DNA from: Lachnospiraceae bacterium | GTDB lineage: Bacteria; Bacillota; Clostridia; Lachnospirales; Lachnospiraceae | Direction: 5' to 3' | DNA: 64,000 nucleotides | Assembly (NCBI GenBank): GCA_902363825.1 | Contig: CABJBK010000002.1 | Location: forward strand, 258,230 to 322,229 | Shown: positions 1 to 64,000 of the stretch, piece after piece | How positions within the stretch are numbered: position 1 is the stretch's first letter | How the letters are laid out: every line of letters begins with the position of its first letter | Notes under the pieces: model-generated | Seen by the model: only the letters and a program-made list of their open reading frames with translations | The model's database searches: none | Told to the model about the DNA's origin: nothing | Made by a program: the position numbers and the translations under genes

Positions 1-277
1 TCACATTTTCCTTTGTGGAAAGGATCCCGAGCAGCCGGTCATTCAACGCGCCATCGATAAATCCCCCGACCTCATCCGTGATCAGTTCCGATATCTTCGG
101 GATACTGGTGTCCGTGCTCATGCCGAGCACCTTTCCCTTTTTACTGATAACCATGACATCCGCATCCAGAATATCCGTCATAACCCTGCATATATCATTG
201 AATACCACTTTGGAAGAATGATTATTATGCAAAAGTTTATTGATCTTTCTTGTTTTATCCAATAATTGTACGCTCAT
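1..277 (-). CDS. codY: GTP/BCAA-sensing pleiotropic repressor CodY, N-terminal part
   Basis: The gene is cut by the window edge; about 92 N-terminal residues are visible. It begins MSVQLLDKTRKINKLL and continues into the GAF-type effector domain (ILDADVMVISKKGKVLG), a CodY signature. In Firmicutes CodY senses branched-chain amino acids and GTP and represses stationary-phase and nutrient-scavenging genes. The ATG at 277-275 is preceded by a strong AGGAGG site. It lies 92 bases downstream of topA on the same strand, in the usual Clostridia dprA-topA-codY order, and has a possible promoter of its own directly after the topA stop. The DNA-binding C-terminus is outside the window. Confidence 0.95.
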   Translation of the reverse strand, partial: MSVQLLDKTRKINKLLHNNHSSKVVFNDICRVMTDILDADVMVISKKGKVLGMSTDTSIPKISELITDEVGGFIDGALNDRLLGILSTKENV

Positions 278-339
278 CTTCGTCCTCCTGTCCAGTCGGC
301 AGTTCCGCTGTCTCACAGTTTAGCACGTTTGCTCTCAAT

Positions 340-368
340 ATTCAATATATAGCAGATTATTCTGTCAA
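340..368 (-). promoter_or_regulatory. candidate sigma-A promoter of codY
   Basis: On the minus strand TTGACA (368-363) is followed after 17 bases by TTGAAT (345-340), a weak -10. It starts just after the topA stop codon, so codY could be transcribed independently as well as by read-through. Confidence 0.35.
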
Positions 369-369
369 T

Positions 370-2457
370 TTATTTCTCTTTTTCGTCGGTTTTCTTTTTT
401 TCTTCGACATAGCCGCACTGTTCATCCGCGCAGACCAGCTTGCTTCCCTTTTCTACCATATAGCCGCCGCACTTCGGGCATTTCTTTACGGAAGGACGCT
501 GCCATGACATGAATCCGCATTCCGGATTGTTCTCGCAGCCATAGTATTTTCTGCCTTTTTTGGTCTTCTTTAACACGACTTCTTTGCCGCAGAGCGGGCA
601 CGGTACTCCGATCTTCTCAAGATACGGCTTGGTGTTACGGCACTCCGGGAAGCCCGGGCACGCAAGGAATTTTCCATGCGGTCCGTATTTTACCACCATA
701 TTGCGGCCGCACTCCTCACAGATCACATCGGTCACTTCATCCGCGATCTGCACTTTTTCCAGATTTTTCTCCGCGATCGCAACCGCTTCCGCAAGATCCG
801 GGTAGAAGTTGCTCACCACTGTCTTCCAGCTTACCTTTCCTTCCTCCACCATATCGAGCAGGGATTCCAGATTTGCCGTAAAATGCTCATCCACAATGCT
901 CGGGAACGAATCCTTCATAATGTTGTTTACCGCCTCACCGAGCTCTGTCACATACAGATTTTTATTTTCTTTTACAATATAACGTCTCGCAAGGATCGTG
1001 GTGATCGTCGGTGAGTAGGTACTCGGACGTCCGATCCCAAGTTCTTCCAGTGCTTTTACCAGTGATGCCTCTGTATAATGCGCCGGCGGCTGGGTAAAGT
1101 GCTGTTTTTCGTCAAATTCCTGGAAGGTAAGCTTTGTATCCTTGTCGATCGATTTTAAGAGCACATTGCTCTCCGCTTTTTCATCCTCATCATTGGTGTA
1201 TACCGACATAAAACCATCGAATGCGATCTTGGACGCGGATACCGAAAAACGGTACTCCCCTGCCCCGATCTTTACGGAAGTCGTCTCATACACAGCCTCT
1301 TTCATGCGGCTCGCGGTAAAGCGGTTCCAGATCAGCTGATACAGACGGAACTGATCTCTGGAGAGCGATTCCTTCATTGCCTGCGGCGTTCTCGTAATGT
1401 CAGAAGGACGTATCGCCTCATGCGCGTCCTGGATCTTTGCGTTGCTCTTTTTTGCCGCAACCGTCTTTGCCACATATTCTGCTCCGTATGTAGTTCCAAT
1501 ATAATCTCTTGCTGCCGCGTCCGCTTCTTCTGAGATACGGGTCGAGTCTGTTCTCAGGTAAGTGATAAGACCGACGGTACCGGCTCCTTTTAAGTCAATT
1601 CCTTCGTAAAGCTGCTGCGCAAGGCGCATGGTCTTCTGCGTGGAAAAATTAAGTACCTTGGACGCTTCCTGCTGCAGGGTACTTGTGATAAACGGAAGCG
1701 GTGCTTTCTTCACACGCTCTCCCTTTTTCACCTCAAGCACCTGGTACTTCTCCTGCTTTAACTGATCCATGACCGCATCCATCTGTTCTCTGGAGGAGAT
1801 CGTCATCTTGCCTTTTGCGTTACCGGTAAATTTCGCCACAAGCGGCTTTTTCTCCCCTTTGATGCCGAGCATGACATCCAGGCTCCAGTACTCTTCCGGT
1901 ATGAACGCGCTGATCTCATCTTCCCTGTCACAGATGATACGAAGCGCAACGGACTGTACTCTTCCTGCGCTGAGTCCACGTTTTACCTTTGCCCATAGCA
2001 GCGGGCTGATACGGTAGCCCACCATACGGTCCAGCATTCTGCGCGCCTGCTGCGCATCCACAAGATCCATATCGATCTCCCGCGCCTGTTTTAAGGATGC
2101 CTTCACCGCGCTCTGCGTGATCTCGTTAAAACTGATACGGTACATCTTTTTGTCTTCCAGCTTCAGCGCCTTGGACAGATGCCAGGATATCGCCTCTCCC
2201 TCGCGGTCGGGATCGGTTGCGAGGTATACTTTATCTGCTTTTTTTGCTTCCTTTCTCAGTTTTGCGAGAATTTCGCCCTTTCCCCGGATCGTGATATATT
2301 TTGGTTCATAATCGTGTTCCACATCTATACCGAGCTGACTCTTCGGCAGATCACGAACATGTCCGTTGGAAGCCATTACTTCATAATTTTTTCCCAGAAA
2401 TTTTTTTATCGTCTTTACTTTCGCAGGTGATTCCACAATCACAAGATACTTTGCCAT
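370..2457 (-). CDS. topA: DNA topoisomerase I (type IA)
   Basis: The product is 695 residues, usual for bacterial TopA. It relaxes negative supercoils through a transient 5'-phosphotyrosine break in one strand. The N-terminal TOPRIM domain starts KYLVIVESPAKVKTIKKFLG and contains the acidic DPDREGEA motif. The active-site Tyr lies in ITYLRTDSTRIS near residue 300. The C-terminus carries three zinc-ribbon repeats: CEECGR...C..C, CPLCGK...C..C and CPKCGG...C..C. It lies 25 bases after dprA and probably forms a DNA-maintenance operon with it and the yifB-like gene. Confidence 0.98.
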   Translation of the reverse strand: MAKYLVIVESPAKVKTIKKFLGKNYEVMASNGHVRDLPKSQLGIDVEHDYEPKYITIRGKGEILAKLRKEAKKADKVYLATDPDREGEAISWHLSKALKLEDKKMYRISFNEITQSAVKASLKQAREIDMDLVDAQQARRMLDRMVGYRISPLLWAKVKRGLSAGRVQSVALRIICDREDEISAFIPEEYWSLDVMLGIKGEKKPLVAKFTGNAKGKMTISSREQMDAVMDQLKQEKYQVLEVKKGERVKKAPLPFITSTLQQEASKVLNFSTQKTMRLAQQLYEGIDLKGAGTVGLITYLRTDSTRISEEADAAARDYIGTTYGAEYVAKTVAAKKSNAKIQDAHEAIRPSDITRTPQAMKESLSRDQFRLYQLIWNRFTASRMKEAVYETTSVKIGAGEYRFSVSASKIAFDGFMSVYTNDEDEKAESNVLLKSIDKDTKLTFQEFDEKQHFTQPPAHYTEASLVKALEELGIGRPSTYSPTITTILARRYIVKENKNLYVTELGEAVNNIMKDSFPSIVDEHFTANLESLLDMVEEGKVSWKTVVSNFYPDLAEAVAIAEKNLEKVQIADEVTDVICEECGRNMVVKYGPHGKFLACPGFPECRNTKPYLEKIGVPCPLCGKEVVLKKTKKGRKYYGCENNPECGFMSWQRPSVKKCPKCGGYMVEKGSKLVCADEQCGYVEEKKKTDEKEK

Positions 2458-2482
2458 TTTTTTACTCCTTCACAGCTCTTTT

Positions 2483-3568
2483 TCAAGAACGGACATAATA
2501 ATTTTTAAAAACTTCCTTTATTTTCCCTTTCTGCTGCAGCCCGATCAAAGCCCCGCTGACCTCAGAAAGCATCATCCCTGTTCTTTTCATAATCTCATCC
2601 AAACTCCTCGGTTCGAAATCTAGACCACTATACACCACCATCTCCGGTTTTTCAAGTAAATTTTTCTTAAAGTTTTCGACTTTTCTCCTGCTTTTCGCTT
2701 CGATCTGAAGATCTTTTAAGAAATCTTCCACCGACAAAACAAGCCCTGCACCCTGCTTGATCAGACGGTTGCATCCGCCCGAAAGACGGTCTGTCACTCT
2801 GCCCGGAAGCGCGTAAACATCCTTGCCCTGTTCCATTGCAAAATCCGCCGTGATCAAGGAGCCGCTCCGCTCCCTTGCCTCGATCACAACCACAATGTCA
2901 CTCATTCCGCTGAGGATCCGGTTCCTTGCGGGAAAAAACGCGCCAAACGGCGGCGTTCCCGGCGCATATTCCGAGATGAGCCCGCCCGCATTTTGTATCT
3001 CTTCATACAGCCCTGCGTTTTCCGGCGGATAGCACACATCCACACCGCAGCCAAGTACCGCATAAGTCTCTCCGCCTGTGCGCAGTGCGCCCGCATGTCC
3101 CGCAGAATCCACGCCTCTTGCCATTCCGCTTAAAATGATAACGCCCTCTGCCGCCAGAGCCTCCGCGATCTCACCCGCAAATGCCCTGCCGTATTCCGAA
3201 CAGCATCTCGCCCCTACAATCGCCACAGAAAGCACATTTTCCACCGGGAGCCGCCCTTTTACATAGAGAGCGTCCGGCGCGCCCTCGATATTTCCAAGGC
3301 GTGCCGGAAATATTTTTTCTTCCTTTGTAATAAAGTCCACCCCTGCGCTTTTTAATTTCTCATAAGAAAGCTTCAGATCATAAGTATTTCGATCCGCTGC
3401 GATCCGCTTTACATCCTGTTTCATCAGAAACGGGATCTCAAGCAGTTCCTCTTCTCTCATTTCAAAAATGTCTTTGGCGCTCCTTCCGTCCGCAAGCAGT
3501 ATGCTCCGTTTCTGCACTCCGATGCCCGGAAGCCGGTTCAGCCAGTAATCGTACCTTTTATCCGTCAT
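2483..3568 (-). CDS. dprA: DNA-processing protein DprA
   Basis: This 361-residue protein loads RecA on incoming single-stranded DNA during transformation. An N-terminal SAM/HhH-like part is followed by the DprA Rossmann fold with VAIVGARCCSEYGRAFA and SGMARGVDSAGHAGAL near residues 115-155, and PGRVTDRLSGGCNRLI further on. A winged-helix-like C-terminus (RSLDEIMKRTGMMLSEVSGAL) completes the long form. It starts 14 bases after the ComM/YifB-like gene and is followed by topA. Presence of dprA and comM homologues fits a competence-capable or formerly competent lineage; the family is also widespread in bacteria not known to transform. Confidence 0.97.
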   Translation of the reverse strand: MTDKRYDYWLNRLPGIGVQKRSILLADGRSAKDIFEMREEELLEIPFLMKQDVKRIAADRNTYDLKLSYEKLKSAGVDFITKEEKIFPARLGNIEGAPDALYVKGRLPVENVLSVAIVGARCCSEYGRAFAGEIAEALAAEGVIILSGMARGVDSAGHAGALRTGGETYAVLGCGVDVCYPPENAGLYEEIQNAGGLISEYAPGTPPFGAFFPARNRILSGMSDIVVVIEARERSGSLITADFAMEQGKDVYALPGRVTDRLSGGCNRLIKQGAGLVLSVEDFLKDLQIEAKSRRKVENFKKNLLEKPEMVVYSGLDFEPRSLDEIMKRTGMMLSEVSGALIGLQQKGKIKEVFKNYYVRS

Positions 3569-3582
3569 TTTATTTCCCCCTT

Positions 3583-5121
3583 TTATGCCTGCTCCCAGAA
3601 TTTCGGCTCCGGATTCCGATAGCAGACCGCTTCATTCAGATGCCGCAGCTCAACTTCCTTACTTTCCTCCAGATCCGCTATGGTGCGTGCCACTTTTAGC
3701 AGCTTATGATATGCCCTTGCGCTCAGATCCAGGCTCGTATAGATCTGCTTTAAGTACTGCTTCTTTTTCCTATCCAGCATGCAGTACGCTTCCAGCTGCC
3801 CCGCCGGTATCTCACTGTTATGCAAAAATCCGCCTTCCCGGTAACGTTCTCTTTGTATCTGCCATGCCGCTTCCACACGTTTTCGTATATTTTCGGAGCA
3901 CTCCTCTTTTTTCCCTGCTCCGGTCACTTCCTCATAGGATAATCTCGTTACCCAGACGCACAGATCCATACGGTCGATCAGCGGTTTGCTGACACGTCCG
4001 AGATAGCGTGCAATCTCCCGCCGGCTGCAGGAACACTTCTGCCTGTCCGGATAATTTCCACAGGCGCACGGATTCATCGCGGCAACCAGCATAAAATCCG
4101 CCGGATACCGATAGTTTCCTCCCGTCCGTACGAGCTGCACCTGTCTTTCTTCCATTGGCTGGCGCAGCGCTTCTAATGCCTCTTTTCGAAATTCGGTCAG
4201 TTCGTCCAAAAACAGCACCCCATGATGCGCAAGACTGATCTCTCCCGGCTTCGGGATGCGCCCGCCACCGGAAAGTCCCTGTGGCGTCACCGTATGGTGC
4301 GGCGCGCGAAACGGGCGTATATCCAAAAGATCTCCCCGCTCCTCAAACAGCCCGCAGACACTGTATATTTTTGACAGCTCGATCTGCTCCTTCCTGCTCA
4401 TCGGCGGCAGGATCGACGGGATCCGCTTTGCCGCCATGGTTTTTCCGGTTCCCGGAGGCCCGACCATCAGAAGATTATGCATGCCCGCCACTGCCACCTC
4501 ACAGGCCCGCTTTAGCATTCCCTGTCCATGGAGCTCCGCAAAATCCGGCTGTTCCGCTTTGAACGCGCATTTCCCGCTTTCCTCCGTTTTCTTTTCGGCA
4601 TCTTCCGTTTTCTTTGTTTTAAAATAGGAAATAACAGAAAAAAGACTGCTCACCGGTATGATCTCAATTCCCGGTACCACACACGCCTCCCTGTAATTTC
4701 CCGCCGGAACCATGCATTTTAAAAATCCGCGTTCCGCCGCGCCGAATATTGCGGGCAGGATCCCCCGCACCGGCTGTACCTGTCCGTTTAAACCAATTTC
4801 CCCGACCACAAGGATGTCCGCCATATTCTCTTTTGGAACGATCTCAAGCGCCGCCATCAGCGCTACTGTGATCGGAAGATCAAAGGCTGATCCGGATTTC
4901 CGGACGCCCGCCGGCGAAAGATTTACCGTGATACGCTTTGCCGGCAGTAGATATCCGGCATTTCGCAGTGCCGTGCGCACACGCTCCTTGGCCTCCTTGA
5001 CTTCCGCGCCAAGAAAACCAACCATTTCAAAATAAGGCATCCCGTTACTCACGTCCGCCTCAACCTGCACCGGGATACTGTCGATCCCATGCACGATCGC
5101 TGTAGATACAATACTGTACAA
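3583..5121 (-). CDS. comM: YifB/ComM family AAA+ Mg-chelatase-like ATPase
   Basis: The 512-residue protein has the family layout. An N-terminal ChlI/Lon-like fold (MYSIVSTAIVHGIDSIPVQV, SPAGVRKSGSAFDLPI) precedes an AAA+ module with Walker A GPPGTGKTMAAKRIPSILPP near residue 220 and the PHHTVTPQGLSGGG and ISLAHHGVLFLDEL motifs. The C-terminal Mg-chelatase helical domain has LSARAYHKLLKVARTIADLE. ComM is a hexameric helicase promoting branch migration in natural transformation where studied. Translation appears to start at TTG (5121-5119) behind GGAGGAG. It heads the yifB-dprA-topA run. Confidence 0.93.
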   Translation of the reverse strand: MYSIVSTAIVHGIDSIPVQVEADVSNGMPYFEMVGFLGAEVKEAKERVRTALRNAGYLLPAKRITVNLSPAGVRKSGSAFDLPITVALMAALEIVPKENMADILVVGEIGLNGQVQPVRGILPAIFGAAERGFLKCMVPAGNYREACVVPGIEIIPVSSLFSVISYFKTKKTEDAEKKTEESGKCAFKAEQPDFAELHGQGMLKRACEVAVAGMHNLLMVGPPGTGKTMAAKRIPSILPPMSRKEQIELSKIYSVCGLFEERGDLLDIRPFRAPHHTVTPQGLSGGGRIPKPGEISLAHHGVLFLDELTEFRKEALEALRQPMEERQVQLVRTGGNYRYPADFMLVAAMNPCACGNYPDRQKCSCSRREIARYLGRVSKPLIDRMDLCVWVTRLSYEEVTGAGKKEECSENIRKRVEAAWQIQRERYREGGFLHNSEIPAGQLEAYCMLDRKKKQYLKQIYTSLDLSARAYHKLLKVARTIADLEESKEVELRHLNEAVCYRNPEPKFWEQA

Positions 5122-5214
5122 TCTACTCCTCCTTTTTGATTTTGTTTTTTGTTTGAATTCTGCTGCCGATCCGGCTTCTGACTCTGATCAGATGACAGTC
5201 TCTCTGTCATAAAG

Positions 5215-5258
5215 ATAAAAAAGATGGAATCATCATAACATGATTTCCATCTTTTTCA
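5215..5258 (-). terminator. intrinsic terminator after sigK (bidirectional form)
   Basis: Arms AAGATGGAA (5221-5229) and TTCCATCTT (5245-5253) form a hairpin. Downstream on the minus strand is a run of T, just after the sigK stop. A T tract also follows on the plus strand. Confidence 0.85.
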
Positions 5259-5265
5259 AATAGTT

Positions 5266-5892
5266 TTATTCCTCATTTAAGCTTTTTTTTAGTTTTTCCA
5301 GCGCATGCTTCTCGATCCGGCTGACATAGGATCTGGAAATGCCGATCCGGTTTGCGATCTCACGCTGCGTCTGCACCTTTTTGTTATACAGTCCATAACG
5401 CAGGATAATGATCTCTTTTTCCCGTTCGTTCAGTACCTCCGGCAGTTTCCGGTAAATCTTTTCCACATTCTTATGCAGTTCGATCTTTTCAAGGATATCC
5501 GGCTCATCACTCTCGACAATATCCAAAAGCGAGATCTGATTTCCCTCTTTATCCGTTCCGATCGGCTCATAGAGTGAGATTTCGCGCGACACCTTTCGTT
5601 TCGCGCGAAGATACATTAACAGTTCATTGTCGATACAGCGCGCCGCATAGGTTGCAAGACGGCTCCCTCTTTCCGCGTCAAACGTGGTCACCGCCTTGAT
5701 CAGCCCGATCGTCCCGATGGATATAAGGTCCTCCGGATCTTCTCCGGTATTCTGATACTTTTTCGACACATGAGCGACCAGCCGCATATTCCGTTCGATC
5801 AGCGTATTTTTCGCCTCAAGGCTGCCTTCTTTCATTTTGCTCAGACATTCCGCTTCTTCTTTCGCATTCAATGGAGATAAAAAAGTTTTCAA
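5266..5892 (-). CDS. sigK: RNA polymerase sporulation sigma factor SigK
   Basis: About 208 residues with the complete sigma-70 regions: NMRLVAHVSKKYQNTGEDPEDLISIGTIGLIKA (region 2), ARCIDNELLMYLRAKRKVSREISLYEPIG, and a region 4 helix-turn-helix TQREIANRIGISRSYVSRIE. These match sigma-K, the late mother-cell factor for coat and cortex-maturation genes. The chosen start is TTG at 5892, seven bases behind GAGGTG; GTG at 5901 is an alternative. Only about 10 residues precede the conserved part, so the long pro-sequence of Bacillus pro-sigma-K is absent. The gene is not interrupted by a skin element. A mother-cell-type promoter lies upstream and a terminator follows. Confidence 0.9.
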   Translation of the reverse strand: MKTFLSPLNAKEEAECLSKMKEGSLEAKNTLIERNMRLVAHVSKKYQNTGEDPEDLISIGTIGLIKAVTTFDAERGSRLATYAARCIDNELLMYLRAKRKVSREISLYEPIGTDKEGNQISLLDIVESDEPDILEKIELHKNVEKIYRKLPEVLNEREKEIIILRYGLYNKKVQTQREIANRIGISRSYVSRIEKHALEKLKKSLNEE

Positions 5893-5920
5893 AAAAAGCA
5901 CCTCAAAGCTGATTTACTAC

Positions 5921-5948
5921 ATTTTATGAAATTGAAACGATAAAGTGC
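5921..5948 (-). promoter_or_regulatory. sigma-E/sigma-K-like promoter of sigK
   Basis: On the minus strand CATAAAAT (5928-5921) fits the CATAnnnT mother-cell -10. GCAC (5948-5945) lies 16 bases further upstream, similar to the sigma-K -35 core AC. It sits about 30 bases before the sigK start, as expected for developmental control. Confidence 0.55.
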
Positions 5949-6016
5949 CTTTCCCTATTTTATTTTGCCCGTCCGCAGGTTATAATAACAGCAATAACAC
6001 CACCAGGAGGCATTGG

Positions 6017-6922
6017 ATGAACCGGACACTTTCCTATCAGATCACGGCAGAGGATAACAACAAAACAGTCGCCACGTTTCTAAAAGAACAGGGGTTTTCG
6101 CGTCATATCCTGATCGATCTGAAAAAAACGAAAAACAGTATCCTGCGCGACGGGATCTGGCTTTATTTTCAGGACATCTTACATACCGGGGACACCATTT
6201 TGGTATCTTTAACTGAAAATACCGGCTCCGACGGCATTCTCCCCGTGGATCTTCCGCTTACAATCCTCTACGAGGACGAAGATATCCTTGTCGTAAACAA
6301 GCCCTCCGGCATGCCGACGCATCCGTCTATGGACAATTATGACAACACACTCGCAAACGCGGTTCTCATGTATTACCAAAAACAGGGCATTCCTTTTACA
6401 TTCCGCTGTCTCAACCGTCTCGACCGGGACACGACCGGGCTTACGGTCATTGCAAAAAACGCGCTCAGCAGTGCGCTTCTTTCTTCCGCGATCCGCACAC
6501 GCCAGATCCACCGGAGTTATCTCGCCATTGTTTCCGGCATCACTCCGGAATCCGGCACGATCGACGCTCCGATTGCGCGCAAAGACAGTTCCGTGATCGA
6601 AAGAGAAGTAAATTTTTCATCCGGGGAGCGTGCGGTCACGCATTTTCGGCGGCTTGCGGAAAGAAACGGGCTTTCCCTCGTTTTGCTTACGTTAGAGACC
6701 GGACGCACACATCAGATCCGTGTCCATATGAAATACATCGGGCATCCACTGATCGGAGATTTTCTCTATCACCCTGATTTCCGCCAGATCGACCGTCAGG
6801 CACTGCATGCAGCCCGGCTTTCTTTCCTTCATCCAATCAAAAAGGAGCCGCTTGTTTTTACGGCTCCTCTTCCCCCTGATATGCAGGCACTCTTTCCTGG
6901 TGTAAAATTTCCAGCGGACTAA
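6017..6922 (+). CDS. RluA/RluD-family pseudouridine synthase
   Basis: The 301-residue enzyme isomerises uridine to pseudouridine in rRNA or tRNA. The catalytic Asp is in CLNRLDRDTTGLTVI, and the C-terminal conserved GRTHQIRVHMKYIGHPLIGD follows. An N-terminal S4-like segment (TVATFLKEQGFSRHILIDLKK) is present. The ATG at 6017 follows AGGAGG with good spacing, so an upstream in-frame ATG at 5945 is rejected. A TATAAT at 5981-5986 may be its -10. The target nucleotide cannot be told from sequence. It converges on trpS with the two stop codons overlapping. Confidence 0.93.
   Translation: MNRTLSYQITAEDNNKTVATFLKEQGFSRHILIDLKKTKNSILRDGIWLYFQDILHTGDTILVSLTENTGSDGILPVDLPLTILYEDEDILVVNKPSGMPTHPSMDNYDNTLANAVLMYYQKQGIPFTFRCLNRLDRDTTGLTVIAKNALSSALLSSAIRTRQIHRSYLAIVSGITPESGTIDAPIARKDSSVIEREVNFSSGERAVTHFRRLAERNGLSLVLLTLETGRTHQIRVHMKYIGHPLIGDFLYHPDFRQIDRQALHAARLSFLHPIKKEPLVFTAPLPPDMQALFPGVKFPAD
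6838..6868 (-). terminator. terminator of trpS embedded in the pseudouridine synthase gene
   Basis: AGGAGCCG (6843-6850) pairs with CGGCTCCT (6861-6868). Read on the minus strand the hairpin is followed by TTTTTG, about 50 bases past the trpS stop and inside the convergent coding region. Confidence 0.75.
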
Positions 6923-7923
6923 CGGATCCTTTCTGTCAGTCCGATCTTTTTTTGTACCTTGCGCAGTGTCTTATTCGCGAAATAACTTGCCTTCTCGTCG
7001 TTTTCCTTAATGCAGGACTCGATATAAGCCTTATCCGCGATCAGCTGTTTATAACGCTCCTGAAGCGGTCTTAACTCATCCGCAACGGCCTCTCCTACTG
7101 CAAGTTTGAAATCTCCATATCCTTTTCCGTCAAATTCTCTTTCGATCTCTTCCATGGTCTTTCCGGTCACACAGCCATAGATGCTCATCAGATTGCTGAC
7201 GCCCGGTTTTTCTTCCGAATAACGGACTTCACTGCCGGAATCTGTCACCGCGCGCTTGAATTTGCGGATGATCGTATCGGTATCATCGAGAAGCCGGATG
7301 GTCGCATTGACATTTTCATCTGATTTGGACATTTTCTTTTCCGGCTCCTGAAGGCTCATGATCTTTGCGCCGGCCTTCGGGATATATGCCTCCGGTATGG
7401 TAAATACTTCTCCGTAGATATTGTTGAAACGTTCCGCAATATCCCTGCAGATCTCAAGATGCTGCTTCTGATCCACGCCAACCGGAACCAGGTCTGTCTG
7501 ATACAGCAAAATATCCGCTGCCATAAGAACCGGATATGTGTAGAGTCCCGCATTGATATTATCCGCGTGTTTTGCGGCTTTATCCTTAAACTGGGTCATG
7601 CGGTTCAGCTCACCCATATAGGTAAAGCAGTCCAGGATCCAGCCGAGTTCCGCGTGTGCGGAGACATGTGACTGGTAATAGAGGCAGTTCTTTTTCGGAT
7701 CCAGCCCCGCCGCTACATAAAGCGCATACAGATTTCTCGCATTTTTCCGAAACTCCGCCGGTTCCTGACGTACGGTCAGGGAATGCAGATCCATAACGCC
7801 GTAAAAGCACTCATATTCCTGATCCCAGTTCAGCCAGTTCTTTAAAGCCCCCAGATAATTTCCAAGTGTCAGTGTTCCTGTCGCCTGCATACCGCTGTAC
7901 AGGATCTTTTTGTCTTTTACCAT
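6919..7923 (-). CDS. trpS: tryptophanyl-tRNA synthetase
   Basis: The 334-residue class I synthetase charges tRNA-Trp. The HIGH-equivalent is TLTLGNYLGAL near residue 20 and the KMSKS loop is KKMSKSDENVNA near residue 200. Internal motifs YPVLMAADILLYQTDLVPVGVDQKQHLE are typical of bacterial TrpRS. Its length is normal. Only 55 bases separate it from the next upstream gene; no T-box leader is visible there. The TAG stop overlaps the stop of the convergent gene. Confidence 0.97.
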   Translation of the reverse strand: MVKDKKILYSGMQATGTLTLGNYLGALKNWLNWDQEYECFYGVMDLHSLTVRQEPAEFRKNARNLYALYVAAGLDPKKNCLYYQSHVSAHAELGWILDCFTYMGELNRMTQFKDKAAKHADNINAGLYTYPVLMAADILLYQTDLVPVGVDQKQHLEICRDIAERFNNIYGEVFTIPEAYIPKAGAKIMSLQEPEKKMSKSDENVNATIRLLDDTDTIIRKFKRAVTDSGSEVRYSEEKPGVSNLMSIYGCVTGKTMEEIEREFDGKGYGDFKLAVGEAVADELRPLQERYKQLIADKAYIESCIKENDEKASYFANKTLRKVQKKIGLTERIR

Positions 7924-7978
7924 ATCTCGTTCCTTCTTTCTGTCTTTCCTTTATTTATAGTTTTTATTCTGATTTCTG

Positions 7979-8545
7979 TCAATAGGATATTTTCCCTTTT
8001 AAGACTTCGTTTTTGATAAACGCGAATGTCTTATCCTCGCCCTCTTCTGCCAACATATGAAGCAGCAGTTCCAAAAGCCTCTGCGTGTCAGGATGCAGAA
8101 TGTGGCATTTTTTGCCCTGTTCATAGTATTCCAGGGCACTGCGGTCTATATATTTCTCTTTCTGATAATTTTTGGACGCCGCAACTCGGTCGATAAACAT
8201 CTCCACCACATAATTGATCGGCATCTTCATCCCCTCAAGCCCTTTATTTTCGCCTTTATGCGGTCCCTCTTTATCCGGCACCCCATAGTCGATCCAGTAC
8301 TCCATATGGTGCTTGTTTCTTCCCTTGTGGTGAAGCCACGCCGAGGAATAGCCCTTCACCTCGCGTTCCGCGTTATTCGGGCTCCGGTTTCCCTGATAGT
8401 ATCTGCAGCCGACCAGAAATTCCGTCGGCGAGTATTTGGAAAGATCATGCAAAAGCCCCTGCCGGTACAACCCGACACGAAAACATCCTTTCATGACCAG
8501 ATATTTATGATGTGTAATCGTACAAAAATGTTTCCACGCTTTCAT
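7979..8545 (-). CDS. DUF5662 family protein
   Basis: The product has 188 residues with many His/Asp/Tyr: LLHDLSKYSPTEF, YYQGNRSPNNAERE, HHKGRNKHHMEYW and HILHPDTQRLLELLLHMLAEEG. I recognise this as the DUF5662 family of Firmicutes; its biochemical role is not known to me. The LHDLSKY and HHKGRNKHH motifs resemble HD-type metal-binding sites, which is only inference. It starts three bases after the stop of the degenerate GH13 gene, so the two are probably translated from one message. Confidence 0.75.
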   Translation of the reverse strand: MKAWKHFCTITHHKYLVMKGCFRVGLYRQGLLHDLSKYSPTEFLVGCRYYQGNRSPNNAEREVKGYSSAWLHHKGRNKHHMEYWIDYGVPDKEGPHKGENKGLEGMKMPINYVVEMFIDRVAASKNYQKEKYIDRSALEYYEQGKKCHILHPDTQRLLELLLHMLAEEGEDKTFAFIKNEVLKGKISY

Positions 8546-8548
8546 TCC

Positions 8549-10396
8549 CTACCTCTTTCCAACAAAGACCGCAACAGACTGCGGCGCGATCACAGCCTGT
8601 TTCTGCTCTATTTCCACGCCGTTATTCAAAACCGCGTCCTTTTCTCTTGCGGTATCGATCACGCGATACCAGCCCTTCATCTTCTCCGTCTTCGGGAGCG
8701 CCAGTTTTTTCTCCGTCACATGGAAATTAAACGCGATATAGATATCGTCATCCTCCGTGGCATCGTCCCGCAGCGCGTAGCCACCGCCGTAGAGCAGGCC
8801 TACCACCTGTCTGCCCGGATCAAAGCCCGCCATCCATGCTTCTTCGCCGTGATAGGAAAGATCCGGCAGTCCGATCCCCTTATAATCGCACATCTGCATC
8901 GGTTCCGGGCTCCTAAACACCGGATGCTCCTTCCGGAAACGGATCACCGCTCTGGTAAACTCCAAAAGCTCCCTGTTTCTTCCTTTTTCTTTCCAGTTGA
9001 TCCACCCGATCGCATTATCCTGACAGTACGCGTTATTGTTGCCTTCCTGTGAATTTCCAAATTCATCCCCGGAAAACAGAAGCGGGATTCCCTGCGCAAG
9101 AAAGACAGCCGCTATGGCGTTCTTTGCCAGCCGTTTGCGCTGGTTTTTAATGTATTTCCGGTTCGTCTCCCCTTCCGCGCCGCAATTACAGCTGTAATTC
9201 CAGCTGCTTCCGTCCGTGTTTTTCTCTCCGTTTTTCTCATTGTGCTTTTCACTGTATGAAAAAAGATCTGCCAGCGTAAATCCATTATTGTCACAGATAT
9301 AATTCACATACGAAGCGCGCTCCTGCTGTTTGCGCATCTGATTGACAAACTCATACAGGCTGGCATCCCTGCCGCAGAGCATGCGGCGGATCGGATATTC
9401 AAATTCATCATTGTAAAAGTACAAATGGCTGTCCGCGTCCTCTTTTGCGACAACCGCCTCTTCAAACCACACATAAAAGATCTTGGTCGCATGAAGCAGC
9501 AGATCCTCCGCGATCACCTGTACCGGCAGATTTTCTCCCTGCAAATGAAATCCGTCCACATGGTACTCAAGTACCCAGTAATGCAATGCGTCGATGATCT
9601 CAGCCGCCGGAACTCCCGCCGGGAAAAACATCTCAAGAATGCACTCCATCCCCTGGTTATGAAGCGCCTGGATCAGTCTTTTCAACTCCACAGCCGCATG
9701 ATCCGAAGCCGCAAACGATGCTTTGGGCGCAAAATAGTTTCCTCTGGTATAGCCCCAGAAATTCACCCGCGTTTCCGCCTTCTTTTCTTTTGCTTTTTTC
9801 TTCCATGTCACATAATCCGGCAGCTTGTCCTTCGTTTTCTGCTCGATCTCCTCAAATTCATAGACCGGCATCAGTTCGACCGATGTCACTCCCAGATCAC
9901 GCAGGTACGGGATCTTCTTTTGCAGTGCCGCAAAGGTTCCCCGGTTTGCCGCCGACGTGTCCATCGTAAATCCACGCACATGCAGCTTATAGAGGAACAT
10001 GTCCTCTTTTTTGACCTTTGGCCGCTGTTCCTTCCAATGAAAGACGGAAAAATCAAATCCTCCACGCAGCACATTTTTCCCCTGCCGCGCCTTGTCGCAC
10101 CAGTGCTCCCTGCCCACGATCCTTCTGGCATAGGGATCTGTCACGACTTCCCCATCGATCTCATAATTGTAATCAAATTTGCGGTAATCTATATTCCGTA
10201 TGCAGACAGAACGAAGGAAACCTGCCTGAAACTCCACGGGCAGCTCGATCCTAAACTGTTTTTTGCCGCTCTCCCTGTCATAAAGCAGCACAGCACATGT
10301 CTGATTTTGTTTCGCGGCAAACGTAAATACCAGATCTCTTCCCTGTCTGGTCACTCCCATTGCCGCATAATTTCCTTCCTTTATCTCATACTTCAT
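8549..10396 (-). CDS. isoamylase/debranching-type GH13 protein, catalytic residues lost
   Basis: This 615-residue protein aligns along its length with GlgX/isoamylase-type debranching enzymes. It has an N-terminal beta-sandwich, then a GH13 barrel with YKLHVRGFTMD, GVTSVELMPVYEFEE and LLFSGDEFGNSQEGNNNAYC. The catalytic regions are changed: DVVFNH is EMFFPA near residues 255-260, GFRFD is GFHLQ near 282-286, IAEAWD is YVWFEE near 308-313, and NCHDGFT is ICDNNGFT near 367-374. The nucleophile Asp, the acid/base Glu region and the stabilising HD are therefore absent or displaced. The start is the ATG at 10396 behind AGAGGA. It is likely a non-catalytic glucan-binding or regulatory paralogue of the intact enzyme at 36.8-38.9 kb. 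Confidence 0.85.
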   Translation of the reverse strand: MKYEIKEGNYAAMGVTRQGRDLVFTFAAKQNQTCAVLLYDRESGKKQFRIELPVEFQAGFLRSVCIRNIDYRKFDYNYEIDGEVVTDPYARRIVGREHWCDKARQGKNVLRGGFDFSVFHWKEQRPKVKKEDMFLYKLHVRGFTMDTSAANRGTFAALQKKIPYLRDLGVTSVELMPVYEFEEIEQKTKDKLPDYVTWKKKAKEKKAETRVNFWGYTRGNYFAPKASFAASDHAAVELKRLIQALHNQGMECILEMFFPAGVPAAEIIDALHYWVLEYHVDGFHLQGENLPVQVIAEDLLLHATKIFYVWFEEAVVAKEDADSHLYFYNDEFEYPIRRMLCGRDASLYEFVNQMRKQQERASYVNYICDNNGFTLADLFSYSEKHNEKNGEKNTDGSSWNYSCNCGAEGETNRKYIKNQRKRLAKNAIAAVFLAQGIPLLFSGDEFGNSQEGNNNAYCQDNAIGWINWKEKGRNRELLEFTRAVIRFRKEHPVFRSPEPMQMCDYKGIGLPDLSYHGEEAWMAGFDPGRQVVGLLYGGGYALRDDATEDDDIYIAFNFHVTEKKLALPKTEKMKGWYRVIDTAREKDAVLNNGVEIEQKQAVIAPQSVAVFVGKR

Positions 10397-10556
10397 CTGT
10401 TTTTTCCTCTGTTGCACATTTGTATTTTATTATACCTGTTTTTATTTTATTTGTATAGAAAAATTCTGATATTTTTCCGGTGCCGGTTGCGAAGCGGGCA
10501 CAGAACTGATAGAATGATACTGCATCAGCAATTTATCACAGAAAAGAGGTACTGAT

Positions 10557-10865
10557 ATGGGAAAACAGGAAAATTCCAATGATGATGAAGATATGTTCGT
10601 AACACTTAGCCTGGATGACGATTCCGAAGTCGAATGCCGCATTCTCACGATCTTTGAAGCAGCTGACCAGGATTATATCGCACTGCTTCCGCTCGATGAA
10701 AACGGTGCGGACAATGCCGAGGGAAAGGTCTACATCTACCGCTATTTTGAAGATGAAGACGGCAATCCTTCCCTGGACAATATCACCGATGATGAAGAAT
10801 ACGAGATCGTCGCTGACCGTTTTGATGAACTTTTAGATGAAGAGGAATTTGACGAGATGGATTAA
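10557..10865 (+). CDS. DUF1292 domain protein
   Basis: This is a small acidic protein of 102 residues, MGKQENSNDDEDMFVTLSLD at the N-terminus and a run of Glu/Asp at the C-terminus. The core VECRILTIFEAADQDYIALLPLDENG followed by YRYFEDEDGNP is the DUF1292 pattern found in most Firmicutes. Function is unknown. It is transcribed alone on the plus strand and converges on the helicase gene, the stop codons overlapping by four bases. Confidence 0.88.
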   Translation: MGKQENSNDDEDMFVTLSLDDDSEVECRILTIFEAADQDYIALLPLDENGADNAEGKVYIYRYFEDEDGNPSLDNITDDEEYEIVADRFDELLDEEEFDEMD

Positions 10866-12694
10866 TCCTCCGTTTCGTTCATTTCCCGGATAAATCTGGA
10901 GATCTCTGTCTCGTGATTGTTTAACTTTTTCACGGAACAGAGCTTCAGCTTTTCTCTGGCGCGTGTGATACCAACGTAGAACATGCGCCTTTCTTCTTCG
11001 ATATCCGCTTCTAACACGGCCTTTTTGTATGGCATGACTCCCTCATTGACATCCACGATATAAACCTTTTGAAACTCAAGGCCCTTGGCGCTGTGCAGTG
11101 TCGCAAGCAGCACCCCGTTTTTATTTTTACGCTGTTTCTCACTCTGACGCTTTAATTCTTCGGTATATTCCTCAATATGGGTAAACCATTCATCAAAGTC
11201 ACGGTAGCCCTTGGCACCCTCCTGCAGTTCATCTAACTTTTCAAGCAGTTCTTCCTCGCTGATCCTGCGATAATCCGCGTATTCCCTGCAAAAGTCATCA
11301 TAGCCGACGCTCTGCCGTATGTAATTGATCGCCGCAAACGGTGTGATCCGCCCGATCACTTTTAGGTCATACTCCATTTTTTCGATCCGCTCGGCGATCC
11401 ATGGCTTATCGCGGTAGATATCGAGTAACACCTCGAACGCAATCTCCTCCTCATCCACATTTTCCCTGCTGATATAACGCTTTGGCCGGTTCATGATCTG
11501 CAAAAAGTTCTTTCTGGTGCGGCTTCCCTGCGCCATGTAAATGTAGGCAAAGATATCCTTCGCGATCCAGTGCTCATAGAGATTGGGGATATTGTCCCTT
11601 GTGACAAACGGAATATCATAATCCATCAGCTGTTCCATCAAAAGTCTCGGCTGCGTATTGGTGCGGAACAGTATCGCGATATCCGAATACATTCCACTGC
11701 CTTCCACATGGTCCCTGATCTCTTCTATGATCTTTCTGTTTTCCGCTCTCTGGTCTTCAAATACCGCAAATTCCACCGCCGCGTCGCTGCTTCCCGCCGC
11801 GTGGATCTCCTTTTGGAAGCGCTCTGTATTATGTCCGATCAGGCGCAGGGACGCATCCACGATATTCGCTGTGGAACGGTAATTTTCTTTCAGTACGATT
11901 TTTTTCGCGTTCGGATAATCTTTGTCAAAATGCAGCATGATCTCCGGTCTCGCCCCGCGGAAACGATAGATCGACTGATCGTCATCCCCGACCACAAAGA
12001 GATTGTTTTCGGGAAGCGCAAGCATTTTCATGATGTCAAACTGAAGCTTGTTGATGTCCTGGAATTCATCGATCAGAATATAACGGTACTTTTTCTGCCA
12101 GGCCGAAAGGATGTCCTTGCGCTCTGAGAAGAGCTCGTAAGTGTAGACTAACATATCATCAAAATCGAGCAGCCGGTTGCGTCTTAATTTTTCATCATAT
12201 GCACGGTAAATCTTGCGGAACACATGCTCGGGAAGATTGGAAGAATAATAATTTTCAAGTGCCACTCCGGCATTTTTCACCATACTGATCTCACCGAACA
12301 AAGACGATAAAAACTCCGCCTCGTCATTGTACTCCAATCCCATATGTGCAACGATCTCCCGCATATACTGGTATTTAACATCTTCTTTTATGATATTTCC
12401 CGCATGAAAATGATAGGCGTATTTGAGGACCGTAAAAAATACCGCATGAAACGTTCCAAACGTCACCGGATATTTTTTCCCCATCCGCCGGACGAACCGC
12501 TCTTCCATTTCTCTTGCGGCTGCCCGCGTAAATGTAATGACCAGTATCCGGGACGGATCCACGCCATGTTCGGTGATCAACCGGCTGGTACGCTCGGTGA
12601 TCACCGCTGTCTTTCCGCTTCCCGGCCCCGCCAGTATGAGTGCCGGTCCATCCTTATGTTCGATTGCCTCTGTCTGTGATCTGCTGAACTCCAC
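10862..12694 (-). CDS. UvrD/Rep-type ATP-dependent DNA helicase
   Basis: The 610-residue superfamily 1A helicase has motif I ILAGPGSGKTAVITERTSRL, motif Ia VITFTRAAAREMEER, DEFQDINKLQFDIM, motif III FVVGDDDQSIYRFRGARPE, ENYRST, and motifs V/VI ATLHSAKGLEFQKVYIVDV and RRMFYVGITRAREKL. It is shorter than canonical PcrA/UvrD (about 720) and lacks their C-terminal RNA-polymerase-binding extension, so it is a UvrD-like paralogue and not clearly PcrA. GTG at 12694 follows GGGAG. A terminator separates it from gltX upstream. Confidence 0.93.
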   Translation of the reverse strand: MEFSRSQTEAIEHKDGPALILAGPGSGKTAVITERTSRLITEHGVDPSRILVITFTRAAAREMEERFVRRMGKKYPVTFGTFHAVFFTVLKYAYHFHAGNIIKEDVKYQYMREIVAHMGLEYNDEAEFLSSLFGEISMVKNAGVALENYYSSNLPEHVFRKIYRAYDEKLRRNRLLDFDDMLVYTYELFSERKDILSAWQKKYRYILIDEFQDINKLQFDIMKMLALPENNLFVVGDDDQSIYRFRGARPEIMLHFDKDYPNAKKIVLKENYRSTANIVDASLRLIGHNTERFQKEIHAAGSSDAAVEFAVFEDQRAENRKIIEEIRDHVEGSGMYSDIAILFRTNTQPRLLMEQLMDYDIPFVTRDNIPNLYEHWIAKDIFAYIYMAQGSRTRKNFLQIMNRPKRYISRENVDEEEIAFEVLLDIYRDKPWIAERIEKMEYDLKVIGRITPFAAINYIRQSVGYDDFCREYADYRRISEEELLEKLDELQEGAKGYRDFDEWFTHIEEYTEELKRQSEKQRKNKNGVLLATLHSAKGLEFQKVYIVDVNEGVMPYKKAVLEADIEEERRMFYVGITRAREKLKLCSVKKLNNHETEISRFIREMNETED

Positions 12695-12708
12695 TTCTTA
12701 CTCCCTGT

Positions 12709-12744
12709 CAAAAAAAGAGTGAAAATATAATATCTTCACTCTCT
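12709..12744 (-). terminator. intrinsic terminator after gltX
   Basis: GAGTGAA and TTCACTC arms (12716-12742) enclose an AT-rich stem-loop. On the minus strand TTTTTTT follows directly, 20 bases past the gltX stop. Confidence 0.85.
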
Positions 12745-12756
12745 TTCTTTATGCTC

Positions 12757-14208
12757 TTATTTGCTTAATAATTCAATTCCTTTTCTGATACGGGCAAGGG
12801 ATTCCTCTTTTCCGAGGATCTCCATGATCTCTGTCGCGCCACCCGGTGTCATCTGTTTTCCGGATACCGCTGTACGGATCGGCCACATCACATATCCGTT
12901 CTTGCAGCCCTTTTCTGCCACATAATCACACAACATCGCATAGAGCGCATCGTTACTGTAATCTTCCTGTGCCTCGAGTCTCGGAAGGATCTCTCTAAGC
13001 ACTTCTAAGGATGTCTCCGCATTGGTCTTCATCTTCTTATGCGTATACATCGCGATATCATATTCCGGTAACTGCTCAAAGAAATCAATGTGGTCTTTGA
13101 TGTCCGGGAAAATCTCGATCCTGGTCTTTACAAGGGTCGCGATCTTCTTTAAGTCATAATCTTTGGTCACCACTTCTTTGATATACGGCTCTGCCATCTG
13201 GTAAAAACGGTCAAAATCCATCGCTTTGATGTATTCTCCGTTCATCCATTTAAGCTTTGTGTAATCAAAAACTGCCGGTGATTTGTTGATATGATGATAA
13301 TCAAACGCTTCTACCAGTTCAGACAGTGACATGATCTCACGGTTGTCTGACGGGCTCCAGCCAAGCAGCGCAACAAAGTTTACTACGGCTTCCGTCAGAA
13401 ATCCCTGATCGATCAGATCTTCGTATGACGCATGACCACAGCGCTTGCTTAACTTCTGGTGCTCTTCATTGGTAATCAACGGGCAGTGGATATATTCCGG
13501 TACTTCCCAGCCAAACGCCTCATAGAGACGGTTGTATTTCGGTGAAGAGGAAAGGTACTCGTTTCCGCGCACTACATGGGTGATCCCCATCAGGTGATCG
13601 TCCACAACATTCGCGAAGTTGTAAGTCGGATATCCGTCTGATTTGATCAGGATCATATCGTCGAGTTCCGAGTTATCTACCGTGATATCTCCATAGATGT
13701 CATCGTGGAATGTTGTTGTTCCGGTTCTCGGATTATTCTGGCGGATGACATACGGTTTGCCAGCTGCAAGATTTGCCTCTACCTCTTCTTTGCTTAATGA
13801 CAGACAGTGTTTGTCGTACACGGAGATCTCTTTTCCCGCAACGGTCTGTTTTAAGCCTTCCAGACGCTCTTTATCGCAAAAGCAGTAATATGCTTCTCCT
13901 TTTTCAATCAGCTTTTTGGCATATTCCAGATAAATCCCTTTTGCCTGACGTTCGCTCTGGACATACGGTCCCACGCCTCCGTCTTTATCCGGTCCCTCAT
14001 CATGCACAAGACCGGTCTTTTCCAGGGTGCGGTAAATGATCTCAACCGCGCCTTCCACATAACGTTCCTGATCGGTATCTTCGATTCTTAAAATAAAATC
14101 TCCGCCTTCATGCTTCGCGATCAGATACGCATACAAAGCTGTTCTTAAATTTCCAACGTGCATCCGTCCCGTAGGGCTTGGTGCAAATCTTGTTCTGACT
14201 TTACTCAT
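12757..14208 (-). CDS. gltX: glutamyl-tRNA synthetase
   Basis: The 483-residue class I synthetase has [20 protein letters not shown] at the N-terminus (HIGH region) and [10 protein letters not shown] near residue 250 (KMSKS region). The C-terminal anticodon-binding helical domain is complete. It charges tRNA-Glu and, in organisms lacking GlnRS, often also tRNA-Gln. It starts 30 bases after the hydrogenase gene with no terminator between them, so the two may be cotranscribed. A terminator follows. Confidence 0.96.
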
Positions 14209-14238
14209 TTTACAGTTCCTCTTTCTTTTTATCCCGCT

Positions 14239-15744
14239 TTAGAGCAGTTCGATATCTGCCAGTTCCTTCGGTGGGATTTTCTGTTCTGATCCTTCCTGGA
14301 TCTTCTTTACTTCCTGCTGTGCCTTATTGAGTGCAAGGATGGTTCCCGCTCCTGCAATACAGCCGCCCGGGCATCCCATTCCTTCGATCATACAGCCATC
14401 TTTCTTTCCTGCTTTTGCAAGCATGAGCGCTTTCTTACATTCCGCAAGTCCGTCCGCATGTTCGATCTTGACCTCAACACCCGGATAATACTCATGGATA
14501 CACTGCTCGATCGCTCCAGCGACACCGCCTGCGCAGGCATATCCACGTCCGGCTGCTGTCGCGTCATGAAGTCCTTCTGTTCCTTCCACTGTGTTCGGGT
14601 CGATACCCTTTGCGGCGAACATCGCGTCAAGCTCTTCAAACGTGATGACAAAATCAACGTCGCTGCGCACGGAAGAACGGCTGGCTTCCAGCTTCTTAGC
14701 CGCACAAGGTCCGATAAATACGACTTTCACATCCGGATTTTCTTTCTTGATACTTCGCGCGGTTGCGACCATCGGGGTCAGCTCCTGGGATACGGAACCG
14801 ATCAGATCCGGGAACTGTTTTTTCGCCAGCATGGACCATGCCGGACAACAGGAGGTAAGTAAAAACGGCAGTTCACCGGTCGCTACATGCTCAGCATAAT
14901 GCTTTGCCTCTGCAACAGCTCCGATATCCGCGCCATATGCAACTTCACGCACATCGGTAAATCCAAGTTCCAGTAATGCTTCCTTCACATTTTCCGGAGA
15001 CGCGTTCGGTCCGAACTGTCCGACATACGCCGGCGCGATTTCCGCAACTACTTTTCCGCCTTCTTTCATGCAGCGGAGCAGCTGGAAGATCTGTGATTTA
15101 TCTCCGATCGCGCCAAACGGGCAGCTTACCATACACTGGCCACATGCCACGCATTTGTTCGGATCGATCTTCGCGCGTCCGAGCTCATCGGTAGAGATCG
15201 CGCCAACACCACATGCCACGGAACACGGTCTTACTTTCTTTGCGATCGCGTCATACGGACAGGCTGCCTTACATTTTCCGCATTTGATACACTTGGACTG
15301 ATCGATATAGGATTTACCATTCACCCGTGTGATTGCACCCTTCGGACAGACTTCGGTACACGGATGCGCGATACATCCCTGGCACATGTTGGATACTTCG
15401 TATTTTTTCTCTTCACACATATTACATGCGGACGGAATGACCTGCATAAGCGGCGGCTCGTAATATTTCTCGGAAATATTGCTTTCTTCCAGTCCGCTGG
15501 TGACATGCACCGGACGGTCTGCCGGTCTTAATGACATACCCATTGCCAGTCTTACTTTTTCTGCCGCGATCGTACGCTCACGGTAAATGCTTTCACGGTA
15601 GCGCGGAACATCTCCCGGACATACGGTATATGGAATTGCTTCCACCGCGTCATTGAGATTTGCCTCATCGTTGCATGCAACTTTTGCAACTTCGGTAAAA
15701 ATCTGTTTTCTTAAATCGGATACGGCTGTTCGTATTCCTCTCAT
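14239..15744 (-). CDS. monomeric [FeFe] hydrogenase (group B-like) with ferredoxin domains
   Basis: The 501-residue protein has Cys-rich clusters CNMCEEKKYEVSNMCQGC.AHPCTEVCP, CIKCGKCKAACP and CVACGQCMVSCP near residues 105-210, for several [4Fe-4S] clusters. The H-cluster domain follows with LLTSCCPAWSMLAKK (P1), FIGPCAAKKLEASR (P2) and EGMGCPGGCIAGAGT (P3). P2 and P3 differ from classical HydA (MPCTAKKxE, MACPGGCxxGGG), which fits the poorly characterised group B or a sensory form. It reduces protons with ferredoxin electrons, or senses hydrogen. A Rex-like palindrome lies in its promoter and gltX follows. Confidence 0.9.
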   Translation of the reverse strand: MRGIRTAVSDLRKQIFTEVAKVACNDEANLNDAVEAIPYTVCPGDVPRYRESIYRERTIAAEKVRLAMGMSLRPADRPVHVTSGLEESNISEKYYEPPLMQVIPSACNMCEEKKYEVSNMCQGCIAHPCTEVCPKGAITRVNGKSYIDQSKCIKCGKCKAACPYDAIAKKVRPCSVACGVGAISTDELGRAKIDPNKCVACGQCMVSCPFGAIGDKSQIFQLLRCMKEGGKVVAEIAPAYVGQFGPNASPENVKEALLELGFTDVREVAYGADIGAVAEAKHYAEHVATGELPFLLTSCCPAWSMLAKKQFPDLIGSVSQELTPMVATARSIKKENPDVKVVFIGPCAAKKLEASRSSVRSDVDFVITFEELDAMFAAKGIDPNTVEGTEGLHDATAAGRGYACAGGVAGAIEQCIHEYYPGVEVKIEHADGLAECKKALMLAKAGKKDGCMIEGMGCPGGCIAGAGTILALNKAQQEVKKIQEGSEQKIPPKELADIELL

Positions 15745-15774
15745 GATATGTACTCCTCCTGTTTTTTCGGTTAT

Positions 15775-15790
15775 CGTTAATATTTTAACG
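15775..15790. promoter_or_regulatory. Rex-like operator upstream of the [FeFe] hydrogenase
   Basis: CGTTAATATTTTAACG is a perfect 16-base palindrome. It contains GTTAA-N4-TTAAC, the core of the Rex (NADH/NAD+ sensor) site TTGTTAA-N4-TTAACAA. It lies about 30 bases before the hydrogenase start. No rex gene is in the window. Confidence 0.6.
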
Positions 15791-15866
15791 TTATTATCTG
15801 AATTTACTCTAACATAGAAGTTCCTCTAATACAAGAACATTCCCATATGTTTTCAAAAAAATACCT

Positions 15867-16001
15867 TTATCGCCCGCAGGATCCGCAGTTTCCACTGCAT
15901 CCGGCACACTTTCCGCTTCTTTTTTTCTTCCAGGAAGCGCGCGCTGCCAATATTCCCCAGAGGAAAAGAAAAAGCAGCACAAGTCCATCGATCAGATTCA
16001 T
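15867..16001 (-). CDS. FeoB-associated Cys-rich small membrane protein
   Basis: This is a 44-residue protein with one N-terminal membrane helix (IDGLVLLFLFLWGILAARAS), a basic stretch KKKRSGK, and a Cys-rich tail CAGCSGNCGSCGR. It matches the FeoB-associated Cys-rich membrane protein family, an apparent FeoC analogue in Firmicutes. The ATG overlaps the FeoB stop as ATGA, showing translational coupling. A role in ferrous iron delivery or FeoB assembly is inferred from context. Confidence 0.85.
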   Translation of the reverse strand: MNLIDGLVLLFLFLWGILAARASWKKKRSGKCAGCSGNCGSCGR

Positions 16002-18004
16002 AAAAAGATCCCTCCTGCCCGATATACGATAAATGCCACGATCCAGGCTGCCACACACTGCATGACCACAACTCCGACACTCTGAAGCCTAGAATCCATC
16101 TCCCGGCGGATCGCCGCGATCGCCGCCACACACGGCGTGTATAACAGCGTAAATACCAGAAAGCTCACTGCCGTAAGCGGAGTGAACATGCCGCCCAGCG
16201 CCGCACCGAGATTTGCCATGCTCGTTCCGGTCAGCACGCTCATTGTGCTCACGACCGCCTCTTTTGCCGTAAATCCGCAGATTAACGACGTGGAAACCCG
16301 CCAGTCATCAAATCCAAGCGGAGCAAACACCGGAGCGATCCATTTTCCCACCAGCGCAAGCAGGCTGTCACTGCTGTCTGCCACCACATTGAGCCTGGTA
16401 TCGAATGTCTGCAAAAACCAGATGATGATCGTTGCAAAAAAGATGACCGTAAATGCTCTCTGAATGAAATCTTTTGCCTTGTCCCACATCAGAAGCAGCA
16501 CGCTTTTTGCGGACGGGAAACGGTAATTGGGAAGTTCCATCACAAACGGAACCGGATTTCCCTTAAACAGCGTGTGATTAAATAATAACGCCACAAGGAT
16601 ACCGACTACGATACCGCCGACATATAATCCCATCATGACAAGCGCCTGATATTTTTCAAAAAACGCCGCCGCAAACACGGCATAGATCGGTATTTTAGCC
16701 GAACAGCTGATATACGGTGTCAGCATGATCGTCATCTTCCGGTCGCGCTCCGAAGAAAGCGTCCGGCTTGACATGACCGCAGGAACCGTACATCCAAATC
16801 CGATCAGCATCGGCACAAAGCTGCGCCCGGAAAGTCCGATCTTGCGTAACAGCTTATCCATCACAAACGCGACTCTTGCCATGTATCCCGAATCTTCTAA
16901 GATCGACAGGAAAAAGAACAACACCACGATGATCGGCAGGAAACTGAGTACGCTTCCGACCCCGGCGAACACACCGTCGATGACCAGACTGTGTACGACC
17001 GGATTCATTCCGTAAACTGTGAGTGCATGATCCGCAAGCGCCGTCACACGGTCGATCCCAATACTGAGCAGATCACTGAGCCCCTGTCCGATCAGTCCGA
17101 AGGTCAGCCAGAAGATGAGCAGCATGATCCCGAGAAACATCGGGATCGCCAGATATTTGTCCGTCAGCACGCGGTCGATCTTCACACTGCGCTTATGTTC
17201 TCTGCTCTCCTGACACTTTGTTACCGTTTTCGCGCATACTTTTTCAATAAAAGTATAGCGCATATCCGCAAGTGCCGCATTCCGGTCCATATGATGGTCT
17301 GTCTCCATCTCCTCGATGCTGTGCTCCATCATGTCCAGCTCGTTTTGACTGAGTTCCAGACGTTTTATGATATCGGTATCGTTCTCTATGATCTTGACTG
17401 CCGCAAAACGCGGTGACATGCCATTATTCTGCGCATGATCCTCCACCTGGTGACAGACCGCGTGAATACAGCGGTGTACATCACCTTTTTCACAGAAATC
17501 CGTCACGCGCGGCATCTCCTTTTTCTTTGCCACACGGTAAACGGTATCAATGAGATCTTCCACACCTTCATCTTTTACCGCGCTGATCGGCACGACCGGT
17601 ATCCCCAGTTCCACCGCCATCTGTTCTACATCCACAGAACCGCCGTTTCCACGCACCTCGTCCATCATGTTGAGCGCAAGCACCATCGGGATATGCATCT
17701 CAAGAAGCTGCAGCGTCAGATAGAGATTTCGCTCGATATTCGTCGCGTCCACAATGTTGATGATCCCATCCGGCTTTTCATTTAAGATAAAGTCTCTGGT
17801 CACGATCTCCTCATTTGTATAGGGACGCAGGGAATAAATGCCCGGCAGATCCACGACCTGGCATCCCTTTTTGGAGCGGACTTCTCCCATTTTCTGATCG
17901 ACGGTAACTCCCGGGAAATTTCCCACATGCTGGTTGGAACCGGTCAGCTGGTTAAAAAGCGTGGTCTTTCCACAGTTCTGATTTCCTACTAATGCTAAGA
18001 TCAT
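15998..18004 (-). CDS. feoB: ferrous iron transporter FeoB
   Basis: This 668-residue membrane protein imports Fe2+. The N-terminal G domain has G1 GNQNCGKTTLFNQLTG, G3 DLPGIYSLRPY and G4 NMMDE. A helical spacer follows near residues 170-280. The membrane part holds two Gate segments, SVLSFLPIIVVLFFFLSILEDSGYMAR and the GFGCTVPAVMSSRTL motif. It overlaps feoA by four bases upstream and the small Cys-rich gene downstream. Expression is expected to be anaerobic and iron-repressed; a palindrome at the feoA promoter could be the operator. Confidence 0.97.
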   Translation of the reverse strand: MILALVGNQNCGKTTLFNQLTGSNQHVGNFPGVTVDQKMGEVRSKKGCQVVDLPGIYSLRPYTNEEIVTRDFILNEKPDGIINIVDATNIERNLYLTLQLLEMHIPMVLALNMMDEVRGNGGSVDVEQMAVELGIPVVPISAVKDEGVEDLIDTVYRVAKKKEMPRVTDFCEKGDVHRCIHAVCHQVEDHAQNNGMSPRFAAVKIIENDTDIIKRLELSQNELDMMEHSIEEMETDHHMDRNAALADMRYTFIEKVCAKTVTKCQESREHKRSVKIDRVLTDKYLAIPMFLGIMLLIFWLTFGLIGQGLSDLLSIGIDRVTALADHALTVYGMNPVVHSLVIDGVFAGVGSVLSFLPIIVVLFFFLSILEDSGYMARVAFVMDKLLRKIGLSGRSFVPMLIGFGCTVPAVMSSRTLSSERDRKMTIMLTPYISCSAKIPIYAVFAAAFFEKYQALVMMGLYVGGIVVGILVALLFNHTLFKGNPVPFVMELPNYRFPSAKSVLLLMWDKAKDFIQRAFTVIFFATIIIWFLQTFDTRLNVVADSSDSLLALVGKWIAPVFAPLGFDDWRVSTSLICGFTAKEAVVSTMSVLTGTSMANLGAALGGMFTPLTAVSFLVFTLLYTPCVAAIAAIRREMDSRLQSVGVVVMQCVAAWIVAFIVYRAGGIFL

Positions 18005-18237
18005 GCTTCCTTCTCCTCCGGCTCTACTTCTATTTTTCCGGCATCCTCTTTCCGTATCGTCAGTTCATATCCACGGATATGCAGTTCGATCGGATCTCCC
18101 ATCGGTGCCACTTTCTGTACCACTACTTTTGTCTTCGGGATCAGTCCCATATCCAAGAACCGGCAGCGCAGCGCGCCCTCTCCGCTCACTTTTGTGATCA
18201 CCGCTTCTTTTCCAATTGGTAATTCATCCAATGTCAT
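18001..18237 (-). CDS. feoA: ferrous iron transport protein FeoA
   Basis: A 78-residue SH3-like protein: MTLDELPIGKEAVITKVSGE, then RCRFLDMGLIPKTKVVVQK and DPIELHIRGYELTIRKEDAG, the usual FeoA pattern. It assists FeoB at the cytoplasmic face. It is first in the feoA-feoB-small Cys-rich operon, with a good sigma-A promoter 50-80 bases upstream. Confidence 0.95.
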   Translation of the reverse strand: MTLDELPIGKEAVITKVSGEGALRCRFLDMGLIPKTKVVVQKVAPMGDPIELHIRGYELTIRKEDAGKIEVEPEEKEA

Positions 18238-18275
18238 ATCTTTTCCTCTTTTCCATCGCTTCTCGTTAGTAAATT

Positions 18276-18316
18276 CTAATCTTAATTAGTGTAATTGCAC
18301 TTTTCCCTCTTGTCAA
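18276..18316 (-). promoter_or_regulatory. feoAB promoter with an overlapping palindromic operator
   Basis: TTGACA (18316-18311), 17 bases, TACACT (18293-18288) form a good sigma-A promoter. CTAAT-N4-ATTAG (18276-18289) is a perfect inverted repeat touching the -10 and the start of transcription. It is well placed for a metal-dependent repressor (DtxR or Fur type), though it matches no consensus exactly. Confidence 0.6.
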
Positions 18317-18340
18317 TTGAAAAATTTTATCAAAAAGGCT

Positions 18341-18376
18341 CAAAAAGGCTGCATCTCCTTTCGAAATGCAGCCTTC
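18341..18376 (-). terminator. intrinsic terminator after mgsA
   Basis: AAGGCTGCAT (18345-18354) pairs with ATGCAGCCTT (18366-18375). On the minus strand it is followed by TTTTT, shortly after the mgsA stop. Confidence 0.85.
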
Positions 18377-18394
18377 TCGTCATCGTTTCGTTGA

Positions 18395-18865
18395 TTAAAG
18401 CGTCTTAGAACGATCCTGTATATTCTTTTTAAAATTGATGACCTTTCTCTCATAACATTCATCCATCAAAGAAGAAAGGATCATAAAATCCGCGGAAGAA
18501 CGGTTATTTGCGATCGGTATGTCATATACCTGCGCAATACGCAGCAGCGCCTTCACATCCGGGTCATGCGGCTGTGCTGTCAGCGGGTCGGAAAAGAATA
18601 TGACAAAATCTACCTTTCCCTCCACGATCTTTGCTCCGATCTGCTGGTCTCCGCCGAGCGGGCCGCTGTTGTAGCCCTTGACCGGCAGTCCGGTCTGATC
18701 CGTGATCATGCGCGCGGTCGTTCCGGTACCGCATAAGAAATGTTTTTTCAAAATCTCTTTGTGTTCGTTGCACCAGTCGATCAGTTCCGCTTTTTTATTA
18801 TCATGCGCGATCAGTGCGATATTCTTTTGTTTTTCGATGGTCAGTGTGATAAATTCCTCGCTCAT
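18395..18865 (-). CDS. mgsA: methylglyoxal synthase
   Basis: The 156-residue enzyme converts dihydroxyacetone phosphate to methylglyoxal and phosphate, a bypass used under phosphate limitation. Motifs are IALIAHDNKKAELIDW, the phosphate-binding GTGTTARMI, NSGPLGGDQQIGAKI with the catalytic Asp region, and FFSDPLTAQPHDPDVKALLR. Length is usual. It lies between feoA and the cotJ operon as a single gene with its own terminator. Confidence 0.96.
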   Translation of the reverse strand: MSEEFITLTIEKQKNIALIAHDNKKAELIDWCNEHKEILKKHFLCGTGTTARMITDQTGLPVKGYNSGPLGGDQQIGAKIVEGKVDFVIFFSDPLTAQPHDPDVKALLRIAQVYDIPIANNRSSADFMILSSLMDECYERKVINFKKNIQDRSKTL

Positions 18866-18923
18866 CTTCTCCTCCTCGTATTTTCGCAGTTTATGCTTTT
18901 ATTTTACCCCAGTTTTTTCTCTT

Positions 18924-19348
18924 TCACAACGTATTTTTATCAAATGCCGGGTTAAACGCGTAATAATTTTTGCTGTCGAGATGTTCTCTCACCATATTTA
19001 AGCCCTCACCGAAGCGCTGGAAGTGTACGATCTCCCTTGCTCTTAAAAAGCGGATCGGATCGCAGACCTCCGGATCTTTCACCAGACGTAAAATATTGTC
19101 ATACGTCTTTCTCGCTTTCTGCTCCGCCGCCATATCTTCAAACAGATCCGTGATCGGATCGCCGCTCGACTGGAACTGGTTTGCGTTAAACGGCACTCCT
19201 CCCGCCGACTGCGGCCAGATCCCTACCGTGTGATCGGTATAGTACGGCGCAAACCCGGATGCCTTGATCTCATCCATCGTAAGATTTCTTGTAAGCTGAT
19301 GCACGATCGCAGCGACGATCTCAAGATGCGCCAGTTCTTCGGTACCTA
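18924..19348 (-). CDS. cotJC: CotJC spore coat protein (Mn-catalase family), 3' segment of a split gene
   Basis: The frame open from the repeat TAGGTACCGA at 19348 to the stop at 18924 encodes GT-EELAHLEIVAAIVHQLTR and onward to the end of CotJC. It includes the AAEQKARKTYDNIL and REIVHFQRF metal-ligand helices. It has no start codon of its own at the junction; the first ATG (19304) would give only a 126-residue fragment lacking the ligand helices. The other part lies 3.1 kb away at 22.4-22.6 kb. Joining at the repeat yields a 201-residue protein with the conserved GLLTDIGTEELAHLE across the joint. CotJC is a mother-cell-made coat component. Confidence 0.93.
19339..19348 (-). repeat. left copy of the 10-bp attachment core
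   Basis: TAGGTACCGA on the minus strand, identical to 22445-22436. Its first three bases are the stop codon of the recombinase. Inside the element, GTACTGC lies 10 bases from this core, and GCAGTAC lies 4 bases from the other copy, giving inverted arms in a circular junction. Confidence 0.9.
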
Positions 19349-20551
19349 CCTTTGCAGTGCAGTACGCCAGACCCTCCCGTCCCAGAACATGTAGAGCAGA
19401 TCATTTTCCCCGATGATGATACTTTTTAACCCCGCAGCATCTTTCCTGCCATCCAGACGCGCACCGCTTTTTTCTTCCGCCTCGAGAAAGCCCTGATACA
19501 GCACCGGATCCGCCACGCGCTTTCCGGCACAGCCCGATCTTTTTCTTCCGTATTCTGCCACATTCGCGCAGAGCCAGCTCTGGGAGATACTTCCGTCCCG
19601 CCGTCTGCGCACCCTGCTCACGCAGGTACTGCCACAGCATCCGCACCTCACCTTTCCACTGCACCAGTAACGGTTCCGGTATTTTTCCATCTCCTCCGGC
19701 GCTCTTTTCTTTTCGGATAACCGCGCCTGCGCTTCCAAAAAAAGCTGTCTTGAAATGATCGCGGGATGATGGTCTTTTTGTATGACAAATTCCTCCGCCC
19801 CGTCATTCTTTCTTTTTGCATGCGTCAGATAATCCGCGGTATACGTCTTTTTCTGCACCAGATCTCCCACATATTTTTCATTTTTTAGGATCCGGCTCAC
19901 CGCAAGATCCGTCCATGGATTTTTTCGTGCGGTCAGATATCCCTCGGCGTTTAATTCCCGGGCGATCTCTCCGGTCTTCTTTTTTTCTTTTACATAGTTC
20001 CGGTAGATCCTTTGCACCACCTCTGCTTCCGCCTCACAAACACTTAATACCCCGTGATCCAGCTCATACCCGAACAGCCTTCTGCCGAAAACGATTCCTC
20101 GCTCCATCTGGCGTTTCTGCCCCCATTTCACCCGCTGCGATATTTTTCGGCTCTCCTCCTGTGCCATGGATGCCATAAGCGTCAGCCGGATCTCTCCGTC
20201 ATTTTCTCTTGTATCGATGTGATCCAGAATAAAAAATACACCCACGCCAAATGTGCGCAGTGTGCGCACGGCAATGAGTGTATCTACGGTATTTCGCGCA
20301 AAACGGCTGACCTCTTTCGTTAAGATCAGATCTATCTTTCCCGTTTTCGCGTCTTCCATCATCTGCTGAAAAGCTTCTCTTTTTTTTACGCTGGTTCCGG
20401 AAATGCCCTCGTCTGCGTAGATCCCGGCAAATTTCCAGTTTTCTTCTTCTTTTTTTTGAATAAAGGACGCAAAATATTCCTGCTGGTTTTTTAGGGAATT
20501 CTGCTGATCGTCCAGCTCGGTAGAAACTCTGCAATATGCGGCAACTTTCAT
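19346..20551 (-). CDS. site-specific serine recombinase (SpoIVCA-like)
   Basis: The 401-residue protein begins MKVAAYCRVSTE, with the nucleophile Ser at position 10. The resolvase domain continues with YADEGISGTS, DLILTKEVSRFARNTVDTL and MASMAQEESRKISQRVKWG. A Recombinase domain (GEIARELNAEGYLTARKNPW, RILKNEKYVGD) and a zinc ribbon (VRCGCCGSTCV, WLCAN, GCAG) follow. The start is ATG 20551 behind AGGTGA; GTG at 20560 is an alternative. Its stop codon TAG is made by the attachment core, so the gene ends exactly at the element boundary. A CATACACT box suits mother-cell sigma-E. It most likely excises the element during sporulation. Confidence 0.93.
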   Translation of the reverse strand: MKVAAYCRVSTELDDQQNSLKNQQEYFASFIQKKEEENWKFAGIYADEGISGTSVKKREAFQQMMEDAKTGKIDLILTKEVSRFARNTVDTLIAVRTLRTFGVGVFFILDHIDTRENDGEIRLTLMASMAQEESRKISQRVKWGQKRQMERGIVFGRRLFGYELDHGVLSVCEAEAEVVQRIYRNYVKEKKKTGEIARELNAEGYLTARKNPWTDLAVSRILKNEKYVGDLVQKKTYTADYLTHAKRKNDGAEEFVIQKDHHPAIISRQLFLEAQARLSEKKRAPEEMEKYRNRYWCSGKVRCGCCGSTCVSRVRRRRDGSISQSWLCANVAEYGRKRSGCAGKRVADPVLYQGFLEAEEKSGARLDGRKDAAGLKSIIIGENDLLYMFWDGRVWRTALQR

Positions 20552-20572
20552 GGTTCTCACCTGTTTTTTATC

Positions 20573-20580
20573 AGTGTATG
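20573..20580 (-). promoter_or_regulatory. mother-cell sigma-like -10 of the recombinase
   Basis: CATACACT on the minus strand fits the sigma-E -10 CATACAnT, and the sigma-K form CATAnnnT. It lies 21 bases before the ATG. A clear -35 is not visible; GAATGAA is at the right distance but weak. Confidence 0.5.
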
Positions 20581-20615
20581 CCGCATTTTTTTCTTCATTC
20601 CCCGTTTTCTTTTTT

Positions 20616-21269
20616 CTAACGCTCTAAGAAAGCAAGGATATCTTTGGGTGTGTCCGCAAAATACTTTGCCCCGTGTGCTTCCAGAAATGCCCGGTCACGG
20701 AATCCCCAGGTCACGCTGATACAGGAAAGTCCCGCGTTTTTTGCGGTTTCAATGTCCACATCCGAGTCTCCGACATAGACACTGTGCGCGCTGTCGCTTC
20801 CGAGTCTTTTCATCGCCTCAAACGCCGTATCCGGTGCCGGTTTCCGGCGGATCCCGGTCTTTTCACCGATCGCCACCCCGATCTTTCCTTTAAAATACAG
20901 ATCCCGCAGCTGCTGCACCGCGAAATCTCCTTTATTGGATACAATGGCAAGCTTCATGCCCTGCGCGTTTAACTGATCGAGCAGCTCCGGTATCCCCGCA
21001 TAAGGACACGTCTTCTTCGCGCAGTTTTCTCCGTAATGTGCGCAGAAATCTGTAAACACCGCCTGAAACTGCTCGTCTGTCACGTCAGACGGCAATGCAC
21101 GCTCCATCAGCTTTTTCAATCCGTTTCCGACAAAACGGCGCACTTCATCGATCGTGTGCGTGTGAAACCCATACTTGTCCATCGCATAATTTACACTGTC
21201 TGTCAGATCTTCCAGGGTATTAAGCAATGTTCCGTCCAGATCAAAAATTACGGTATCATAGTTTTTCAT
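20616..21269 (-). CDS. HAD-superfamily phosphatase, phosphoglycolate phosphatase-like
   Basis: A 217-residue HAD hydrolase with motif I VIFDLDGTLLNT, motif II LAIVSNK, the conserved Lys in GIRRKPAPDTAFEA, and motif IV SVYVGDSDVDIETAKNAG. The cap helices (DLTDSVNYAMDKYGFH) match Gph/PgmB-type enzymes; the substrate cannot be fixed. ATG 21269 follows AAGGAG, 18 bases after the lrgB stop, so it is the third gene of the lrgA-lrgB-gph cargo. It would be lost from the mother cell upon excision. Confidence 0.9.
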   Translation of the reverse strand: MKNYDTVIFDLDGTLLNTLEDLTDSVNYAMDKYGFHTHTIDEVRRFVGNGLKKLMERALPSDVTDEQFQAVFTDFCAHYGENCAKKTCPYAGIPELLDQLNAQGMKLAIVSNKGDFAVQQLRDLYFKGKIGVAIGEKTGIRRKPAPDTAFEAMKRLGSDSAHSVYVGDSDVDIETAKNAGLSCISVTWGFRDRAFLEAHGAKYFADTPKDILAFLER

Positions 21270-21287
21270 AGTCTTCTCCTTATCCAA

Positions 21288-21980
21288 TTAATACAGATTC
21301 GCAAAAACAGACGCGCCGATTACCGTGATAAGACCCGCAACCGCAATGGCAAGACTGCTCATGGCTCCTTCTACTTCTCCAAGTTCCATCGCCCGGGCGG
21401 TTCCGATCGCATGCGCCGAAGTTCCGAGTGCCACACCCTTTGCAACCGCTTCCTTGATATGGAAAATCTTAAACACTGCCTCTCCGATGATATTTCCAAA
21501 TACACCGGTAATGATGATCACTGCTACGGTAACCGTGACAAGGCCGCCAAGCTCTTCCGACACGCCCATCCCGATCGCAGTTGTGATCGACTTCGGGAGC
21601 AGTGTCACATACATCTGATGGTCAAACCCGCATATCACGCAGAGCCCGAGCACCGACAAAATACTGGTGAGCACGCCCGCAACGATCCCGCCGCAGATTG
21701 CTTTATAGTTACTTTTTAACATGGAAAGCTGCTGATAAAGCGGTACCGCAAGGCATACCGTAGCCGGTGTGAGCAGGTAGCTCAAATATTTTGCGCCCTC
21801 GTTATAACTTTCATAATCCACACCGGTTCCCGCAAGGATCACCATCACGACCACGATCGCAATCAGCAGTGGATTGAAAAGCGCCAGGTTGAATTTTCTC
21901 TTTAATAAAAGTCCGATCTCATATCCGGCAATGCTTACAAACACGCCGAAGAATACAGAGGTACTAAGCATCTTGTCCAT
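21288..21980 (-). CDS. lrgB: LrgB/CidB family membrane protein
   Basis: A 230-residue polytopic membrane protein of the LrgB family (about seven helices): STSVFFGVFVSIAGYEIGLL, LAVPLYQQLSMLKSNYKAI, LLPKSITTAIGMGVSEELGG and GTSAHAIGTARAMELGEVEGAMSSLA. LrgAB/CidAB proteins have been tied to murein hydrolase control, cell lysis and pyruvate uptake. It overlaps lrgA by 17 bases and is followed by the HAD gene. It lies wholly within the cotJC-splitting element. Confidence 0.93.
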   Translation of the reverse strand: MDKMLSTSVFFGVFVSIAGYEIGLLLKRKFNLALFNPLLIAIVVVMVILAGTGVDYESYNEGAKYLSYLLTPATVCLAVPLYQQLSMLKSNYKAICGGIVAGVLTSILSVLGLCVICGFDHQMYVTLLPKSITTAIGMGVSEELGGLVTVTVAVIIITGVFGNIIGEAVFKIFHIKEAVAKGVALGTSAHAIGTARAMELGEVEGAMSSLAIAVAGLITVIGASVFANLY

Positions 21981-22335
21981 CGTCCGCCTTGCCTCCCTTT
22001 CGTATGATAAACTGTGTCACAAGTCCTGTTACCGCCATGACAACGACTGTTGTGATCAACGTGACCGCTATAAGCGGTACGCAGATCCCTTTGATCTGTG
22101 CCCAGGAATCCATCAGCCCTACGGCCGCCGGAATAAACATCATCGGCATGATCTCGATCAGAAATGTCGCTGCCTCCTTCACCTGATCCAGTTTTAAAAT
22201 GCCGGTGCAAAGCGCAAGCAGCATCAGAACCAGACCGTAAATGCTTGCCGGGATCGGAAGCGGAATGACATACTTTAACGCCTCTCCGAGGAACGTGACT
22301 GCCAAAATAATTCCAAATTGTTTCATGAATTTCAT
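21964..22335 (-). CDS. lrgA: LrgA/CidA family holin-like membrane protein
   Basis: A 123-residue protein with four hydrophobic segments and the family pattern FGIILAVTFLGEALKYVIPL, PIPASIYGLVLMLLALCTG, EIMPMMFIPAAVGLMD. It is the partner of LrgB in the next, overlapping gene. A sigma-A promoter lies 38-66 bases upstream, inside the element, so expression does not depend on the cotJ promoter. Confidence 0.93.
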   Translation of the reverse strand: MKFMKQFGIILAVTFLGEALKYVIPLPIPASIYGLVLMLLALCTGILKLDQVKEAATFLIEIMPMMFIPAAVGLMDSWAQIKGICVPLIAVTLITTVVVMAVTGLVTQFIIRKGGKADDGQDA

Positions 22336-22362
22336 AATCGCATCTCTTTTCTTTTTCTTCTG

Positions 22363-22626
22363 TCAATGTGATATTGTATAACTCAGCATTCGATTCGTCA
22401 ACCATTCTTTTTCCCGATTTTTTTGTACTGCTGCATCGGTACCTATATCGGTCAGCAGACCGGAAACTTTGCGGTACGGCATGGAATATCTCTGGGAGAG
22501 GTAACGCATGGACGCGCCCATTTCGCCGTCTGGGCCTCCATACTGACTCAAGATACACTGTGCGATCTTCGGGTTTGGATTTGTGATCTTTACCGGATAC
22601 TGCAATCTCTTTTCATAATTCCACAT
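22363..22626 (-). CDS. cotJC: CotJC, 5' segment of a split gene
   Basis: This begins MWNYEKRLQYPVKITN and runs through YGGPDGEMGASMRYLSQRY to KVSGLLTDI at codon 61, a normal CotJC N-terminus with the first metal ligand Glu35. At the core repeat it leaves the family sequence and ends after 26 unrelated residues read from the element. ATG 22626 shares its first base with the cotJB stop (TAATG), behind GGAGGAG. Joined to the 3' segment it gives the second ligand pair E65 and H68. In unexcised DNA the product would be non-functional. Confidence 0.93.
   Translation of the reverse strand: MWNYEKRLQYPVKITNPNPKIAQCILSQYGGPDGEMGASMRYLSQRYSMPYRKVSGLLTDIGTDAAVQKNREKEWLTNRMLSYTISH
22373..22401 (-). promoter_or_regulatory. 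sigma-A promoter of the lrgA-lrgB-gph cargo
   Basis: TTGACG (22401-22396), 17 bases, TACAAT (22378-22373), ahead of lrgA. It lies in the tail of the interrupted cotJC frame, just inside the element. Confidence 0.65.
22436..22445 (-). repeat. right copy of the 10-bp attachment core
   Basis: TAGGTACCGA on the minus strand, identical to the left copy. Here it encodes the IGT and start of the next codon in CotJC. TGCAGCAGTAC follows inside the element, an inverted match to GTACTGCACTGCA near the other end. Confidence 0.9.
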
Positions 22627-22928
22627 TAGCAAGCTCCTCCTTCCCATGGCAGCGGCATGGATGCCCAGTCAAAGGTACACTCCGGCGTGGCGAGATCCAC
22701 CGTGAGCGGTCCGTACAATCTCGCGTATTCGCGCAGCGCCTCTTCCCTCAGTTTTTTATAATGATTGAAATAACTGATCGCGTCCGTATCCTCCGGATGT
22801 GTATCCAGATACAGTGTGATATCATTTACCGCAAAGCTGATCTTTGTAATGTACGCGTACAGCTGCTGTCTTTTCATCTGTGCCGCATTCCCTGCTCTGT
22901 TCGGATTCCGGTTCATGGTCTGGTTCAT
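22626..22928 (-). CDS. cotJB: spore coat protein CotJB
   Basis: A 100-residue protein with the CotJB pattern: YITKISFAVNDITLYLDTHPEDTDAISYFNHYKKLREEAL, then YGPLTVDLATPECTFDWASMPLPWEGGAC. It is part of the cotJ operon whose products form an inner-coat complex with CotJC. Its start overlaps the cotJA stop (ATGA) and its stop overlaps the cotJC start, so translation is coupled. Confidence 0.95.
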   Translation of the reverse strand: MNQTMNRNPNRAGNAAQMKRQQLYAYITKISFAVNDITLYLDTHPEDTDAISYFNHYKKLREEALREYARLYGPLTVDLATPECTFDWASMPLPWEGGAC

Positions 22929-23083
22929 TTTCTTTCCATCCTCCTTCCGAGAAACGGCTTATTCAGTTCCGGAAAAATCGTTCCGATCATCAGTGCTTTT
23001 TCCGGCTCATACACCTTATAGAAATTCTGCCACGGCACATATGCCATCGCGACAACCTGGTCTTTGCAACTATCGTTTTCCAT
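22925..23083 (-). CDS. cotJA: spore coat-associated protein CotJA
   Basis: A 52-residue protein starting MENDSCKDQVVAMAYVPWQN, followed by FYKVYEPEKALMIGTIFPELNKPF, the CotJA motif. ATG 23083 is behind GGAGGG; an in-frame ATG upstream would add eight residues. It leads the cotJA-cotJB-cotJC operon. Confidence 0.92.
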   Translation of the reverse strand: MENDSCKDQVVAMAYVPWQNFYKVYEPEKALMIGTIFPELNKPFLGRRMERK

Positions 23084-23113
23084 ACAAAAAGATCCCTCCT
23101 TTTTCATTCTTTA

Positions 23114-23140
23114 TACCATATGAAAAAGAAGGGATTTTGT
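23114..23140 (-). promoter_or_regulatory. mother-cell sigma-like promoter of cotJ
   Basis: CATATGGTA (23122-23114) fits CATAnnnTA. ACA lies 15 bases further upstream, one base short of the usual sigma-K spacing. It is about 30 bases before cotJA. Confidence 0.5.
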
Positions 23141-23145
23141 GCATC

Positions 23146-24297
23146 CTAGAGGCCGCCGAGCCGGTCGATGGAATTTAAGATTTCCCGGATATCCGCCGTA
23201 TCTCCCGGATAATCCACCAGCATACGCTCTGTATTTTTGCGCTTATCCTTTAAGGATCTTGTATCATTTTCTATTTTTGCACGAAGTTTCTGCCTGCGTT
23301 CGATCAGATCATGCTTGATCTCCACCATCTCTCTCGGATCTACGAGCGCCTTTGCCTGATCCAGCCAGACTTTTGTATCATAAAGCCGATAGCTGCGCAG
23401 TGCCCGCAGTAATTTCGCGTTGTAAAAATCCAGTTCTTCATTCAGCTGCTGGAATTTTTCCCTCTCTTCCACCGCCTCTTTGTATTCTTCCCAGATCTGG
23501 TTAAATTCATAAGAATTTTTCACATGATATTTCTCGCAGGCATAGTCCACCGCATTGGTCGCATTGACATATTTGATCTTCATCTTGTTTAACAGCGTGA
23601 TCGCGTGATTTCTGTTTCTGTCAGACTGTCTGATCTCTTCCGCGTTATTCTGTTCCCGGTGATAGATCAAAAACGCGCAGACACCCGCCGCGAATAAAAA
23701 GAGCATCCAGATCCACTGGGTATTCACCGCAAAGATCGACTGCAGTACCAAAAGTACCGCAAACACGATAACCGCCACCGAAAACAGGATAATGGAAAGT
23801 TTTCGCAGGAAATTCTGCTCGTCGCGCAACGCTTCCGCATTGTACACCCATTTCGTTTTTTCCGATTCCAGATACCGCATATCCCGTGTTACGGCTGCCT
23901 GATATGCTTCGCTGGATTCCAGGCGTCTGATCGCATCCGGTATCTCGTCTTCTTCCCGCTGCATCTGCCGGAACTGTGCATCGTTGATCTTTTTTTCCGT
24001 CTTCATGTATTCGGTTCTGGTATTTCCGAGTGCCACTACATTTTCCGCCGCCTGCCGGATCTCCGCCATCTCTTCCTCCGACATATCCTCAAGCAGCTGT
24101 ATGTCATTCAGATAGGAAGTGACCACTTTGTACTCCGACTTAGTATCCTCCAATGCCTTTGCCGCCTCGATCATCTGCTCACATTCATCCAGCATCCGGT
24201 TTCCCGGCTGATCCCCGCCTTCCGGCATTTCTTCTGCTATCACATTTTCCCTGATCTCTACGTTTTCTGCTTTTTTTCTCTTTCGAAATAGTTTCAT
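23146..24297 (-). CDS. coiled-coil membrane protein of a DUF5717/DUF5716-type cluster
   Basis: I do not recognise this 383-residue protein. It begins MKLFRKRKKAENVEIRENV, then has a long acidic helical stretch (SEEEMAEIRQAAENVVALGN). Two adjacent membrane helices lie near residues 170-215 (LSIILFSVAVIVFAVLLVLQ and WIWMLFLFAAGVCAFLIYH). Another charged coiled coil follows. The shape suggests a membrane-anchored scaffold with both coils in the cytoplasm. The ATG overlaps the stop of the preceding gene (ATGA), and it is last in the four-gene run from 29.9 kb. The upstream GTG/ATG alternatives would enter the preceding gene. Confidence 0.8.
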   Translation of the reverse strand: MKLFRKRKKAENVEIRENVIAEEMPEGGDQPGNRMLDECEQMIEAAKALEDTKSEYKVVTSYLNDIQLLEDMSEEEMAEIRQAAENVVALGNTRTEYMKTEKKINDAQFRQMQREEDEIPDAIRRLESSEAYQAAVTRDMRYLESEKTKWVYNAEALRDEQNFLRKLSIILFSVAVIVFAVLLVLQSIFAVNTQWIWMLFLFAAGVCAFLIYHREQNNAEEIRQSDRNRNHAITLLNKMKIKYVNATNAVDYACEKYHVKNSYEFNQIWEEYKEAVEEREKFQQLNEELDFYNAKLLRALRSYRLYDTKVWLDQAKALVDPREMVEIKHDLIERRQKLRAKIENDTRSLKDKRKNTERMLVDYPGDTADIREILNSIDRLGGL

Positions 24298-25058
24298 CTG
24301 TCTTCTGCCGCCTTCCTGTACTCCTGTTTCCACTGTTCCATCATCCCAAACAACAGAACTTCATAGCCTCTGACATCCCCGTTTTTCTTTGTTTCCTGTA
24401 TTTTCTGCCATTGTTCTAAAAACTTTTTATCCTGCGGTTCTTTCTTAAAGTCTTCCTCCAGACATACGCGTGAGAGCAGCGCCGCTTCTGCGGATTCCTG
24501 CTCCTCATTTTTTGCATATGCTTTCTCATAACATTCCCCGGCGCGCGCGAACATGAAAAGCCTTGCGTATGCCGTTCCCATGTTATGCCATACTCTGCCA
24601 AGCAGCACTTCTTCTCTCCGGTTCTCCGGCACATGCTCCGTGAGCGGCTCATATGCCCGGATGCTGCTTTTATATTTTCCGCTCATAAGAAACCTGTCTG
24701 CTTTTAAAATTTCCTGCTCAAACAGGCTTTTGTCTTCATATGCTTTTATCCTGGCTAAGACACGTCTTCTCTGTTCCTCATCCAGATACGACACCATTTT
24801 TAAAACCGTATCCGTAAACTCTGCCATATCCTTTTTCCCGGCAAGCAGATCAAAGAGCGTCTGTCCCTCATCTGCCAGCCCCAGTTCCTCTTTTACCCAG
24901 CCGGCAAAGGATTCTTTATAAATGTCTATCCCTGTCAGTTCCGCGTGCTGATCCATGCACCACGCCAGTTCCTCCAGCGAATATATGTTTACCGCTATAC
25001 TTTCCAAAAAATACGGCACAGCCGCCAGCGTTCCGCGGCATAAGATCAATTCTCCCAT
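24294..25058 (-). CDS. helical TPR-like protein of a DUF5717/DUF5716-type cluster
   Basis: The 254-residue product is almost entirely alpha-helical. The middle part resembles tetratricopeptide repeats: FLMSGKYKSSIRAYEPLTEH, VWHNMGTAYARLFMFARAGE and CYEKAYAKNEEQESAEAALL have small and aromatic residues at TPR positions. No enzyme motif is seen. It starts 10 bases after the DUF5716-type gene and overlaps the coiled-coil gene by four bases. An adaptor role in the cluster is inferred. Confidence 0.75.
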   Translation of the reverse strand: MGELILCRGTLAAVPYFLESIAVNIYSLEELAWCMDQHAELTGIDIYKESFAGWVKEELGLADEGQTLFDLLAGKKDMAEFTDTVLKMVSYLDEEQRRRVLARIKAYEDKSLFEQEILKADRFLMSGKYKSSIRAYEPLTEHVPENRREEVLLGRVWHNMGTAYARLFMFARAGECYEKAYAKNEEQESAEAALLSRVCLEEDFKKEPQDKKFLEQWQKIQETKKNGDVRGYEVLLFGMMEQWKQEYRKAAEDR

Positions 25059-25068
25059 CCTGTTTTCC

Positions 25069-26304
25069 TCACATCTTCAGGGTATACAAAAAAACCTTGT
25101 CCGAGCTTTTCCGGATCTCTCCAAATCCGAGATCTTTGATACTCACCTGTATTTTCTGATCCGAAAGTGGCTTTAACGTGATCCGCAAACGCGTGGTCTT
25201 TGCCGGACACTCCGGCAGATCCGTCAGTTCCAGTGTCTCCACCTTCGCCTCTCCACTCTCTGGATACTGCAGCCAGAAATCAACCCGTGGCGCGTCATCC
25301 AGGATCACTTCACATTCTTTTTCCGCCTCAAAACAGCTTTCTCCGGCTGAAAGCAGCGAATAAAATGAGATCCCCTCTCCGGTTCGAACCTTTATGCTCA
25401 CATTATACTTTAATTCATGCTCTCCGATATACACAAACGGCCAGTGGAAATATCCATCCCGCACACCGGCGGCATAGCACACGCCCTTTGTATACAGATT
25501 TTTACCGAAAAACGCCCGTCTCCCACTGCACAGCATGCGTACAGACTGTTTCATCCAGTCTCCCTCGAAACCATCTCCGACCAGATAACTGCAGGATATG
25601 ATCCTTCCCTGAAACACTTCTTTGATATATTCCGAAAATTCAAGGTCACGATCCCCGCTTAATCTCCCATACTCTTTTTTGAGCAGTGTGACGATCTGTG
25701 GCGTCGTGTTTTCATTTCTGGAAAGCACACAGCTCCACAGCCTGTCATTTTCACCGGAAAACAGAACCACATCATGCAGCCAGAGTTCTTTTTTCTGACT
25801 GAGTGCGTAATAGTAAAAGCTCTCGCTGTGATCCATCATAAAAAACTGTTCCTTCTGGATCCCCAGTTTTTTCATGATCTCTTTCAGCATCTTTACTTTT
25901 TCCGCGTCCAGGTCTTCCACGGTAAGTCCCAGCAGATGAATCTTCATCTGCCCCTTATATCTTCTCGGAAGCATGAGCACTTTCCGGAAAAATACCGCCA
26001 ACAGATCCATCGCCCGGTAATCCACGTCTTCGATCCGTATCACGCTGCCCGCCTTCGTCTGTTCCCAGAGATCCTGTATGAGCGTCCCGCCGCCTGCGTC
26101 CGCATTCTGGCGTTCGAATGCCTCCCTGCCAAAATACCACTGTCCGATCCCTCTTTTTTTGTAAAGCGCCATCGGGATCTGGTACTGCTCACTGCCCGCG
26201 ATCGTACTTAAGGTTTCCGGCTCTCCGTTTCCTTCGGTAAAACAACTTACCAGCACATGGTTTTTCCCGATGTCCATGCCGATATAGAGTTTTTCTTCCG
26301 TCAT
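25069..26304 (-). CDS. DUF5716-type protein with actin/Hsp70-like N-terminus
   Basis: This 411-residue protein opens with LYIGMDIGKNHVLVSCFTEG, which resembles the phosphate-1 loop of the actin/Hsp70/sugar-kinase (ASKHA) fold. IPMALYKKRGIGQWYFGREA then recalls the Hsp70 region after the first loop. The C-terminal third is beta-rich (YNVSIKVRTGEGISFYSLLS, TTRLRITLKPLSDQKIQVSI), as in an Hsp70 substrate domain. I associate it with DUF5716 from memory, not from a search. The start overlaps the stop of the DUF5717-type gene (ATGA), so stoichiometric co-expression is likely. Function unknown. Confidence 0.75.
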   Translation of the reverse strand: MTEEKLYIGMDIGKNHVLVSCFTEGNGEPETLSTIAGSEQYQIPMALYKKRGIGQWYFGREAFERQNADAGGGTLIQDLWEQTKAGSVIRIEDVDYRAMDLLAVFFRKVLMLPRRYKGQMKIHLLGLTVEDLDAEKVKMLKEIMKKLGIQKEQFFMMDHSESFYYYALSQKKELWLHDVVLFSGENDRLWSCVLSRNENTTPQIVTLLKKEYGRLSGDRDLEFSEYIKEVFQGRIISCSYLVGDGFEGDWMKQSVRMLCSGRRAFFGKNLYTKGVCYAAGVRDGYFHWPFVYIGEHELKYNVSIKVRTGEGISFYSLLSAGESCFEAEKECEVILDDAPRVDFWLQYPESGEAKVETLELTDLPECPAKTTRLRITLKPLSDQKIQVSIKDLGFGEIRKSSDKVFLYTLKM

Positions 26305-29300
26305 CTGCCCTCACCTCTCTGCCCGGTGATCACCCGGAAATTCTTTTCTGTAAATTCTTTCTTCTTCTCATACGCAAGCGCCAGCCGCTCTAACTCCTCG
26401 TAGTTTTGCAGGGTCAGGTTCATAAGCATCGCGTTTAAAAATTCATAACTGTCTTTTTCCTGCTCTCCGTATACGTCCTGTCTGGTAATCTGCGCGCTCT
26501 CCGTAATCCTTGTCTGCTCTCCGTTTCGCTCTTCGATATAGTACTGCAGGGAATCCCCGAAAAACAGCATAAAGCGGCTTGCATAGATCCCGGCATACAC
26601 TTCTTTCATTTCCTCTTCTTTAAACTCTTCCTCGCCTACCGCGTAATGCAGGATCACTTCTGCCTGCGCGTCCGTATGATATTCGAGAAAGGTCTGCCCC
26701 TGGAAGAAATATTTCTGCTGCAGCTTCCGGTCAAAACGTTCGTAAAACGAAAAATACATATCCCTTGCCGTATACTCTCCCAACAGCGCATCGACCAGTT
26801 TTTCTTCCTGTTCCTGCAGGTTCCGCTCGAACGCAAGATGTTTTAAAACCGCAAGTCTGCATGCGTCGGTCAGAGGTTCTTTTTCCAGAAGTTTTTCCTG
26901 TAATTCCAGAAAGATCTCCGGATCGATCACCATGTCATCCACAAAGTAATGCTGCGCGAAGTAATTAAAATATGCAAGCAGCACCGTGCGGTCTCCTCCG
27001 TTTTTCGCATACTGCCGGAAGAGATCCGATGCGTGTTCCACAAACTCTGTCGAATAAAGCATCTGCACCAGGATCCACTCCTCTAACTCCGGATCCTCGA
27101 TCTCATACTTCTTTGCTGTCTCCCACAGCTCATACATCTGTCTGGTCGGTCCGTGATAATAACGGCAAAGATAACGAAGGAGAACATCGTTGTATTTGCC
27201 GGCACGCAGTGCTTCCATGCCAAGTCCGACTAAAACTTCATCCTCCTCATGATCCCCGGTCTCTATCATGTGACTGCACAGTACGACCAGTTTCGAAGGA
27301 TCGGCGAGCTCACTGCCACAGGAGATCAAAAGATCGTATGCCTCTTCAAAGAGCTTGCGTTCCATCAGCAGGGAGAAGACATATTTCCGGGCATTTTTAT
27401 CCAGCCACGAAACATCTGTTTTTTTCAGATACCGCTCAAGTTCCTCTTCCATGTCATGGATCACATAGTACTCCAACACTCTTGGCATGAGTTTCGCTTT
27501 ATATCTTTTATCCACCGCGTCCGAATCCATAAGCACTGAAAAAAGCGCACCGTCTTCCCCGTCAACGGCATAGAAATTTTCTTTTCCCGCAAGGTATCCG
27601 AGCGCATACTCGATCCGGTCCGGCGCATAGCGCATACACTTCCGCAGATAGCGTCCCGGCCGCATAAGCTTTTCAAGCTGGTAGGAAAGCGAGGTATAAC
27701 GCCGTCCATTTCTGTCTTCTAATAAGATTGCGTATTCTCCCGAAAACAACGGAACATATGCACTGTTTCCCTGAAATGCCACACGGATCTTCTGCCTTAA
27801 CTGCGGCTCGATCACCAGCGCACCCGTGATATCCGGTGAAAAGCACACCAGTTTGTTCATGTAAAGAATGCGGGCGAGCGACTCGGATAATTCCTTTGTG
27901 AGCATTCCCTCGTCCAGCATTTCCTCATAGATCACCGACAGATTGTCATTGATCCTGCCTTTTTTTATCTGCTGCATGGCAAATCGTTCCATCTGCCTGC
28001 GGTAATTCTCATACAGTCCCGGCTCTTTTTCCCGGTTGGCGATGATATTTACATATAAAACCGCCTTCTGCTCATCTGAAATACTGCTGTCATACTGAAA
28101 ATACAGCAGCACCTGACGCGGAATACGGACAATACTCCGCTTATCCAGTGACATCATGTATGCTTCGTTCAGATTCGTAATATGTAATTCTTCCCGGATC
28201 GCCCGCGCATACCACGCCACATAATCCGGAGCAAAGCACTGCCCCTTGATCAGATACGAACAGATAACAGAAAGCATCTCTTTTCCGTCAAAATAACGGT
28301 ATGCCTCACTTAAAAGTTCATATATCTTTTTATCAAAAACCCGCTTGTTCGCCGCGAAGTTCATGATCGTAACTGCCAGTTCCCTGTTTAATGCCTTTTT
28401 TGCTGCCGCCCATCGCAGGATCTTAAGCTCGGTACCTTCGAGTGATGTGACAAGTCCCGGATCGTGCTGATACAAATACAGCGCTTCCAGATAAAGATAC
28501 GGGCTTGCCGTTCCCTGCCCGATCCTCTCTTTTATCACTGCGAGTTTTTTCGCCGGATCATCCAGATATTCTTCTTTTAAAAACAAAAGTACCCAGAACA
28601 GGATGTCGTTGTCCGGATTTTCGCGAAAGATCTCCTGGATACGCTGCGTGTTTTTCCTGACATAGGAAGGCTCCCGCTCCGCCAGTGTACACAGATACAG
28701 ATAGTAGCCATACTGCGGGCTCTCCGTGTCCTCCGCCTCTTTTTTGTAAGCCTCAAGGATCCAGAGTGCCTCCTGTTTCTGTCTGTTGATCAAAAGCGCC
28801 TGTGCCCGCATAAGTGAAAACCACGCATAATCCGGTTCTAATGCCTGCATATGCTGCAATAAACGCACCGACTCCGATGCCCACACTCCGGTCACGATCC
28901 GCTTTAGGCGATAATCGGTATAAAGCTCCGCCAGTTTCACACGCGAAGACGCCAGTTCCATCCGCTCCCGTGAAATATGTTTTTCCCGCTCCCCGGAAGA
29001 AACGCAAAACTCCACGCACTGTACCTGACTGGTATTTTTTAAGGTAACGCGCGCAAAATTTCTGCCCGCATGCAATTTATCCGCACGGATACGGTAATAC
29101 ACCTGACATCTGCTGCCGATAAAGTCCGCTGTTGTGACTTTTCTTTTCTCCGGGATCAGAAAATCCGCATCGCTGTCTACATCCAGCTCCACATAGCCCC
29201 ATTGGTCTTTCTTTAACTCGATCTTTCCTCTGATGTCTTCCGTGATTCCGTAGTATTCCTGATATTTCGTGTCAAGCGAAATCAGAACACTGCTCTTTTT

Positions 29301-29867
29301 CCCGGTTCCGACCAGAAATTCTTCCACATTCTGCGGCAGAAACGGCGGCTCTGCAAATCCCTCATAAAGAAGGCGTTCCCTTACCTGCTCTTTCTTCAAG
29401 ACGTTGCGAAAACTTTTAGACGAAAAAACCTTGCAGGCTTCCGTAAAATTTTCTTTCGCAAGACGTGTAAAATCCGCAAGGCTCTTTATCTTTCCGATCG
29501 ACGAATCCGCATAAAGTTTTGTCACATCCGCCTCATAGGCAAGATGATGCTCTCCGCCCTCCGCAACGACATAAAATTCTCCACAGACCACATCGCCTTC
29601 GGTCAGCCCTGCTCCGTGGAACTGGTAACGGATCGTCACTTCCGTCCCTTCAAACTGCGGCGTCAGACATTCCATACGCGTATCCGAGGTATATACCACA
29701 CCGCGCATCGGGATATGATTTAAACTTTTTATGGTAAATGTACCGGATACCTCCTGTCCTTCCAGGATCTCCAGCTCTATTTTATCTGCCGAAAATTCCG
29801 GCACCGGACGTCCCTGTCCAAACTTCCCCCTTGCGAGTTCCTCTATTTGTTTCCGCACCTCTGCCAC
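26301..29867 (-). CDS. large DUF5717-type repeat protein
   Basis: The 1188-residue protein has no signal peptide or membrane helix. Residues 20-290 hold beta-rich, Hsp70-C-terminal-like or immunoglobulin-like units (KIELEILEGQEVSGTFTIKS; GYVELDVDSDADFLIPEKRK). From about residue 300 onward it is a long helical solenoid with TPR-like pairs (WFSLMRAQALLINRQKQEAL, FEEAYDLLISCGSELADPSK). I associate it with DUF5717 of Lachnospiraceae. GTG 29867 is the likely start; its ribosome site is weak. It leads the four-gene operon; a sigma-A promoter lies upstream. Role unknown; a large scaffold working with the ASKHA-fold partner is inferred. Confidence 0.8.
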   Translation of the reverse strand: MAEVRKQIEELARGKFGQGRPVPEFSADKIELEILEGQEVSGTFTIKSLNHIPMRGVVYTSDTRMECLTPQFEGTEVTIRYQFHGAGLTEGDVVCGEFYVVAEGGEHHLAYEADVTKLYADSSIGKIKSLADFTRLAKENFTEACKVFSSKSFRNVLKKEQVRERLLYEGFAEPPFLPQNVEEFLVGTGKKSSVLISLDTKYQEYYGITEDIRGKIELKKDQWGYVELDVDSDADFLIPEKRKVTTADFIGSRCQVYYRIRADKLHAGRNFARVTLKNTSQVQCVEFCVSSGEREKHISRERMELASSRVKLAELYTDYRLKRIVTGVWASESVRLLQHMQALEPDYAWFSLMRAQALLINRQKQEALWILEAYKKEAEDTESPQYGYYLYLCTLAEREPSYVRKNTQRIQEIFRENPDNDILFWVLLFLKEEYLDDPAKKLAVIKERIGQGTASPYLYLEALYLYQHDPGLVTSLEGTELKILRWAAAKKALNRELAVTIMNFAANKRVFDKKIYELLSEAYRYFDGKEMLSVICSYLIKGQCFAPDYVAWYARAIREELHITNLNEAYMMSLDKRSIVRIPRQVLLYFQYDSSISDEQKAVLYVNIIANREKEPGLYENYRRQMERFAMQQIKKGRINDNLSVIYEEMLDEGMLTKELSESLARILYMNKLVCFSPDITGALVIEPQLRQKIRVAFQGNSAYVPLFSGEYAILLEDRNGRRYTSLSYQLEKLMRPGRYLRKCMRYAPDRIEYALGYLAGKENFYAVDGEDGALFSVLMDSDAVDKRYKAKLMPRVLEYYVIHDMEEELERYLKKTDVSWLDKNARKYVFSLLMERKLFEEAYDLLISCGSELADPSKLVVLCSHMIETGDHEEDEVLVGLGMEALRAGKYNDVLLRYLCRYYHGPTRQMYELWETAKKYEIEDPELEEWILVQMLYSTEFVEHASDLFRQYAKNGGDRTVLLAYFNYFAQHYFVDDMVIDPEIFLELQEKLLEKEPLTDACRLAVLKHLAFERNLQEQEEKLVDALLGEYTARDMYFSFYERFDRKLQQKYFFQGQTFLEYHTDAQAEVILHYAVGEEEFKEEEMKEVYAGIYASRFMLFFGDSLQYYIEERNGEQTRITESAQITRQDVYGEQEKDSYEFLNAMLMNLTLQNYEELERLALAYEKKKEFTEKNFRVITGQRGEGR

Positions 29868-29901
29868 CCGCTTTTTCTTTCTTGCTTTTTCGTTTCATAC
29901 A

Positions 29902-29930
29902 GTTATAATAGATTATAAACTATTTGACAA
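29902..29930 (-). promoter_or_regulatory. sigma-A promoter of the DUF5717/5716 operon
   Basis: TTGTCA (29930-29925), 17 bases, TATAAC (29907-29902), 35 bases ahead of the GTG start. The same AT-rich stretch also serves the divergent aminotransferase gene. Confidence 0.55.
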
Positions 29931-29956
29931 ATTCATGCAACATCTGGAGGTAAACT

Positions 29957-31069
29957 ATGATACAGCACAAAGAGCACTTTCACGGCAGTGATCTTGAGAA
30001 GATCGAGCAGATCTATGGCATAAAGAAGGAAGAGATTACCAGCTTTTCCGCCAACGTAAATCCGCTCGGCATCTCACCGTTACTGAGAAAAACACTGGCA
30101 GATCACATCGATGCCATAAGCACTTACCCGGATCGGGAATACACCTCGCTGCGCCGCTGTCTGTCCGCCTATACCGGTGCCAGCCCGGATCACATCATTG
30201 TCGGGAACGGCTCCACCGAGCTGATCTCTTTATTCATTCAGATCACGCATCCAAAAAAAGCCCTGATCCTTGGCCCAACCTACTCCGAGTATGAGCGGGA
30301 GATTTCCTTATGCGGCGGTACGACCGTATACTATCCGCTCAGAGAGGAAGCGGATTTTGCTCTCGATGTACACGATTTTACCGAACGTCTTGACCAGACG
30401 CTCGATCTTGTTGTCATCTGCAATCCCAACAACCCGACTTCCTCCTGTATCCGTGCTTCCGAGATGGCACAGATCCTCGCCGCCTGCAGACAATACGGGA
30501 TCTATGTCATGGTGGATGAGACCTATGTGGAATTTGCGGAGCATGTGGATGAGGTCACGAGCATCCCGCTTGCGGCATCCTACGATAATCTGATCGTTTT
30601 GCGCGGCACCTCCAAATTTTTCGCCGCTCCCGGTCTCCGTCTCGGCTATGCCGTCACCGGAAACGGGGAACTGCTCACCGAGATCCGCACAAAGAAAAAT
30701 CCCTGGACGATCAATTCCCTGGCCGCGATCGCGGGGGAGATCATGTTTCGGGACACCGACTACATCAACGAGACCAGAGCGCTGATCTCCCGGGAACGGA
30801 AACGGATGGCTGATGCCCTCTCCTCCATTCCTGGCGCACCGGCTTACAAGCCTTATCCCGCCCACGCCAATTTCGTCCTTGTCCGGATCTTAAAAGAGGA
30901 TCTGACCTCCGGATTTTTGTTTGACACCGCGATCCGCGAAAAAATGATGATCCGTGACTGTTCCACTTTCCCATATCTAAGTGAGAAATACATCCGCTTT
31001 TGTGTGATGTCCCCCGAAATGAACGATAAACTGCTCGACTGTCTGATCGCGGCAGCAAAAAAGCGCTGA
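29957..31069 (+). CDS. PLP-dependent aminotransferase, CobD/HisC-like
   Basis: The 370-residue fold-type I enzyme starts MIQHKEHFHGSDLEKIEQIYG and has SFSANVNPLGIS, both typical of CobD (L-threonine-O-3-phosphate decarboxylase). HisC-like motifs are VICNPNNPTSS, the PLP-contacting VDETYVEF, and the Schiff-base Lys in RGTSKFFAAPGLRLGYA. The final RFCVMSPEMNDKLLDCL has an Arg binding the substrate phosphate or carboxylate. No cobalamin or histidine genes adjoin, so CobD versus HisC activity is undecided. ATG 29957 has GGAGG upstream. A bidirectional terminator overlaps its 3' end. Confidence 0.88.
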   Translation: MIQHKEHFHGSDLEKIEQIYGIKKEEITSFSANVNPLGISPLLRKTLADHIDAISTYPDREYTSLRRCLSAYTGASPDHIIVGNGSTELISLFIQITHPKKALILGPTYSEYEREISLCGGTTVYYPLREEADFALDVHDFTERLDQTLDLVVICNPNNPTSSCIRASEMAQILAACRQYGIYVMVDETYVEFAEHVDEVTSIPLAASYDNLIVLRGTSKFFAAPGLRLGYAVTGNGELLTEIRTKKNPWTINSLAAIAGEIMFRDTDYINETRALISRERKRMADALSSIPGAPAYKPYPAHANFVLVRILKEDLTSGFLFDTAIREKMMIRDCSTFPYLSEKYIRFCVMSPEMNDKLLDCLIAAAKKR

Positions 31070-31095
31070 TCCAAAACGGATCAGCACTTTTTTTA
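31064..31095. terminator. bidirectional terminator between the aminotransferase and nfnB
   Basis: GCTGATCC (31065-31072) and GGATCAGC (31078-31085) form a hairpin. The plus strand continues ACTTTTTTT and the minus strand GCTTTTTT, serving both convergent genes. Confidence 0.9.
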
Positions 31096-31134
31096 TTTAT
31101 TCTGCAGCAAGTTTTCCAGCATCAGAAATGCTTT

Positions 31135-32520
31135 CTATTTTCCCTGTAAATACTCATCGATCGCCTTTGCCGCATGCTTTCCTGCACCCATTGCAAGAAT
31201 AACCGTAGCCGCGCCTGTCACGGCATCTCCACCGGCATATACTGCCTCTTTGGATGTCTTTCCGGTTTCTTCCTCCGCAACGATACATTTTCTGCGGTTG
31301 GTCTCAAGACCTTTGGTTGTGGAAGAGATCAGCGGATTCGGAGATGTTCCGAGAGACATGATAACTGTATCTGCCTCCATCTCATACTCAGAACCAGGGA
31401 TCTCTACCGGGCTTCTTCTGCCGGACGCATCCGGTTCCCCAAGTTCCATGCGGATGATCTTAATTCCTTTTACCCAGCCGTTTTCATCTACCATGATCTC
31501 TGTCGGATTCTGCAAAAGATCAAAGATGATGCCCTCTTCTTTTGCGTGATGTACTTCCTCTGCTCTCGCCGGAAGCTCTGCCTCACTTCTGCGGTATACG
31601 ATATGTACTTCCGCTCCGAGACGAAGCGCTGTTCTCGCCGCATCCATCGCAACGTTTCCGCCGCCTACGACTACAACTTTCGCGCCTTCACGGATCGGGG
31701 TATCATACTCGCTCCTAAATGCCTTCATCAGGTTATTTCTGGTCAGGAACTCATTCGCGGAGAACACGCCGTTTGCCTGCTCACCCGGAATACCCATGAA
31801 ACGCGGAAGTCCTGCACCGGAACCGATAAATACCGCCTCGAAACCTTCCTCTTCCATCAGCTCGTCGATCGTCACAGATTTTCCGATCACAACGTTTGTC
31901 TCGATCTTAACGCCAAGTGATTTTACGTTTTCAATTTCCTTCGCAACTACTTTCTGCTTCGGAAGACGGAATTCCGGAATACCGTAGCAGAGTACGCCGC
32001 CTGCCTCATGCAGTGCCTCAAAAATCGTCACATCATAACCGAGTTTTGCAAGATCTCCTGCACAGGTAAGACCGGAAGGGCCGGAACCGATCACTGCGAC
32101 CTTATGTCCGTTCTTCTTTTCTGCCGGAGCAGGCTTGATTCCGTTCTCTCTTGCCCAGTCAGCCACAAAACGTTCCAGTTTTCCGATGGAGACCGCTTCA
32201 CCTTTGATGCCACGGATACATTTTCCCTCACACTGGCTTTCCTGCGGGCACACACGTCCACAAACTGCCGGAAGCGCGCTGGACTGTGAAATGATCTGAT
32301 ATGCCGCTTCAAAGTTTCCCTCTTTTACCTCCGCGATAAAAGCCGGAATATTGATAGAAACCGGGCATCCCTTTACGCACTGCGCATTCTTACAGTTCAG
32401 GCATCTGGATGCCTCTGCCATTGCTTCTTCCTTGGTATATCCCAAACAGACCTCCTCAAAGTTCGTTGCGCGAACTTTTGGTTCCTGTTCTGTTACCGGT
32501 ACTTTCTTCATTACGTCCAT
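31135..32520 (-). CDS. nfnB: NfnB-type NADPH-binding flavoprotein (glutamate synthase small-subunit family)
   Basis: The 461-residue protein has N-terminal Cys clusters (CLNCKNAQCVKGCP near residue 42 and CGRVCPQESQCEGKC near 93). FAD- and NADPH-binding sites follow: GSGPSGLTCAGDLAKLGYDV and VVVGGGNVAMDAARTALRLG. It is often annotated gltA, glutamate synthase (NADPH). Pairing with the upstream FAD/NAD protein instead indicates NfnAB, the bifurcating NADH-dependent ferredoxin:NADP+ oxidoreductase of fermentative Clostridia. The start codon shares a base with the nfnA stop (TAATG). Confidence 0.88.
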   Translation of the reverse strand: MDVMKKVPVTEQEPKVRATNFEEVCLGYTKEEAMAEASRCLNCKNAQCVKGCPVSINIPAFIAEVKEGNFEAAYQIISQSSALPAVCGRVCPQESQCEGKCIRGIKGEAVSIGKLERFVADWARENGIKPAPAEKKNGHKVAVIGSGPSGLTCAGDLAKLGYDVTIFEALHEAGGVLCYGIPEFRLPKQKVVAKEIENVKSLGVKIETNVVIGKSVTIDELMEEEGFEAVFIGSGAGLPRFMGIPGEQANGVFSANEFLTRNNLMKAFRSEYDTPIREGAKVVVVGGGNVAMDAARTALRLGAEVHIVYRRSEAELPARAEEVHHAKEEGIIFDLLQNPTEIMVDENGWVKGIKIIRMELGEPDASGRRSPVEIPGSEYEMEADTVIMSLGTSPNPLISSTTKGLETNRRKCIVAEEETGKTSKEAVYAGGDAVTGAATVILAMGAGKHAAKAIDEYLQGK

Positions 32521-33410
32521 TATTTGTCACCTCCACAGTGTCCGCATCCGCCATGATGGGTATCACCCTCCTGCAGTTTTAACATGGCTCTGCCTTCTTC
32601 CGTCTTGTACTGCTGCTGCCGTTTCATTGCCTGGTCGAAATCCACGAGATGACCGTCAAATTCCGGTCCGTCTACGCAGGCAAATTTCACTTCATCGCCT
32701 ACCACCAGACGACAGGCACCACACATACCGGTTCCGTCCACCATGATCGGATTCATGGATACCACGGTAGGAATGTTCAGTTTCTTTGTTAAAATGCAGA
32801 CAAATTTCATCATGATCATCGGTCCGATCGCAACACAATGGTCATAATGGTTTCCGCCATTTACCAGTTCTTCCAACTGCGCGGTTCCAACTCCGTGGAA
32901 TCCGAAAGATCCGTCATCGGTCGTCACATAAAGATTTCCTGCAACCGCTTTCATCTCATCTACATAAAACAGAAGATCCTTGGTACGGGAGCCCATAATG
33001 ACATCAACATCCACACCGTGCTCTTTTAACCATTTTACCTGCGGATATACCGGAGCTGTTCCGACTCCACCCGCGATAAACACGATCTTCTTCTTTTTGG
33101 TTTCCTCTAAATTTTCTTCTTCGCAAAGCTCAGATGGGCAGCCGAGCGGTCCTACGAAATCCATAAAAGAATCGCCCTCTTTATATTCCGCCATACGCGT
33201 TGTGGAATATCCGACAGTCTGGAATACGATCGTAACCGTTCCCTTCTCTCTGTCATAATCACAGATGGTGAGCGGGATACGCTCTCCCTCTTCGTCCATC
33301 TTTACAATAATGAACTGTCCAGGCAGACAGGACTTCGCCACACGCGGAGCCATGACATCCATCAGATAAATCTTATCTGCCAGCTTTTCTTTTCGTACGA
33401 TTGGATACAT
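32520..33410 (-). CDS. nfnA: NfnA-type ferredoxin-NAD(P) reductase subunit
   Basis: A 296-residue protein of the dihydroorotate-dehydrogenase electron-transfer subunit (PyrK) family. FAD-binding RIPLTICDYD and NAD-binding FIAGGVGTAPVYPQVKWLKE lead to a [2Fe-2S] site GMCGACRLVVGD...CVDGPEF near residue 230. The C-terminus HHGGCGHCGGDK adds a small Cys/His tail. With NfnB it would couple NADH, reduced ferredoxin and NADP+. Translation is coupled to nfnB. No clear operator is seen in the 128-base upstream gap. Confidence 0.88.
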   Translation of the reverse strand: MYPIVRKEKLADKIYLMDVMAPRVAKSCLPGQFIIVKMDEEGERIPLTICDYDREKGTVTIVFQTVGYSTTRMAEYKEGDSFMDFVGPLGCPSELCEEENLEETKKKKIVFIAGGVGTAPVYPQVKWLKEHGVDVDVIMGSRTKDLLFYVDEMKAVAGNLYVTTDDGSFGFHGVGTAQLEELVNGGNHYDHCVAIGPMIMMKFVCILTKKLNIPTVVSMNPIMVDGTGMCGACRLVVGDEVKFACVDGPEFDGHLVDFDQAMKRQQQYKTEEGRAMLKLQEGDTHHGGCGHCGGDK

Positions 33411-33538
33411 AACCTACCTCCATAATTTTTCCCTTGCAGTATACGTCAACAGAAAACCCGTTTCCATTTTACATACTTATTTCCATGATAATCGAATTAG
33501 CCCGAAATAGCAACGATAACTTCCATCTATGGCTTGTA

Positions 33539-34528
33539 TTACTGCAGTGTATCGCTGTAAACACCGATCTCATATCCCTGCGCGCGTACCTGGTCGATAA
33601 AGCTGCCAAGGATATCCGCGTTGGTCTGTGATTCCGCATGCAGCAGATAAATTGCGCCCGGATGCAGCTTCTCCATCAGAAGGTTTAACGATTCTGTCTC
33701 GTCCGGCTGATTGTTCACATCCCAGTCTTTGTAAGCAAAACTCCAGAATACGCTCCGGTAATTGCAGTTGTTTACGACCGCAAGTGACTGCTCGCTGAAC
33801 TGTCCGGTCGGATAGCGGAACAGATACATGGAATAACCGAAGTTTTCTTTGATATAAGCATCCGTTTCCATGATCTCAGCCGTCTGATCCGCGATGCTGA
33901 GTGACGGCATTCCAGCAGACGGATGATGTACGGTATGGTTTCCGACGATATGTCCCTCATCGATCATGCGCTGTACCAGATCCGGATCCGCCTCCGCATA
34001 AGGCTTGGTCACGAAAAAGACTGCCTTTGCGTTCTTTTCCTTTAACGTATCGAGGATCTGCGGCGTCATGCCATACTCATATCCCTCATCAAAGGTCAGA
34101 TAGACCACTTTTTCTTCTGTATTCTTGATAAAATCCACGCTGTACGGCGCAAATTTTTCCTCGTAATTCAATGCGTCCACCGGACGGTTAAATTCATCCC
34201 TGGTAGGTCCCATACCCCAGCCCTGACTGGTGTTATCAAGCCCTTCCACGTTTTCGATCATGGCATTATGAAGTGTTACCACGCCGGACTGCGCGACCTC
34301 TGTTTCCGTTTCCGTCTCGGTTTCCGTCTCTGTCTCCAGAACCGCCTCTGTCGCGTCATCCGCCCTTCCATCCATAGATTCTGTCACGGTTTCCGTTGAA
34401 TCTTTTTTATCCGGCTGCTTTTTCTCCAGCACATGCTGTAACGCCACAAGCACCAGCAGCACGATCAGCAAAAGCACAAGGCAAAAGCCCGCCCGGATCA
34501 GTTTTTTCATGTTTTTGTCCCTCATCAT
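33539..34528 (-). CDS. pdaA: PdaA-like polysaccharide deacetylase (muramic delta-lactam type)
   Basis: The 329-residue protein has an N-terminal membrane anchor (IRAGFCLVLLLIVLLVLVAL), a Ser/Thr/Glu-rich linker with an ETETETETETE run, then a NodB deacetylase domain. Motifs are VVYLTFDEGYEYG, GHIVGNHTVHHPS with the metal His pair, LFRYPTGQFSE, VFWSFAYKDWD and HPGAIYLLHAES. TFDxGYE and the last two motifs match PdaA, which deacetylates N-acetylmuramic acid for spore-cortex delta-lactam, more than PgdA. The start is ATG 34528 behind AGGTGG, or ATG 34510. It fits the sporulation genes elsewhere in the window. Confidence 0.85.
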   Translation of the reverse strand: MMRDKNMKKLIRAGFCLVLLLIVLLVLVALQHVLEKKQPDKKDSTETVTESMDGRADDATEAVLETETETETETETEVAQSGVVTLHNAMIENVEGLDNTSQGWGMGPTRDEFNRPVDALNYEEKFAPYSVDFIKNTEEKVVYLTFDEGYEYGMTPQILDTLKEKNAKAVFFVTKPYAEADPDLVQRMIDEGHIVGNHTVHHPSAGMPSLSIADQTAEIMETDAYIKENFGYSMYLFRYPTGQFSEQSLAVVNNCNYRSVFWSFAYKDWDVNNQPDETESLNLLMEKLHPGAIYLLHAESQTNADILGSFIDQVRAQGYEIGVYSDTLQ

Positions 34529-34640
34529 TACTTACCACCTTTTCACATACTGCTACCATTGTAACATAGGAATGCCGTTTTGTAAGAATAATTTTTATCC
34601 AAAACTGTAAATCATTTCTTAATTTTATCTGAAGTTCCAA

Positions 34641-34684
34641 TAAAAAGACGCCATGAAATGTATCTTTTTGCATTCCATGACGCC
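34641..34684 (-). terminator. terminator after the radical SAM gene
   Basis: GGCGTCATGGAATG and CATTTCATGGCGTC (minus strand) pair with a few G-U positions and are followed by TTTTT, just past the stop at 34693. Confidence 0.8.
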
Positions 34685-34692
34685 AAATCCTT

Positions 34693-36087
34693 CTATATTA
34701 TGTGATTTATGCTTTTTTCTTCTTTTGCCCTGCGGTTTTCCTTCCAGAGTTCATCCGCCTTTTTCTCCCAGCGCTCTGCGTAAGGCGTTGTCTTGTTGCA
34801 CAGATCATCCACCGGCTCCGGTGAAGTCATATCCGTAGACTTTGCCCCGCTCTCGTGAACCATCTTGCGCAGACGTTCCGGATTTTCAAGCATTGGACAG
34901 GGACGAAGCATGTTGTCATTAAACGGCATATTGTTGTGGTACTGCATAAAGAGCGGCTGTTGTAAACATTCCAACAAACTCTTTTCCTTGATATTTGCGC
35001 CGGAATAATGGATAAATACACACGGTTCCACATCCCCGTTCGGGTTGATATGCAGATAGTTCTTTCCGCCTGCGATACAGCCGCCTACGAACTCCGCATC
35101 GTTCTGGAAATCCATTGCGAAGATCTGCTTTCCAGTCTTCATGCCACGAATCTCACGCACTCTGTGATACATATATTCTCTCTGCTCATTGCTCGGCAAC
35201 AGATCGAGCGCGGCGTCATTTCCAACCGGCATATAGTGGAAATACCAGGCAAGACGACATCCCTTTTCGATCAGCATGTCAAGGAATTCATCCGAAGTGA
35301 CCACTTCTATATTCTTGCTGGTATAGCAGATGGATACTCCGTATAAGAGGCCGTTCGCCTTCATGATGTCCATGGCATGCATAACCTTTTGAAAGACTCC
35401 TTCGCCGCGTCTTCCGTCGTTGGTCTCCTCATAGCCTTCCACACTCAGTGCAAACGAGATATTTCCGACTTTTTTTACTTTCCTGCAGAACTCCTCATCG
35501 ATCAGTGTTCCGTTGGTAAAGATATGGAACGCGCAGTCATTATGCTTTTCCGCCAGTTTTACAATGTCATCCTTACGCACCAGCGGCTCTCCGCCTGTCA
35601 TAACATAGAAATGAATGCCAAGTTCTTTTCCCTGTGTGATGATATCGTCCAGCTGGTCAAAGGTCAGCGACATCTGATGTCCGTATTCTGCCGCCCAGCA
35701 TCCGGTGCAGTGCAGATTACAGGCACTGGTCGGATCCATGAGAATCGCCCACGGTACATTGCACTGATATTTTTCCCGCATCTCCTTGACACGTTTCATT
35801 CCCGCAAGTCCGGCTTCATAGCCGAGATTCAGCACATGCATCTTTACGATGTTCGGATCCAGCTCGTCCAGTGATTTATACATGAACTGCATCCACTTCT
35901 CTTCCGGATGTGAAAACAGTTCCCTCGCATTGTCAAATACATAATCCGGGTAGGAACCGCCCATGATCTTCTGTGCCATATCCACCAGTTTTAACAGGTT
36001 CGTCTCGCGGTCCTTGTTAATATATTTCATTGCTCCATCAATCGTTACTTCAAATGTTTTTCTGGTAATCGCATGTTTGATACCCAT
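34693..36087 (-). CDS. radical SAM protein
   Basis: A 464-residue enzyme. The [4Fe-4S]-SAM motif is CNLHCTGCWAAEYG near residue 123, and MTGGEPLVRKDDI follows. C-terminal Cys residues in GGCIAGGKNYLHINPNGDVEPCVF and RPCPMLENP suggest a SPASM-like auxiliary cluster. A helical N-terminal domain (GAMKYINKDRETNLLKLVDM) precedes the barrel. The family is common in Clostridia next to lipid or envelope genes, but the substrate is not known to me. It is downstream of the acylphosphatase gene with 26 bases between, and has its own terminator. Confidence 0.85.
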   Translation of the reverse strand: MGIKHAITRKTFEVTIDGAMKYINKDRETNLLKLVDMAQKIMGGSYPDYVFDNARELFSHPEEKWMQFMYKSLDELDPNIVKMHVLNLGYEAGLAGMKRVKEMREKYQCNVPWAILMDPTSACNLHCTGCWAAEYGHQMSLTFDQLDDIITQGKELGIHFYVMTGGEPLVRKDDIVKLAEKHNDCAFHIFTNGTLIDEEFCRKVKKVGNISFALSVEGYEETNDGRRGEGVFQKVMHAMDIMKANGLLYGVSICYTSKNIEVVTSDEFLDMLIEKGCRLAWYFHYMPVGNDAALDLLPSNEQREYMYHRVREIRGMKTGKQIFAMDFQNDAEFVGGCIAGGKNYLHINPNGDVEPCVFIHYSGANIKEKSLLECLQQPLFMQYHNNMPFNDNMLRPCPMLENPERLRKMVHESGAKSTDMTSPEPVDDLCNKTTPYAERWEKKADELWKENRRAKEEKSINHII

Positions 36088-36113
36088 TTTCTCAATCCTC
36101 CAGCTGTTATTCT

Positions 36114-36389
36114 TTAGTAATAATCCAGGATCCGAAAATCCTGTTCTGATACCGGTTCCCTGTCACAGCGTTCTATTCTTGAGACAAAAATATACGAACT
36201 GTGGCAGAGTCTGTCAATATATTCCTCGATCAGTCTGTCATCTCCCTGCACTTCCAGTTCCACCGAACCGTCTTCCATATTCCGCACAGTCCCCGTAAGC
36301 TCCAGCGCGTCTGCCATGCGCTTCGCGCGATACCTGAAACCCACGCCCTGTACTCTGCCGTATACATTCAGATGTTGCCGTATCTCCAT
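36114..36389 (-). CDS. acyP: acylphosphatase
   Basis: A 91-residue enzyme that hydrolyses acyl phosphates. The phosphate loop VYGRVQGVGFRYRAKRMADAL holds the catalytic Arg, and GTVRNMEDGSVELEVQGDD has the catalytic Asn. Size is standard. It precedes the radical SAM gene on the same strand. Confidence 0.95.
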   Translation of the reverse strand: MEIRQHLNVYGRVQGVGFRYRAKRMADALELTGTVRNMEDGSVELEVQGDDRLIEEYIDRLCHSSYIFVSRIERCDREPVSEQDFRILDYY

Positions 36390-36458
36390 AGCCTACCTTC
36401 CTTCGTCTGAAAATTTACATAATATACTATATCATCTTTTTTTTCGCTATCAAATATA

Positions 36459-36496
36459 CAAAAGGATGGGAATGTAGCTTTCTGCCATTCCCATCC
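36459..36496 (-). terminator. terminator after the 84-residue gene
   Basis: GGATGGGAATG (36464-36474) pairs perfectly with CATTCCCATCC (36486-36496). The minus strand continues TTTTG. Confidence 0.85.
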
Positions 36497-36512
36497 AGGT
36501 GCCTGTCTTTTC

Positions 36513-36767
36513 CTATAATAAATTGGTGAGTTTGCTCATTTCCTTCGCTTTTTCCATCAGTTCATCCGCGTGTTCCATCAGATAAACCTCGAGCTGTTCT
36601 ACTTCCTCCTCGGAAAATCCCTGCTGATTTTCGATCGCGCAGTCCGGCAGGATGCCATCCGCGAAATCTCTGCCGTCCGCCCGCTCAAACCGGACGCTCA
36701 CGACCTTTTTTCCTTTCCGGTTCAAAAGTCCAGAATAAGTAAAATTGAGTGTTTCTGAAGTTCCCAT
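36513..36767 (-). CDS. small conserved hypothetical protein
   Basis: An 84-residue soluble protein that I cannot place. It has a beta-rich first half (LNFTYSGLLNRKGKKVVSVR) with a FERADGRDFADGILPDC motif, and a helical second half (GFSEEEVEQLEVYLMEHADE). It starts 14 bases after the intact debranching-enzyme gene, so it is probably cotranscribed, and ends at a strong terminator. Confidence 0.7.
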   Translation of the reverse strand: MGTSETLNFTYSGLLNRKGKKVVSVRFERADGRDFADGILPDCAIENQQGFSEEEVEQLEVYLMEHADELMEKAKEMSKLTNLL

Positions 36768-36780
36768 CTCTTTCTCCCTT

Positions 36781-38886
36781 CTAGCGCTTCTCCGCGACCA
36801 GGATCAACACGCTTCTCTGACTGATCACCGTCTTATACTCCTCTGTCATCTCTTTTAATTTCCAGGATTTCCATGCCGGGTCATATTCCGCCGCAGTGTC
36901 CACCTTGATCTTCCATACCAGACCGACCGGCAGTTCCGGAAGCGTCAGATTCAGATCTTCCCAGTAGGTATTGACCGCCACATAGACGATATCGTCTTCC
37001 TCCTGATCTTTTTTTCGTCCCGCGTACATCAGGCTGATGCAGTGTGTATCATCGCGGCATTCCGTGTTCCATGGCACATCATTGTGTACGCTGATATCCG
37101 GGAAGCCGCATCTGGATTCCTCTGTCGTCTTGCGCAGCACTGGATGTTCTTTTCGAAACCGGATCATCTCTTTCGCGAATTCGTACATCTCGCCGTACTT
37201 TTCCCTGCGGCTCCAGTCCAGCCAGGAAGTGATGTTATCCTGACAGTACGCATTATTATTTCCAAACTGCGTATTACAAAATTCATCTCCCGCCAGAAAC
37301 ATGACCGCACCATGGCTGCACATCAGTGCCGCAAACGCGTTTTTGCACATACGGAGCCGCAGCGCGTTTACCGCCGGATCGTCTGTCTCGCCTTCCACGC
37401 CACAGTTCCAGCTGCGATTGTTGCTCTCTCCGTCCTCGTTGTTCCAGCCGTTTTTTTCATTGTGCTTTGTGTTATAGGAATACATATCATAGAGCGTAAA
37501 TCCGTCATGGCAGTTTATGAAATTGACGGTAGCGTTTTCTCCACGGTATTTGGGGTCGTAGAGGTCTTTTGACCCGCTCATGCGCGCGATCGCCGCACCT
37601 GCATATCCGTTATCGCCTTTTAAGAAGCTTCGCATATCATCGCGGTACCTTCCGTTCCATTCCGCCCAGCGGTTCCAGGACGGGAAGCTTCCCACCTGAT
37701 ACAGTCCGCCCGCATCCCATGCTTCCGCGATCAGTTTTACTTTTCCAAGGATCGGATCAAAAGCAAGGCTCTGTAACAATGGCGGATCACTCATCGGAGA
37801 GCCGTCTTCATTTCTTCCGAGGATGGATGCCAGATCAAACCGGAAGCCGTCCACCCGGTAATTGATCGTCCAGTAACGCAGACACTCCAGGATCATCTGC
37901 TGTACAATCGGCTGATTGCAGTTTAGTACATTGCCACAGCCGCTGAAATTGTAATAATGTCCATCCGGGGTCAGCATGTAGTAAATGTTGTTGTCGATCC
38001 CTTTAAACGAGAAAAACGGTCCCTTTTCGTTTCCCTCCGCCGTATGGTTAAATACGACATCCAGAATCACTTCGATCCCGTTCTGGTTCAGCTCACGGAT
38101 CAGCTTTTTTAATTCCAGTCCCTCGCGGTTATGCGAATCCATCGAAGAGTAGGAAGTATTCGGGGCGAAAAAGCACACCGGGCTGTACCCCCAGTAATTA
38201 TAAAGCTGTTTTCCATCCACCACGCGGGAATCTTCCATCTCGTCAAACTCAAACACCGGCATCAGTTCCACCGCATTGACCCCAAGGCTCAACAGGTACG
38301 GTATCTTTTCCCGGATCCCGGCAAAAGTTCCCTTGTTTTTTACTCTGGACGATTTATCCTCGGTAAATCCGCGGACATGCGCCTCATAGATGATCAGATC
38401 GTCAAACGGTATCTGCGGCTGTTTTGTCTTGCCCCAGTCATACTCACTGCGCACTACTCTCGCTTTATAGAAAAATCCCTCATCCTGTTTTTCTCCCCAG
38501 AGCCGCTGTCCCGCAACTGCTCTCGCGTATGGATCCAGGATAAATTTTCGCTTGTCAAAGATCAGCCCTTTCTTCGGATCAAACGGTCCGTCGAACTGGT
38601 ACGCATATTCAAGCTCCGAAATATTTAAGTCGTACACGATCATCGAATAGGTATTTCCGATGCGGTAGTCCTCCGGAAACGGGATAAGCGCATACGGTTC
38701 GTCCTCCCTGTTATGGAATAACACAAGTGTGCAGGCGGTCGCCTGGAAGGAATGTACGGTAAAATTCACCCCGACACCTCCCGGTATTTCAAACGCGCCG
38801 TTAAAATTATAGTATCCAGGTCTTACCTGAAATCCGTTTATCACATCCGTTGGATGCTGTAATAACTGTTTTCTGCTTTCGTCCAT
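36781..38886 (-). CDS. glgX: glycogen debranching enzyme, GlgX/isoamylase type (GH13)
   Basis: A 701-residue enzyme that hydrolyses alpha-1,6 branch points in glycogen or related glucans. The N-terminal CBM48-like domain (GGVGVNFTVHSFQATACTLV) precedes a GH13 barrel. Catalytic motifs are intact: LDVVFNHTAEGN, GFRFDLAS with nucleophile D351, IAEAWDAGG with acid/base E388, and INCHDGFTLYD with D461. LAGDEFCNTQFGNNNAYCQD follows. The degenerate GH13 protein at 8.5-10.4 kb is a clear paralogue. No glycogen-synthesis genes are adjacent. The small gene downstream is probably in the same message. Confidence 0.93.
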   Translation of the reverse strand: MDESRKQLLQHPTDVINGFQVRPGYYNFNGAFEIPGGVGVNFTVHSFQATACTLVLFHNREDEPYALIPFPEDYRIGNTYSMIVYDLNISELEYAYQFDGPFDPKKGLIFDKRKFILDPYARAVAGQRLWGEKQDEGFFYKARVVRSEYDWGKTKQPQIPFDDLIIYEAHVRGFTEDKSSRVKNKGTFAGIREKIPYLLSLGVNAVELMPVFEFDEMEDSRVVDGKQLYNYWGYSPVCFFAPNTSYSSMDSHNREGLELKKLIRELNQNGIEVILDVVFNHTAEGNEKGPFFSFKGIDNNIYYMLTPDGHYYNFSGCGNVLNCNQPIVQQMILECLRYWTINYRVDGFRFDLASILGRNEDGSPMSDPPLLQSLAFDPILGKVKLIAEAWDAGGLYQVGSFPSWNRWAEWNGRYRDDMRSFLKGDNGYAGAAIARMSGSKDLYDPKYRGENATVNFINCHDGFTLYDMYSYNTKHNEKNGWNNEDGESNNRSWNCGVEGETDDPAVNALRLRMCKNAFAALMCSHGAVMFLAGDEFCNTQFGNNNAYCQDNITSWLDWSRREKYGEMYEFAKEMIRFRKEHPVLRKTTEESRCGFPDISVHNDVPWNTECRDDTHCISLMYAGRKKDQEEDDIVYVAVNTYWEDLNLTLPELPVGLVWKIKVDTAAEYDPAWKSWKLKEMTEEYKTVISQRSVLILVAEKR

Positions 38887-38931
38887 AGTCCCTCTCCCTT
38901 CCTTCTTTTCCCCTGCTTTGTTCCAAAAAGA

Positions 38932-39714
38932 TCATTTCCGCAGCCGGTACATATGATCCAGCGGGCCATTACCATGGCCGAGATCAAGTCCCGCCGCGAT
39001 CGCTCCGGTCAGATATTCCTTTGCGCGTCGAACCGCCTCCTTCAGCAAAAAGCCCTCCGCCAGTCCGCAGGCGATCGCTGAAGATAACGTACATCCGGTT
39101 CCATGTGTGTTTGTATTATCGAGCCGCGTCCCCGGAAACCAGACGCCCTCTTTTCCCGTAAAAAGGTAATCATCCGCGCCGGTATCCGCGTGTCCGCCTT
39201 TGATCAGCACTGCGGTATGGTACTTTTTCGCAAGTGATGCTGCAGCCTGTTCCACTTCTTTTTTATCGCGGATCTCCTCACCCAACAGCCGTGCCGCCTC
39301 CGGTATATTCGGAGTGATCAGCGCAGCCTCCGCAAACAATTCCAAAAAGAAATCCCCGCTCGCGTCCCCGGAAAGTTTCCTGCCGCTGGTCGCTGCCATA
39401 ACCGGATCCACGACTACCTGCGTGATCTTTTGCTCCTTTAATGCTGCTGCGATCACAAGAAGCTGTTCCTTATCCGGGATCATTCCGATCTTGACTGCAT
39501 CCGGTCTGATGTCAGAAATGACACTATCCAGCTGTTCCTTCAAAAACGCGGCCGGCACCGGCATCACATCCGATACGCCAAGGGTATTCTGCGCCGTTAA
39601 GGCAGTGATCACACTCATCCCATACAATCCATGCGCGGCAATGGTCTTTAGATCCGCCTGTATTCCGGCTCCCCCGCTGCAGTCACTTCCCGCGATCGTA
39701 AGTACCGTTTTCAT
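38932..39714 (-). CDS. thiD: hydroxymethylpyrimidine/phosphomethylpyrimidine kinase
   Basis: A 260-residue ribokinase-fold enzyme phosphorylating HMP and HMP-P for thiamine synthesis. [47 protein letters not shown], and the anion-hole/catalytic [20 protein letters not shown] are all present. It overlaps thiE by four bases. No TPP riboswitch is recognisable upstream of the pair. Confidence 0.96.
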
Positions 39715-40352
39715 GCCTCTTTTAACTCCTTTACGCGCCCTGCCAGTTCTTCTGCCGCTGATGCGATATTTTCTGCCGCGATCACTGCGGAAACGACCGC
39801 AACCCCGTCAATTCCGGTTTCTTTCAACTCTTCCACATTGTCAGCCTTGATCCCCCCGATCGCAACGATCGGGATCGCAACCGCCGCGCGGATCCTCTTT
39901 AATTCTTCCTTTGAAGTCACTTTTGCGTCCTGCTTGGTTCCGGTTACAAACATTGCTCCGACACCGAGATAATCCGCACCATCCGCTTCTGCCTTTCTTG
40001 CCTGCTCTACAGTTCTTGCGGATACCCCGATGATCTTATCCGGTCCGAGCAGTCTTCTCGCCTCCGCCGCCGGAATATCACTCTGTCCTACATGGACACC
40101 GTCGGCATCCACCGCAAGCGCAATGTCCACACGGTCATTGATGATAAGCGGCACCCCCGCCTGATCGGTGATTTTTTTTACTCTCTGCGCAGTCTCAAAA
40201 AATTCTTTTGCCGAGCAGTTCTTTTCGCGCAGCTGTACCATCGTCACCCCGCCAAGCAGTGCCTGGCGCACCGCGTCTTCCACTGTATCTGCCCGCATCA
40301 GATCACGGTCTGTACAGAGATACAGCGTATAATCCACATCACTTTTTTTCAT
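39711..40352 (-). CDS. thiE: thiamine-phosphate synthase
   Basis: A 213-residue TIM-barrel enzyme joining HMP-PP and thiazole phosphate. Motifs are [68 protein letters not shown] and [15 protein letters not shown]. It is first in thiE-thiD, whose ends overlap. Without thiC, thiG or thiM nearby this pair suggests salvage of precursors, or that the rest is elsewhere. Confidence 0.96.
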
Positions 40353-40404
40353 CGTTCTCTCCTTTTGTCCTTCCCTGTTGCCGGTTTTCCCGTCGCCATT
40401 ACAG

Positions 40405-40447
40405 AAGACGGCTTACGTCATGCATCCTAACGTAAGCCGTCTTTTTG
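40405..40447. terminator. hairpin between thiE and the 88-residue gene
   Basis: GACGGCTTACG (40407-40417) and CGTAAGCCGTC (40431-40441) form an 11-bp stem with CTTTTTG on the plus strand. On the minus strand the T tract is weak, so efficiency for the upstream gene is uncertain. Confidence 0.6.
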
Positions 40448-40462
40448 TTTTCCAAAGAAATC

Positions 40463-40729
40463 TTACGAAACCGATCCGTTCTTTTTGTTATGTTCACGCT
40501 TCTGTTCATTTAATCGCTGAATCAGTGATTCAAACATTTCGTCCTCGTCCGGTTTCTTTTTTTCTTCTTCTTCCTTTTCTGCCGCTATATGCGCCTCTTC
40601 GTTGATCTGTAATGTGTGTGTCGCCTGATGGTACTGAACCCTTCCATCATCCTCCACCTCATTGTCCTGTTCTGGTTTTATTGCCTTATTTAATTCCGCG
40701 ATCAGCTGACTCTTTAATTCTTCCTTCAC
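40463..40729 (-). CDS. small charged hypothetical protein
   Basis: An 88-residue hydrophilic protein: MKEELKSQLIAELNKAIKPE, then YHQATHTLQINEEAHI and a Lys/Glu-rich helix (EKEEEEKKKPDEDEMFESLI) ending in QKREHNKKNGSVS. No family is recognised and it looks partly disordered. It follows the PfkB-fold gene by 15 bases and is likely cotranscribed. Confidence 0.65.
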   Translation of the reverse strand: MKEELKSQLIAELNKAIKPEQDNEVEDDGRVQYHQATHTLQINEEAHIAAEKEEEEKKKPDEDEMFESLIQRLNEQKREHNKKNGSVS

Positions 40730-40744
40730 ACCATTTCCTCCTTG

Positions 40745-41644
40745 TTATTTATACCGATTCCAGATCAGATCATACCACAGTTTCATCTCGTCTTCCGTCA
40801 TAAATCCTTTAGATGTACCAACATAACCGATCTTGTACGCCGCAAACATCAATGCATATTTGATTGCTTCGTGATAATTTCCGTTTTTATGATAATAATG
40901 TAAAAAGCAGGATAACAGCGCATTTCCTGCACCTACTGTATTTACCACTTCTTTGATATGGACCGCAGGATACGGTACCACCATATTGTCCGCTCTTGTA
41001 TACATCAAAAGCCCGGCTTTTCCCATTCCGAGGATTCCGCACTCCATGCTGTACTCCTCACTCATGATGCGCATCGCCTCATACGGATCGGACTTGATCT
41101 CGTCATCGCTCATATATATAATATCCGCTGCGGTCAGGAACTTCTGATCCAGCTCATTTTCCCGATCGAGTCCGTTGAAATTAACGACCAGTTTCTTTCC
41201 GCTTTCCTTGACCGGCGCAAGAAACGGCTCACAGAATTTCGTATTAGATAAGATCACGAGATCCGCTTCCGCAAGCGCTTCCGCGAAACGCGCCATATCA
41301 TACGGCACCTCTTCCATATCTTTAATATCCTCAAACGTCTGCAGTTTCCGCTCACTGTCATAAAAGATAACTGCCGACGGTGTCTGCTCTAAGCTGGCAA
41401 ACACATAACGCGGATCCAGATGTTTGGTCTGAAACAGATGGCTGTCCCGCTCTCCGATGTTAGATACCAGGGTTACATCATCCCCCAGCCATTTCAATGC
41501 ATTGGCAACATTGTATGCGTCTCCGCCGATCCCGCCAAATATCGTATCATAGCAACGTGTCACACGACTGTACTGAATCGGAAGCTGTGGCACTTTTACA
41601 ATCGTCTCTCTTTGAATAATCCCTGCTGTTAGAAATTTTCCCAT
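40745..41644 (-). CDS. PfkB-fold carbohydrate kinase-like protein, catalytic Asp replaced
   Basis: A 299-residue ribokinase-family protein with GGIGGDAYNVANALKWLG (signature 1) near residue 37 and the C-terminal signature region VVNTVGAGNALLSCFLHYY near 233. In active PfkB kinases the last motif is DTxGAGD, with the second Asp as catalytic base. Here both are Asn (N235, N241). The anion-hole GAG is retained. The protein may bind a sugar or nucleotide without phosphorylating it, or use another residue. It has a good promoter and its own small downstream gene. Confidence 0.85.
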   Translation of the reverse strand: MGKFLTAGIIQRETIVKVPQLPIQYSRVTRCYDTIFGGIGGDAYNVANALKWLGDDVTLVSNIGERDSHLFQTKHLDPRYVFASLEQTPSAVIFYDSERKLQTFEDIKDMEEVPYDMARFAEALAEADLVILSNTKFCEPFLAPVKESGKKLVVNFNGLDRENELDQKFLTAADIIYMSDDEIKSDPYEAMRIMSEEYSMECGILGMGKAGLLMYTRADNMVVPYPAVHIKEVVNTVGAGNALLSCFLHYYHKNGNYHEAIKYALMFAAYKIGYVGTSKGFMTEDEMKLWYDLIWNRYK

Positions 41645-41713
41645 AGCGCTACCTCTCTTTACTCTGTATGTAAATAAAAACCTCCGAAAAACCTATTACA
41701 TTTATATATTACA

Positions 41714-41742
41714 ATTATACAATGTACGGTCTCATTTTTCAA
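41714..41742 (-). promoter_or_regulatory. sigma-A promoter of the PfkB-like gene
   Basis: TTGAAA (41742-41737), 17 bases, TATAAT (41719-41714). The 5' leader is about 65 bases. Confidence 0.7.
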
Positions 41743-41796
41743 TTTATTTTACAGTTTTGTACCACAACGGCGTCCATTTTTCTCGTCACTATTACG

Positions 41797-41839
41797 CAAA
41801 AGTGCCCTTCCGGAAACTTCTGTCTCCAAAAGGGCACTT
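41797..41839 (-). terminator. terminator after the chemoreceptor gene
   Basis: AAGTGCCCTT (41800-41809) pairs with AAGGGCACTT (41830-41839), then TTTTG on the minus strand, 21 bases past the stop. Confidence 0.85.
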
Positions 41840-41859
41840 GGTAAAGATCCTATAAATGT

Positions 41860-43584
41860 TTATGCTTTTTTCAGCTTGAACTGCTGTACCAGATCACTTA
41901 AGGAATCGGATTCCGCAGAAAGCTCTTCACTTGTTGCGGATGATTCTTCCGCGATCGCTGCATTGCTCTGCACAACTTCAGAAATCTGGTTTACACCGCC
42001 TTCTGCCTGTTTCATCTGCCCTGCCTGCGTCTCAGATAACTGCTCCAGCTGGTTGGACTTTTCTGCCACTTCGTTGATACCGCTTACCAGTTCCGCGATC
42101 GTTGCGGATGTCTTCTCTACTGCGCGGTTTCCATTTTCAATCTCTTCGATGGATTTCATGATCAGCTCTCTGGTATTAACCGCGGACTGTGCGCTTTCGT
42201 CTGCCAGCTTACCGATCTGAGTAGCAACAACCGCGAAGCCTTTTCCTGCTTCTCCGGCTCTCGCTGCTTCGATCGACGCGTTAAGCGCAAGCAGGTTGGT
42301 CTGCTCTGCGATCTTTTCGATCTCGCCGATGATGCTCTCGATCTGCTGTGACATTTCGCTCATCTGCTGCATGGAATTGGTAACATTGTGCATTTCCTGC
42401 TGTGTCCGGTCTGCTTCCTTCGCGTATTTTACGGAAAGCTCGTAAGATTCCTTCGCGCTTTCATGCGTATGATTTACACCTTCTGTGATCGTTGCGATGG
42501 ATGCTAACAGTTCTTCTACCGCACCTGCCTGATCGGTGGATCCTTCTGCAAGGTTCTGGGAACCTTCCGCAAGGTTTGCCGCTCCTGCGGATACCTGGGA
42601 AGCTGCCTCCTCGATACGGCGCATGGTCTGGTTCATATCCTCATTCATAACATGGATTGCTTCATTCATGGAAGCAAAATCGCCAAGGTATTTTTCCGGG
42701 ATTTCGGAAACACCGGTATAGTCGTTTCTCGCCATCAGTTCCATACGACGGTTTACATCCTTGATGATCAGAGCCAGGTTTGCTGCCATCTCTTTTGCGA
42801 CATCTACCATATCAGAAACTTCATCTTTGTTATCCATTTCCGGGAACTCTCCGGCAAGATCACCTTCCGCAAACGTCTTTAAACGTGCGCTCAGACGATC
42901 CAACGGAGTTACGATATTGACTGCAAGGGTATCTCCCATTTTTTTCGCAATGTTAAACGCAAATACAATAATCGCGATAACAATGACCAGTAAAACGATC
43001 ATCACAATATTTAATGTCTTCTCTAACCGGTCACCCGCTTCGGTATTGGCGTTCATCAGATCAACCATATCCTGATAAAGTGACTCATACTTCGGTGCCA
43101 GATCATCCTGTGCCATCTGCTGCGCGTCTGCTCTCGAATCCTTGTCAGACACGTCTTTTCCCATATCAACGATCTGGTCAGCAACCGTAAAATATGCATC
43201 CAGGTCATTTACGATCTGGTCGTAAACGGTCTGTTCTGCCTTTGTAGATACCGTTTTCTTTACTGTATCCACATATTCCTGGCACGCCTGCTTTTTCGTG
43301 CTATATGCGTCATAACAACTGTCCACCAGATCCTGATCATCATATCCGATGACCGCACGCAGGTTACTTCTCGTATCCGCGAATGTGATCATCATCTTTC
43401 CGATGTCACCCTGTGAAAATCCATAATTATTCAACGCATAATCATAGCGGTTTCCCACTACGAGCATCGCAACTGCTCCGATAACACCGGAGATACTGAC
43501 AATCAGGGCGATTGAAAGTATAGCCGATGAGATTCTTTCCCGCAGCTGCTTTTTGTTCAGTTTTTCCATTATCTTTTGCAGCAT
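41860..43584 (-). CDS. methyl-accepting chemotaxis protein
   Basis: A 574-residue transmembrane receptor. Helix 1 ([20 protein letters not shown]) and helix 2 ([20 protein letters not shown], near residue 192) flank a periplasmic-side four-helix sensor domain. A HAMP region ([20 protein letters not shown]) and a signalling hairpin with [20 protein letters not shown] follow. Ligand is unknown. No che or flagellar genes are in the window. Its promoter looks sigma-A type rather than sigma-D. Confidence 0.93.
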
Positions 43585-43618
43585 ATTATTTCCTCCTCAT
43601 GCAAAATTTTCTACTCAA

Positions 43619-43647
43619 ATTTTATCACCTGAGCGCTGTTTTTTCAA
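43619..43647 (-). promoter_or_regulatory. sigma-A promoter of the chemoreceptor gene
   Basis: TTGAAA (43647-43642), 17 bases, TAAAAT (43624-43619), 35 bases before the ATG. Confidence 0.6.
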
Positions 43648-43765
43648 GTATCTTCTCATTTTTTACGGTATCAAAATGTCTGTGTATGGGAAAGAGAACA
43701 CCCCGGAAAATTTATTCAAAATTTTTGCATAATTTACATGCGACCACCTCTCCCGCCGTCCTTAC

Positions 43766-43800
43766 AAAAATAAGGGCATGCAAAATATCTGCATACCCTT
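43766..43800 (-). terminator. terminator after rubrerythrin
   Basis: AAGGGCATGCA (43772-43782) and TGCATACCCTT (43790-43800) pair with one mismatch; TTATTTTTG follows on the minus strand. Confidence 0.8.
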
Positions 43801-43836
43801 GAAATTCTGTATTTTTTTATTTTTCTGTACTTCTTC

Positions 43837-44379
43837 TTATCCGAAGTATCTCTTTAACAGGCCTTCGAAAGCTTTTCCGTGTCGAGCTTCATCGCGTGCC
43901 ATCTCATGAACGGTATCATGGATCGCGTCAAGGTTTGCCGCTTTCGCGCGTTTTGCGAGGTCTACCTTTCCTGCTGTCGCGCCGTTTTCAGCGTCTACAC
44001 GCATCTGCAGGTTCTTCTTGGTGGAATCTGTTACCACTTCACCGAGCAGTTCCGCGAATTTTGCAGCATGCTCTGCTTCTTCATAAGCAGCTTTTTCATA
44101 GTAGGAACCAACTTCCGGATAGCCTTCTCTGTACGCTACTCTCGCCATTGCAAGATACATGCCGACTTCCGAGCACTCGCCTTCAAAGTTTGCTCTGAGA
44201 TCTGCAAGAATATCTTCGCTCACACCCTTCGCAACACCTACCACATGTTCTGCAGCCCATGTTCTGTCACCTGTCTGCTCCGCAAACTTCTCTGCCGGTG
44301 CATGACAAACCGGACATTCCGCCGGTGCGCTTTCACCTTCATAAACATAACCACATACCTGACATACAAATTTCTTCAT
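43837..44379 (-). CDS. reverse rubrerythrin (rubredoxin domain at the N-terminus)
   Basis: A 180-residue peroxide-reducing non-haem iron protein. The N-terminal rubredoxin has [12 protein letters not shown] and [12 protein letters not shown]. The ferritin-like diiron domain has [33 protein letters not shown] and [15 protein letters not shown]. The domain order is reversed relative to classical rubrerythrin, as in Clostridium revRbr, an NADH-linked hydrogen peroxide reductase. It starts one base after the Fur-family gene, so it is likely in a peroxide-induced operon with its regulator. Confidence 0.93.
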
Positions 44380-44380
44380 T

Positions 44381-44779
44381 TTAATTGTCCTCCATTCTTT
44401 CTTTACATTCCCGGCAAATGCCGTTAAATTCTATCATGTGACAGCTGATTGTCTCACCATCTTCCTTTCGGGAAAGCTCATCGATATAATCCTGATAGGG
44501 AATCTTGCTGTCATACACCCCATTGCACTTGCGGCACCGGATATGATAATGCGGCTTCGTATTTCCATCGTAACGCACATCACTGTCGGTGATCGCCAGC
44601 TTCAAGATGATCCCGTCCTCTGCCGCCTCGGAAAGATTCCGGTAAACCGTTGACTTGCTGATATGGGATCCCATCTCCTGCAATCTCTCATATACCATGT
44701 TCGCAGTCGGATGATTCTTCATTTCACAGAGGGTATCCAAAATCATTCTTTTTTGATGTGTGTTTCTTTTCTCAGCCAT
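44381..44779 (-). CDS. perR: Fur-family repressor, PerR-like
   Basis: A 132-residue regulator: [47 protein letters not shown] (winged helix), then [14 protein letters not shown] and [10 protein letters not shown], two CxxC pairs for structural zinc. His/Asp residues for the regulatory metal fit PerR. ATG 44779 is chosen behind AAGGAG; an upstream in-frame ATG lies before the promoter. Being fused in one operon with rubrerythrin supports peroxide sensing, but a Fur or Zur role cannot be excluded. Confidence 0.88.
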
Positions 44780-44796
44780 AACTGCTCTCCTTATTA

Positions 44797-44842
44797 GGAA
44801 TGGTTCTTGATTATAGTATATCGTATTTTTCCAAATTGTCAA
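44797..44842 (-). promoter_or_regulatory. perR-rubrerythrin promoter and candidate operator
   Basis: TTGACA (44842-44837), 16 bases, TATACT (44820-44815). AAGAACCATTCC (44808-44797) lies directly downstream of the -10 and contains the inverted repeat GAA-N3-TTC. A near copy, AAGAATGATTCC, occurs on the plus strand at 44878-44889. Confidence 0.6.
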
Positions 44843-44889
44843 TAGTTTTTTTGTATTTTTTCTTTTTGTCTGCTATTAAGAATGATTCC

Positions 44890-44934
44890 AAAAAGGAGCA
44901 GGCTACAAACTGTTGTCCAGATATAGCCTGCTCC
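44890..44934 (-). terminator. terminator after the ABC exporter operon
   Basis: GGAGCAGGCT (44895-44904) pairs perfectly with AGCCTGCTCC (44925-44934); TTTTT follows on the minus strand. Confidence 0.9.
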
Positions 44935-44946
44935 ACATATTGTTTT

Positions 44947-46836
44947 TTATGCGTTTACAATTTTTCCGGTATAAAGCTGGTAATACTTGCCGCCCTCCGC
45001 GATCAGCTGATCATGCGTACCTTTTTCTATAATATGTCCCTGCTCAAGTACCATAATGCAGTCACTGTTGCGCACAGTGGAAAGGCGATGCGCGATCACA
45101 AAGGTCGTGCGTCCTTCCATCAGGCGGTCCATCCCCTGCTGTACCAGTTTTTCCGTTCTCGTATCAATGGAACTGGTCGCCTCATCGAGGATCAGTACCG
45201 GCGGATCCGCCACGGCCGCGCGTGCGATCGCAAGCAGCTGCCGCTGTCCCTGGCTTAAATTCTTTCCATCCCCGGTCAGCATCGTATCATAGCCATCCGG
45301 CAGTCTTTTGATAAAACCGTCCGCGTTTGCGAGCTTCGCTGCCGCCATAACTTCCTCATCGGTTGCATCCAGTTTTCCGTAACGGATGTTTTCCATTACG
45401 GTTCCGGTAAACAGATGGGTATCCTGCAAAACGATCCCGAGCGATCTGCGCAGATCTGCTTTTTTGATCTTGTTGATATTGATCCCGTCATAACGGATCT
45501 TTCCGTCCTGGATATCATAAAAACGGTTGATCAGATTGGTGATCGTTGTCTTACCGGCTCCGGTCGCGCCGACAAACGCGATCTTCTGTCCCGGTTTCGC
45601 GTAAAGCTCAATGTCATGCAGCACGATCTTTTCATCATTATAACCGAAATCCACATGATCAAAGACCACATCGCCCTCCATCTTGCGGTAGGTCGTCGTT
45701 CCCTCCGCCTTATGGAAATGTTTCCACGCCCAGATTCCGGTACGCTTCTCACTCTCTTTTACTTCTCCGTCCGGTCCGATCGTCGCATTGGCAAGTTCCA
45801 CATAGCCCTCATCGGTCTCCGGCTTTTCATCGAGAAGCGCAAAGATACGTTCCGCACCCGCAAGCGCCATGACCACACTGTTTAACTGCTGGCTGACCTG
45901 GTTGATTGGCATATTGAACGACTTGTTAAAGGTGAGGAAACTTGCAAGCGCGCCGAGCGTAAATCCGCCATAGCCGTTGATCGCAAGCACACCGCCCAGG
46001 ATCGCGCAGATCACATAGCTGATATTTCCGATCTGTGCGTTGATCGGCATCAGGATGTTCGCGAATTTGTTCGCGTTATCCGAGCTGTGGAAGAGTTCAT
46101 CGTTTAATTTGTTAAACTGCTCAATACTTTCTTTCTCATGGCAGAATACTTTTACCACCTTCTGCCCGTTCATCATTTCCTCGATGTGAGCGTTGACGAT
46201 ACCGATATTCTTCTGTTGTTCTATAAAATATTTTCCGCTGAGTCCTGCCAGCTTCTTTGTGATAAGCAGCATAAGTGCCACCATGACAAGCGTTGCGAAC
46301 GTGAGCGGGATATTTAAACGAATCATGCACACCAGTACACTTACGATCGTGATCACACTCGAGATCAGCTGTGGAATACTCTGGCTGATCATCTGCCGTA
46401 ACGTATCGATGTCGTTGGTATAGCAGGACATGATATCTCCGTGCGCATGTGTATCAAAATACCGGATCGGAAGTGTTTCCATCGTCAAAAACATATCATC
46501 ACGGAAATTTTTTAATGTGCCCTGTGTGACATTTACCATGATCCGGGTATAAGCGTATGCCGCCACTACACCACAGAGGTAAAATGCTGCCACGCGGAGG
46601 ATCGCATGGATCAGCCCGCTAAAATCGGGGTTCGCGCTTTTGGTAAGCGGAATGATATAATCATCGATCAGTGTCTGCATGAACATGGTTCCCTGCACAC
46701 TGGACAGCGCCGTGATAAAAATACAGATCACAACGACCACACACGCAAGCCCGTAATTCTTAAATATGTAAGACATCAGACGCATAAACAGTTTTCCCGG
46801 TTCTTTGGTCTTTTTTGGTTTCATCGGTCCCGGCAT
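44947..46836 (-). CDS. ABC exporter half-transporter, consensus ATPase site
   Basis: A 629-residue type I exporter subunit (six membrane helices, then a nucleotide-binding domain). Walker A is GATGAGKTT, the signature is LSQGQRQLLAIARA and Walker B is VLILDEATSSID with catalytic Glu. An insert of about 50 residues (ATIGPDGEVKESEKRTGIWA) joins the domains. ATG 46836 begins two bases after the stop of the partner, with GAGGAG overlapping that end. With the degenerate-site partner it resembles BmrCD/TM287-288 multidrug exporters. Confidence 0.92.
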   Translation of the reverse strand: MPGPMKPKKTKEPGKLFMRLMSYIFKNYGLACVVVVICIFITALSSVQGTMFMQTLIDDYIIPLTKSANPDFSGLIHAILRVAAFYLCGVVAAYAYTRIMVNVTQGTLKNFRDDMFLTMETLPIRYFDTHAHGDIMSCYTNDIDTLRQMISQSIPQLISSVITIVSVLVCMIRLNIPLTFATLVMVALMLLITKKLAGLSGKYFIEQQKNIGIVNAHIEEMMNGQKVVKVFCHEKESIEQFNKLNDELFHSSDNANKFANILMPINAQIGNISYVICAILGGVLAINGYGGFTLGALASFLTFNKSFNMPINQVSQQLNSVVMALAGAERIFALLDEKPETDEGYVELANATIGPDGEVKESEKRTGIWAWKHFHKAEGTTTYRKMEGDVVFDHVDFGYNDEKIVLHDIELYAKPGQKIAFVGATGAGKTTITNLINRFYDIQDGKIRYDGININKIKKADLRRSLGIVLQDTHLFTGTVMENIRYGKLDATDEEVMAAAKLANADGFIKRLPDGYDTMLTGDGKNLSQGQRQLLAIARAAVADPPVLILDEATSSIDTRTEKLVQQGMDRLMEGRTTFVIAHRLSTVRNSDCIMVLEQGHIIEKGTHDQLIAEGGKYYQLYTGKIVNA

Positions 46837-46837
46837 C

Positions 46838-48586
46838 TTACTCCTCTCCTTTCTCATCGAAATCTCCGCTGCCTGCCGTCTGGGATTCGTAAACATCCCG
46901 GTAGATCGCGTTATTCGCAAGCAGTTCTTCGTGTGTGCCTACTCCGCTCATACATCCGTCATCCATCACAATGATGCGGTCTGCATTCATAAGGCTTGAT
47001 ACACGCTGCGCAATGATAAACTTGGTCGTATCCGGAATCTCTTCCGCAAATGCCTTTCTTATCTTTGCGTCGGTCGCGGTATCTACCGCGCTGGTCGAAT
47101 CATCCAGGATCAGGATCTTCGGCTTTTTTAACAGTGCTCTCGCGATACAGAGCCGCTGCTTTTGTCCGCCGGATACATTATTTCCGCCCTGTTCGATATG
47201 CGTATGGTATTTATCCGGCATCCGCTCTATAAATTCATCCGCACACGCAAGTTCACACGCACGCTTACATTCCTGCTCACTGGCATTCTTATCGCCCCAG
47301 CGCAGATTATCGAGAATACTTCCGGAAAACAGCACGTTATTCTGGAGTACCACGGACACCTCATTGCGCAAAGTATCCAGATCATAGTCTCGCACATCCA
47401 CACCGCCTACCAGAACTTTTCCGGTGGACACATCATAAAGACGCGTGATCAGATTGACCAGACTGGATTTTGCGCTACCGGTTCCACCGAGGATACCGAT
47501 CGTCTCCCCGGAATGGATATCCAGGTTGATATCCTTTAACACATAGCTCTTTGCGTCTTTCTTATAACTGAAGTTCACATGGTCAAATACAACGCTTCCG
47601 TCTTTTACTTCCATGACCGGCTGCTCTGGATTTCTGATATCCGCTTCCTCATTTAACACTTCTGTGATACGTCTCGCGCTCGCCATACTCATTGTGATCA
47701 TAACGAACACCATGGAGAGCATCATGAGACTCATCAGAATGTTCATACAATAGGTAAGAAGGCTCATCAGTTCCCCGGTTGTCAGGGTATCCGCAACGAT
47801 CATTTTCGCGCCGAGCCAGCTGATCCCCAAGATACACGCATATACGGTAAACTGCATCAGCGGCGTATTCCATGCGATCAGGCTCTCTGCCTTTACAAAC
47901 ATGTGGTAGACATTCTCACTTGCCTTTTTAAATTTCTTCTTTTCGTGATCCTCTCTCACATATGCTTTTACCACACGGATCGCGGATACGTTCTCCTGCA
48001 CGCTGGCATTCAAGTCATCGTATTTTTCAAATACCTGGTTAAAATATTTTGTTGCCTGACGGATGATGAGCGCAAGGCATCCGCCAAGAAAGATCACCGC
48101 TACCAGATAGACTGATGCCAGTTTCGCGTTGATCGCAAATGCCATCACCATCGCGCAGATCATACTGAACGGTGCGCGCACACACATACGCAGGATCATC
48201 TGATAGGCATTCTGGATATTGGTTACATCTGTGGTAAGTCTGGTGACTAACCCCGCCGTCGAATATTTGTCAATGTTGGAAAAGCTGAATGTCTGAATAT
48301 TTTCATACATCGCCTTTCTTAAGTTCCGCGCGAAACCGGAAGACGCTCTTGCACCGTATTTTCCGCCCAGGACACCGAACAGAAGTCCGAGTGCCGCGAT
48401 CAGTACCATTGCGGCTCCCACCATGTAAATATGGTGGATATCTCCTTTCTCTACACCGTCATCGATAATAGAGGCCATCAGAAGCGGAATGACTGTTTCC
48501 ATGATGACTTCCAAAATCATAAAGACCGGTGTTAAAAGGGAATCTTTTTTAAATTCCCTGATCTGTGATCCTAATGTCTTTAACAT
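46838..48586 (-). CDS. ABC exporter half-transporter, degenerate ATPase site
   Basis: A 582-residue exporter subunit with six membrane helices. The ATPase domain has Walker A GGTGSAKSSL (the usual Gly before Lys is Ala), signature VSGGQKQRLCIARA and Walker B ILILDDSTSAVD, with Asp in place of catalytic Glu. That is the degenerate site of asymmetric heterodimeric exporters. It is translated just ahead of the partner and 24 bases after the MarR gene, so the operon is marR-ABC-ABC. Confidence 0.92.
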   Translation of the reverse strand: MLKTLGSQIREFKKDSLLTPVFMILEVIMETVIPLLMASIIDDGVEKGDIHHIYMVGAAMVLIAALGLLFGVLGGKYGARASSGFARNLRKAMYENIQTFSFSNIDKYSTAGLVTRLTTDVTNIQNAYQMILRMCVRAPFSMICAMVMAFAINAKLASVYLVAVIFLGGCLALIIRQATKYFNQVFEKYDDLNASVQENVSAIRVVKAYVREDHEKKKFKKASENVYHMFVKAESLIAWNTPLMQFTVYACILGISWLGAKMIVADTLTTGELMSLLTYCMNILMSLMMLSMVFVMITMSMASARRITEVLNEEADIRNPEQPVMEVKDGSVVFDHVNFSYKKDAKSYVLKDINLDIHSGETIGILGGTGSAKSSLVNLITRLYDVSTGKVLVGGVDVRDYDLDTLRNEVSVVLQNNVLFSGSILDNLRWGDKNASEQECKRACELACADEFIERMPDKYHTHIEQGGNNVSGGQKQRLCIARALLKKPKILILDDSTSAVDTATDAKIRKAFAEEIPDTTKFIIAQRVSSLMNADRIIVMDDGCMSGVGTHEELLANNAIYRDVYESQTAGSGDFDEKGEE

Positions 48587-48610
48587 TCTTTCCCTCCTTA
48601 TATCGTCCCG

Positions 48611-49045
48611 TTACTGCATCATATTCTCATACATTCTGTCAATATACCCACGCAGTTTTTCTGTTTCTTCCTCTGAGAAGCCTTTCATCAGCTTCCGCTC
48701 CAGATTGGTGTGATCCACTTCCATCTTGTGGAAAATATCCCACGCTTCCGGCGTCAGGGTAAGTTTGCGCAACCGGGCATCCTCCGCCACACACTCCCTG
48801 CGGATCAGTCCCTTCTGCTCCATCCGGTTGATCACTTTCGACGCGGTGGAACGCGTGATCCCGAATTCCTTTTCAAGATCCTTCTGATAGATCACTCTGT
48901 CATCATGGTCCGCAAGATAACCGATGATCCACCCGTTGGTTCCGGTCACCTGATCCAGACTCTTTTTGATCGGGGAGTTATCAAAGTAGCGCATGATCAG
49001 ATTGGACAGGGAATGCAGTTTTCTGGAAACATACTCTTTTGTCAT
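48611..49045 (-). CDS. MarR-family transcriptional regulator
   Basis: A 144-residue winged-helix repressor: LSNLIMRYFDNSPIKKSLDQ, then YQKDLEKEFGITRSTASKVINRMEQKG (recognition helix) and RKLTLTPEAWDIFHKME (wing). It heads the ABC exporter operon and most likely represses it until a drug or metabolite binds. A perfect palindrome adjoining the -10 is the probable operator. Confidence 0.92.
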   Translation of the reverse strand: MTKEYVSRKLHSLSNLIMRYFDNSPIKKSLDQVTGTNGWIIGYLADHDDRVIYQKDLEKEFGITRSTASKVINRMEQKGLIRRECVAEDARLRKLTLTPEAWDIFHKMEVDHTNLERKLMKGFSEEETEKLRGYIDRMYENMMQ

Positions 49046-49065
49046 AATTCATCTCTTTTCTTATT

Positions 49066-49109
49066 TGTTTGACATCAAACATTATAGGGACAAAAAAACC
49101 ACTTTTCAA
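49066..49109 (-). promoter_or_regulatory. promoter and operator of the marR-ABC operon
   Basis: TTGAAA (49109-49104), 17 bases, TATAAT (49086-49081). TGTTTGA-N2-TCAAACA (49066-49081) is a perfect palindrome starting at the -10. The -35 lies inside the loop of the terminator of the gene beyond. Confidence 0.75.
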
Positions 49110-49120
49110 GTGGTTTTTTT
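49092..49120. terminator. bidirectional terminator after the receiver-EAL gene
   Basis: AAAACCACTT and AAGTGGTTTT form a compact hairpin with T tracts on both strands, six bases past the stop at 49126. Confidence 0.85.
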
Positions 49121-49125
49121 GCTTT

Positions 49126-51690
49126 TCACACTTTTTTCATATTTTCCTTTGCCGCGTGAACATACTTCTCTAAATTTCGTTTGGATTCCAGCACATTACG
49201 GGTTCTTTTGTGCAGCGTCTCCCCTACAAACGGCTTTACGATGTAATCGCTCGCCCCGAGTGTGATCGCCTGTATCTGCTTCTGTGAAGTGTCATCCGAT
49301 GTAATGACAATGACCGGTATCTCCTCCATGCCCTCATCCTTTTTCTTCTCTTCCAGGAAACGGATCCCGTCCATGACCGGCATGGCAAGGTCAAGAAAGA
49401 TCACATCGATCTCATAATTGTTTTCCTTTAACAGCCCGATCGCCGCTTCTCCGTTTTCCGCCTCCAGGACTTCATATTCGTCCTCAAAAACAGCGCGTAT
49501 CCGGTCGCGGTTCCGCTTTTCATCATCCACCACAAGGATCTTTCCGTACTCTGTCTTATGATTTAGGATCGCTGTCCGGTAACGGCTCAATTCCATCTCC
49601 ACTTCCCGCTGTTCCGTAATGTCCGTAAGGGAACCGACCAGAATGCTCTTATTGCCGACATGACTGATATACTTTAGCTTGATCTGCACCCAGATCAACC
49701 GCCCGTCACTGAGCAGCCGTCCGTACTCGCACTCCGCCCTTCCCTTGGTTCTTGCTGCCCGTCCGATCGTTTCCATAAACAACTGTCTGTCCTCCGGCCG
49801 CACCACTTCCATGAGATTATCACTGTGCAGCGCCCGGTCTTCCCATCCGAACAGTTCATAAAACGCATTGTTTACCTCGATCAGTTCGAGTCCGTCCTCA
49901 GAATATTCATAGATGCCGATCGCCTGCATGACGTTGGAGAACATCTTTTCCAAACGGGAATCAAATCCCGCCATCATCCTTTTTCCCTCTTCCTCGGTCT
50001 CTCTGTCCTCAAACACACCGTTTTCTCTTGCAATGCGCTCATACTCCTCTACCGGCATCGGCTTCGCAAAATAATAGCCCTGCACAAATTCACAGCCGAT
50101 CCCCCGCAGGAAATCCACCTGTTCCTTTTCCTCTACGCCCTCCGCGATGGTCGGCATATGCAGCCATTTTGCCATGCGCACGACAGATGCCGTGATATTC
50201 TCTCCTCTCCCCCGGATCTCTGATTTTTCAAAAAACTTCATGTCAATCTTTAAAATATCCACCTGGATATCCTTTAAGGTATTTAAGGAAGAATATCCGC
50301 TTCCAAAGTCATCCATCAACACCGTAAAACCTTTTTCGTGCAGCTGGCTCATCGCTTCTTTTATAATCTGCGGATTGTCTGTATAGGCACTCTCCGTCAA
50401 TTCGAGCTGGAGCAGATTTCTCGGCAGTCTGTATTTTTCGGTCAGTGTACAGAGCATCTCTACAAACTTCGGGTTATACAGATTGACACGCGAAACATTG
50501 ACCGAGATCGGACGCGGCATAATCCCCTCGTCCATCCATTTGCGCAGCAGCATGCAGACCTGTTCCCAGATATAATAATCGAGTCTGGTAATGAACCCGT
50601 TTCGCTCAAACACCGGAATAAAAGTTCCCGGAGAGATCATCCCCTCTTTTGGATGTTTCCAGCGCACCAGCGCTTCCGCCCCGGACAGCCGGTTATTTCT
50701 GATATTGTATTTCGGCTGCAGATAAACGATGAACTGCCCTTCCTTTAACGCATCGTTCATTTCGTTTGTGATCTTCTGCTCCGTTTCCAGTTTCTTTGTC
50801 AGTTCCTCGGTATAAAACGCGTAACTGTTTATGTATTTTCCCTTTGCCTGTCTCGCCGCCAGCCTCGAACGGTCATAGATCGTTCCCACCGGCATGCTGT
50901 TATCCTCGATCACATAGATGCCGTAAGTAATCACGATGTCAAAATTCAGATCATAATCCCTGATCTTTTGATCTAATTCTTTAATCTCCTCCTCGACCTT
51001 TTCGACTTCTTTGAACGGAATGCAAAAAACAAAGATATCCGCGTCTATTCTGCCGTATGTACTTCCGTCATGCCGCTTTTCCATCTCCTGCCTTAACGTC
51101 CGCGCAACATGCTTTAGCATGCGGTCTCCTTCTTTTGTTCCGTAAAAGGAATTGATCAGCTGAAAGCGGTTGATGTCAAAGCTGATACAGCAATATTTCT
51201 GATCCGGATTTGCATGGAGCAGCTCTTTCGTCTGGCGGAAAAACTTTTCTTTATTATAAATATCCGTCAGCACATCATATTCCGCAATATAGGTCAGCTG
51301 CCGGAATGCGGAAAGATTGCTCCGTGAGATCGCGTTTTTCAGGCGGAAATCCAGTATATCCTTATGGAACGGCTTTGTGATAAAGTCCCATGCGCCGCAT
51401 TGAAACGCTTTTAATTCGGCTGCCTCGTCGCTGCTCGCGGTGAGGACCAGCGCAGGTATGCTGCGGTAATCTTCATCCTCCCGCATCGCCTCAAGCAGCG
51501 CAAATCCATCCATCTGCGGCATGGTAAGATCTAACAGCACTGCCACAATGCTCTTTTTATGCTGCGCCAGCATCCCCAATGCTTCTTTTCCGTCTCCTGC
51601 CTCTATCACATCATATTCCCGATCCAGCATATCTTTCAGGATTCCGCGATCCAGCGGTTCATCATCTACCACAAGAATCATTTTGTCCAT
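49126..51690 (-). CDS. c-di-GMP phosphodiesterase: REC-GGDEF(degenerate)-EAL-PAS-REC
   Basis: An 854-residue cytoplasmic protein. The first receiver has VVDDEPLD, the phospho-acceptor in LLDLTMPQMDG and ITKPFHKD. A GGDEF domain follows in which the motif is DADIF (GRIDADIFVF), so it is inactive as a cyclase. The EAL domain keeps catalytic residues: GAEALVRWK, NVSRVN, ELTES, MDDFGSGYSS, KIDMKF, AEGVEEKEQ. A PAS domain (IGIYEYSEDGLELIEVNNAF) and a second receiver (FLDLAMPVMDG, VKPFVG) end it. It should degrade c-di-GMP under two-component control. No kinase gene adjoins. Confidence 0.92.
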   Translation of the reverse strand: MDKMILVVDDEPLDRGILKDMLDREYDVIEAGDGKEALGMLAQHKKSIVAVLLDLTMPQMDGFALLEAMREDEDYRSIPALVLTASSDEAAELKAFQCGAWDFITKPFHKDILDFRLKNAISRSNLSAFRQLTYIAEYDVLTDIYNKEKFFRQTKELLHANPDQKYCCISFDINRFQLINSFYGTKEGDRMLKHVARTLRQEMEKRHDGSTYGRIDADIFVFCIPFKEVEKVEEEIKELDQKIRDYDLNFDIVITYGIYVIEDNSMPVGTIYDRSRLAARQAKGKYINSYAFYTEELTKKLETEQKITNEMNDALKEGQFIVYLQPKYNIRNNRLSGAEALVRWKHPKEGMISPGTFIPVFERNGFITRLDYYIWEQVCMLLRKWMDEGIMPRPISVNVSRVNLYNPKFVEMLCTLTEKYRLPRNLLQLELTESAYTDNPQIIKEAMSQLHEKGFTVLMDDFGSGYSSLNTLKDIQVDILKIDMKFFEKSEIRGRGENITASVVRMAKWLHMPTIAEGVEEKEQVDFLRGIGCEFVQGYYFAKPMPVEEYERIARENGVFEDRETEEEGKRMMAGFDSRLEKMFSNVMQAIGIYEYSEDGLELIEVNNAFYELFGWEDRALHSDNLMEVVRPEDRQLFMETIGRAARTKGRAECEYGRLLSDGRLIWVQIKLKYISHVGNKSILVGSLTDITEQREVEMELSRYRTAILNHKTEYGKILVVDDEKRNRDRIRAVFEDEYEVLEAENGEAAIGLLKENNYEIDVIFLDLAMPVMDGIRFLEEKKKDEGMEEIPVIVITSDDTSQKQIQAITLGASDYIVKPFVGETLHKRTRNVLESKRNLEKYVHAAKENMKKV

Positions 51691-51810
51691 ACAATCCGCC
51701 CCACTTTTTCCATTTTATGTTTCTATATAATAACATTTTATTAATTTTACAGAAAATTGTCAACACAACAATAACGGGATTCTCCCGTATATTCCGTCAT
51801 GGAACAGCGG

Positions 51811-51854
51811 TCAAAAAAAGGATGTACTTCCGAAAAAGCACATCCCTTTTTGAA
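51811..51854 (-). terminator. terminator after the purine permease
   Basis: AAAGGATGT and ACATCCCTTT arms with one mismatch; TTTTTTT follows on the minus strand, 28 bases past the stop at 51882. Confidence 0.85.
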
Positions 51855-51881
51855 CTCTTTTTTGTTTTTTTATCGTTTTCT

Positions 51882-53240
51882 TTATAAGAAGATATATTTG
51901 CAGACAAACAGTACCGCAAGTACATACATTAACGGTGTGATCTTCTTTCTCTTTCCGCAGATCAGGTTGATCAGTACATAAGAGATAACTCCGATCGCGA
52001 TTCCCTCAGAAATGCTGTATACCATAGGCATCGCAAGCAGACACAGATAAGCCGGTACCGCTTCGGTCAGATCGGAAAAATCGATCTGCAGGATCGCGGA
52101 GATCATCAAAAATCCGACAAAGATCAGAGCCGGTGCTGTTGCGAATCCCGGGATCGCTGTAAAAATCGGTGCGAAGAAGATCGCAAGTAAAAACAAAAAT
52201 CCGGTCACAACAGAAGAAAGTCCGGTACGTGCGCCTGCGCCCACACCTGCGGAGCTCTCTACGAATGTTGTGGTTGTGGAAGTTCCAAATACAGCGCCTG
52301 CCGTAGTTGCGATCGCATCTGCAAGCAGTGCCGGTTTGATCCTCGGCAGTTTTTCTTTCTCATCGAGCATACCTGCCTTGGAAGATACTCCGATCAGTGT
52401 GCCGATCGTATCAAAAATATCAACGAACAGGAATGAGAATAAAACAACAATGAAATTGAATATGCCTACGCCATCAAAATCTGCGGCAAAGCACTGTCCA
52501 AATGTCTTTCCGATCGCAGTGAAATCTGTCATTCCAAGTGCCGGATACAGCGAATAGAATCCGCTTTCGGCATCTACCTGATAGATTCCCGCTGCCTGAC
52601 AGATCATGCCAAGCACCCATGTCGCAATGATTCCGATCAGGATTGATCCTTTGATCCCTTTAATATAGAGCACTACGGTAATGAGCAGGCCGATCAGCGC
52701 AAGCAGTGCGCAGATTCCTTCGGTGTGCCAGTTTTCTGTGAAATTTACATAGGATACCAGTGTAGAGCTGTTTGCTACCACGATATGCGCACCCTGAAGT
52801 CCGATAAACGCGATAAACAGTCCGATTCCAGCGCTGACACCCTTCTTTAAGGTACTAGGAATTGCGTTAAAGATTGCTTCACGCACGTTGGTCAGTGACA
52901 GTACTACGAAAATGATTCCTTCGATGAAGACTGCCATTAAGGCAACTCTCCAGTCATAGCCCATATTGCCGCAGACCGTATACGCGAAATATGCGTTCAA
53001 TCCCATACCCGGCGCAAGCGCAAACGGATAATTGGCGAGCAGTGCCATGGCAAGGGTTCCGACAAAAGCAGCCAGACAGGTAGCGATCAGTACCGCTGTC
53101 GCGTCCATACCCGCTGCGGAAAGCATCGTCGGATTTACCGCAAGGATATAAGCCATCGTCATGAAAGTGGTGATGCCTGCCAACACCTCCGTCTTTACAT
53201 TCGTATGGTTCTCTTCTAATTTAAAAAGTTTATTAAGCAT
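51882..53240 (-). CDS. NCS2-family purine permease (AzgA/PbuG type)
   Basis: A 452-residue transporter with about 12-14 membrane segments: TFMTMAYILAVNPTMLSAAG, FALAPGMGLNAYFAYTVCG, DIFDTIGTLIGVSSKAGMLD and GTSTTTTFVESSAGVGAGAR. These are hallmarks of AzgA-like hypoxanthine/guanine/adenine-proton symporters. It lies 21 bases after apt, which makes adenine or a related base a sensible substrate. A terminator follows. Confidence 0.93.
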   Translation of the reverse strand: MLNKLFKLEENHTNVKTEVLAGITTFMTMAYILAVNPTMLSAAGMDATAVLIATCLAAFVGTLAMALLANYPFALAPGMGLNAYFAYTVCGNMGYDWRVALMAVFIEGIIFVVLSLTNVREAIFNAIPSTLKKGVSAGIGLFIAFIGLQGAHIVVANSSTLVSYVNFTENWHTEGICALLALIGLLITVVLYIKGIKGSILIGIIATWVLGMICQAAGIYQVDAESGFYSLYPALGMTDFTAIGKTFGQCFAADFDGVGIFNFIVVLFSFLFVDIFDTIGTLIGVSSKAGMLDEKEKLPRIKPALLADAIATTAGAVFGTSTTTTFVESSAGVGAGARTGLSSVVTGFLFLLAIFFAPIFTAIPGFATAPALIFVGFLMISAILQIDFSDLTEAVPAYLCLLAMPMVYSISEGIAIGVISYVLINLICGKRKKITPLMYVLAVLFVCKYIFL

Positions 53241-53261
53241 TTCTTCTCTCCCATTTATTTT

Positions 53262-53786
53262 TTATTTTCCATCGTAGGTGATAACCGAAGCCACATCATA
53301 TTTCGCGAGCTTGTCCCGTCCCTTTAATCCGGCAAGTTCCATCAGAAAAATAATTTTTACGACTTCTCCGCCTAACTCTTCCACCAGCTTTGCAGCGGCT
53401 TCGATCGTTCCGCCTGTCGCGATTAGATCATCGACCAGCACCACCTTCTGTCCCGGTTTTACCGAGTCTTTGTGCATCTCGATCTCCGCGCTGCCGTATT
53501 CCAGGTCGTACTTTGCGGATACGGTCTCGCATGGCAGTTTTCCTTTTTTGCGGATCAGCACAAAGGATTTTCCCATCGCGTAAGCGATCGGCGCGCCAAA
53601 AATGAAGCCTCTTGACTCCGCTCCCGCAATAACGTCAAACTCCACACCATCAAGCAGTTTTATCATGGAATCAATGGCAAGTTTCAATCCATCCGGGTCC
53701 TGCAGTACGCTTGTTACATCACGGAACATAATGCCCGGTTCCGGAAAATCCGGGATCGTTCTTACATAATCTTCCATCTTTTTCAT
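53262..53786 (-). CDS. apt: adenine phosphoribosyltransferase
   Basis: A 174-residue salvage enzyme making AMP from adenine and PRPP. Motifs are DYVRTIPDFPEPGIMFRDVT, GAESRGFIFGAPIAYAMGK, and the PRPP loop VLVDDLIATGGTIEAAAKL. ATG 53786 follows GGAGG with 10-base spacing; in-frame upstream codons would add 19 residues outside the family. It is cotranscribed with the permease. No purine riboswitch fits in the 95-base gap upstream. Confidence 0.96.
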   Translation of the reverse strand: MKKMEDYVRTIPDFPEPGIMFRDVTSVLQDPDGLKLAIDSMIKLLDGVEFDVIAGAESRGFIFGAPIAYAMGKSFVLIRKKGKLPCETVSAKYDLEYGSAEIEMHKDSVKPGQKVVLVDDLIATGGTIEAAAKLVEELGGEVVKIIFLMELAGLKGRDKLAKYDVASVITYDGK

Positions 53787-53881
53787 TCTTATGATTCCTC
53801 CAGTCTTTTTCCTAAAGAATTTTCTTTCGCAGTGCAAAAACACATATCTGTTATACCATGTTCTTAATGATTATTCAATTA

Positions 53882-56539
53882 TTATTTCTGCTTATAAATA
53901 CTTTTGTAGGATACCATCCGGTAATTGTTCTTTCCTTTTTCCTTTACCGAATAAAGCGCCTGATCTGCCGTCTTGAACAGGTCATCATAGCTCACTTCCT
54001 CCTCAACGATCACGACACCCACACTGATCGACAGATCTACTTCCGCTTCCCCGAACGCAAAGCGTCTGTCCATGCGTGTCACAAGCTCGCCAAACTTTTT
54101 CTCCGCTTCCGCAAGGTCTTTTCCGTAAAATCCGATCACAAATTCATCTCCGCCGTATCTTCCGAGGACTGCCCTGTTTCCGAAAACTTCTTTCATATTA
54201 TCCGCAAGCAGCTTTAACGCTTCGTCCCCTCCAAGATGTCCCAGGGTATCGTTTACGGACTTGAACCTGTCAATGTCAAGGATCGAAAATATCATCGGGA
54301 AATGCTTTTTGTCGTAAAACTGTTTCATGCGCCAGCGGATCCCATAGCGGTTATAAAGCCCGGTCAGCGCATCCATTCTCGCCATTTTTGCCCGCTGTCT
54401 TGCCATGATCACGATGAGGATCAGAATGATCCCGAAAAACAAATTTACCACGACCAGACACGGGATCGTATTTGCTTCGATAAATCGCTTTAATGTAACC
54501 TGCTGATTTCCGTTTTTCATGCTCTCGTCCAGCATGATCTGTTTATTTTCATCCGGGATACTGTAAAGGACTTTATTGCACACCGAAATCAGTCTGGTAT
54601 CGCACTCCTTCGCATACGCGAAACACAGACTGCTGCTTCCTGAGATCGGTGTGATATCAAGGTGTTCAAATCCCTGTTCCTGCGTATAGTAATACACTCC
54701 GTAATAATCGGAGACTGTAAAATCCGCCTTTAACGTCTCGATCGCGCTGAGACTGTCTACCAGATCATCGGTTTCTATGATCTTAGACGCCTCGGTCTGT
54801 AAATCCGAGTAATCCTCTCCCGTGATCTGCGCCATTGACCCTTTCAGTGCATCATTTGCCTTTTTGGAGTCGCTCTTTACCATGACCTTCATGACATCCA
54901 GGGATTTTGCCGAAAATTTCAGTCCCGAACCGTAGCCGGACGACTTGTCCATCCCGACGACCATATCGATGTCGCCGTCATTTAATGCCTGCACCATCTG
55001 CTCGGTATTATCATAGCCTTTTTCTACGAGCGAAACTTCAAGATCGTCCGCCACAATATCCATGATATTTTTTAAAACACCCTGAAAGTCTCCTGACTGC
55101 TCATACTGGAAAGGCGCCATGTTTTTCAGATATCCGATCCTTAATTCCTTTAAGCCACTGATATATTTGCGTTCCGTATCCGAAAATTCGATCTCATAGT
55201 TTTTGCTGAGCGCACTGCCAAGCACTGTGGTGTGTTTGGCATCCCCCGGCATCATGTCCTCGGTCCGCGATGATTCCCATCGTTCATTCCAGTCGGACGC
55301 GATCTCATCAAAGCTCTCATCGCGCTTTCCTTCTGCCGCCTCGATCACACGCTTGATCTCGTCCGTACTGTCAAGGATATTCAGATTGGTCGATAAGATC
55401 TGTCTTTTGCGGTAATTTTCATCACTCGCCTGATTATTGCAAAGACAGATGACATTCTGCATATCCCCATAGCTTTCCAGGATCGGATCCGTCTTGACGA
55501 GGGAAAGCACCTCATGATCCAGCGCGTAACCCGACTCATCGAGCATATAATCGATATACGCTCTCGCCGCCTCTTTCTGTGTGCTGTTCTTATTGATGCC
55601 ATAACAGTAATCGGTCACGATCGTCATGTACTGTTTTCCATCCACTTCATTCGGAAATGGCATGTATCCTATGGCATCCGGATTGTTTCCAGCATCCTGC
55701 ACCTGCTTTAACGCCCAGGAACCGATCGCCATGCAGCCGATCTTTCCCTCATTCATCAGGATCTTGGACTGCTCCCAGTCACTGTTTTCCGGCGTCTCCT
55801 CACAGAGACCGTCTTTTACGATGTCATATAACAACTGATATACTTCATAATGTGTGGTTCCCTGCAAAAAAGGATCCAGCTCATTGACAAATCCGTTTTC
55901 CTTGTAATCCGGATCCCCGGTCATTGCGATAAACGGATACTGTTCCCATGCCTGCAGTGTCCAGCCCGCCGCATAGTTCGTATAAAACGGGATCGCATCC
56001 GTGCGTTCCTTTATCATATTCAGACTTTCCAGAAACTCACTGATGGATTTTGGCGGTTCCGTGATCCCCGCTTTGTCAAATACTTCCTTATTATAGATCA
56101 GCCCGTTTACATATGCGGATGATGGGATCCCATATATCGTATTTTCAACGACCTTGCTGCCCTGCAGGTAATCATATTTTTTGCCAAGATCCTCTTTCGT
56201 TCCGAGCGGCTCAAAATAATCCGCGTAATTCTCGGATGAAATCGATCCCGGGATGAACAAAACATCCGGGTAATCACCAGACGCGATCTGCTCCCCAATC
56301 TCGTTTTCATAATCCGAATAACAGGTATAATCGACCTGTATGCCGGGATATTTCTGGCGAAACGCGTTTAAGTAGGGTTCCATCTCCTGTTCCGAGACAT
56401 TGGAAGCCACTGTTATCGTTGTATTTTCACTACCGCTTTTTGTCTCCGCGGCATAAGATCTCACACTCCCCGCTGACAAAAACAGCAAAACAAAAGCTAC
56501 CAGACATGCAGCTTTGCATCTAGATCTTATTTTCTTCAT
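53882..56539 (-). CDS. membrane diguanylate cyclase with two solute-binding domains
   Basis: An 885-residue protein. A signal/anchor segment (ACLVAFVLLFLSAGSVRSYA) is followed by a family 1 extracellular solute-binding domain (residues about 40-430; ITVASNVSEQEMEPYLNAFRQ...) with GVDYTC-like ligand region. A family 3-type binding domain follows (about 460-690; LKELRIGYLKNMAPFQYEQS, DGDIDMVVGMDK). A membrane helix (VVNLFFGIILILIVIMARQR) leads to an intact GGDEF domain (DALTGLYNRYGI, FDIDRFKSVNDTLGHLGGDE-type, RYGGDEFVIGFYG). It probably makes c-di-GMP in response to an extracellular sugar or amino acid. The RxxD inhibitory site is not obvious. The ATG at 56539 follows AAGGAG. Confidence 0.9.
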   Translation of the reverse strand: MKKIRSRCKAACLVAFVLLFLSAGSVRSYAAETKSGSENTTITVASNVSEQEMEPYLNAFRQKYPGIQVDYTCYSDYENEIGEQIASGDYPDVLFIPGSISSENYADYFEPLGTKEDLGKKYDYLQGSKVVENTIYGIPSSAYVNGLIYNKEVFDKAGITEPPKSISEFLESLNMIKERTDAIPFYTNYAAGWTLQAWEQYPFIAMTGDPDYKENGFVNELDPFLQGTTHYEVYQLLYDIVKDGLCEETPENSDWEQSKILMNEGKIGCMAIGSWALKQVQDAGNNPDAIGYMPFPNEVDGKQYMTIVTDYCYGINKNSTQKEAARAYIDYMLDESGYALDHEVLSLVKTDPILESYGDMQNVICLCNNQASDENYRKRQILSTNLNILDSTDEIKRVIEAAEGKRDESFDEIASDWNERWESSRTEDMMPGDAKHTTVLGSALSKNYEIEFSDTERKYISGLKELRIGYLKNMAPFQYEQSGDFQGVLKNIMDIVADDLEVSLVEKGYDNTEQMVQALNDGDIDMVVGMDKSSGYGSGLKFSAKSLDVMKVMVKSDSKKANDALKGSMAQITGEDYSDLQTEASKIIETDDLVDSLSAIETLKADFTVSDYYGVYYYTQEQGFEHLDITPISGSSSLCFAYAKECDTRLISVCNKVLYSIPDENKQIMLDESMKNGNQQVTLKRFIEANTIPCLVVVNLFFGIILILIVIMARQRAKMARMDALTGLYNRYGIRWRMKQFYDKKHFPMIFSILDIDRFKSVNDTLGHLGGDEALKLLADNMKEVFGNRAVLGRYGGDEFVIGFYGKDLAEAEKKFGELVTRMDRRFAFGEAEVDLSISVGVVIVEEEVSYDDLFKTADQALYSVKEKGKNNYRMVSYKSIYKQK

Positions 56540-56640
56540 TTTTTCCACTCCTTAGTCGGAAAACGATCACCTGTTTTCTTTCCAAAAGTATTATAACAGA
56601 TGTTTTCTCTTCAAACCAGATGATTTTTGAAATCTTATGC

Positions 56641-56671
56641 TAAAAATGGAGCGCCCATACTGGCACTCCAT
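56641..56671 (-). terminator. terminator after the MFS exporter
   Basis: ATGGAGTGCC and GGCGCTCCAT (minus strand) pair with one G-U; TTTTT follows, just past the stop at 56686. Confidence 0.8.
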
Positions 56672-56685
56672 TCCGCACTCTTTCC

Positions 56686-57792
56686 TCACATGATCCCGTC
56701 CATAACCGTTGACAGCACGATCATGACCAGCGAAAACATAAAGGAATTCACGGAGATCAGTGTTGCCCTCTGCTCTGACGGGATCATGTCGTTTAAAATG
56801 ACATCCGTGCGCACTTCCAGAAAATCATCCGAAAACGCGCCGATAAATCCACCGCATATCATAAGGAACGGATTTCCCGAAAAAGACATGCCAAAGGCAA
56901 ATAAAACACCCATTCCGCTTAAAATTAAGTATTTCCCATAGCGCCATTTGGGGAAATATTCGACGACCTTCGAGCCGAGCGCGGCTCCAAGCCCCATCAC
57001 AAAAAGCGCCGGCCCCAGGAATGCCTTATCCAGCCCCGCCATCGGAAGCTTCGCCTGCAAGAAGAACAATACCAGCGTAGATATGGCGCCGATCACCGCG
57101 TTTAAGATCATAATGCGTCTGGCTCTTTGGTTCATGGTAAGGAAATGCCAGCTTTCCCTTATCACGCTCTTTAACCGATCGCCCTTTTTCCTGCTGTCTG
57201 CCTGCAAATTTCCAACAGGCGTTGTTTCTATCTGTACTTCCTTCAGACTGCATGCAATTCCAACCGCTATCAGGCAAAAAAAGATATCTGCCGCATACGC
57301 TTTCTTATATCCAAGTCCCAATGCCAGCCCGGCACACAGCGTTGCCGCAGAATTGGTAATCCGGTACAGCATCATTTCCATCGATGCAAATCTGTTATAT
57401 TTTTCTTCCTGCCGGACTGACTTTAAACTGTCGTAGGCCAAAGCTTCCCGCGTGCCCGACTCCAGATTGTAGCTGATGGCGTTTAACGCGATCGCAAATG
57501 CTACTGTCCAAAAATCAACCGATACGATCATAAATATGCTCGACACCAGATTAACGAGACGGCTTAGCACCATGGTCTTTTTCCGCCCGAAAACATCTGC
57601 CGCCACACCGGATGGAATCTCAAAGCAGGAACTCACCACATGGAAAATACTCTCAATCATTCCGATCTCCAGAAGTGAAAATCCTCTGAGTGCAAGTAAC
57701 GCCACCCAGGACGCACCGGCTATCTGAAAATAGCTTACGGTAGTCAGCACATACAGGCTGTGTATCTGTGTTTTTATATTAAATTTACGCAT
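56686..57792 (-). CDS. MFS transporter under leader-peptide control
   Basis: A 368-residue, roughly 11-12-helix major facilitator protein. LLEIGMIESIFHVVSSCFEIPSGVAADVFGRKKTMVLSRL has the conserved loop 2-3 (G-D-x-F-GRKK). It belongs to the drug- or efflux-like MFS group, somewhat shorter than the usual 400. ATG 57792 follows AAAAGGAGATTTTTTT. The SD is within the arm of a 7-bp hairpin that ends in T7, and a 27-codon leader ORF precedes it, so it is probably induced by a translation-blocking antibiotic. Confidence 0.85.
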   Translation of the reverse strand: MRKFNIKTQIHSLYVLTTVSYFQIAGASWVALLALRGFSLLEIGMIESIFHVVSSCFEIPSGVAADVFGRKKTMVLSRLVNLVSSIFMIVSVDFWTVAFAIALNAISYNLESGTREALAYDSLKSVRQEEKYNRFASMEMMLYRITNSAATLCAGLALGLGYKKAYAADIFFCLIAVGIACSLKEVQIETTPVGNLQADSRKKGDRLKSVIRESWHFLTMNQRARRIMILNAVIGAISTLVLFFLQAKLPMAGLDKAFLGPALFVMGLGAALGSKVVEYFPKWRYGKYLILSGMGVLFAFGMSFSGNPFLMICGGFIGAFSDDFLEVRTDVILNDMIPSEQRATLISVNSFMFSLVMIVLSTVMDGIM

Positions 57793-57798
57793 AAAAAA

Positions 57799-57900
57799 AT
57801 CTCCTTTTCAAATCAAATATATCTGATCAGGAGATAGCGCGTTTTTCACTCTTTATTTTTTTAGTATAAGTTTTTCACCTAAAAAAGAGCGCACTATCCC
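57799..57900 (-). promoter_or_regulatory. ribosome-mediated attenuator before the MFS gene
   Basis: Two exclusive pairings are visible. ATCTCCT (57835-57829) pairs with AGGAGAT (57805-57799), covering the SD and followed by TTTTTTT. Alternatively GGGATAGTGCGC (57900-57889), codons 20-24 of the leader, pairs with GCGCTATCTCC (57840-57830) with one bulge. A ribosome stalled early would free the second pairing and relieve the first. Confidence 0.7.
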
Positions 57901-57958
57901 TGTAAACAGCCCAAATGCTACCTTTTGTGAGGTGAATATTGGTCGTTTTCCAGCTCAT
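57875..57958 (-). CDS. 27-residue leader peptide of the MFS operon
   Basis: An ATG at 57958 behind AAGGAG with seven-base spacing opens a 27-codon frame that begins MSWKTTNIHLTKGS and ends VYRDSALFFR. Its 3' third contains the arm of the alternative pairing. Peptides of this form precede inducible antibiotic-resistance genes; I infer a regulatory role. A strong sigma-A promoter lies 57-85 bases upstream. Confidence 0.75.
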   Translation of the reverse strand: MSWKTTNIHLTKGSIWAVYRDSALFFR

Positions 57959-58014
57959 AGTACGCTCCTTTCTTAACATTCTTTCAATGAAATCAATTCT
58001 GTTTACCAGCCATC

Positions 58015-58043
58015 ATTATACACATAAATAGTCCTGCCGTCAA
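58015..58043 (-). promoter_or_regulatory. sigma-A promoter of the leader-MFS transcript
   Basis: TTGACG (58043-58038), 17 bases, TATAAT (58020-58015), giving a leader of roughly 220 bases before the MFS ATG. Confidence 0.75.
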
Positions 58044-58068
58044 CACGAACGAAAGATCACGCCCCGGA

Positions 58069-58935
58069 TCACCGGATCGGAAAACAGATATCGATCTTCA
58101 TGCTCCCATCCTCTCCCACATAGCGATAGATATCAAGGATCGGTCTGTCATCGAGATGATTTCCCGTTTTGGAAAGCCATCTGCAGAATATTTCCTGATA
58201 CACCATAAACAGCAGCTGCGGAAATCCATAAAAGTGATAGACCGCGTATTTTCCACCCGCAAACGTGTGGGTCAAAAGCCCCGGATCCTCTTTCAGTGCG
58301 GGATGATCCGACCGGATCGTCTGGCACAGCTCATACATACATCTGTTTTCATCGGTTATGGAAGGATCGTCTATCGTACAGTCGATATAAAGCGTATCTT
58401 CGGATGCGAGATACTCATATTTTTCGATGAACTCACACCATTCATCCGACAGATTATGATAGTTGCCTTTCTTCCTCTCGTATACGACAAGAAAGCCATC
58501 CAGCTGCTCAACCGTGATCTGATCTGTGAGAGATTCAAGATCATCCATCGACATCCCATGTGAAAATGAACTCTGTTCTATGATCTGCTCGCTTGTCCTT
58601 CTGAAATCTGCCGGAGAAATATTTAAATGCTTTTTGAACGCTGTCGCGAAATTAGAAGAGGAATATCCGATGTCTCCGCTGATCTCTGTAATGCTTTTGT
58701 CTCTCTCCACCTTCAGTCTCCAGGCGCTTCTTTCCAGACGAACACGCTTGATAAACTGATAAAGCGCCTCATCCATGTCCTCTTTGAACATCCGCATCAG
58801 ATGATATTTGGAATAAGAACAGTGTCTTGCCACATCTTCCACATCAATATCGCTGTCGATATTGTCCAGTATGTAATTGATCGCCTCATTGATCACCGCA
58901 CGCTTTATCTTCGTACTGTCTTTCTTTTCCTCCAT
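58069..58935 (-). CDS. AraC-family regulator with GyrI-like effector domain
   Basis: A 288-residue protein. The N-terminal AraC/XylS helix-turn-helix pair is DVEDVARHCSYSKYHLMRMF and ITEISGDIGYSSSNFATAFKKHLNISPADFRR. The C-terminal part (VEQLDGFLVVYERKKGNYHN, FAGGKYAVYHFYGFPQLLFM) is a GyrI-like small-molecule-binding domain, as in Rob-type regulators. It starts four bases after the MATE gene stop and is probably cotranscribed, so it likely controls that exporter. Confidence 0.9.
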   Translation of the reverse strand: MEEKKDSTKIKRAVINEAINYILDNIDSDIDVEDVARHCSYSKYHLMRMFKEDMDEALYQFIKRVRLERSAWRLKVERDKSITEISGDIGYSSSNFATAFKKHLNISPADFRRTSEQIIEQSSFSHGMSMDDLESLTDQITVEQLDGFLVVYERKKGNYHNLSDEWCEFIEKYEYLASEDTLYIDCTIDDPSITDENRCMYELCQTIRSDHPALKEDPGLLTHTFAGGKYAVYHFYGFPQLLFMVYQEIFCRWLSKTGNHLDDRPILDIYRYVGEDGSMKIDICFPIR

Positions 58936-58939
58936 AAGA

Positions 58940-60268
58940 TCATCCTCTGCTCTCCATTATCCTTCTCTGCTTTATAAGCAGCCATGTGGATACCATAACT
59001 GTTATCGTCTCGGTCACCGGTGTTGCCATCCACACTCCCGTCATCCCCCAGATCGCAGGAAAGATCAGGGTAAAGATCAACAGCAAAACAAGTCCCCGCA
59101 ATGCTGAGATCAGTGCAGATGCTTTTGCGTCACCACAGCTGGTAAAGTACATGGAATTGATTACATTATATCCCATAATGAAAAATGTGACAGCATAAAA
59201 GCAAAATCCCACCGATACCATGTCTGCCACACTGCTGCTGCAGCCAAACATTCCCGCGTATCTCCGCCCGAATACGAGGAACGAAAGCGCAAACACCGCA
59301 CCGATCACGGCTAAAATTCGGTTCGTCATAGTACGCAGTTCCATCGCCGTTTTGTGTTCTTCCGCGCCCCAGCACCGGCTCACAAGCGGCGTCAGTCCCT
59401 GGCCGAAGCCAATGGAGATCATACTGTATCCATACACGGCAAACCCAAGGATAGAAAATGCGGCTACCCCTTCTGCCCCGACATATTTCATCAGCACATA
59501 GTTGAACGCAAACATCGATACCGCACTTGCCATCTCTCCAATAAATTCCGAAGAACCATTTAAGATGGTTTCCCGGTTTACCGCGCGGTCAAAGTGAAAT
59601 CTCCGAAACCGCAGCGATAATGACGGACCTGCAAAATATAATAGCTGCACCAGCACGGTCACTGCCTGTACGATGAGTGACGCAGCCGCACTCCCACTTA
59701 CTCCCACCGCAAATTTTGCTACCAGGATATCGTCAAGAACCGCGTTTAAAATACATCCTCCGATACTCACAAACATGCATACCTGCGGTTTTCCATCCAC
59801 CCGGATGAACATTCCAAGGATCGTTCCGATCACCATAAGCGGATAGTTCAAAAGCATGATCCGGTAGTACTGCGTAAAATAAACTGCCAGCTCACCATCT
59901 GCTCTGAGGATCTTAAGGATCGGCGAAAAAAGGCAAAATACCAAAAGCGAGGTCACGACACAGATCACTGCTGCTGTCACGATCGTCTGTGAAAATACCT
60001 GCGAAGCCTTATCCTGTTTTTTTGCCCCGAGCAGCCTGCCGCTGATCACGGTTCCACCGACACCCACACACAGACCGACGCCGAGATAAAAATACAGGAT
60101 CGGCAGTCCCAGATTGATCGCCGCTAACGCCTGTTCTCCCACATAGTTACCGGTAAAATAACCATCCGTCAGGGTAAGCACCGTAGACAGCAGCATTGCG
60201 ATAATACTTGGGACTGAAAACTGAAGTATTGTTCCCAGTTTGTTTTCTTTGATTCTTTCCATATTCAT
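58940..60268 (-). CDS. MATE-family efflux transporter
   Basis: A 442-residue, 12-helix multidrug/organic cation-antiporter. Family features are GTILQFSVPSIIAMLLSTVL, PILYFYLGVGLCVGVGGTVI, YGYSMISIGFGQGLTPLVSR and QALAAINLGLP. The ATG at 60268 follows AAGGAGATG; an earlier in-frame ATG lies upstream of that site. A TATAAT lies about 30 bases upstream. The AraC regulator follows in the same operon. Substrates are unknown. Confidence 0.92.
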   Translation of the reverse strand: MNMERIKENKLGTILQFSVPSIIAMLLSTVLTLTDGYFTGNYVGEQALAAINLGLPILYFYLGVGLCVGVGGTVISGRLLGAKKQDKASQVFSQTIVTAAVICVVTSLLVFCLFSPILKILRADGELAVYFTQYYRIMLLNYPLMVIGTILGMFIRVDGKPQVCMFVSIGGCILNAVLDDILVAKFAVGVSGSAAASLIVQAVTVLVQLLYFAGPSLSLRFRRFHFDRAVNRETILNGSSEFIGEMASAVSMFAFNYVLMKYVGAEGVAAFSILGFAVYGYSMISIGFGQGLTPLVSRCWGAEEHKTAMELRTMTNRILAVIGAVFALSFLVFGRRYAGMFGCSSSVADMVSVGFCFYAVTFFIMGYNVINSMYFTSCGDAKASALISALRGLVLLLIFTLIFPAIWGMTGVWMATPVTETITVMVSTWLLIKQRRIMESRG

Positions 60269-60403
60269 AATTACATCTCCTTTGTCAAACTTCATTATAG
60301 AGATGTAAGATTTTTTATGCTTCTGAATTCGTGCTATGCATGGGAAAGTTCCGGGAAATGATCTTGTATCTGCCCTGTGTCGCCTTTCTCACATTCCTAT
60401 CAT

Positions 60404-61123
60404 TTATTCCCAGCCGGCAGGATCCACATGAATACATACTTCCATATATGTCGTATTTTCTTTTTCATACACATATTCAAAGCAGGATAAATATTCGCTG
60501 CTCACATTTTCTTTGAGCCCATTTGCCTGTAAATATTCCAGAATCTTTTTATACGCCGTCGGAATATATTCAAAAGCCCTTGAAAAGGGATCACAAATTG
60601 TTATGCAGGCATAATCGGCAGCTCTCTGGTTCACAATTTCCACGCCACCACACTCCGGTTCAAAACCATCCGGCAATATGTAAGCAGACACATAACCTCT
60701 TAATCCAAAACGATTTTTCTGTTCTGCCGACACAAACGGAAAATCCCATCCGATCTGTTTCGGTTTATCATCTGTAACTGCATTTAACCCGCTTGTTTCA
60801 GCCCATCTGTCCATGTAAGCATGAACATCATCTTCCGGATTGTGCGAAATAATCACATATCGCCCCATACGAAATCCGGGAATCTTTTTTACTGTTATGT
60901 CAGAATAGACATTTTTTCGTTTTCCCATATCTTCTTTAAGCAGTTCATCAATTTTACAGTGAAACATTCTGCCTATTTCTATGAGTTTCGGTATTTCCGG
61001 ATATACCTGATCCATTTCCCATTTTGAAATAGTCTGTCTTGAAACAAAAAGCTTTTCTGCAAGTTCCTCCTGCGTAATGTCATTCATTTTACGCAAATAT
61101 TGTATATTATCTCCCAGTGCCAT
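60404..61123 (-). CDS. XRE-type HTH regulator with GyrI-like domain
   Basis: A 239-residue protein. Residues 1-60 are an XRE helix-turn-helix: IQYLRKMNDITQEELAEKLFVSRQTISKWEMDQVYPEI. The C-terminal 150 residues (ITVKKIPGFRMGRYVIISHN, GLRGYVSAYILPDGFEPECG, YMEVCIHVD) resemble a GyrI/AraC-effector fold. The ATG follows GGAGGTG. It lies upstream of the MATE-AraC operon on the same strand, but with 135 bases between them. A 10-bp inverted repeat lies at its promoter. Confidence 0.88.
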   Translation of the reverse strand: MALGDNIQYLRKMNDITQEELAEKLFVSRQTISKWEMDQVYPEIPKLIEIGRMFHCKIDELLKEDMGKRKNVYSDITVKKIPGFRMGRYVIISHNPEDDVHAYMDRWAETSGLNAVTDDKPKQIGWDFPFVSAEQKNRFGLRGYVSAYILPDGFEPECGGVEIVNQRAADYACITICDPFSRAFEYIPTAYKKILEYLQANGLKENVSSEYLSCFEYVYEKENTTYMEVCIHVDPAGWE

Positions 61124-61146
61124 ATCGTAACACCTCCTGTTTCATA

Positions 61147-61196
61147 ATCATAGCAATCCTATCATCATTATGGAACCACCCTGGTGTTGCTATGAT
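61147..61196 (-). promoter_or_regulatory. promoter with 10-bp inverted repeat before the XRE gene
   Basis: ATCATAGCAA (61147-61156) and TTGCTATGAT (61187-61196) are perfect inverted copies 30 bases apart. The inner one includes TATGAT, a possible -10 with TTCCAT 17 bases upstream. A looping or dimer-of-dimers operator is possible. Confidence 0.45.
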
Positions 61197-61318
61197 ACCA
61201 TTTTTTGCAACCGCTGGTTGCATAGCTTGGATTAACACCCGGATTAAACCCTTTTCGACAGCATACAGCGCCGCGAAATGTGAATGGGCACCGCGAAAAA
61301 CTGGAAGTTTCTTCTCTA

Positions 61319-61477
61319 TTAGCGATTATATTTTGCTCCTGCATAAATCAGCAGCGCCAATCCCACAACAAATCCCAATGCAAAAGCGATAAAGCTTAAT
61401 GCTGAATCTGTTATACCGATTATTATAGCAGTCAACAAAAGACCAATTCCAATCGCAACCCCCATCGTTTCCGCCAT
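61319..61477 (-). CDS. small two-helix membrane protein
   Basis: A 52-residue hydrophobic protein, MAETMGVAIGIGLLLTAIII then SALSFIAFALGFVVGLALLIYAGAKYNR. Two membrane helices with Gly/Ala packing are seen. ATG 61477 is behind GGAGGGG. No family recognised. It precedes the regulator gene on the same strand without evident coupling. Confidence 0.6.
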   Translation of the reverse strand: MAETMGVAIGIGLLLTAIIIGITDSALSFIAFALGFVVGLALLIYAGAKYNR

Positions 61478-61569
61478 AACAATCCCCTCCAAATTCAAAT
61501 CTTCTGTTGCTTTCAATCTCTCCGTAAGTCTGAGATTTATGGTTGCCTTTGTAAAGATAAATTTTCGAT

Positions 61570-62103
61570 TTATCTGGATACAAAGTGTTCAACCTTTTTT
61601 ACCCATCCGCTCTTTATTTCCCACATAGTTGCCTGCGTGCTAAGAGACCGATGTACTTCCCCATCAAAGGAACAACTGATATCAAATATATTTTCCCAGC
61701 TTTTCCGTTTTTCCTCTTCAGAATAAACTGCAGCATCATCATAAGGCAAGATGATCTCTCCATCATTTAATACACAGTGCCAGTAATCAAAATCAGAAAG
61801 TAAAACCAATTCATCCGCAACTTCTATGGTTAGTAAAACAATAGGAGTACCTGTTCTGCACCAGCCACGCCCGTGTACCCGCATATCTGGACGTTTCCGT
61901 TTTCCATCCCATTGATACCATGCCCAAACAGGGAATAGAACTCCTTCCGGGGGTTCCCCTATCCTTTTTTTCATCTGCTCCGTCATCCACTGATAAGAAT
62001 TCCCGAAACCGCCTTCTAAAATAAAATTTCTATCTGCTCTGAGCACTCCGGTCTGCCTCATTTTTTCATATGCAAGCTCATGCTGTATCGACCATAAAAT
62101 CAT
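61570..62103 (-). CDS. DUF3841 family protein
   Basis: A 177-residue protein with MILWSIQHELAYEKMRQTGV, YQWMTEQMKKRIG, GVLFPVWAWYQWDGKRKRPD, LLTIEVADELVLLSDFDYWH and SWENIFDIS. I recognise the DUF3841 pattern, a family of unknown function often near mobile DNA. It ends next to the membrane gene and is 80 bases from the IS3 element. No catalytic site is evident to me. Confidence 0.7.
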   Translation of the reverse strand: MILWSIQHELAYEKMRQTGVLRADRNFILEGGFGNSYQWMTEQMKKRIGEPPEGVLFPVWAWYQWDGKRKRPDMRVHGRGWCRTGTPIVLLTIEVADELVLLSDFDYWHCVLNDGEIILPYDDAAVYSEEEKRKSWENIFDISCSFDGEVHRSLSTQATMWEIKSGWVKKVEHFVSR

Positions 62104-62276
62104 ATTTTACCTCACAAAAATCGTACCGGATCAGGAAGCATATGGACTCATTAAAAATTCATACGCTCTTCTCATAGATTCTTTGGTGCTAGAATATAAA
62201 TAGTACAAGCCAAAATGAGAAATTCCAAATACACATAAGCATGATACAATAGAAACATGCTGAAGGAGGATCTCAT

Positions 62277-62561
62277 ATGGCAAAGCAACATGACAAACAA
62301 TTTAAACTTGATGCAGTCCAGTACTATCAGGATCACAAAGATCTCGGAGTACGTGGATGTGCAGAAAATCTTGGCATCGGATACAGCACATTAACAAAGT
62401 GGCTGAAAGACTTCCGGGAATCAGGTGATATTCCTGTTCGTGGTTCTGGTAATTACTCATCTGATGAGCAGAAGGAAATTGCCCGTCTCAGACGTGAATT
62501 ACGTGATGCCCAAGATGCACTTGATGTGTTAAAAAAAGCAATCAACATTCTGGGAAAATGA
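62277..62561 (+). CDS. IS3-family transposase OrfA
   Basis: A 94-residue helix-turn-helix protein (FKLDAVQYYQDHKDLGVRGCAENLGIGYSTLTKWLKDF) with a coiled coil (EIARLRRELRDAQDALDVLK) for multimerisation. ATG follows AGGAGG. Near the end TTA AAA AAA G (62531-62538) is a candidate -1 slippage site; the OrfB frame is open from there, so an OrfAB fusion is possible besides the ATGA overlap. Confidence 0.93.
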   Translation: MAKQHDKQFKLDAVQYYQDHKDLGVRGCAENLGIGYSTLTKWLKDFRESGDIPVRGSGNYSSDEQKEIARLRRELRDAQDALDVLKKAINILGK

Positions 62562-63472
62562 CGGAAGCCATTTATCTCGAAGTGTCTGAGAAGACGGAAG
62601 CTGCCAAAAAGGCTGGACGCCGGGTTTCCGTCTCCGGAATGTTGAAATTTTTAGGTGTCTCTCGCTCAGGATATCTTGCATGGCTCCACCACGTACCTTC
62701 TGATACAGAAAAACGTTGTGAAGCTGTAAAAGCAAAAATACAGGATATTTATGATGATTCCAGGCAGAACTACGGTGCTCCGAAAATTACTATAGAGCTG
62801 CGAAAAACCGGTGAAGTTATTTCGGAAAGAACTGTTGGTACATATATGCGCCAAATGGGGATTCGTGCTCAGTGGAGCAAACCATGGACAATCACCACAA
62901 AAGATTCTGATTTCAGCACAGAATTACAAAATATCCTTGATGAACAGTTTAATCCTGACCGACCGAATGCTGCCTGGTGTTCGGATATTACCTACATTTG
63001 GACAATAGACGGATTTGTCTATCTGACCAGTATTATGGATTTATTTTCCAGAAAAATCATAGACTGGACGCTTTCAGAGACACTGGAAGTATCCTGCGTG
63101 ATTGATACTATAAACAAAGCCAAAGCCCGCCGAAATATCGACCAACCATTAATCATCCACTCAGATCGTGGCAGCCAGTATGTTGCAAAAGAATATAAAA
63201 AAGCAACCGAAAACATGCAGCGCAGTTATTCGAAGAAAGCATTTCCATGGGATAATGCGTGCATTGAATCCTTTCATTCTATTATCAAACGTGAATGGCT
63301 CAATCGCTTTAAAATCCGCGATTACAAGCAAGCATACCGTCTGATTTTCGAATATCTGGAAGCTTTTTACAACACGAAACGAATTCACAGCCATTGCGAC
63401 TTTATGTCACCAGACGAATTCGAACGAGTATATGAAAGAACACACACTAAGGCGGAACTTCTGGCAAGTTAA
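62558..63472 (+). CDS. IS3-family transposase OrfB (DDE integrase)
   Basis: A 304-residue rve-fold transposase. The triad is in AAWCSDITYIW (Asp), IIHSDRGSQYVAKEY (Asp) and NACIESFHSIIKREWL (Glu). YGAPKITIELRKTGEVISERTVGTYMRQMG is the upstream HTH_21 region and the C-terminus HSHCDFMSPDEFE is usual. The frame is complete, so the element may be active. Its start overlaps OrfA by four bases. Confidence 0.95.
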   Translation: MTEAIYLEVSEKTEAAKKAGRRVSVSGMLKFLGVSRSGYLAWLHHVPSDTEKRCEAVKAKIQDIYDDSRQNYGAPKITIELRKTGEVISERTVGTYMRQMGIRAQWSKPWTITTKDSDFSTELQNILDEQFNPDRPNAAWCSDITYIWTIDGFVYLTSIMDLFSRKIIDWTLSETLEVSCVIDTINKAKARRNIDQPLIIHSDRGSQYVAKEYKKATENMQRSYSKKAFPWDNACIESFHSIIKREWLNRFKIRDYKQAYRLIFEYLEAFYNTKRIHSHCDFMSPDEFERVYERTHTKAELLAS

Positions 63473-63524
63473 AATGGGGAGAAATTTCTCATTTTAACTT
63501 GTACTAAATCTTGACATAGGACCA

Positions 63525-63794
63525 CACATCCCCGAAAAACATTTCAAAATGCTCCGCTACTATGGGATATATGCAAAACATCATAAACAGGAAAAGAATC
63601 TCCGTAAATGTATTTCTGCCGAAAAACAACGTTTCCTGCATTCTATCCAGGACTGGCGGCACTCCATTCTTCTCTCTTTCGGATACGACCCTCTCTGCTG
63701 TTCCAAATGTGGCACTTCTATGTTGGTTTTAGAAGTTTACCATAAAAAAACTGCACTATTTGAACAATATCGAAAGGTTATGGGATTTGGATAA
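63525..63794 (+). pseudogene. IS91-like transposase, C-terminal remnant
   Basis: Directly after the IS3 end a frame opens HIPEKHFKMLRYYGIYAKHH and continues to a stop at 63794 with a zinc pair in CCSKCGTSMLVLEVY. The first phrase matches the C-terminal part of IS91-type Y2 transposases. There is no start at the IS end, and the rest of the gene is not found to the left of the IS. It is a broken copy. Confidence 0.75.
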
Positions 63795-63880
63795 ATCCAT
63801 GCTCATAATCATTCTTTCTCCATAGTCAGATAGTGCAGCTGTCCTAAACCAAAACAAAAAACTTCATAAACAACGTCATG

Positions 63881-63904
63881 GCGAATCCACCATTCGCTCT
63901 TTTG
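63881..63904 (+). terminator. terminator-like hairpin after the IS91 remnant
   Basis: GCGAAT (63881-63886) and ATTCGC (63892-63897) with TCTTTT following. It may end the transposase transcript. Confidence 0.4.
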
Positions 63905-63952
63905 CCATGTCATTTTTTATTTCTAGTGTATTGGCACATTGATTTTTAGCAT

Positions 63953-63983
63953 TACAACAACTTCCTATTCGGAAGCTGTTGTA
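63953..63983. repeat. strong hairpin near the window end
   Basis: TACAACAACTTCC and GGAAGCTGTTGTA form a 12-bp stem with one mismatch around TATTC. It could be an end of the IS91-like element. No gene is visible from 63795 to 64000. Confidence 0.5.
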
Positions 63984-64000
63984 AACATAGGATACAATGA

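Follow-up and report, generated by a model that had tools for sequence, protein, structure and literature searches.

The split cotJC gene and its intervening element

The window (the whole 64-kb stretch of DNA analysed), from a gut-type spore-former, carries cotJA, cotJB and a spore-coat catalase gene, cotJC, that is interrupted at the Gly62 codon by a 3.1-kb element (Table 1). This interruption had been proposed from the sequence-only reading and is confirmed by the repeats, the reading frame, the Pfam matches and a public joined protein. The N-terminal frame runs from the ATG at 22626 to the first copy of TAGGTACCGA, and the C-terminal frame restarts at the second; exactly these two copies occur in the window, and two copies appeared in none of 100 dinucleotide shuffles. 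Removal of 3,097 bp gives a single 201-codon CotJC ORF that contains E35, E65 and H68, as had been claimed, and both halves match the Mn_catalase profile. A split sporulation gene with direct repeats at both joints is the arrangement of a sporulation gene intervening element. Because of the 10-bp repeat, the element here can be drawn as either 19349-22445 or 19339-22435. The crossover dinucleotide is presumably GG, with which the Gly62 codon begins, and joining at GG restores the reading frame at all 13 further loci tried.

Table 1. Features of the cotJ region and the element within it, in order along the minus strand.
Feature	Position	Strand	Basis or remark
CATATGGT before cotJA, possible sigma-E -10	23115..23122	-	CATAnnnT kept in three species; suggestive only
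cotJA	22925..23107	-	Pfam CotJA PF11007, E 6e-20
cotJB	22626..22928	-	Pfam CotJB PF12652, E 5.7e-27
cotJC 5' part, codons 1-63 (MWNYEK...LLTDIGT), through 5' repeat	22436..22626	-	Pfam Mn_catalase PF05067, profile 1-65; joined frame
cotJC-intervening element, 3,097 bp	19349..22445	-	Edges ambiguous within 10-bp repeat
5' att core TAGGTACCGA	22436..22445	-	
Sigma-A-type promoter-like site TTGACG-N17-TACAAT before lrgA	22373..22401	-	Kept in two other species
lrgA homologue (CidA/LrgA family)	21964..22335	-	Pfam LrgA PF03788, E 1.5e-32
lrgB homologue (CidB/LrgB family)	21288..21980	-	Pfam LrgB PF04172, E 1.3e-81
HAD-family phosphatase, phosphoglycolate phosphatase-like	20616..21287	-	Pfam HAD_2, E 7.6e-40
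CATACACT, sigma-E -10-like motif	20573..20580	-	21 bp before recombinase ATG; suggestive only
Serine recombinase, 404 aa from GTG, 401 from ATG 20551	19346..20560	-	Pfam Resolvase, Recombinase, Zn_ribbon_recom
3' att core TAGGTACCGA	19339..19348	-	
cotJC 3' part (GTEELAHLE...DKNTL)	18924..19348	-	Pfam Mn_catalase, profile 99-197; joined frame

Four genes lie in the element, each in the orientation of cotJABC: lrgA, lrgB, a HAD phosphatase gene and a serine recombinase gene. The phosphatase more likely starts at the ATG at 21269, and its best NCBIfam score (149 bits) lies below the equivalog cut-off of 225. Prophage-like content is absent from these four genes, and the recombinase is the element's sole mobility gene. 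No directionality-factor gene is seen in the element, which has no ORF of at least 40 aa outside the four genes; this result still allows for a factor that is shorter or remote, or for one of the four playing a second part. Phage cargo was considered as an explanation of lrgAB and discarded, as relatives carry lrgAB as an ordinary operon away from cotJ; such an operon appears to have been trapped in the element along with the phosphatase gene.

Exact joined proteins are present in public data for three split loci, three of the four predictions compared. The joined CotJC of the window is identical to P0121 over 201 of 201 residues, and for this reason chance is not a sensible explanation of the split; the joined CotJC of a second species (G010) equals P0125 (200/200), and that of locus L033 equals P0242 (202/202) and is also represented by P0241. 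The joined form of a doubly split CotJC (G001) was not found, the best match among the 120 proteins listed reaching 94%. Removal of the element restores an intact gene, and the joined gene exists, its source being either excision or a naive strain; the joined alleles could belong to element-free strains. Three further proteins (P0123, P0124 and P0126) appear chimeric, with foreign N-halves joined to a C-half like that of the window, and assembly error must therefore be weighed. No circle junction turned up in viral_contigs, the sole collection scanned for it.

Conservation of the element and its recombinase

Two further species, both of one genus, have cotJC split by the same four-gene element (G001, 3,123 bp; G010, 3,212 bp), and neither of the two genus genomes examined has an intact copy. 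Split gene and recombinase are kept together in three species, in keeping with the sequence-only reading, for which conservation of the recombinase mattered. Across the three species, the cotJC 3' part has pS values of 0.63-0.82, near saturation of synonymous sites, and its protein is 94-97% identical, while the recombinase has pN of 0.20-0.22 against pS of 0.77-0.82 (pN and pS are given in place of a dN/dS ratio because dS is saturated). These values indicate purifying selection on both the split cotJC and the recombinase.

Such constraint bears on the possibility of ordinary integration, in which cotJC would simply be an attB site, carriers would lack CotJC or excise the element sporadically with no developmental control, and the joined proteins would come from strains never invaded. 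This explanation accommodates the length of several cotJC elements, which reach tens of kb (e.g., G213 and G056), the full-length integrases carried by many cotJC elements, and the L033 joined protein, which lies on contigs of up to 11.8 kb as in an element-free strain. However, the window's element has no mobility gene other than a recombinase itself devoid of a coiled coil, it occupies cotJC in the window and in both genus genomes examined, and the C-half of CotJC has been preserved despite near-saturated synonymous sites, making ordinary integration unlikely.

The recombinase has the catalytic, recombinase and zinc-ribbon domains of large serine recombinases, and its best Foldseek matches are the serine integrases 9dxd and 9y66 and Bxb1 9iu2. 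Its stop codon, TAG, coincides with the first three bases of the repeat, inside the 3' att core. Alignment and structure models show no coiled coil in its C-terminal domain: a helix at residues 351-365 leads straight into strands at 378-401, where the model of the 536-aa relative P0014 has helices at 398-420 and 426-475. The recombinases of the three species form one short clade (SH-aLRT 100) that lacks the coiled coil of its relatives of about 536 aa, within a 74-row group in which 57 rows cut cotJC, and the window's recombinase is related to integrases that cut this gene at the same codon. The position of the short clade inside the group lacks resolution, which counts against the excision reading preferred below.

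It is highly improbable that the locus is a decaying remnant, with cotJC a pseudogene and the recombinase inert. The recombinase frames are open in all three species, with the putative catalytic (R11, S13, R86 and R89) and zinc (C306, C309, C331 and C344) residues kept, and the joined protein and the purifying selection on the split gene likewise speak against decay. On its side are two related loci (G240 and G269) in which recombinases beside a split cotJC are truncated before the zinc ribbon, and a report that phiC31 integrase is dead once its coiled coil is deleted (PMC10754689); both points also weigh against the preferred reading.

Predicted excision and comparison with known elements

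The element is probably a stripped-down skin-like element whose recombinase cuts it out, allowing CotJC to be made in sporulating mother cells. The recombinase would recombine both att cores within the Gly62 codon, at its GG, release a 3.1-kb circle and restore cotJC in frame; the forespore would retain the element, which would therefore be inherited. Its own serine recombinase, the direct repeats at the joint, the in-frame restoration and the public joined gene agree with the excisable element of the sequence-only reading; that the element's own enzyme performs the excision is our inference. Excision is placed in the mother cell because the cotJ genes are described as sigma-E genes in Bacillus subtilis (PMC3416734) and a motif resembling a sigma-E site lies ahead of the recombinase gene. 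Developmental control is hinted at by such promoter-like sequences; before the recombinase gene CATAnAnT is kept in three species, the -35 box is weak and conservation is limited to the -10-like motif. Transcription from the conserved sigma-A-like site upstream of lrgA could supply recombinase during growth, which counts against the preferred reading.

The term skin-like holds for the layout. As with skin in the B. subtilis sigK gene (SpoIVCA), a mother-cell sporulation gene is split by an element that encodes a serine recombinase, and removal of the element restores the frame; however, skin is described as prophage-like, 48 kb long and inserted in a sigma-factor gene, whereas the window's element, with sporulation control that is presumed, measures 3.1 kb and lies in a coat catalase gene. 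The term does not extend to content, as phage genes, a candidate directionality factor and a coiled coil are all lacking. Prophage-like content is reported as usual for elements of this kind, though not universal, gin being one without it. In skinCd of the Clostridioides difficile sigK gene, likewise in a clostridial host, a serine recombinase gene adjoins the 3' half of the split gene, but this enzyme, CD1231, is reported to require the directionality factor CD1234 to excise (PMC5025042). The gin element of Bacillus cereus gerE resembles the window's in its serine recombinase and absence of phage genes, but is described as spanning 28.6 kb with 31 genes and three recombinases, excision requiring GirC and GirX (PMC5595907); the window's element has one recombinase and three host-type genes. 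Sporulation genes are also split by yin (C. botulinum yabG), SPbeta (spsM), vfbin (spoVFB) and vrin (spoVR), for several of which excision is shown or reported, but these are described as prophages or prophage-like and occupy other genes and sites (PMC10747680, PMC4191935).

Directionality or accessory factors are reported within skinCd, SPbeta and gin, and the dependence of known systems on a second factor, such as CD1234 or GirX, would suit real excision that depends on, or is guided by, a recombinase or directionality factor acting in trans from another locus, with a secondary part for the enzyme of the element itself; many relatives do have several serine recombinases per genome. Given that all three species have kept the element's recombinase at the att site, under purifying selection, this is very hard to credit. 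Under self-excision, loss of the coiled coil presumably makes a directionality factor dispensable and works against re-integration. A close parallel is the Listeria LI integrase with its coiled coil deleted, a laboratory mutant reported to have low activity and little directionality, the two reactions being equalised at about 1.6% and 2.2% (PMC10754689); here, by contrast, the loss is natural and common to a clade. The element is a small, clean case, with three host-type genes and a coiled-coil-free recombinase, that could show, without engineering, whether the dependence of excision on a second factor stems from the coiled coil, and its recombinase is a candidate excision tool needing no partner protein.

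cotJC as a target in related bacteria

The sequence-only reading saw a single case, and cotJC proves to be a widespread three-site hotspot in related bacteria. Of the 80 nearest recombinase loci, 77 have the gene cut near codon 62. In 29 of 92 sampled genomes with a match it is split at one site or more out of three (near codons 31, 62 and 136), and in one genome at all three. Carriers of a cotJC element include records named Parablautia muri D42-62, Lacrimispora saccharolytica An817 and Anaerocolumna sp. MB42-C2, of which the last has a second cotJC that is intact. No split cotJC turned up in the papers searched; the split sporulation genes previously known are sigK, spsM, spoVFB, spoVR, gerE and yabG, to which a coat-enzyme gene is added here. 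The frequency of the split, at three sites and once at all three, points to developmental rearrangement of DNA as a perhaps common event among gut Clostridia, and annotation likely treats the cotJC halves as pseudogenes.

These observations allow a broader account, which is tentative and at present somewhat doubtful: a mobile cotJC-targeting integrase may have been domesticated into a one-enzyme developmental excisase, with coiled-coil loss making a directionality factor unnecessary and a sigma-E promoter providing the timing. The host's only lrgAB operon, now inside the element, would then be deleted from the chromosome of each sporulating mother cell and kept by the spore, and cotJC would be a hotspot of developmental recombination with three integrase lineages dedicated to it, each directed at one of its metal-ligand motifs.

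Two further candidates were set aside. One element (G040) seemed to carry the only spo0A of its genome, but a second spo0A copy exists; C. difficile phi027 was not counted as a split cotJC, the adjacent cotJC homologue being described as a 678-bp ORF downstream of attR (PMC11222575). A recombinase scan of viral_contigs returned mostly distant relatives at 12 loci, one of which (L081) carries a cotJC fragment.

Split cotJC and the content of its element

The sequence-only reading held cotJC to be split at two identical 10-bp copies, and this was borne out: the 10-mer TAGGTACCGA occurs just twice in the 64 kb window, both times at the cotJC joints, a pair that arose in 0 of 100 shuffles of the window, and deletion of 3,097 bp yields a 201-aa CotJC carrying E35, E65, and H68. 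Four genes lie between the joints, all co-directional with cotJABC: lrgA, lrgB, a HAD phosphatase gene, and a serine recombinase gene. The earlier claim that the element bears its own serine recombinase is upheld by the catalytic, recombinase, and zinc-ribbon domains encoded in this last ORF, whose TAG stop coincides with the opening triplet of the att repeat. No further ORFs of at least 40 aa clear of the four genes were found in the 3,097-bp element. The HAD phosphatase is phosphoglycolate phosphatase-like, yet scores below the curated cut-off. Neither a tRNA nor an Rfam family reaching its gathering score was found in the window. Anatomy, conservation, and existing joined products lend good support to a mechanism in which the element's own recombinase would rejoin cotJC at a GG dinucleotide.

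Features of the cotJ locus in the window and of cotJC elements and cuts elsewhere
Feature	Location	Strand	Detail
cotJA	window 22925-23107	minus	
cotJB	window 22626-22928	minus	
cotJC 5' part	window, ATG at 22626	minus	frame reaches TAGGTACCGA at 22445-22436
cotJC 3' part	window	minus	resumes at identical TAGGTACCGA copy, 19348-19339
feoB, feoA	window 15998-18237		downstream of mgsA, beside cotJ locus
Cargo, element of genome G040	L150:1762-2568		Spo0A paralogue (Response_reg + Spo0A_C) within 3.9-kb cotJC element
Cargo, element of locus L077			hybrid histidine kinase
Cargo, element of locus L003			alanine symporter
Cargo, element of locus L017			YitT, TauE, FAD/Rieske proteins
Cargo, element of genome G240			aminotransferase
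Second doubly cut cotJC	L041:6840-7180, 13960-14213		cut near codon 62 and at Glu136 site
Truncated recombinase, G240	L148:2961-3827		adjoins cotJC 3' half; stop in att core
Truncated recombinase, G269	L149:3313-4221		adjoins cotJC 3' half

Each of two other species carrying the same element, G001 and G010, has one lrgB copy, located inside its cotJC element. An lrgB match was found in 24 of the 61 relatives searched, these two included; the other 22 hold a single copy in 21 cases (among them G195, with a weak match under the cut-off) and two in G025. In 18 loci fetched from those other relatives lrgA is upstream of lrgB, no cotJ genes were seen in the short flanks, and a phosphatase homologue follows lrgAB within 1 kb in two (L166 and L168). 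Since lrgAB stands without cotJ neighbours in relatives, the lrgAB of the element appears to be a captured host operon. Host-type cargo is also present in other cotJC elements; G040 has another spo0A elsewhere in its genome, outside the element.

A full-text search of PMC articles, which cover few subscription journals and no bioRxiv preprints, returned no report of a split cotJC. Passages of three papers name sigK, spsM, spoVFB, spoVR, gerE, and yabG as split sporulation genes (PMC5595907, PMC10747680, PMC4191935).

Conservation in three species and joined proteins

The lrgA-lrgB-HAD-recombinase element in cotJC measures 3,123 bp in G001, an uncultured Lachnospiraceae, and 3,212 bp in G010. 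In both, mgsA adjoins the split gene and the same 384/395-aa gene, as judged by eye, lies upstream; the window is placed by inference in their genus. This genus is sampled by these two genomes, with cotJC split in both and no intact copy found in either. Among the window, G001, and G010, the cotJC 3' part has a pS of 0.63-0.82, near saturation, and the C-half of the protein keeps 94-97% identity. For the recombinase, identity is 66-71% (pN 0.20-0.22, pS 0.77-0.82), and residues with putative catalytic and zinc-binding roles are retained in all three species. The sequence-only reading would have given way to close relatives whose cotJC is always split but whose recombinase is not conserved; the recombinase was kept in all three. 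Near-saturated synonymous sites and a conserved protein indicate that the split gene stays under selection, which favours rejoining, as lasting selection on a cotJC untranslatable as a whole would be hard to explain otherwise.

Three of four joined predictions compared have an exact match among public proteins. With the joined window CotJC as the query against 5.8 billion proteins, the 120 listed include P0121, which is the joined window product (201/201; lgn source, two contigs of up to 2,766 bp), and P0125, which is that of G010 (200/200; 2 contigs of at most 1,567 bp). P0242 (202/202; 1 contig) matches the product of L033, a locus with a 3.8-kb element and a full-length recombinase; P0241, present on 8 contigs as long as 11.8 kb, also contains this product. 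The joined CotJC of the doubly split G001 was absent from the 120 proteins, a list extending well below the identity expected of it, with a best match of 94%. The exact proteins may come from strains free of the element or represent its excised form. P0123, P0124, and P0126 combine foreign CotJC N-halves with a C-half that turns window-like; they are genuine recombinant alleles or else products of misassembly, so for this family chimeric assembly has to be taken seriously. A chimeric origin of P0121 would presumably itself require an intact allele near-identical to the window flanking the joint.

The second cut in G001 cotJC, near codon 30, lies at the ends of two contigs (C101 and C54), which break a few bases beyond the att core there (L143 and L144 ends). 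Such breaks may reflect joined and split forms coexisting in the sample, from which they would be expected, or other causes.

A TTGACG-N17-TACAAT site lies upstream of lrgA in the window and in G001; G010 has TAAAAT instead of TACAAT. In all three species CATAnAnT precedes the recombinase gene and CATAnnnT precedes cotJA, motifs that we liken to a sigma-E -10 box; no good -35 box accompanies either. Cited passages give cotJB and cotJC of B. subtilis as sigma-E genes (PMC3416734) and describe a constitutive C. difficile skin recombinase with a directionality factor under sigma-E/SpoIIID control (PMC5025042), so a vegetative promoter alone is not decisive.

Crossover site and the recurrence of cotJC cuts

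The split cotJC of the window was first noted as a single case; that observation stands, and its scope proved much larger. A genome_contigs scan of 84,980 species gave 204 confirmed recombinase relatives, and in 77 of the best 80 kept a cotJC piece begins or ends near codon 62 (N side shown in 72, C side in 22, both in 17); the fetched stretches of the other three (L022, L065, and L079) showed no cotJC. The recombinase is antiparallel to cotJ in 70 of those 77 and co-oriented in seven. The match in L009 reaches residue 88; read by eye, this gene is also cut at codon 62-63.

With att pairs aligned at the GG of this joint, the 5' side comprises an Asp codon, an Ile/Val/Leu codon, and GG, and the 3' side reads GGNACNGARGA. 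As three of 13 pairs (L069, L025, and L007) share nothing but GG between their cores, these non-wobble bases of the Gly62 codon are the likely crossover dinucleotide. Joining at GG restores the frame in 13/13 loci and a complete CotJC of 190-216 aa in ten; L052 then starts with MFQYEKK rather than MW, and L007 and L076 are still cut near codon 31. Inverted-repeat attP arms, GAACATTTC...GCTTC / GAAGC...GAAATGTTC, are a feature of many larger elements.

A Mn-catalase profile search of 145 relatives of G001 matched 92 genomes (150 rows classified). A split copy is present in 29, of which 26 have no intact copy; six genomes were unresolved, and the uninterrupted cotJC that the sequence-only reading proposed seeking in relatives is the only form in 57. 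Cuts fall near codon 31 (10), codon 62 (16, with the C piece itself partial in G021 and G026), and codon 136 (six; profile position 150), with two cuts in G001 and three in G204. Of 299 genomes sampled across the phylum, 198 matched, and most rows among the matches listed are intact. The codon-31 and codon-136 sites adjoin other recombinases, about 24-31% identical to that of the window; shared bases lie in GGNGG (Gly30-Gly31) at the former and in the GA of the Glu136 codon at the latter (G022, G198, and G046; three of four fetched pairs readable). Each of the three sites lies no more than five codons from E35, E65/H68, or E136, respectively, which are presumably metal ligands.

The cotJC of G204 appears in four pieces (L151-L154; profile 1-32, 28-66, 61-152, and 148-197) on three contigs (C2, C15, and C5), which amounts to a single 0.6-kb gene interrupted by three elements.

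Recombinases lacking a coiled coil

Of 131 collected rows, 98 entered a quick, midpoint-rooted tree, after 28 from a crowded 51%-identity group and five that were duplicates or distant had been set aside. Ten sequences with lengths of 401-452 aa, drawn from the window, G001, G010, and the protein list, group as a single clade (SH-aLRT 100). This clade belongs to a larger group of 74 rows (support 97), of which 57 cut cotJC and seven have another or unknown context, and can be placed only to the level of that group. Alignment and AlphaFold2 agree that the window recombinase has no coiled coil: its model runs from a helix (351-365) to strands (378-401), whereas P0014, a 536-aa relative, has helices at 398-420 and 426-475 (pTM modest at 0.50 and 0.41, mean pLDDT 82-84). 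The closest solved folds by Foldseek are serine integrases (9dxd, 9y66, Bxb1 9iu2, and PhiC31). Coiled-coil deletion leaves the Listeria LI integrase weakly active and with little directionality, and abolishes phiC31 integrase activity (PMC10754689). Unlike the LI deletion, the loss in the window enzyme is natural, and it may remove the need for a directionality factor.

The G240 and G269 recombinases, of 288 aa and 302 aa, end before the zinc ribbon, evidence against the elements being functional in every case; these two are possibly dead elements with a permanently split cotJC.

In some members of the short clade (L001:1992-3320, P0007, P0008, and P0010) the recombinase frame continues past the att core, apparently entering the cotJC 3' part in a different frame, and excision would therefore alter the enzyme's own C-terminus.
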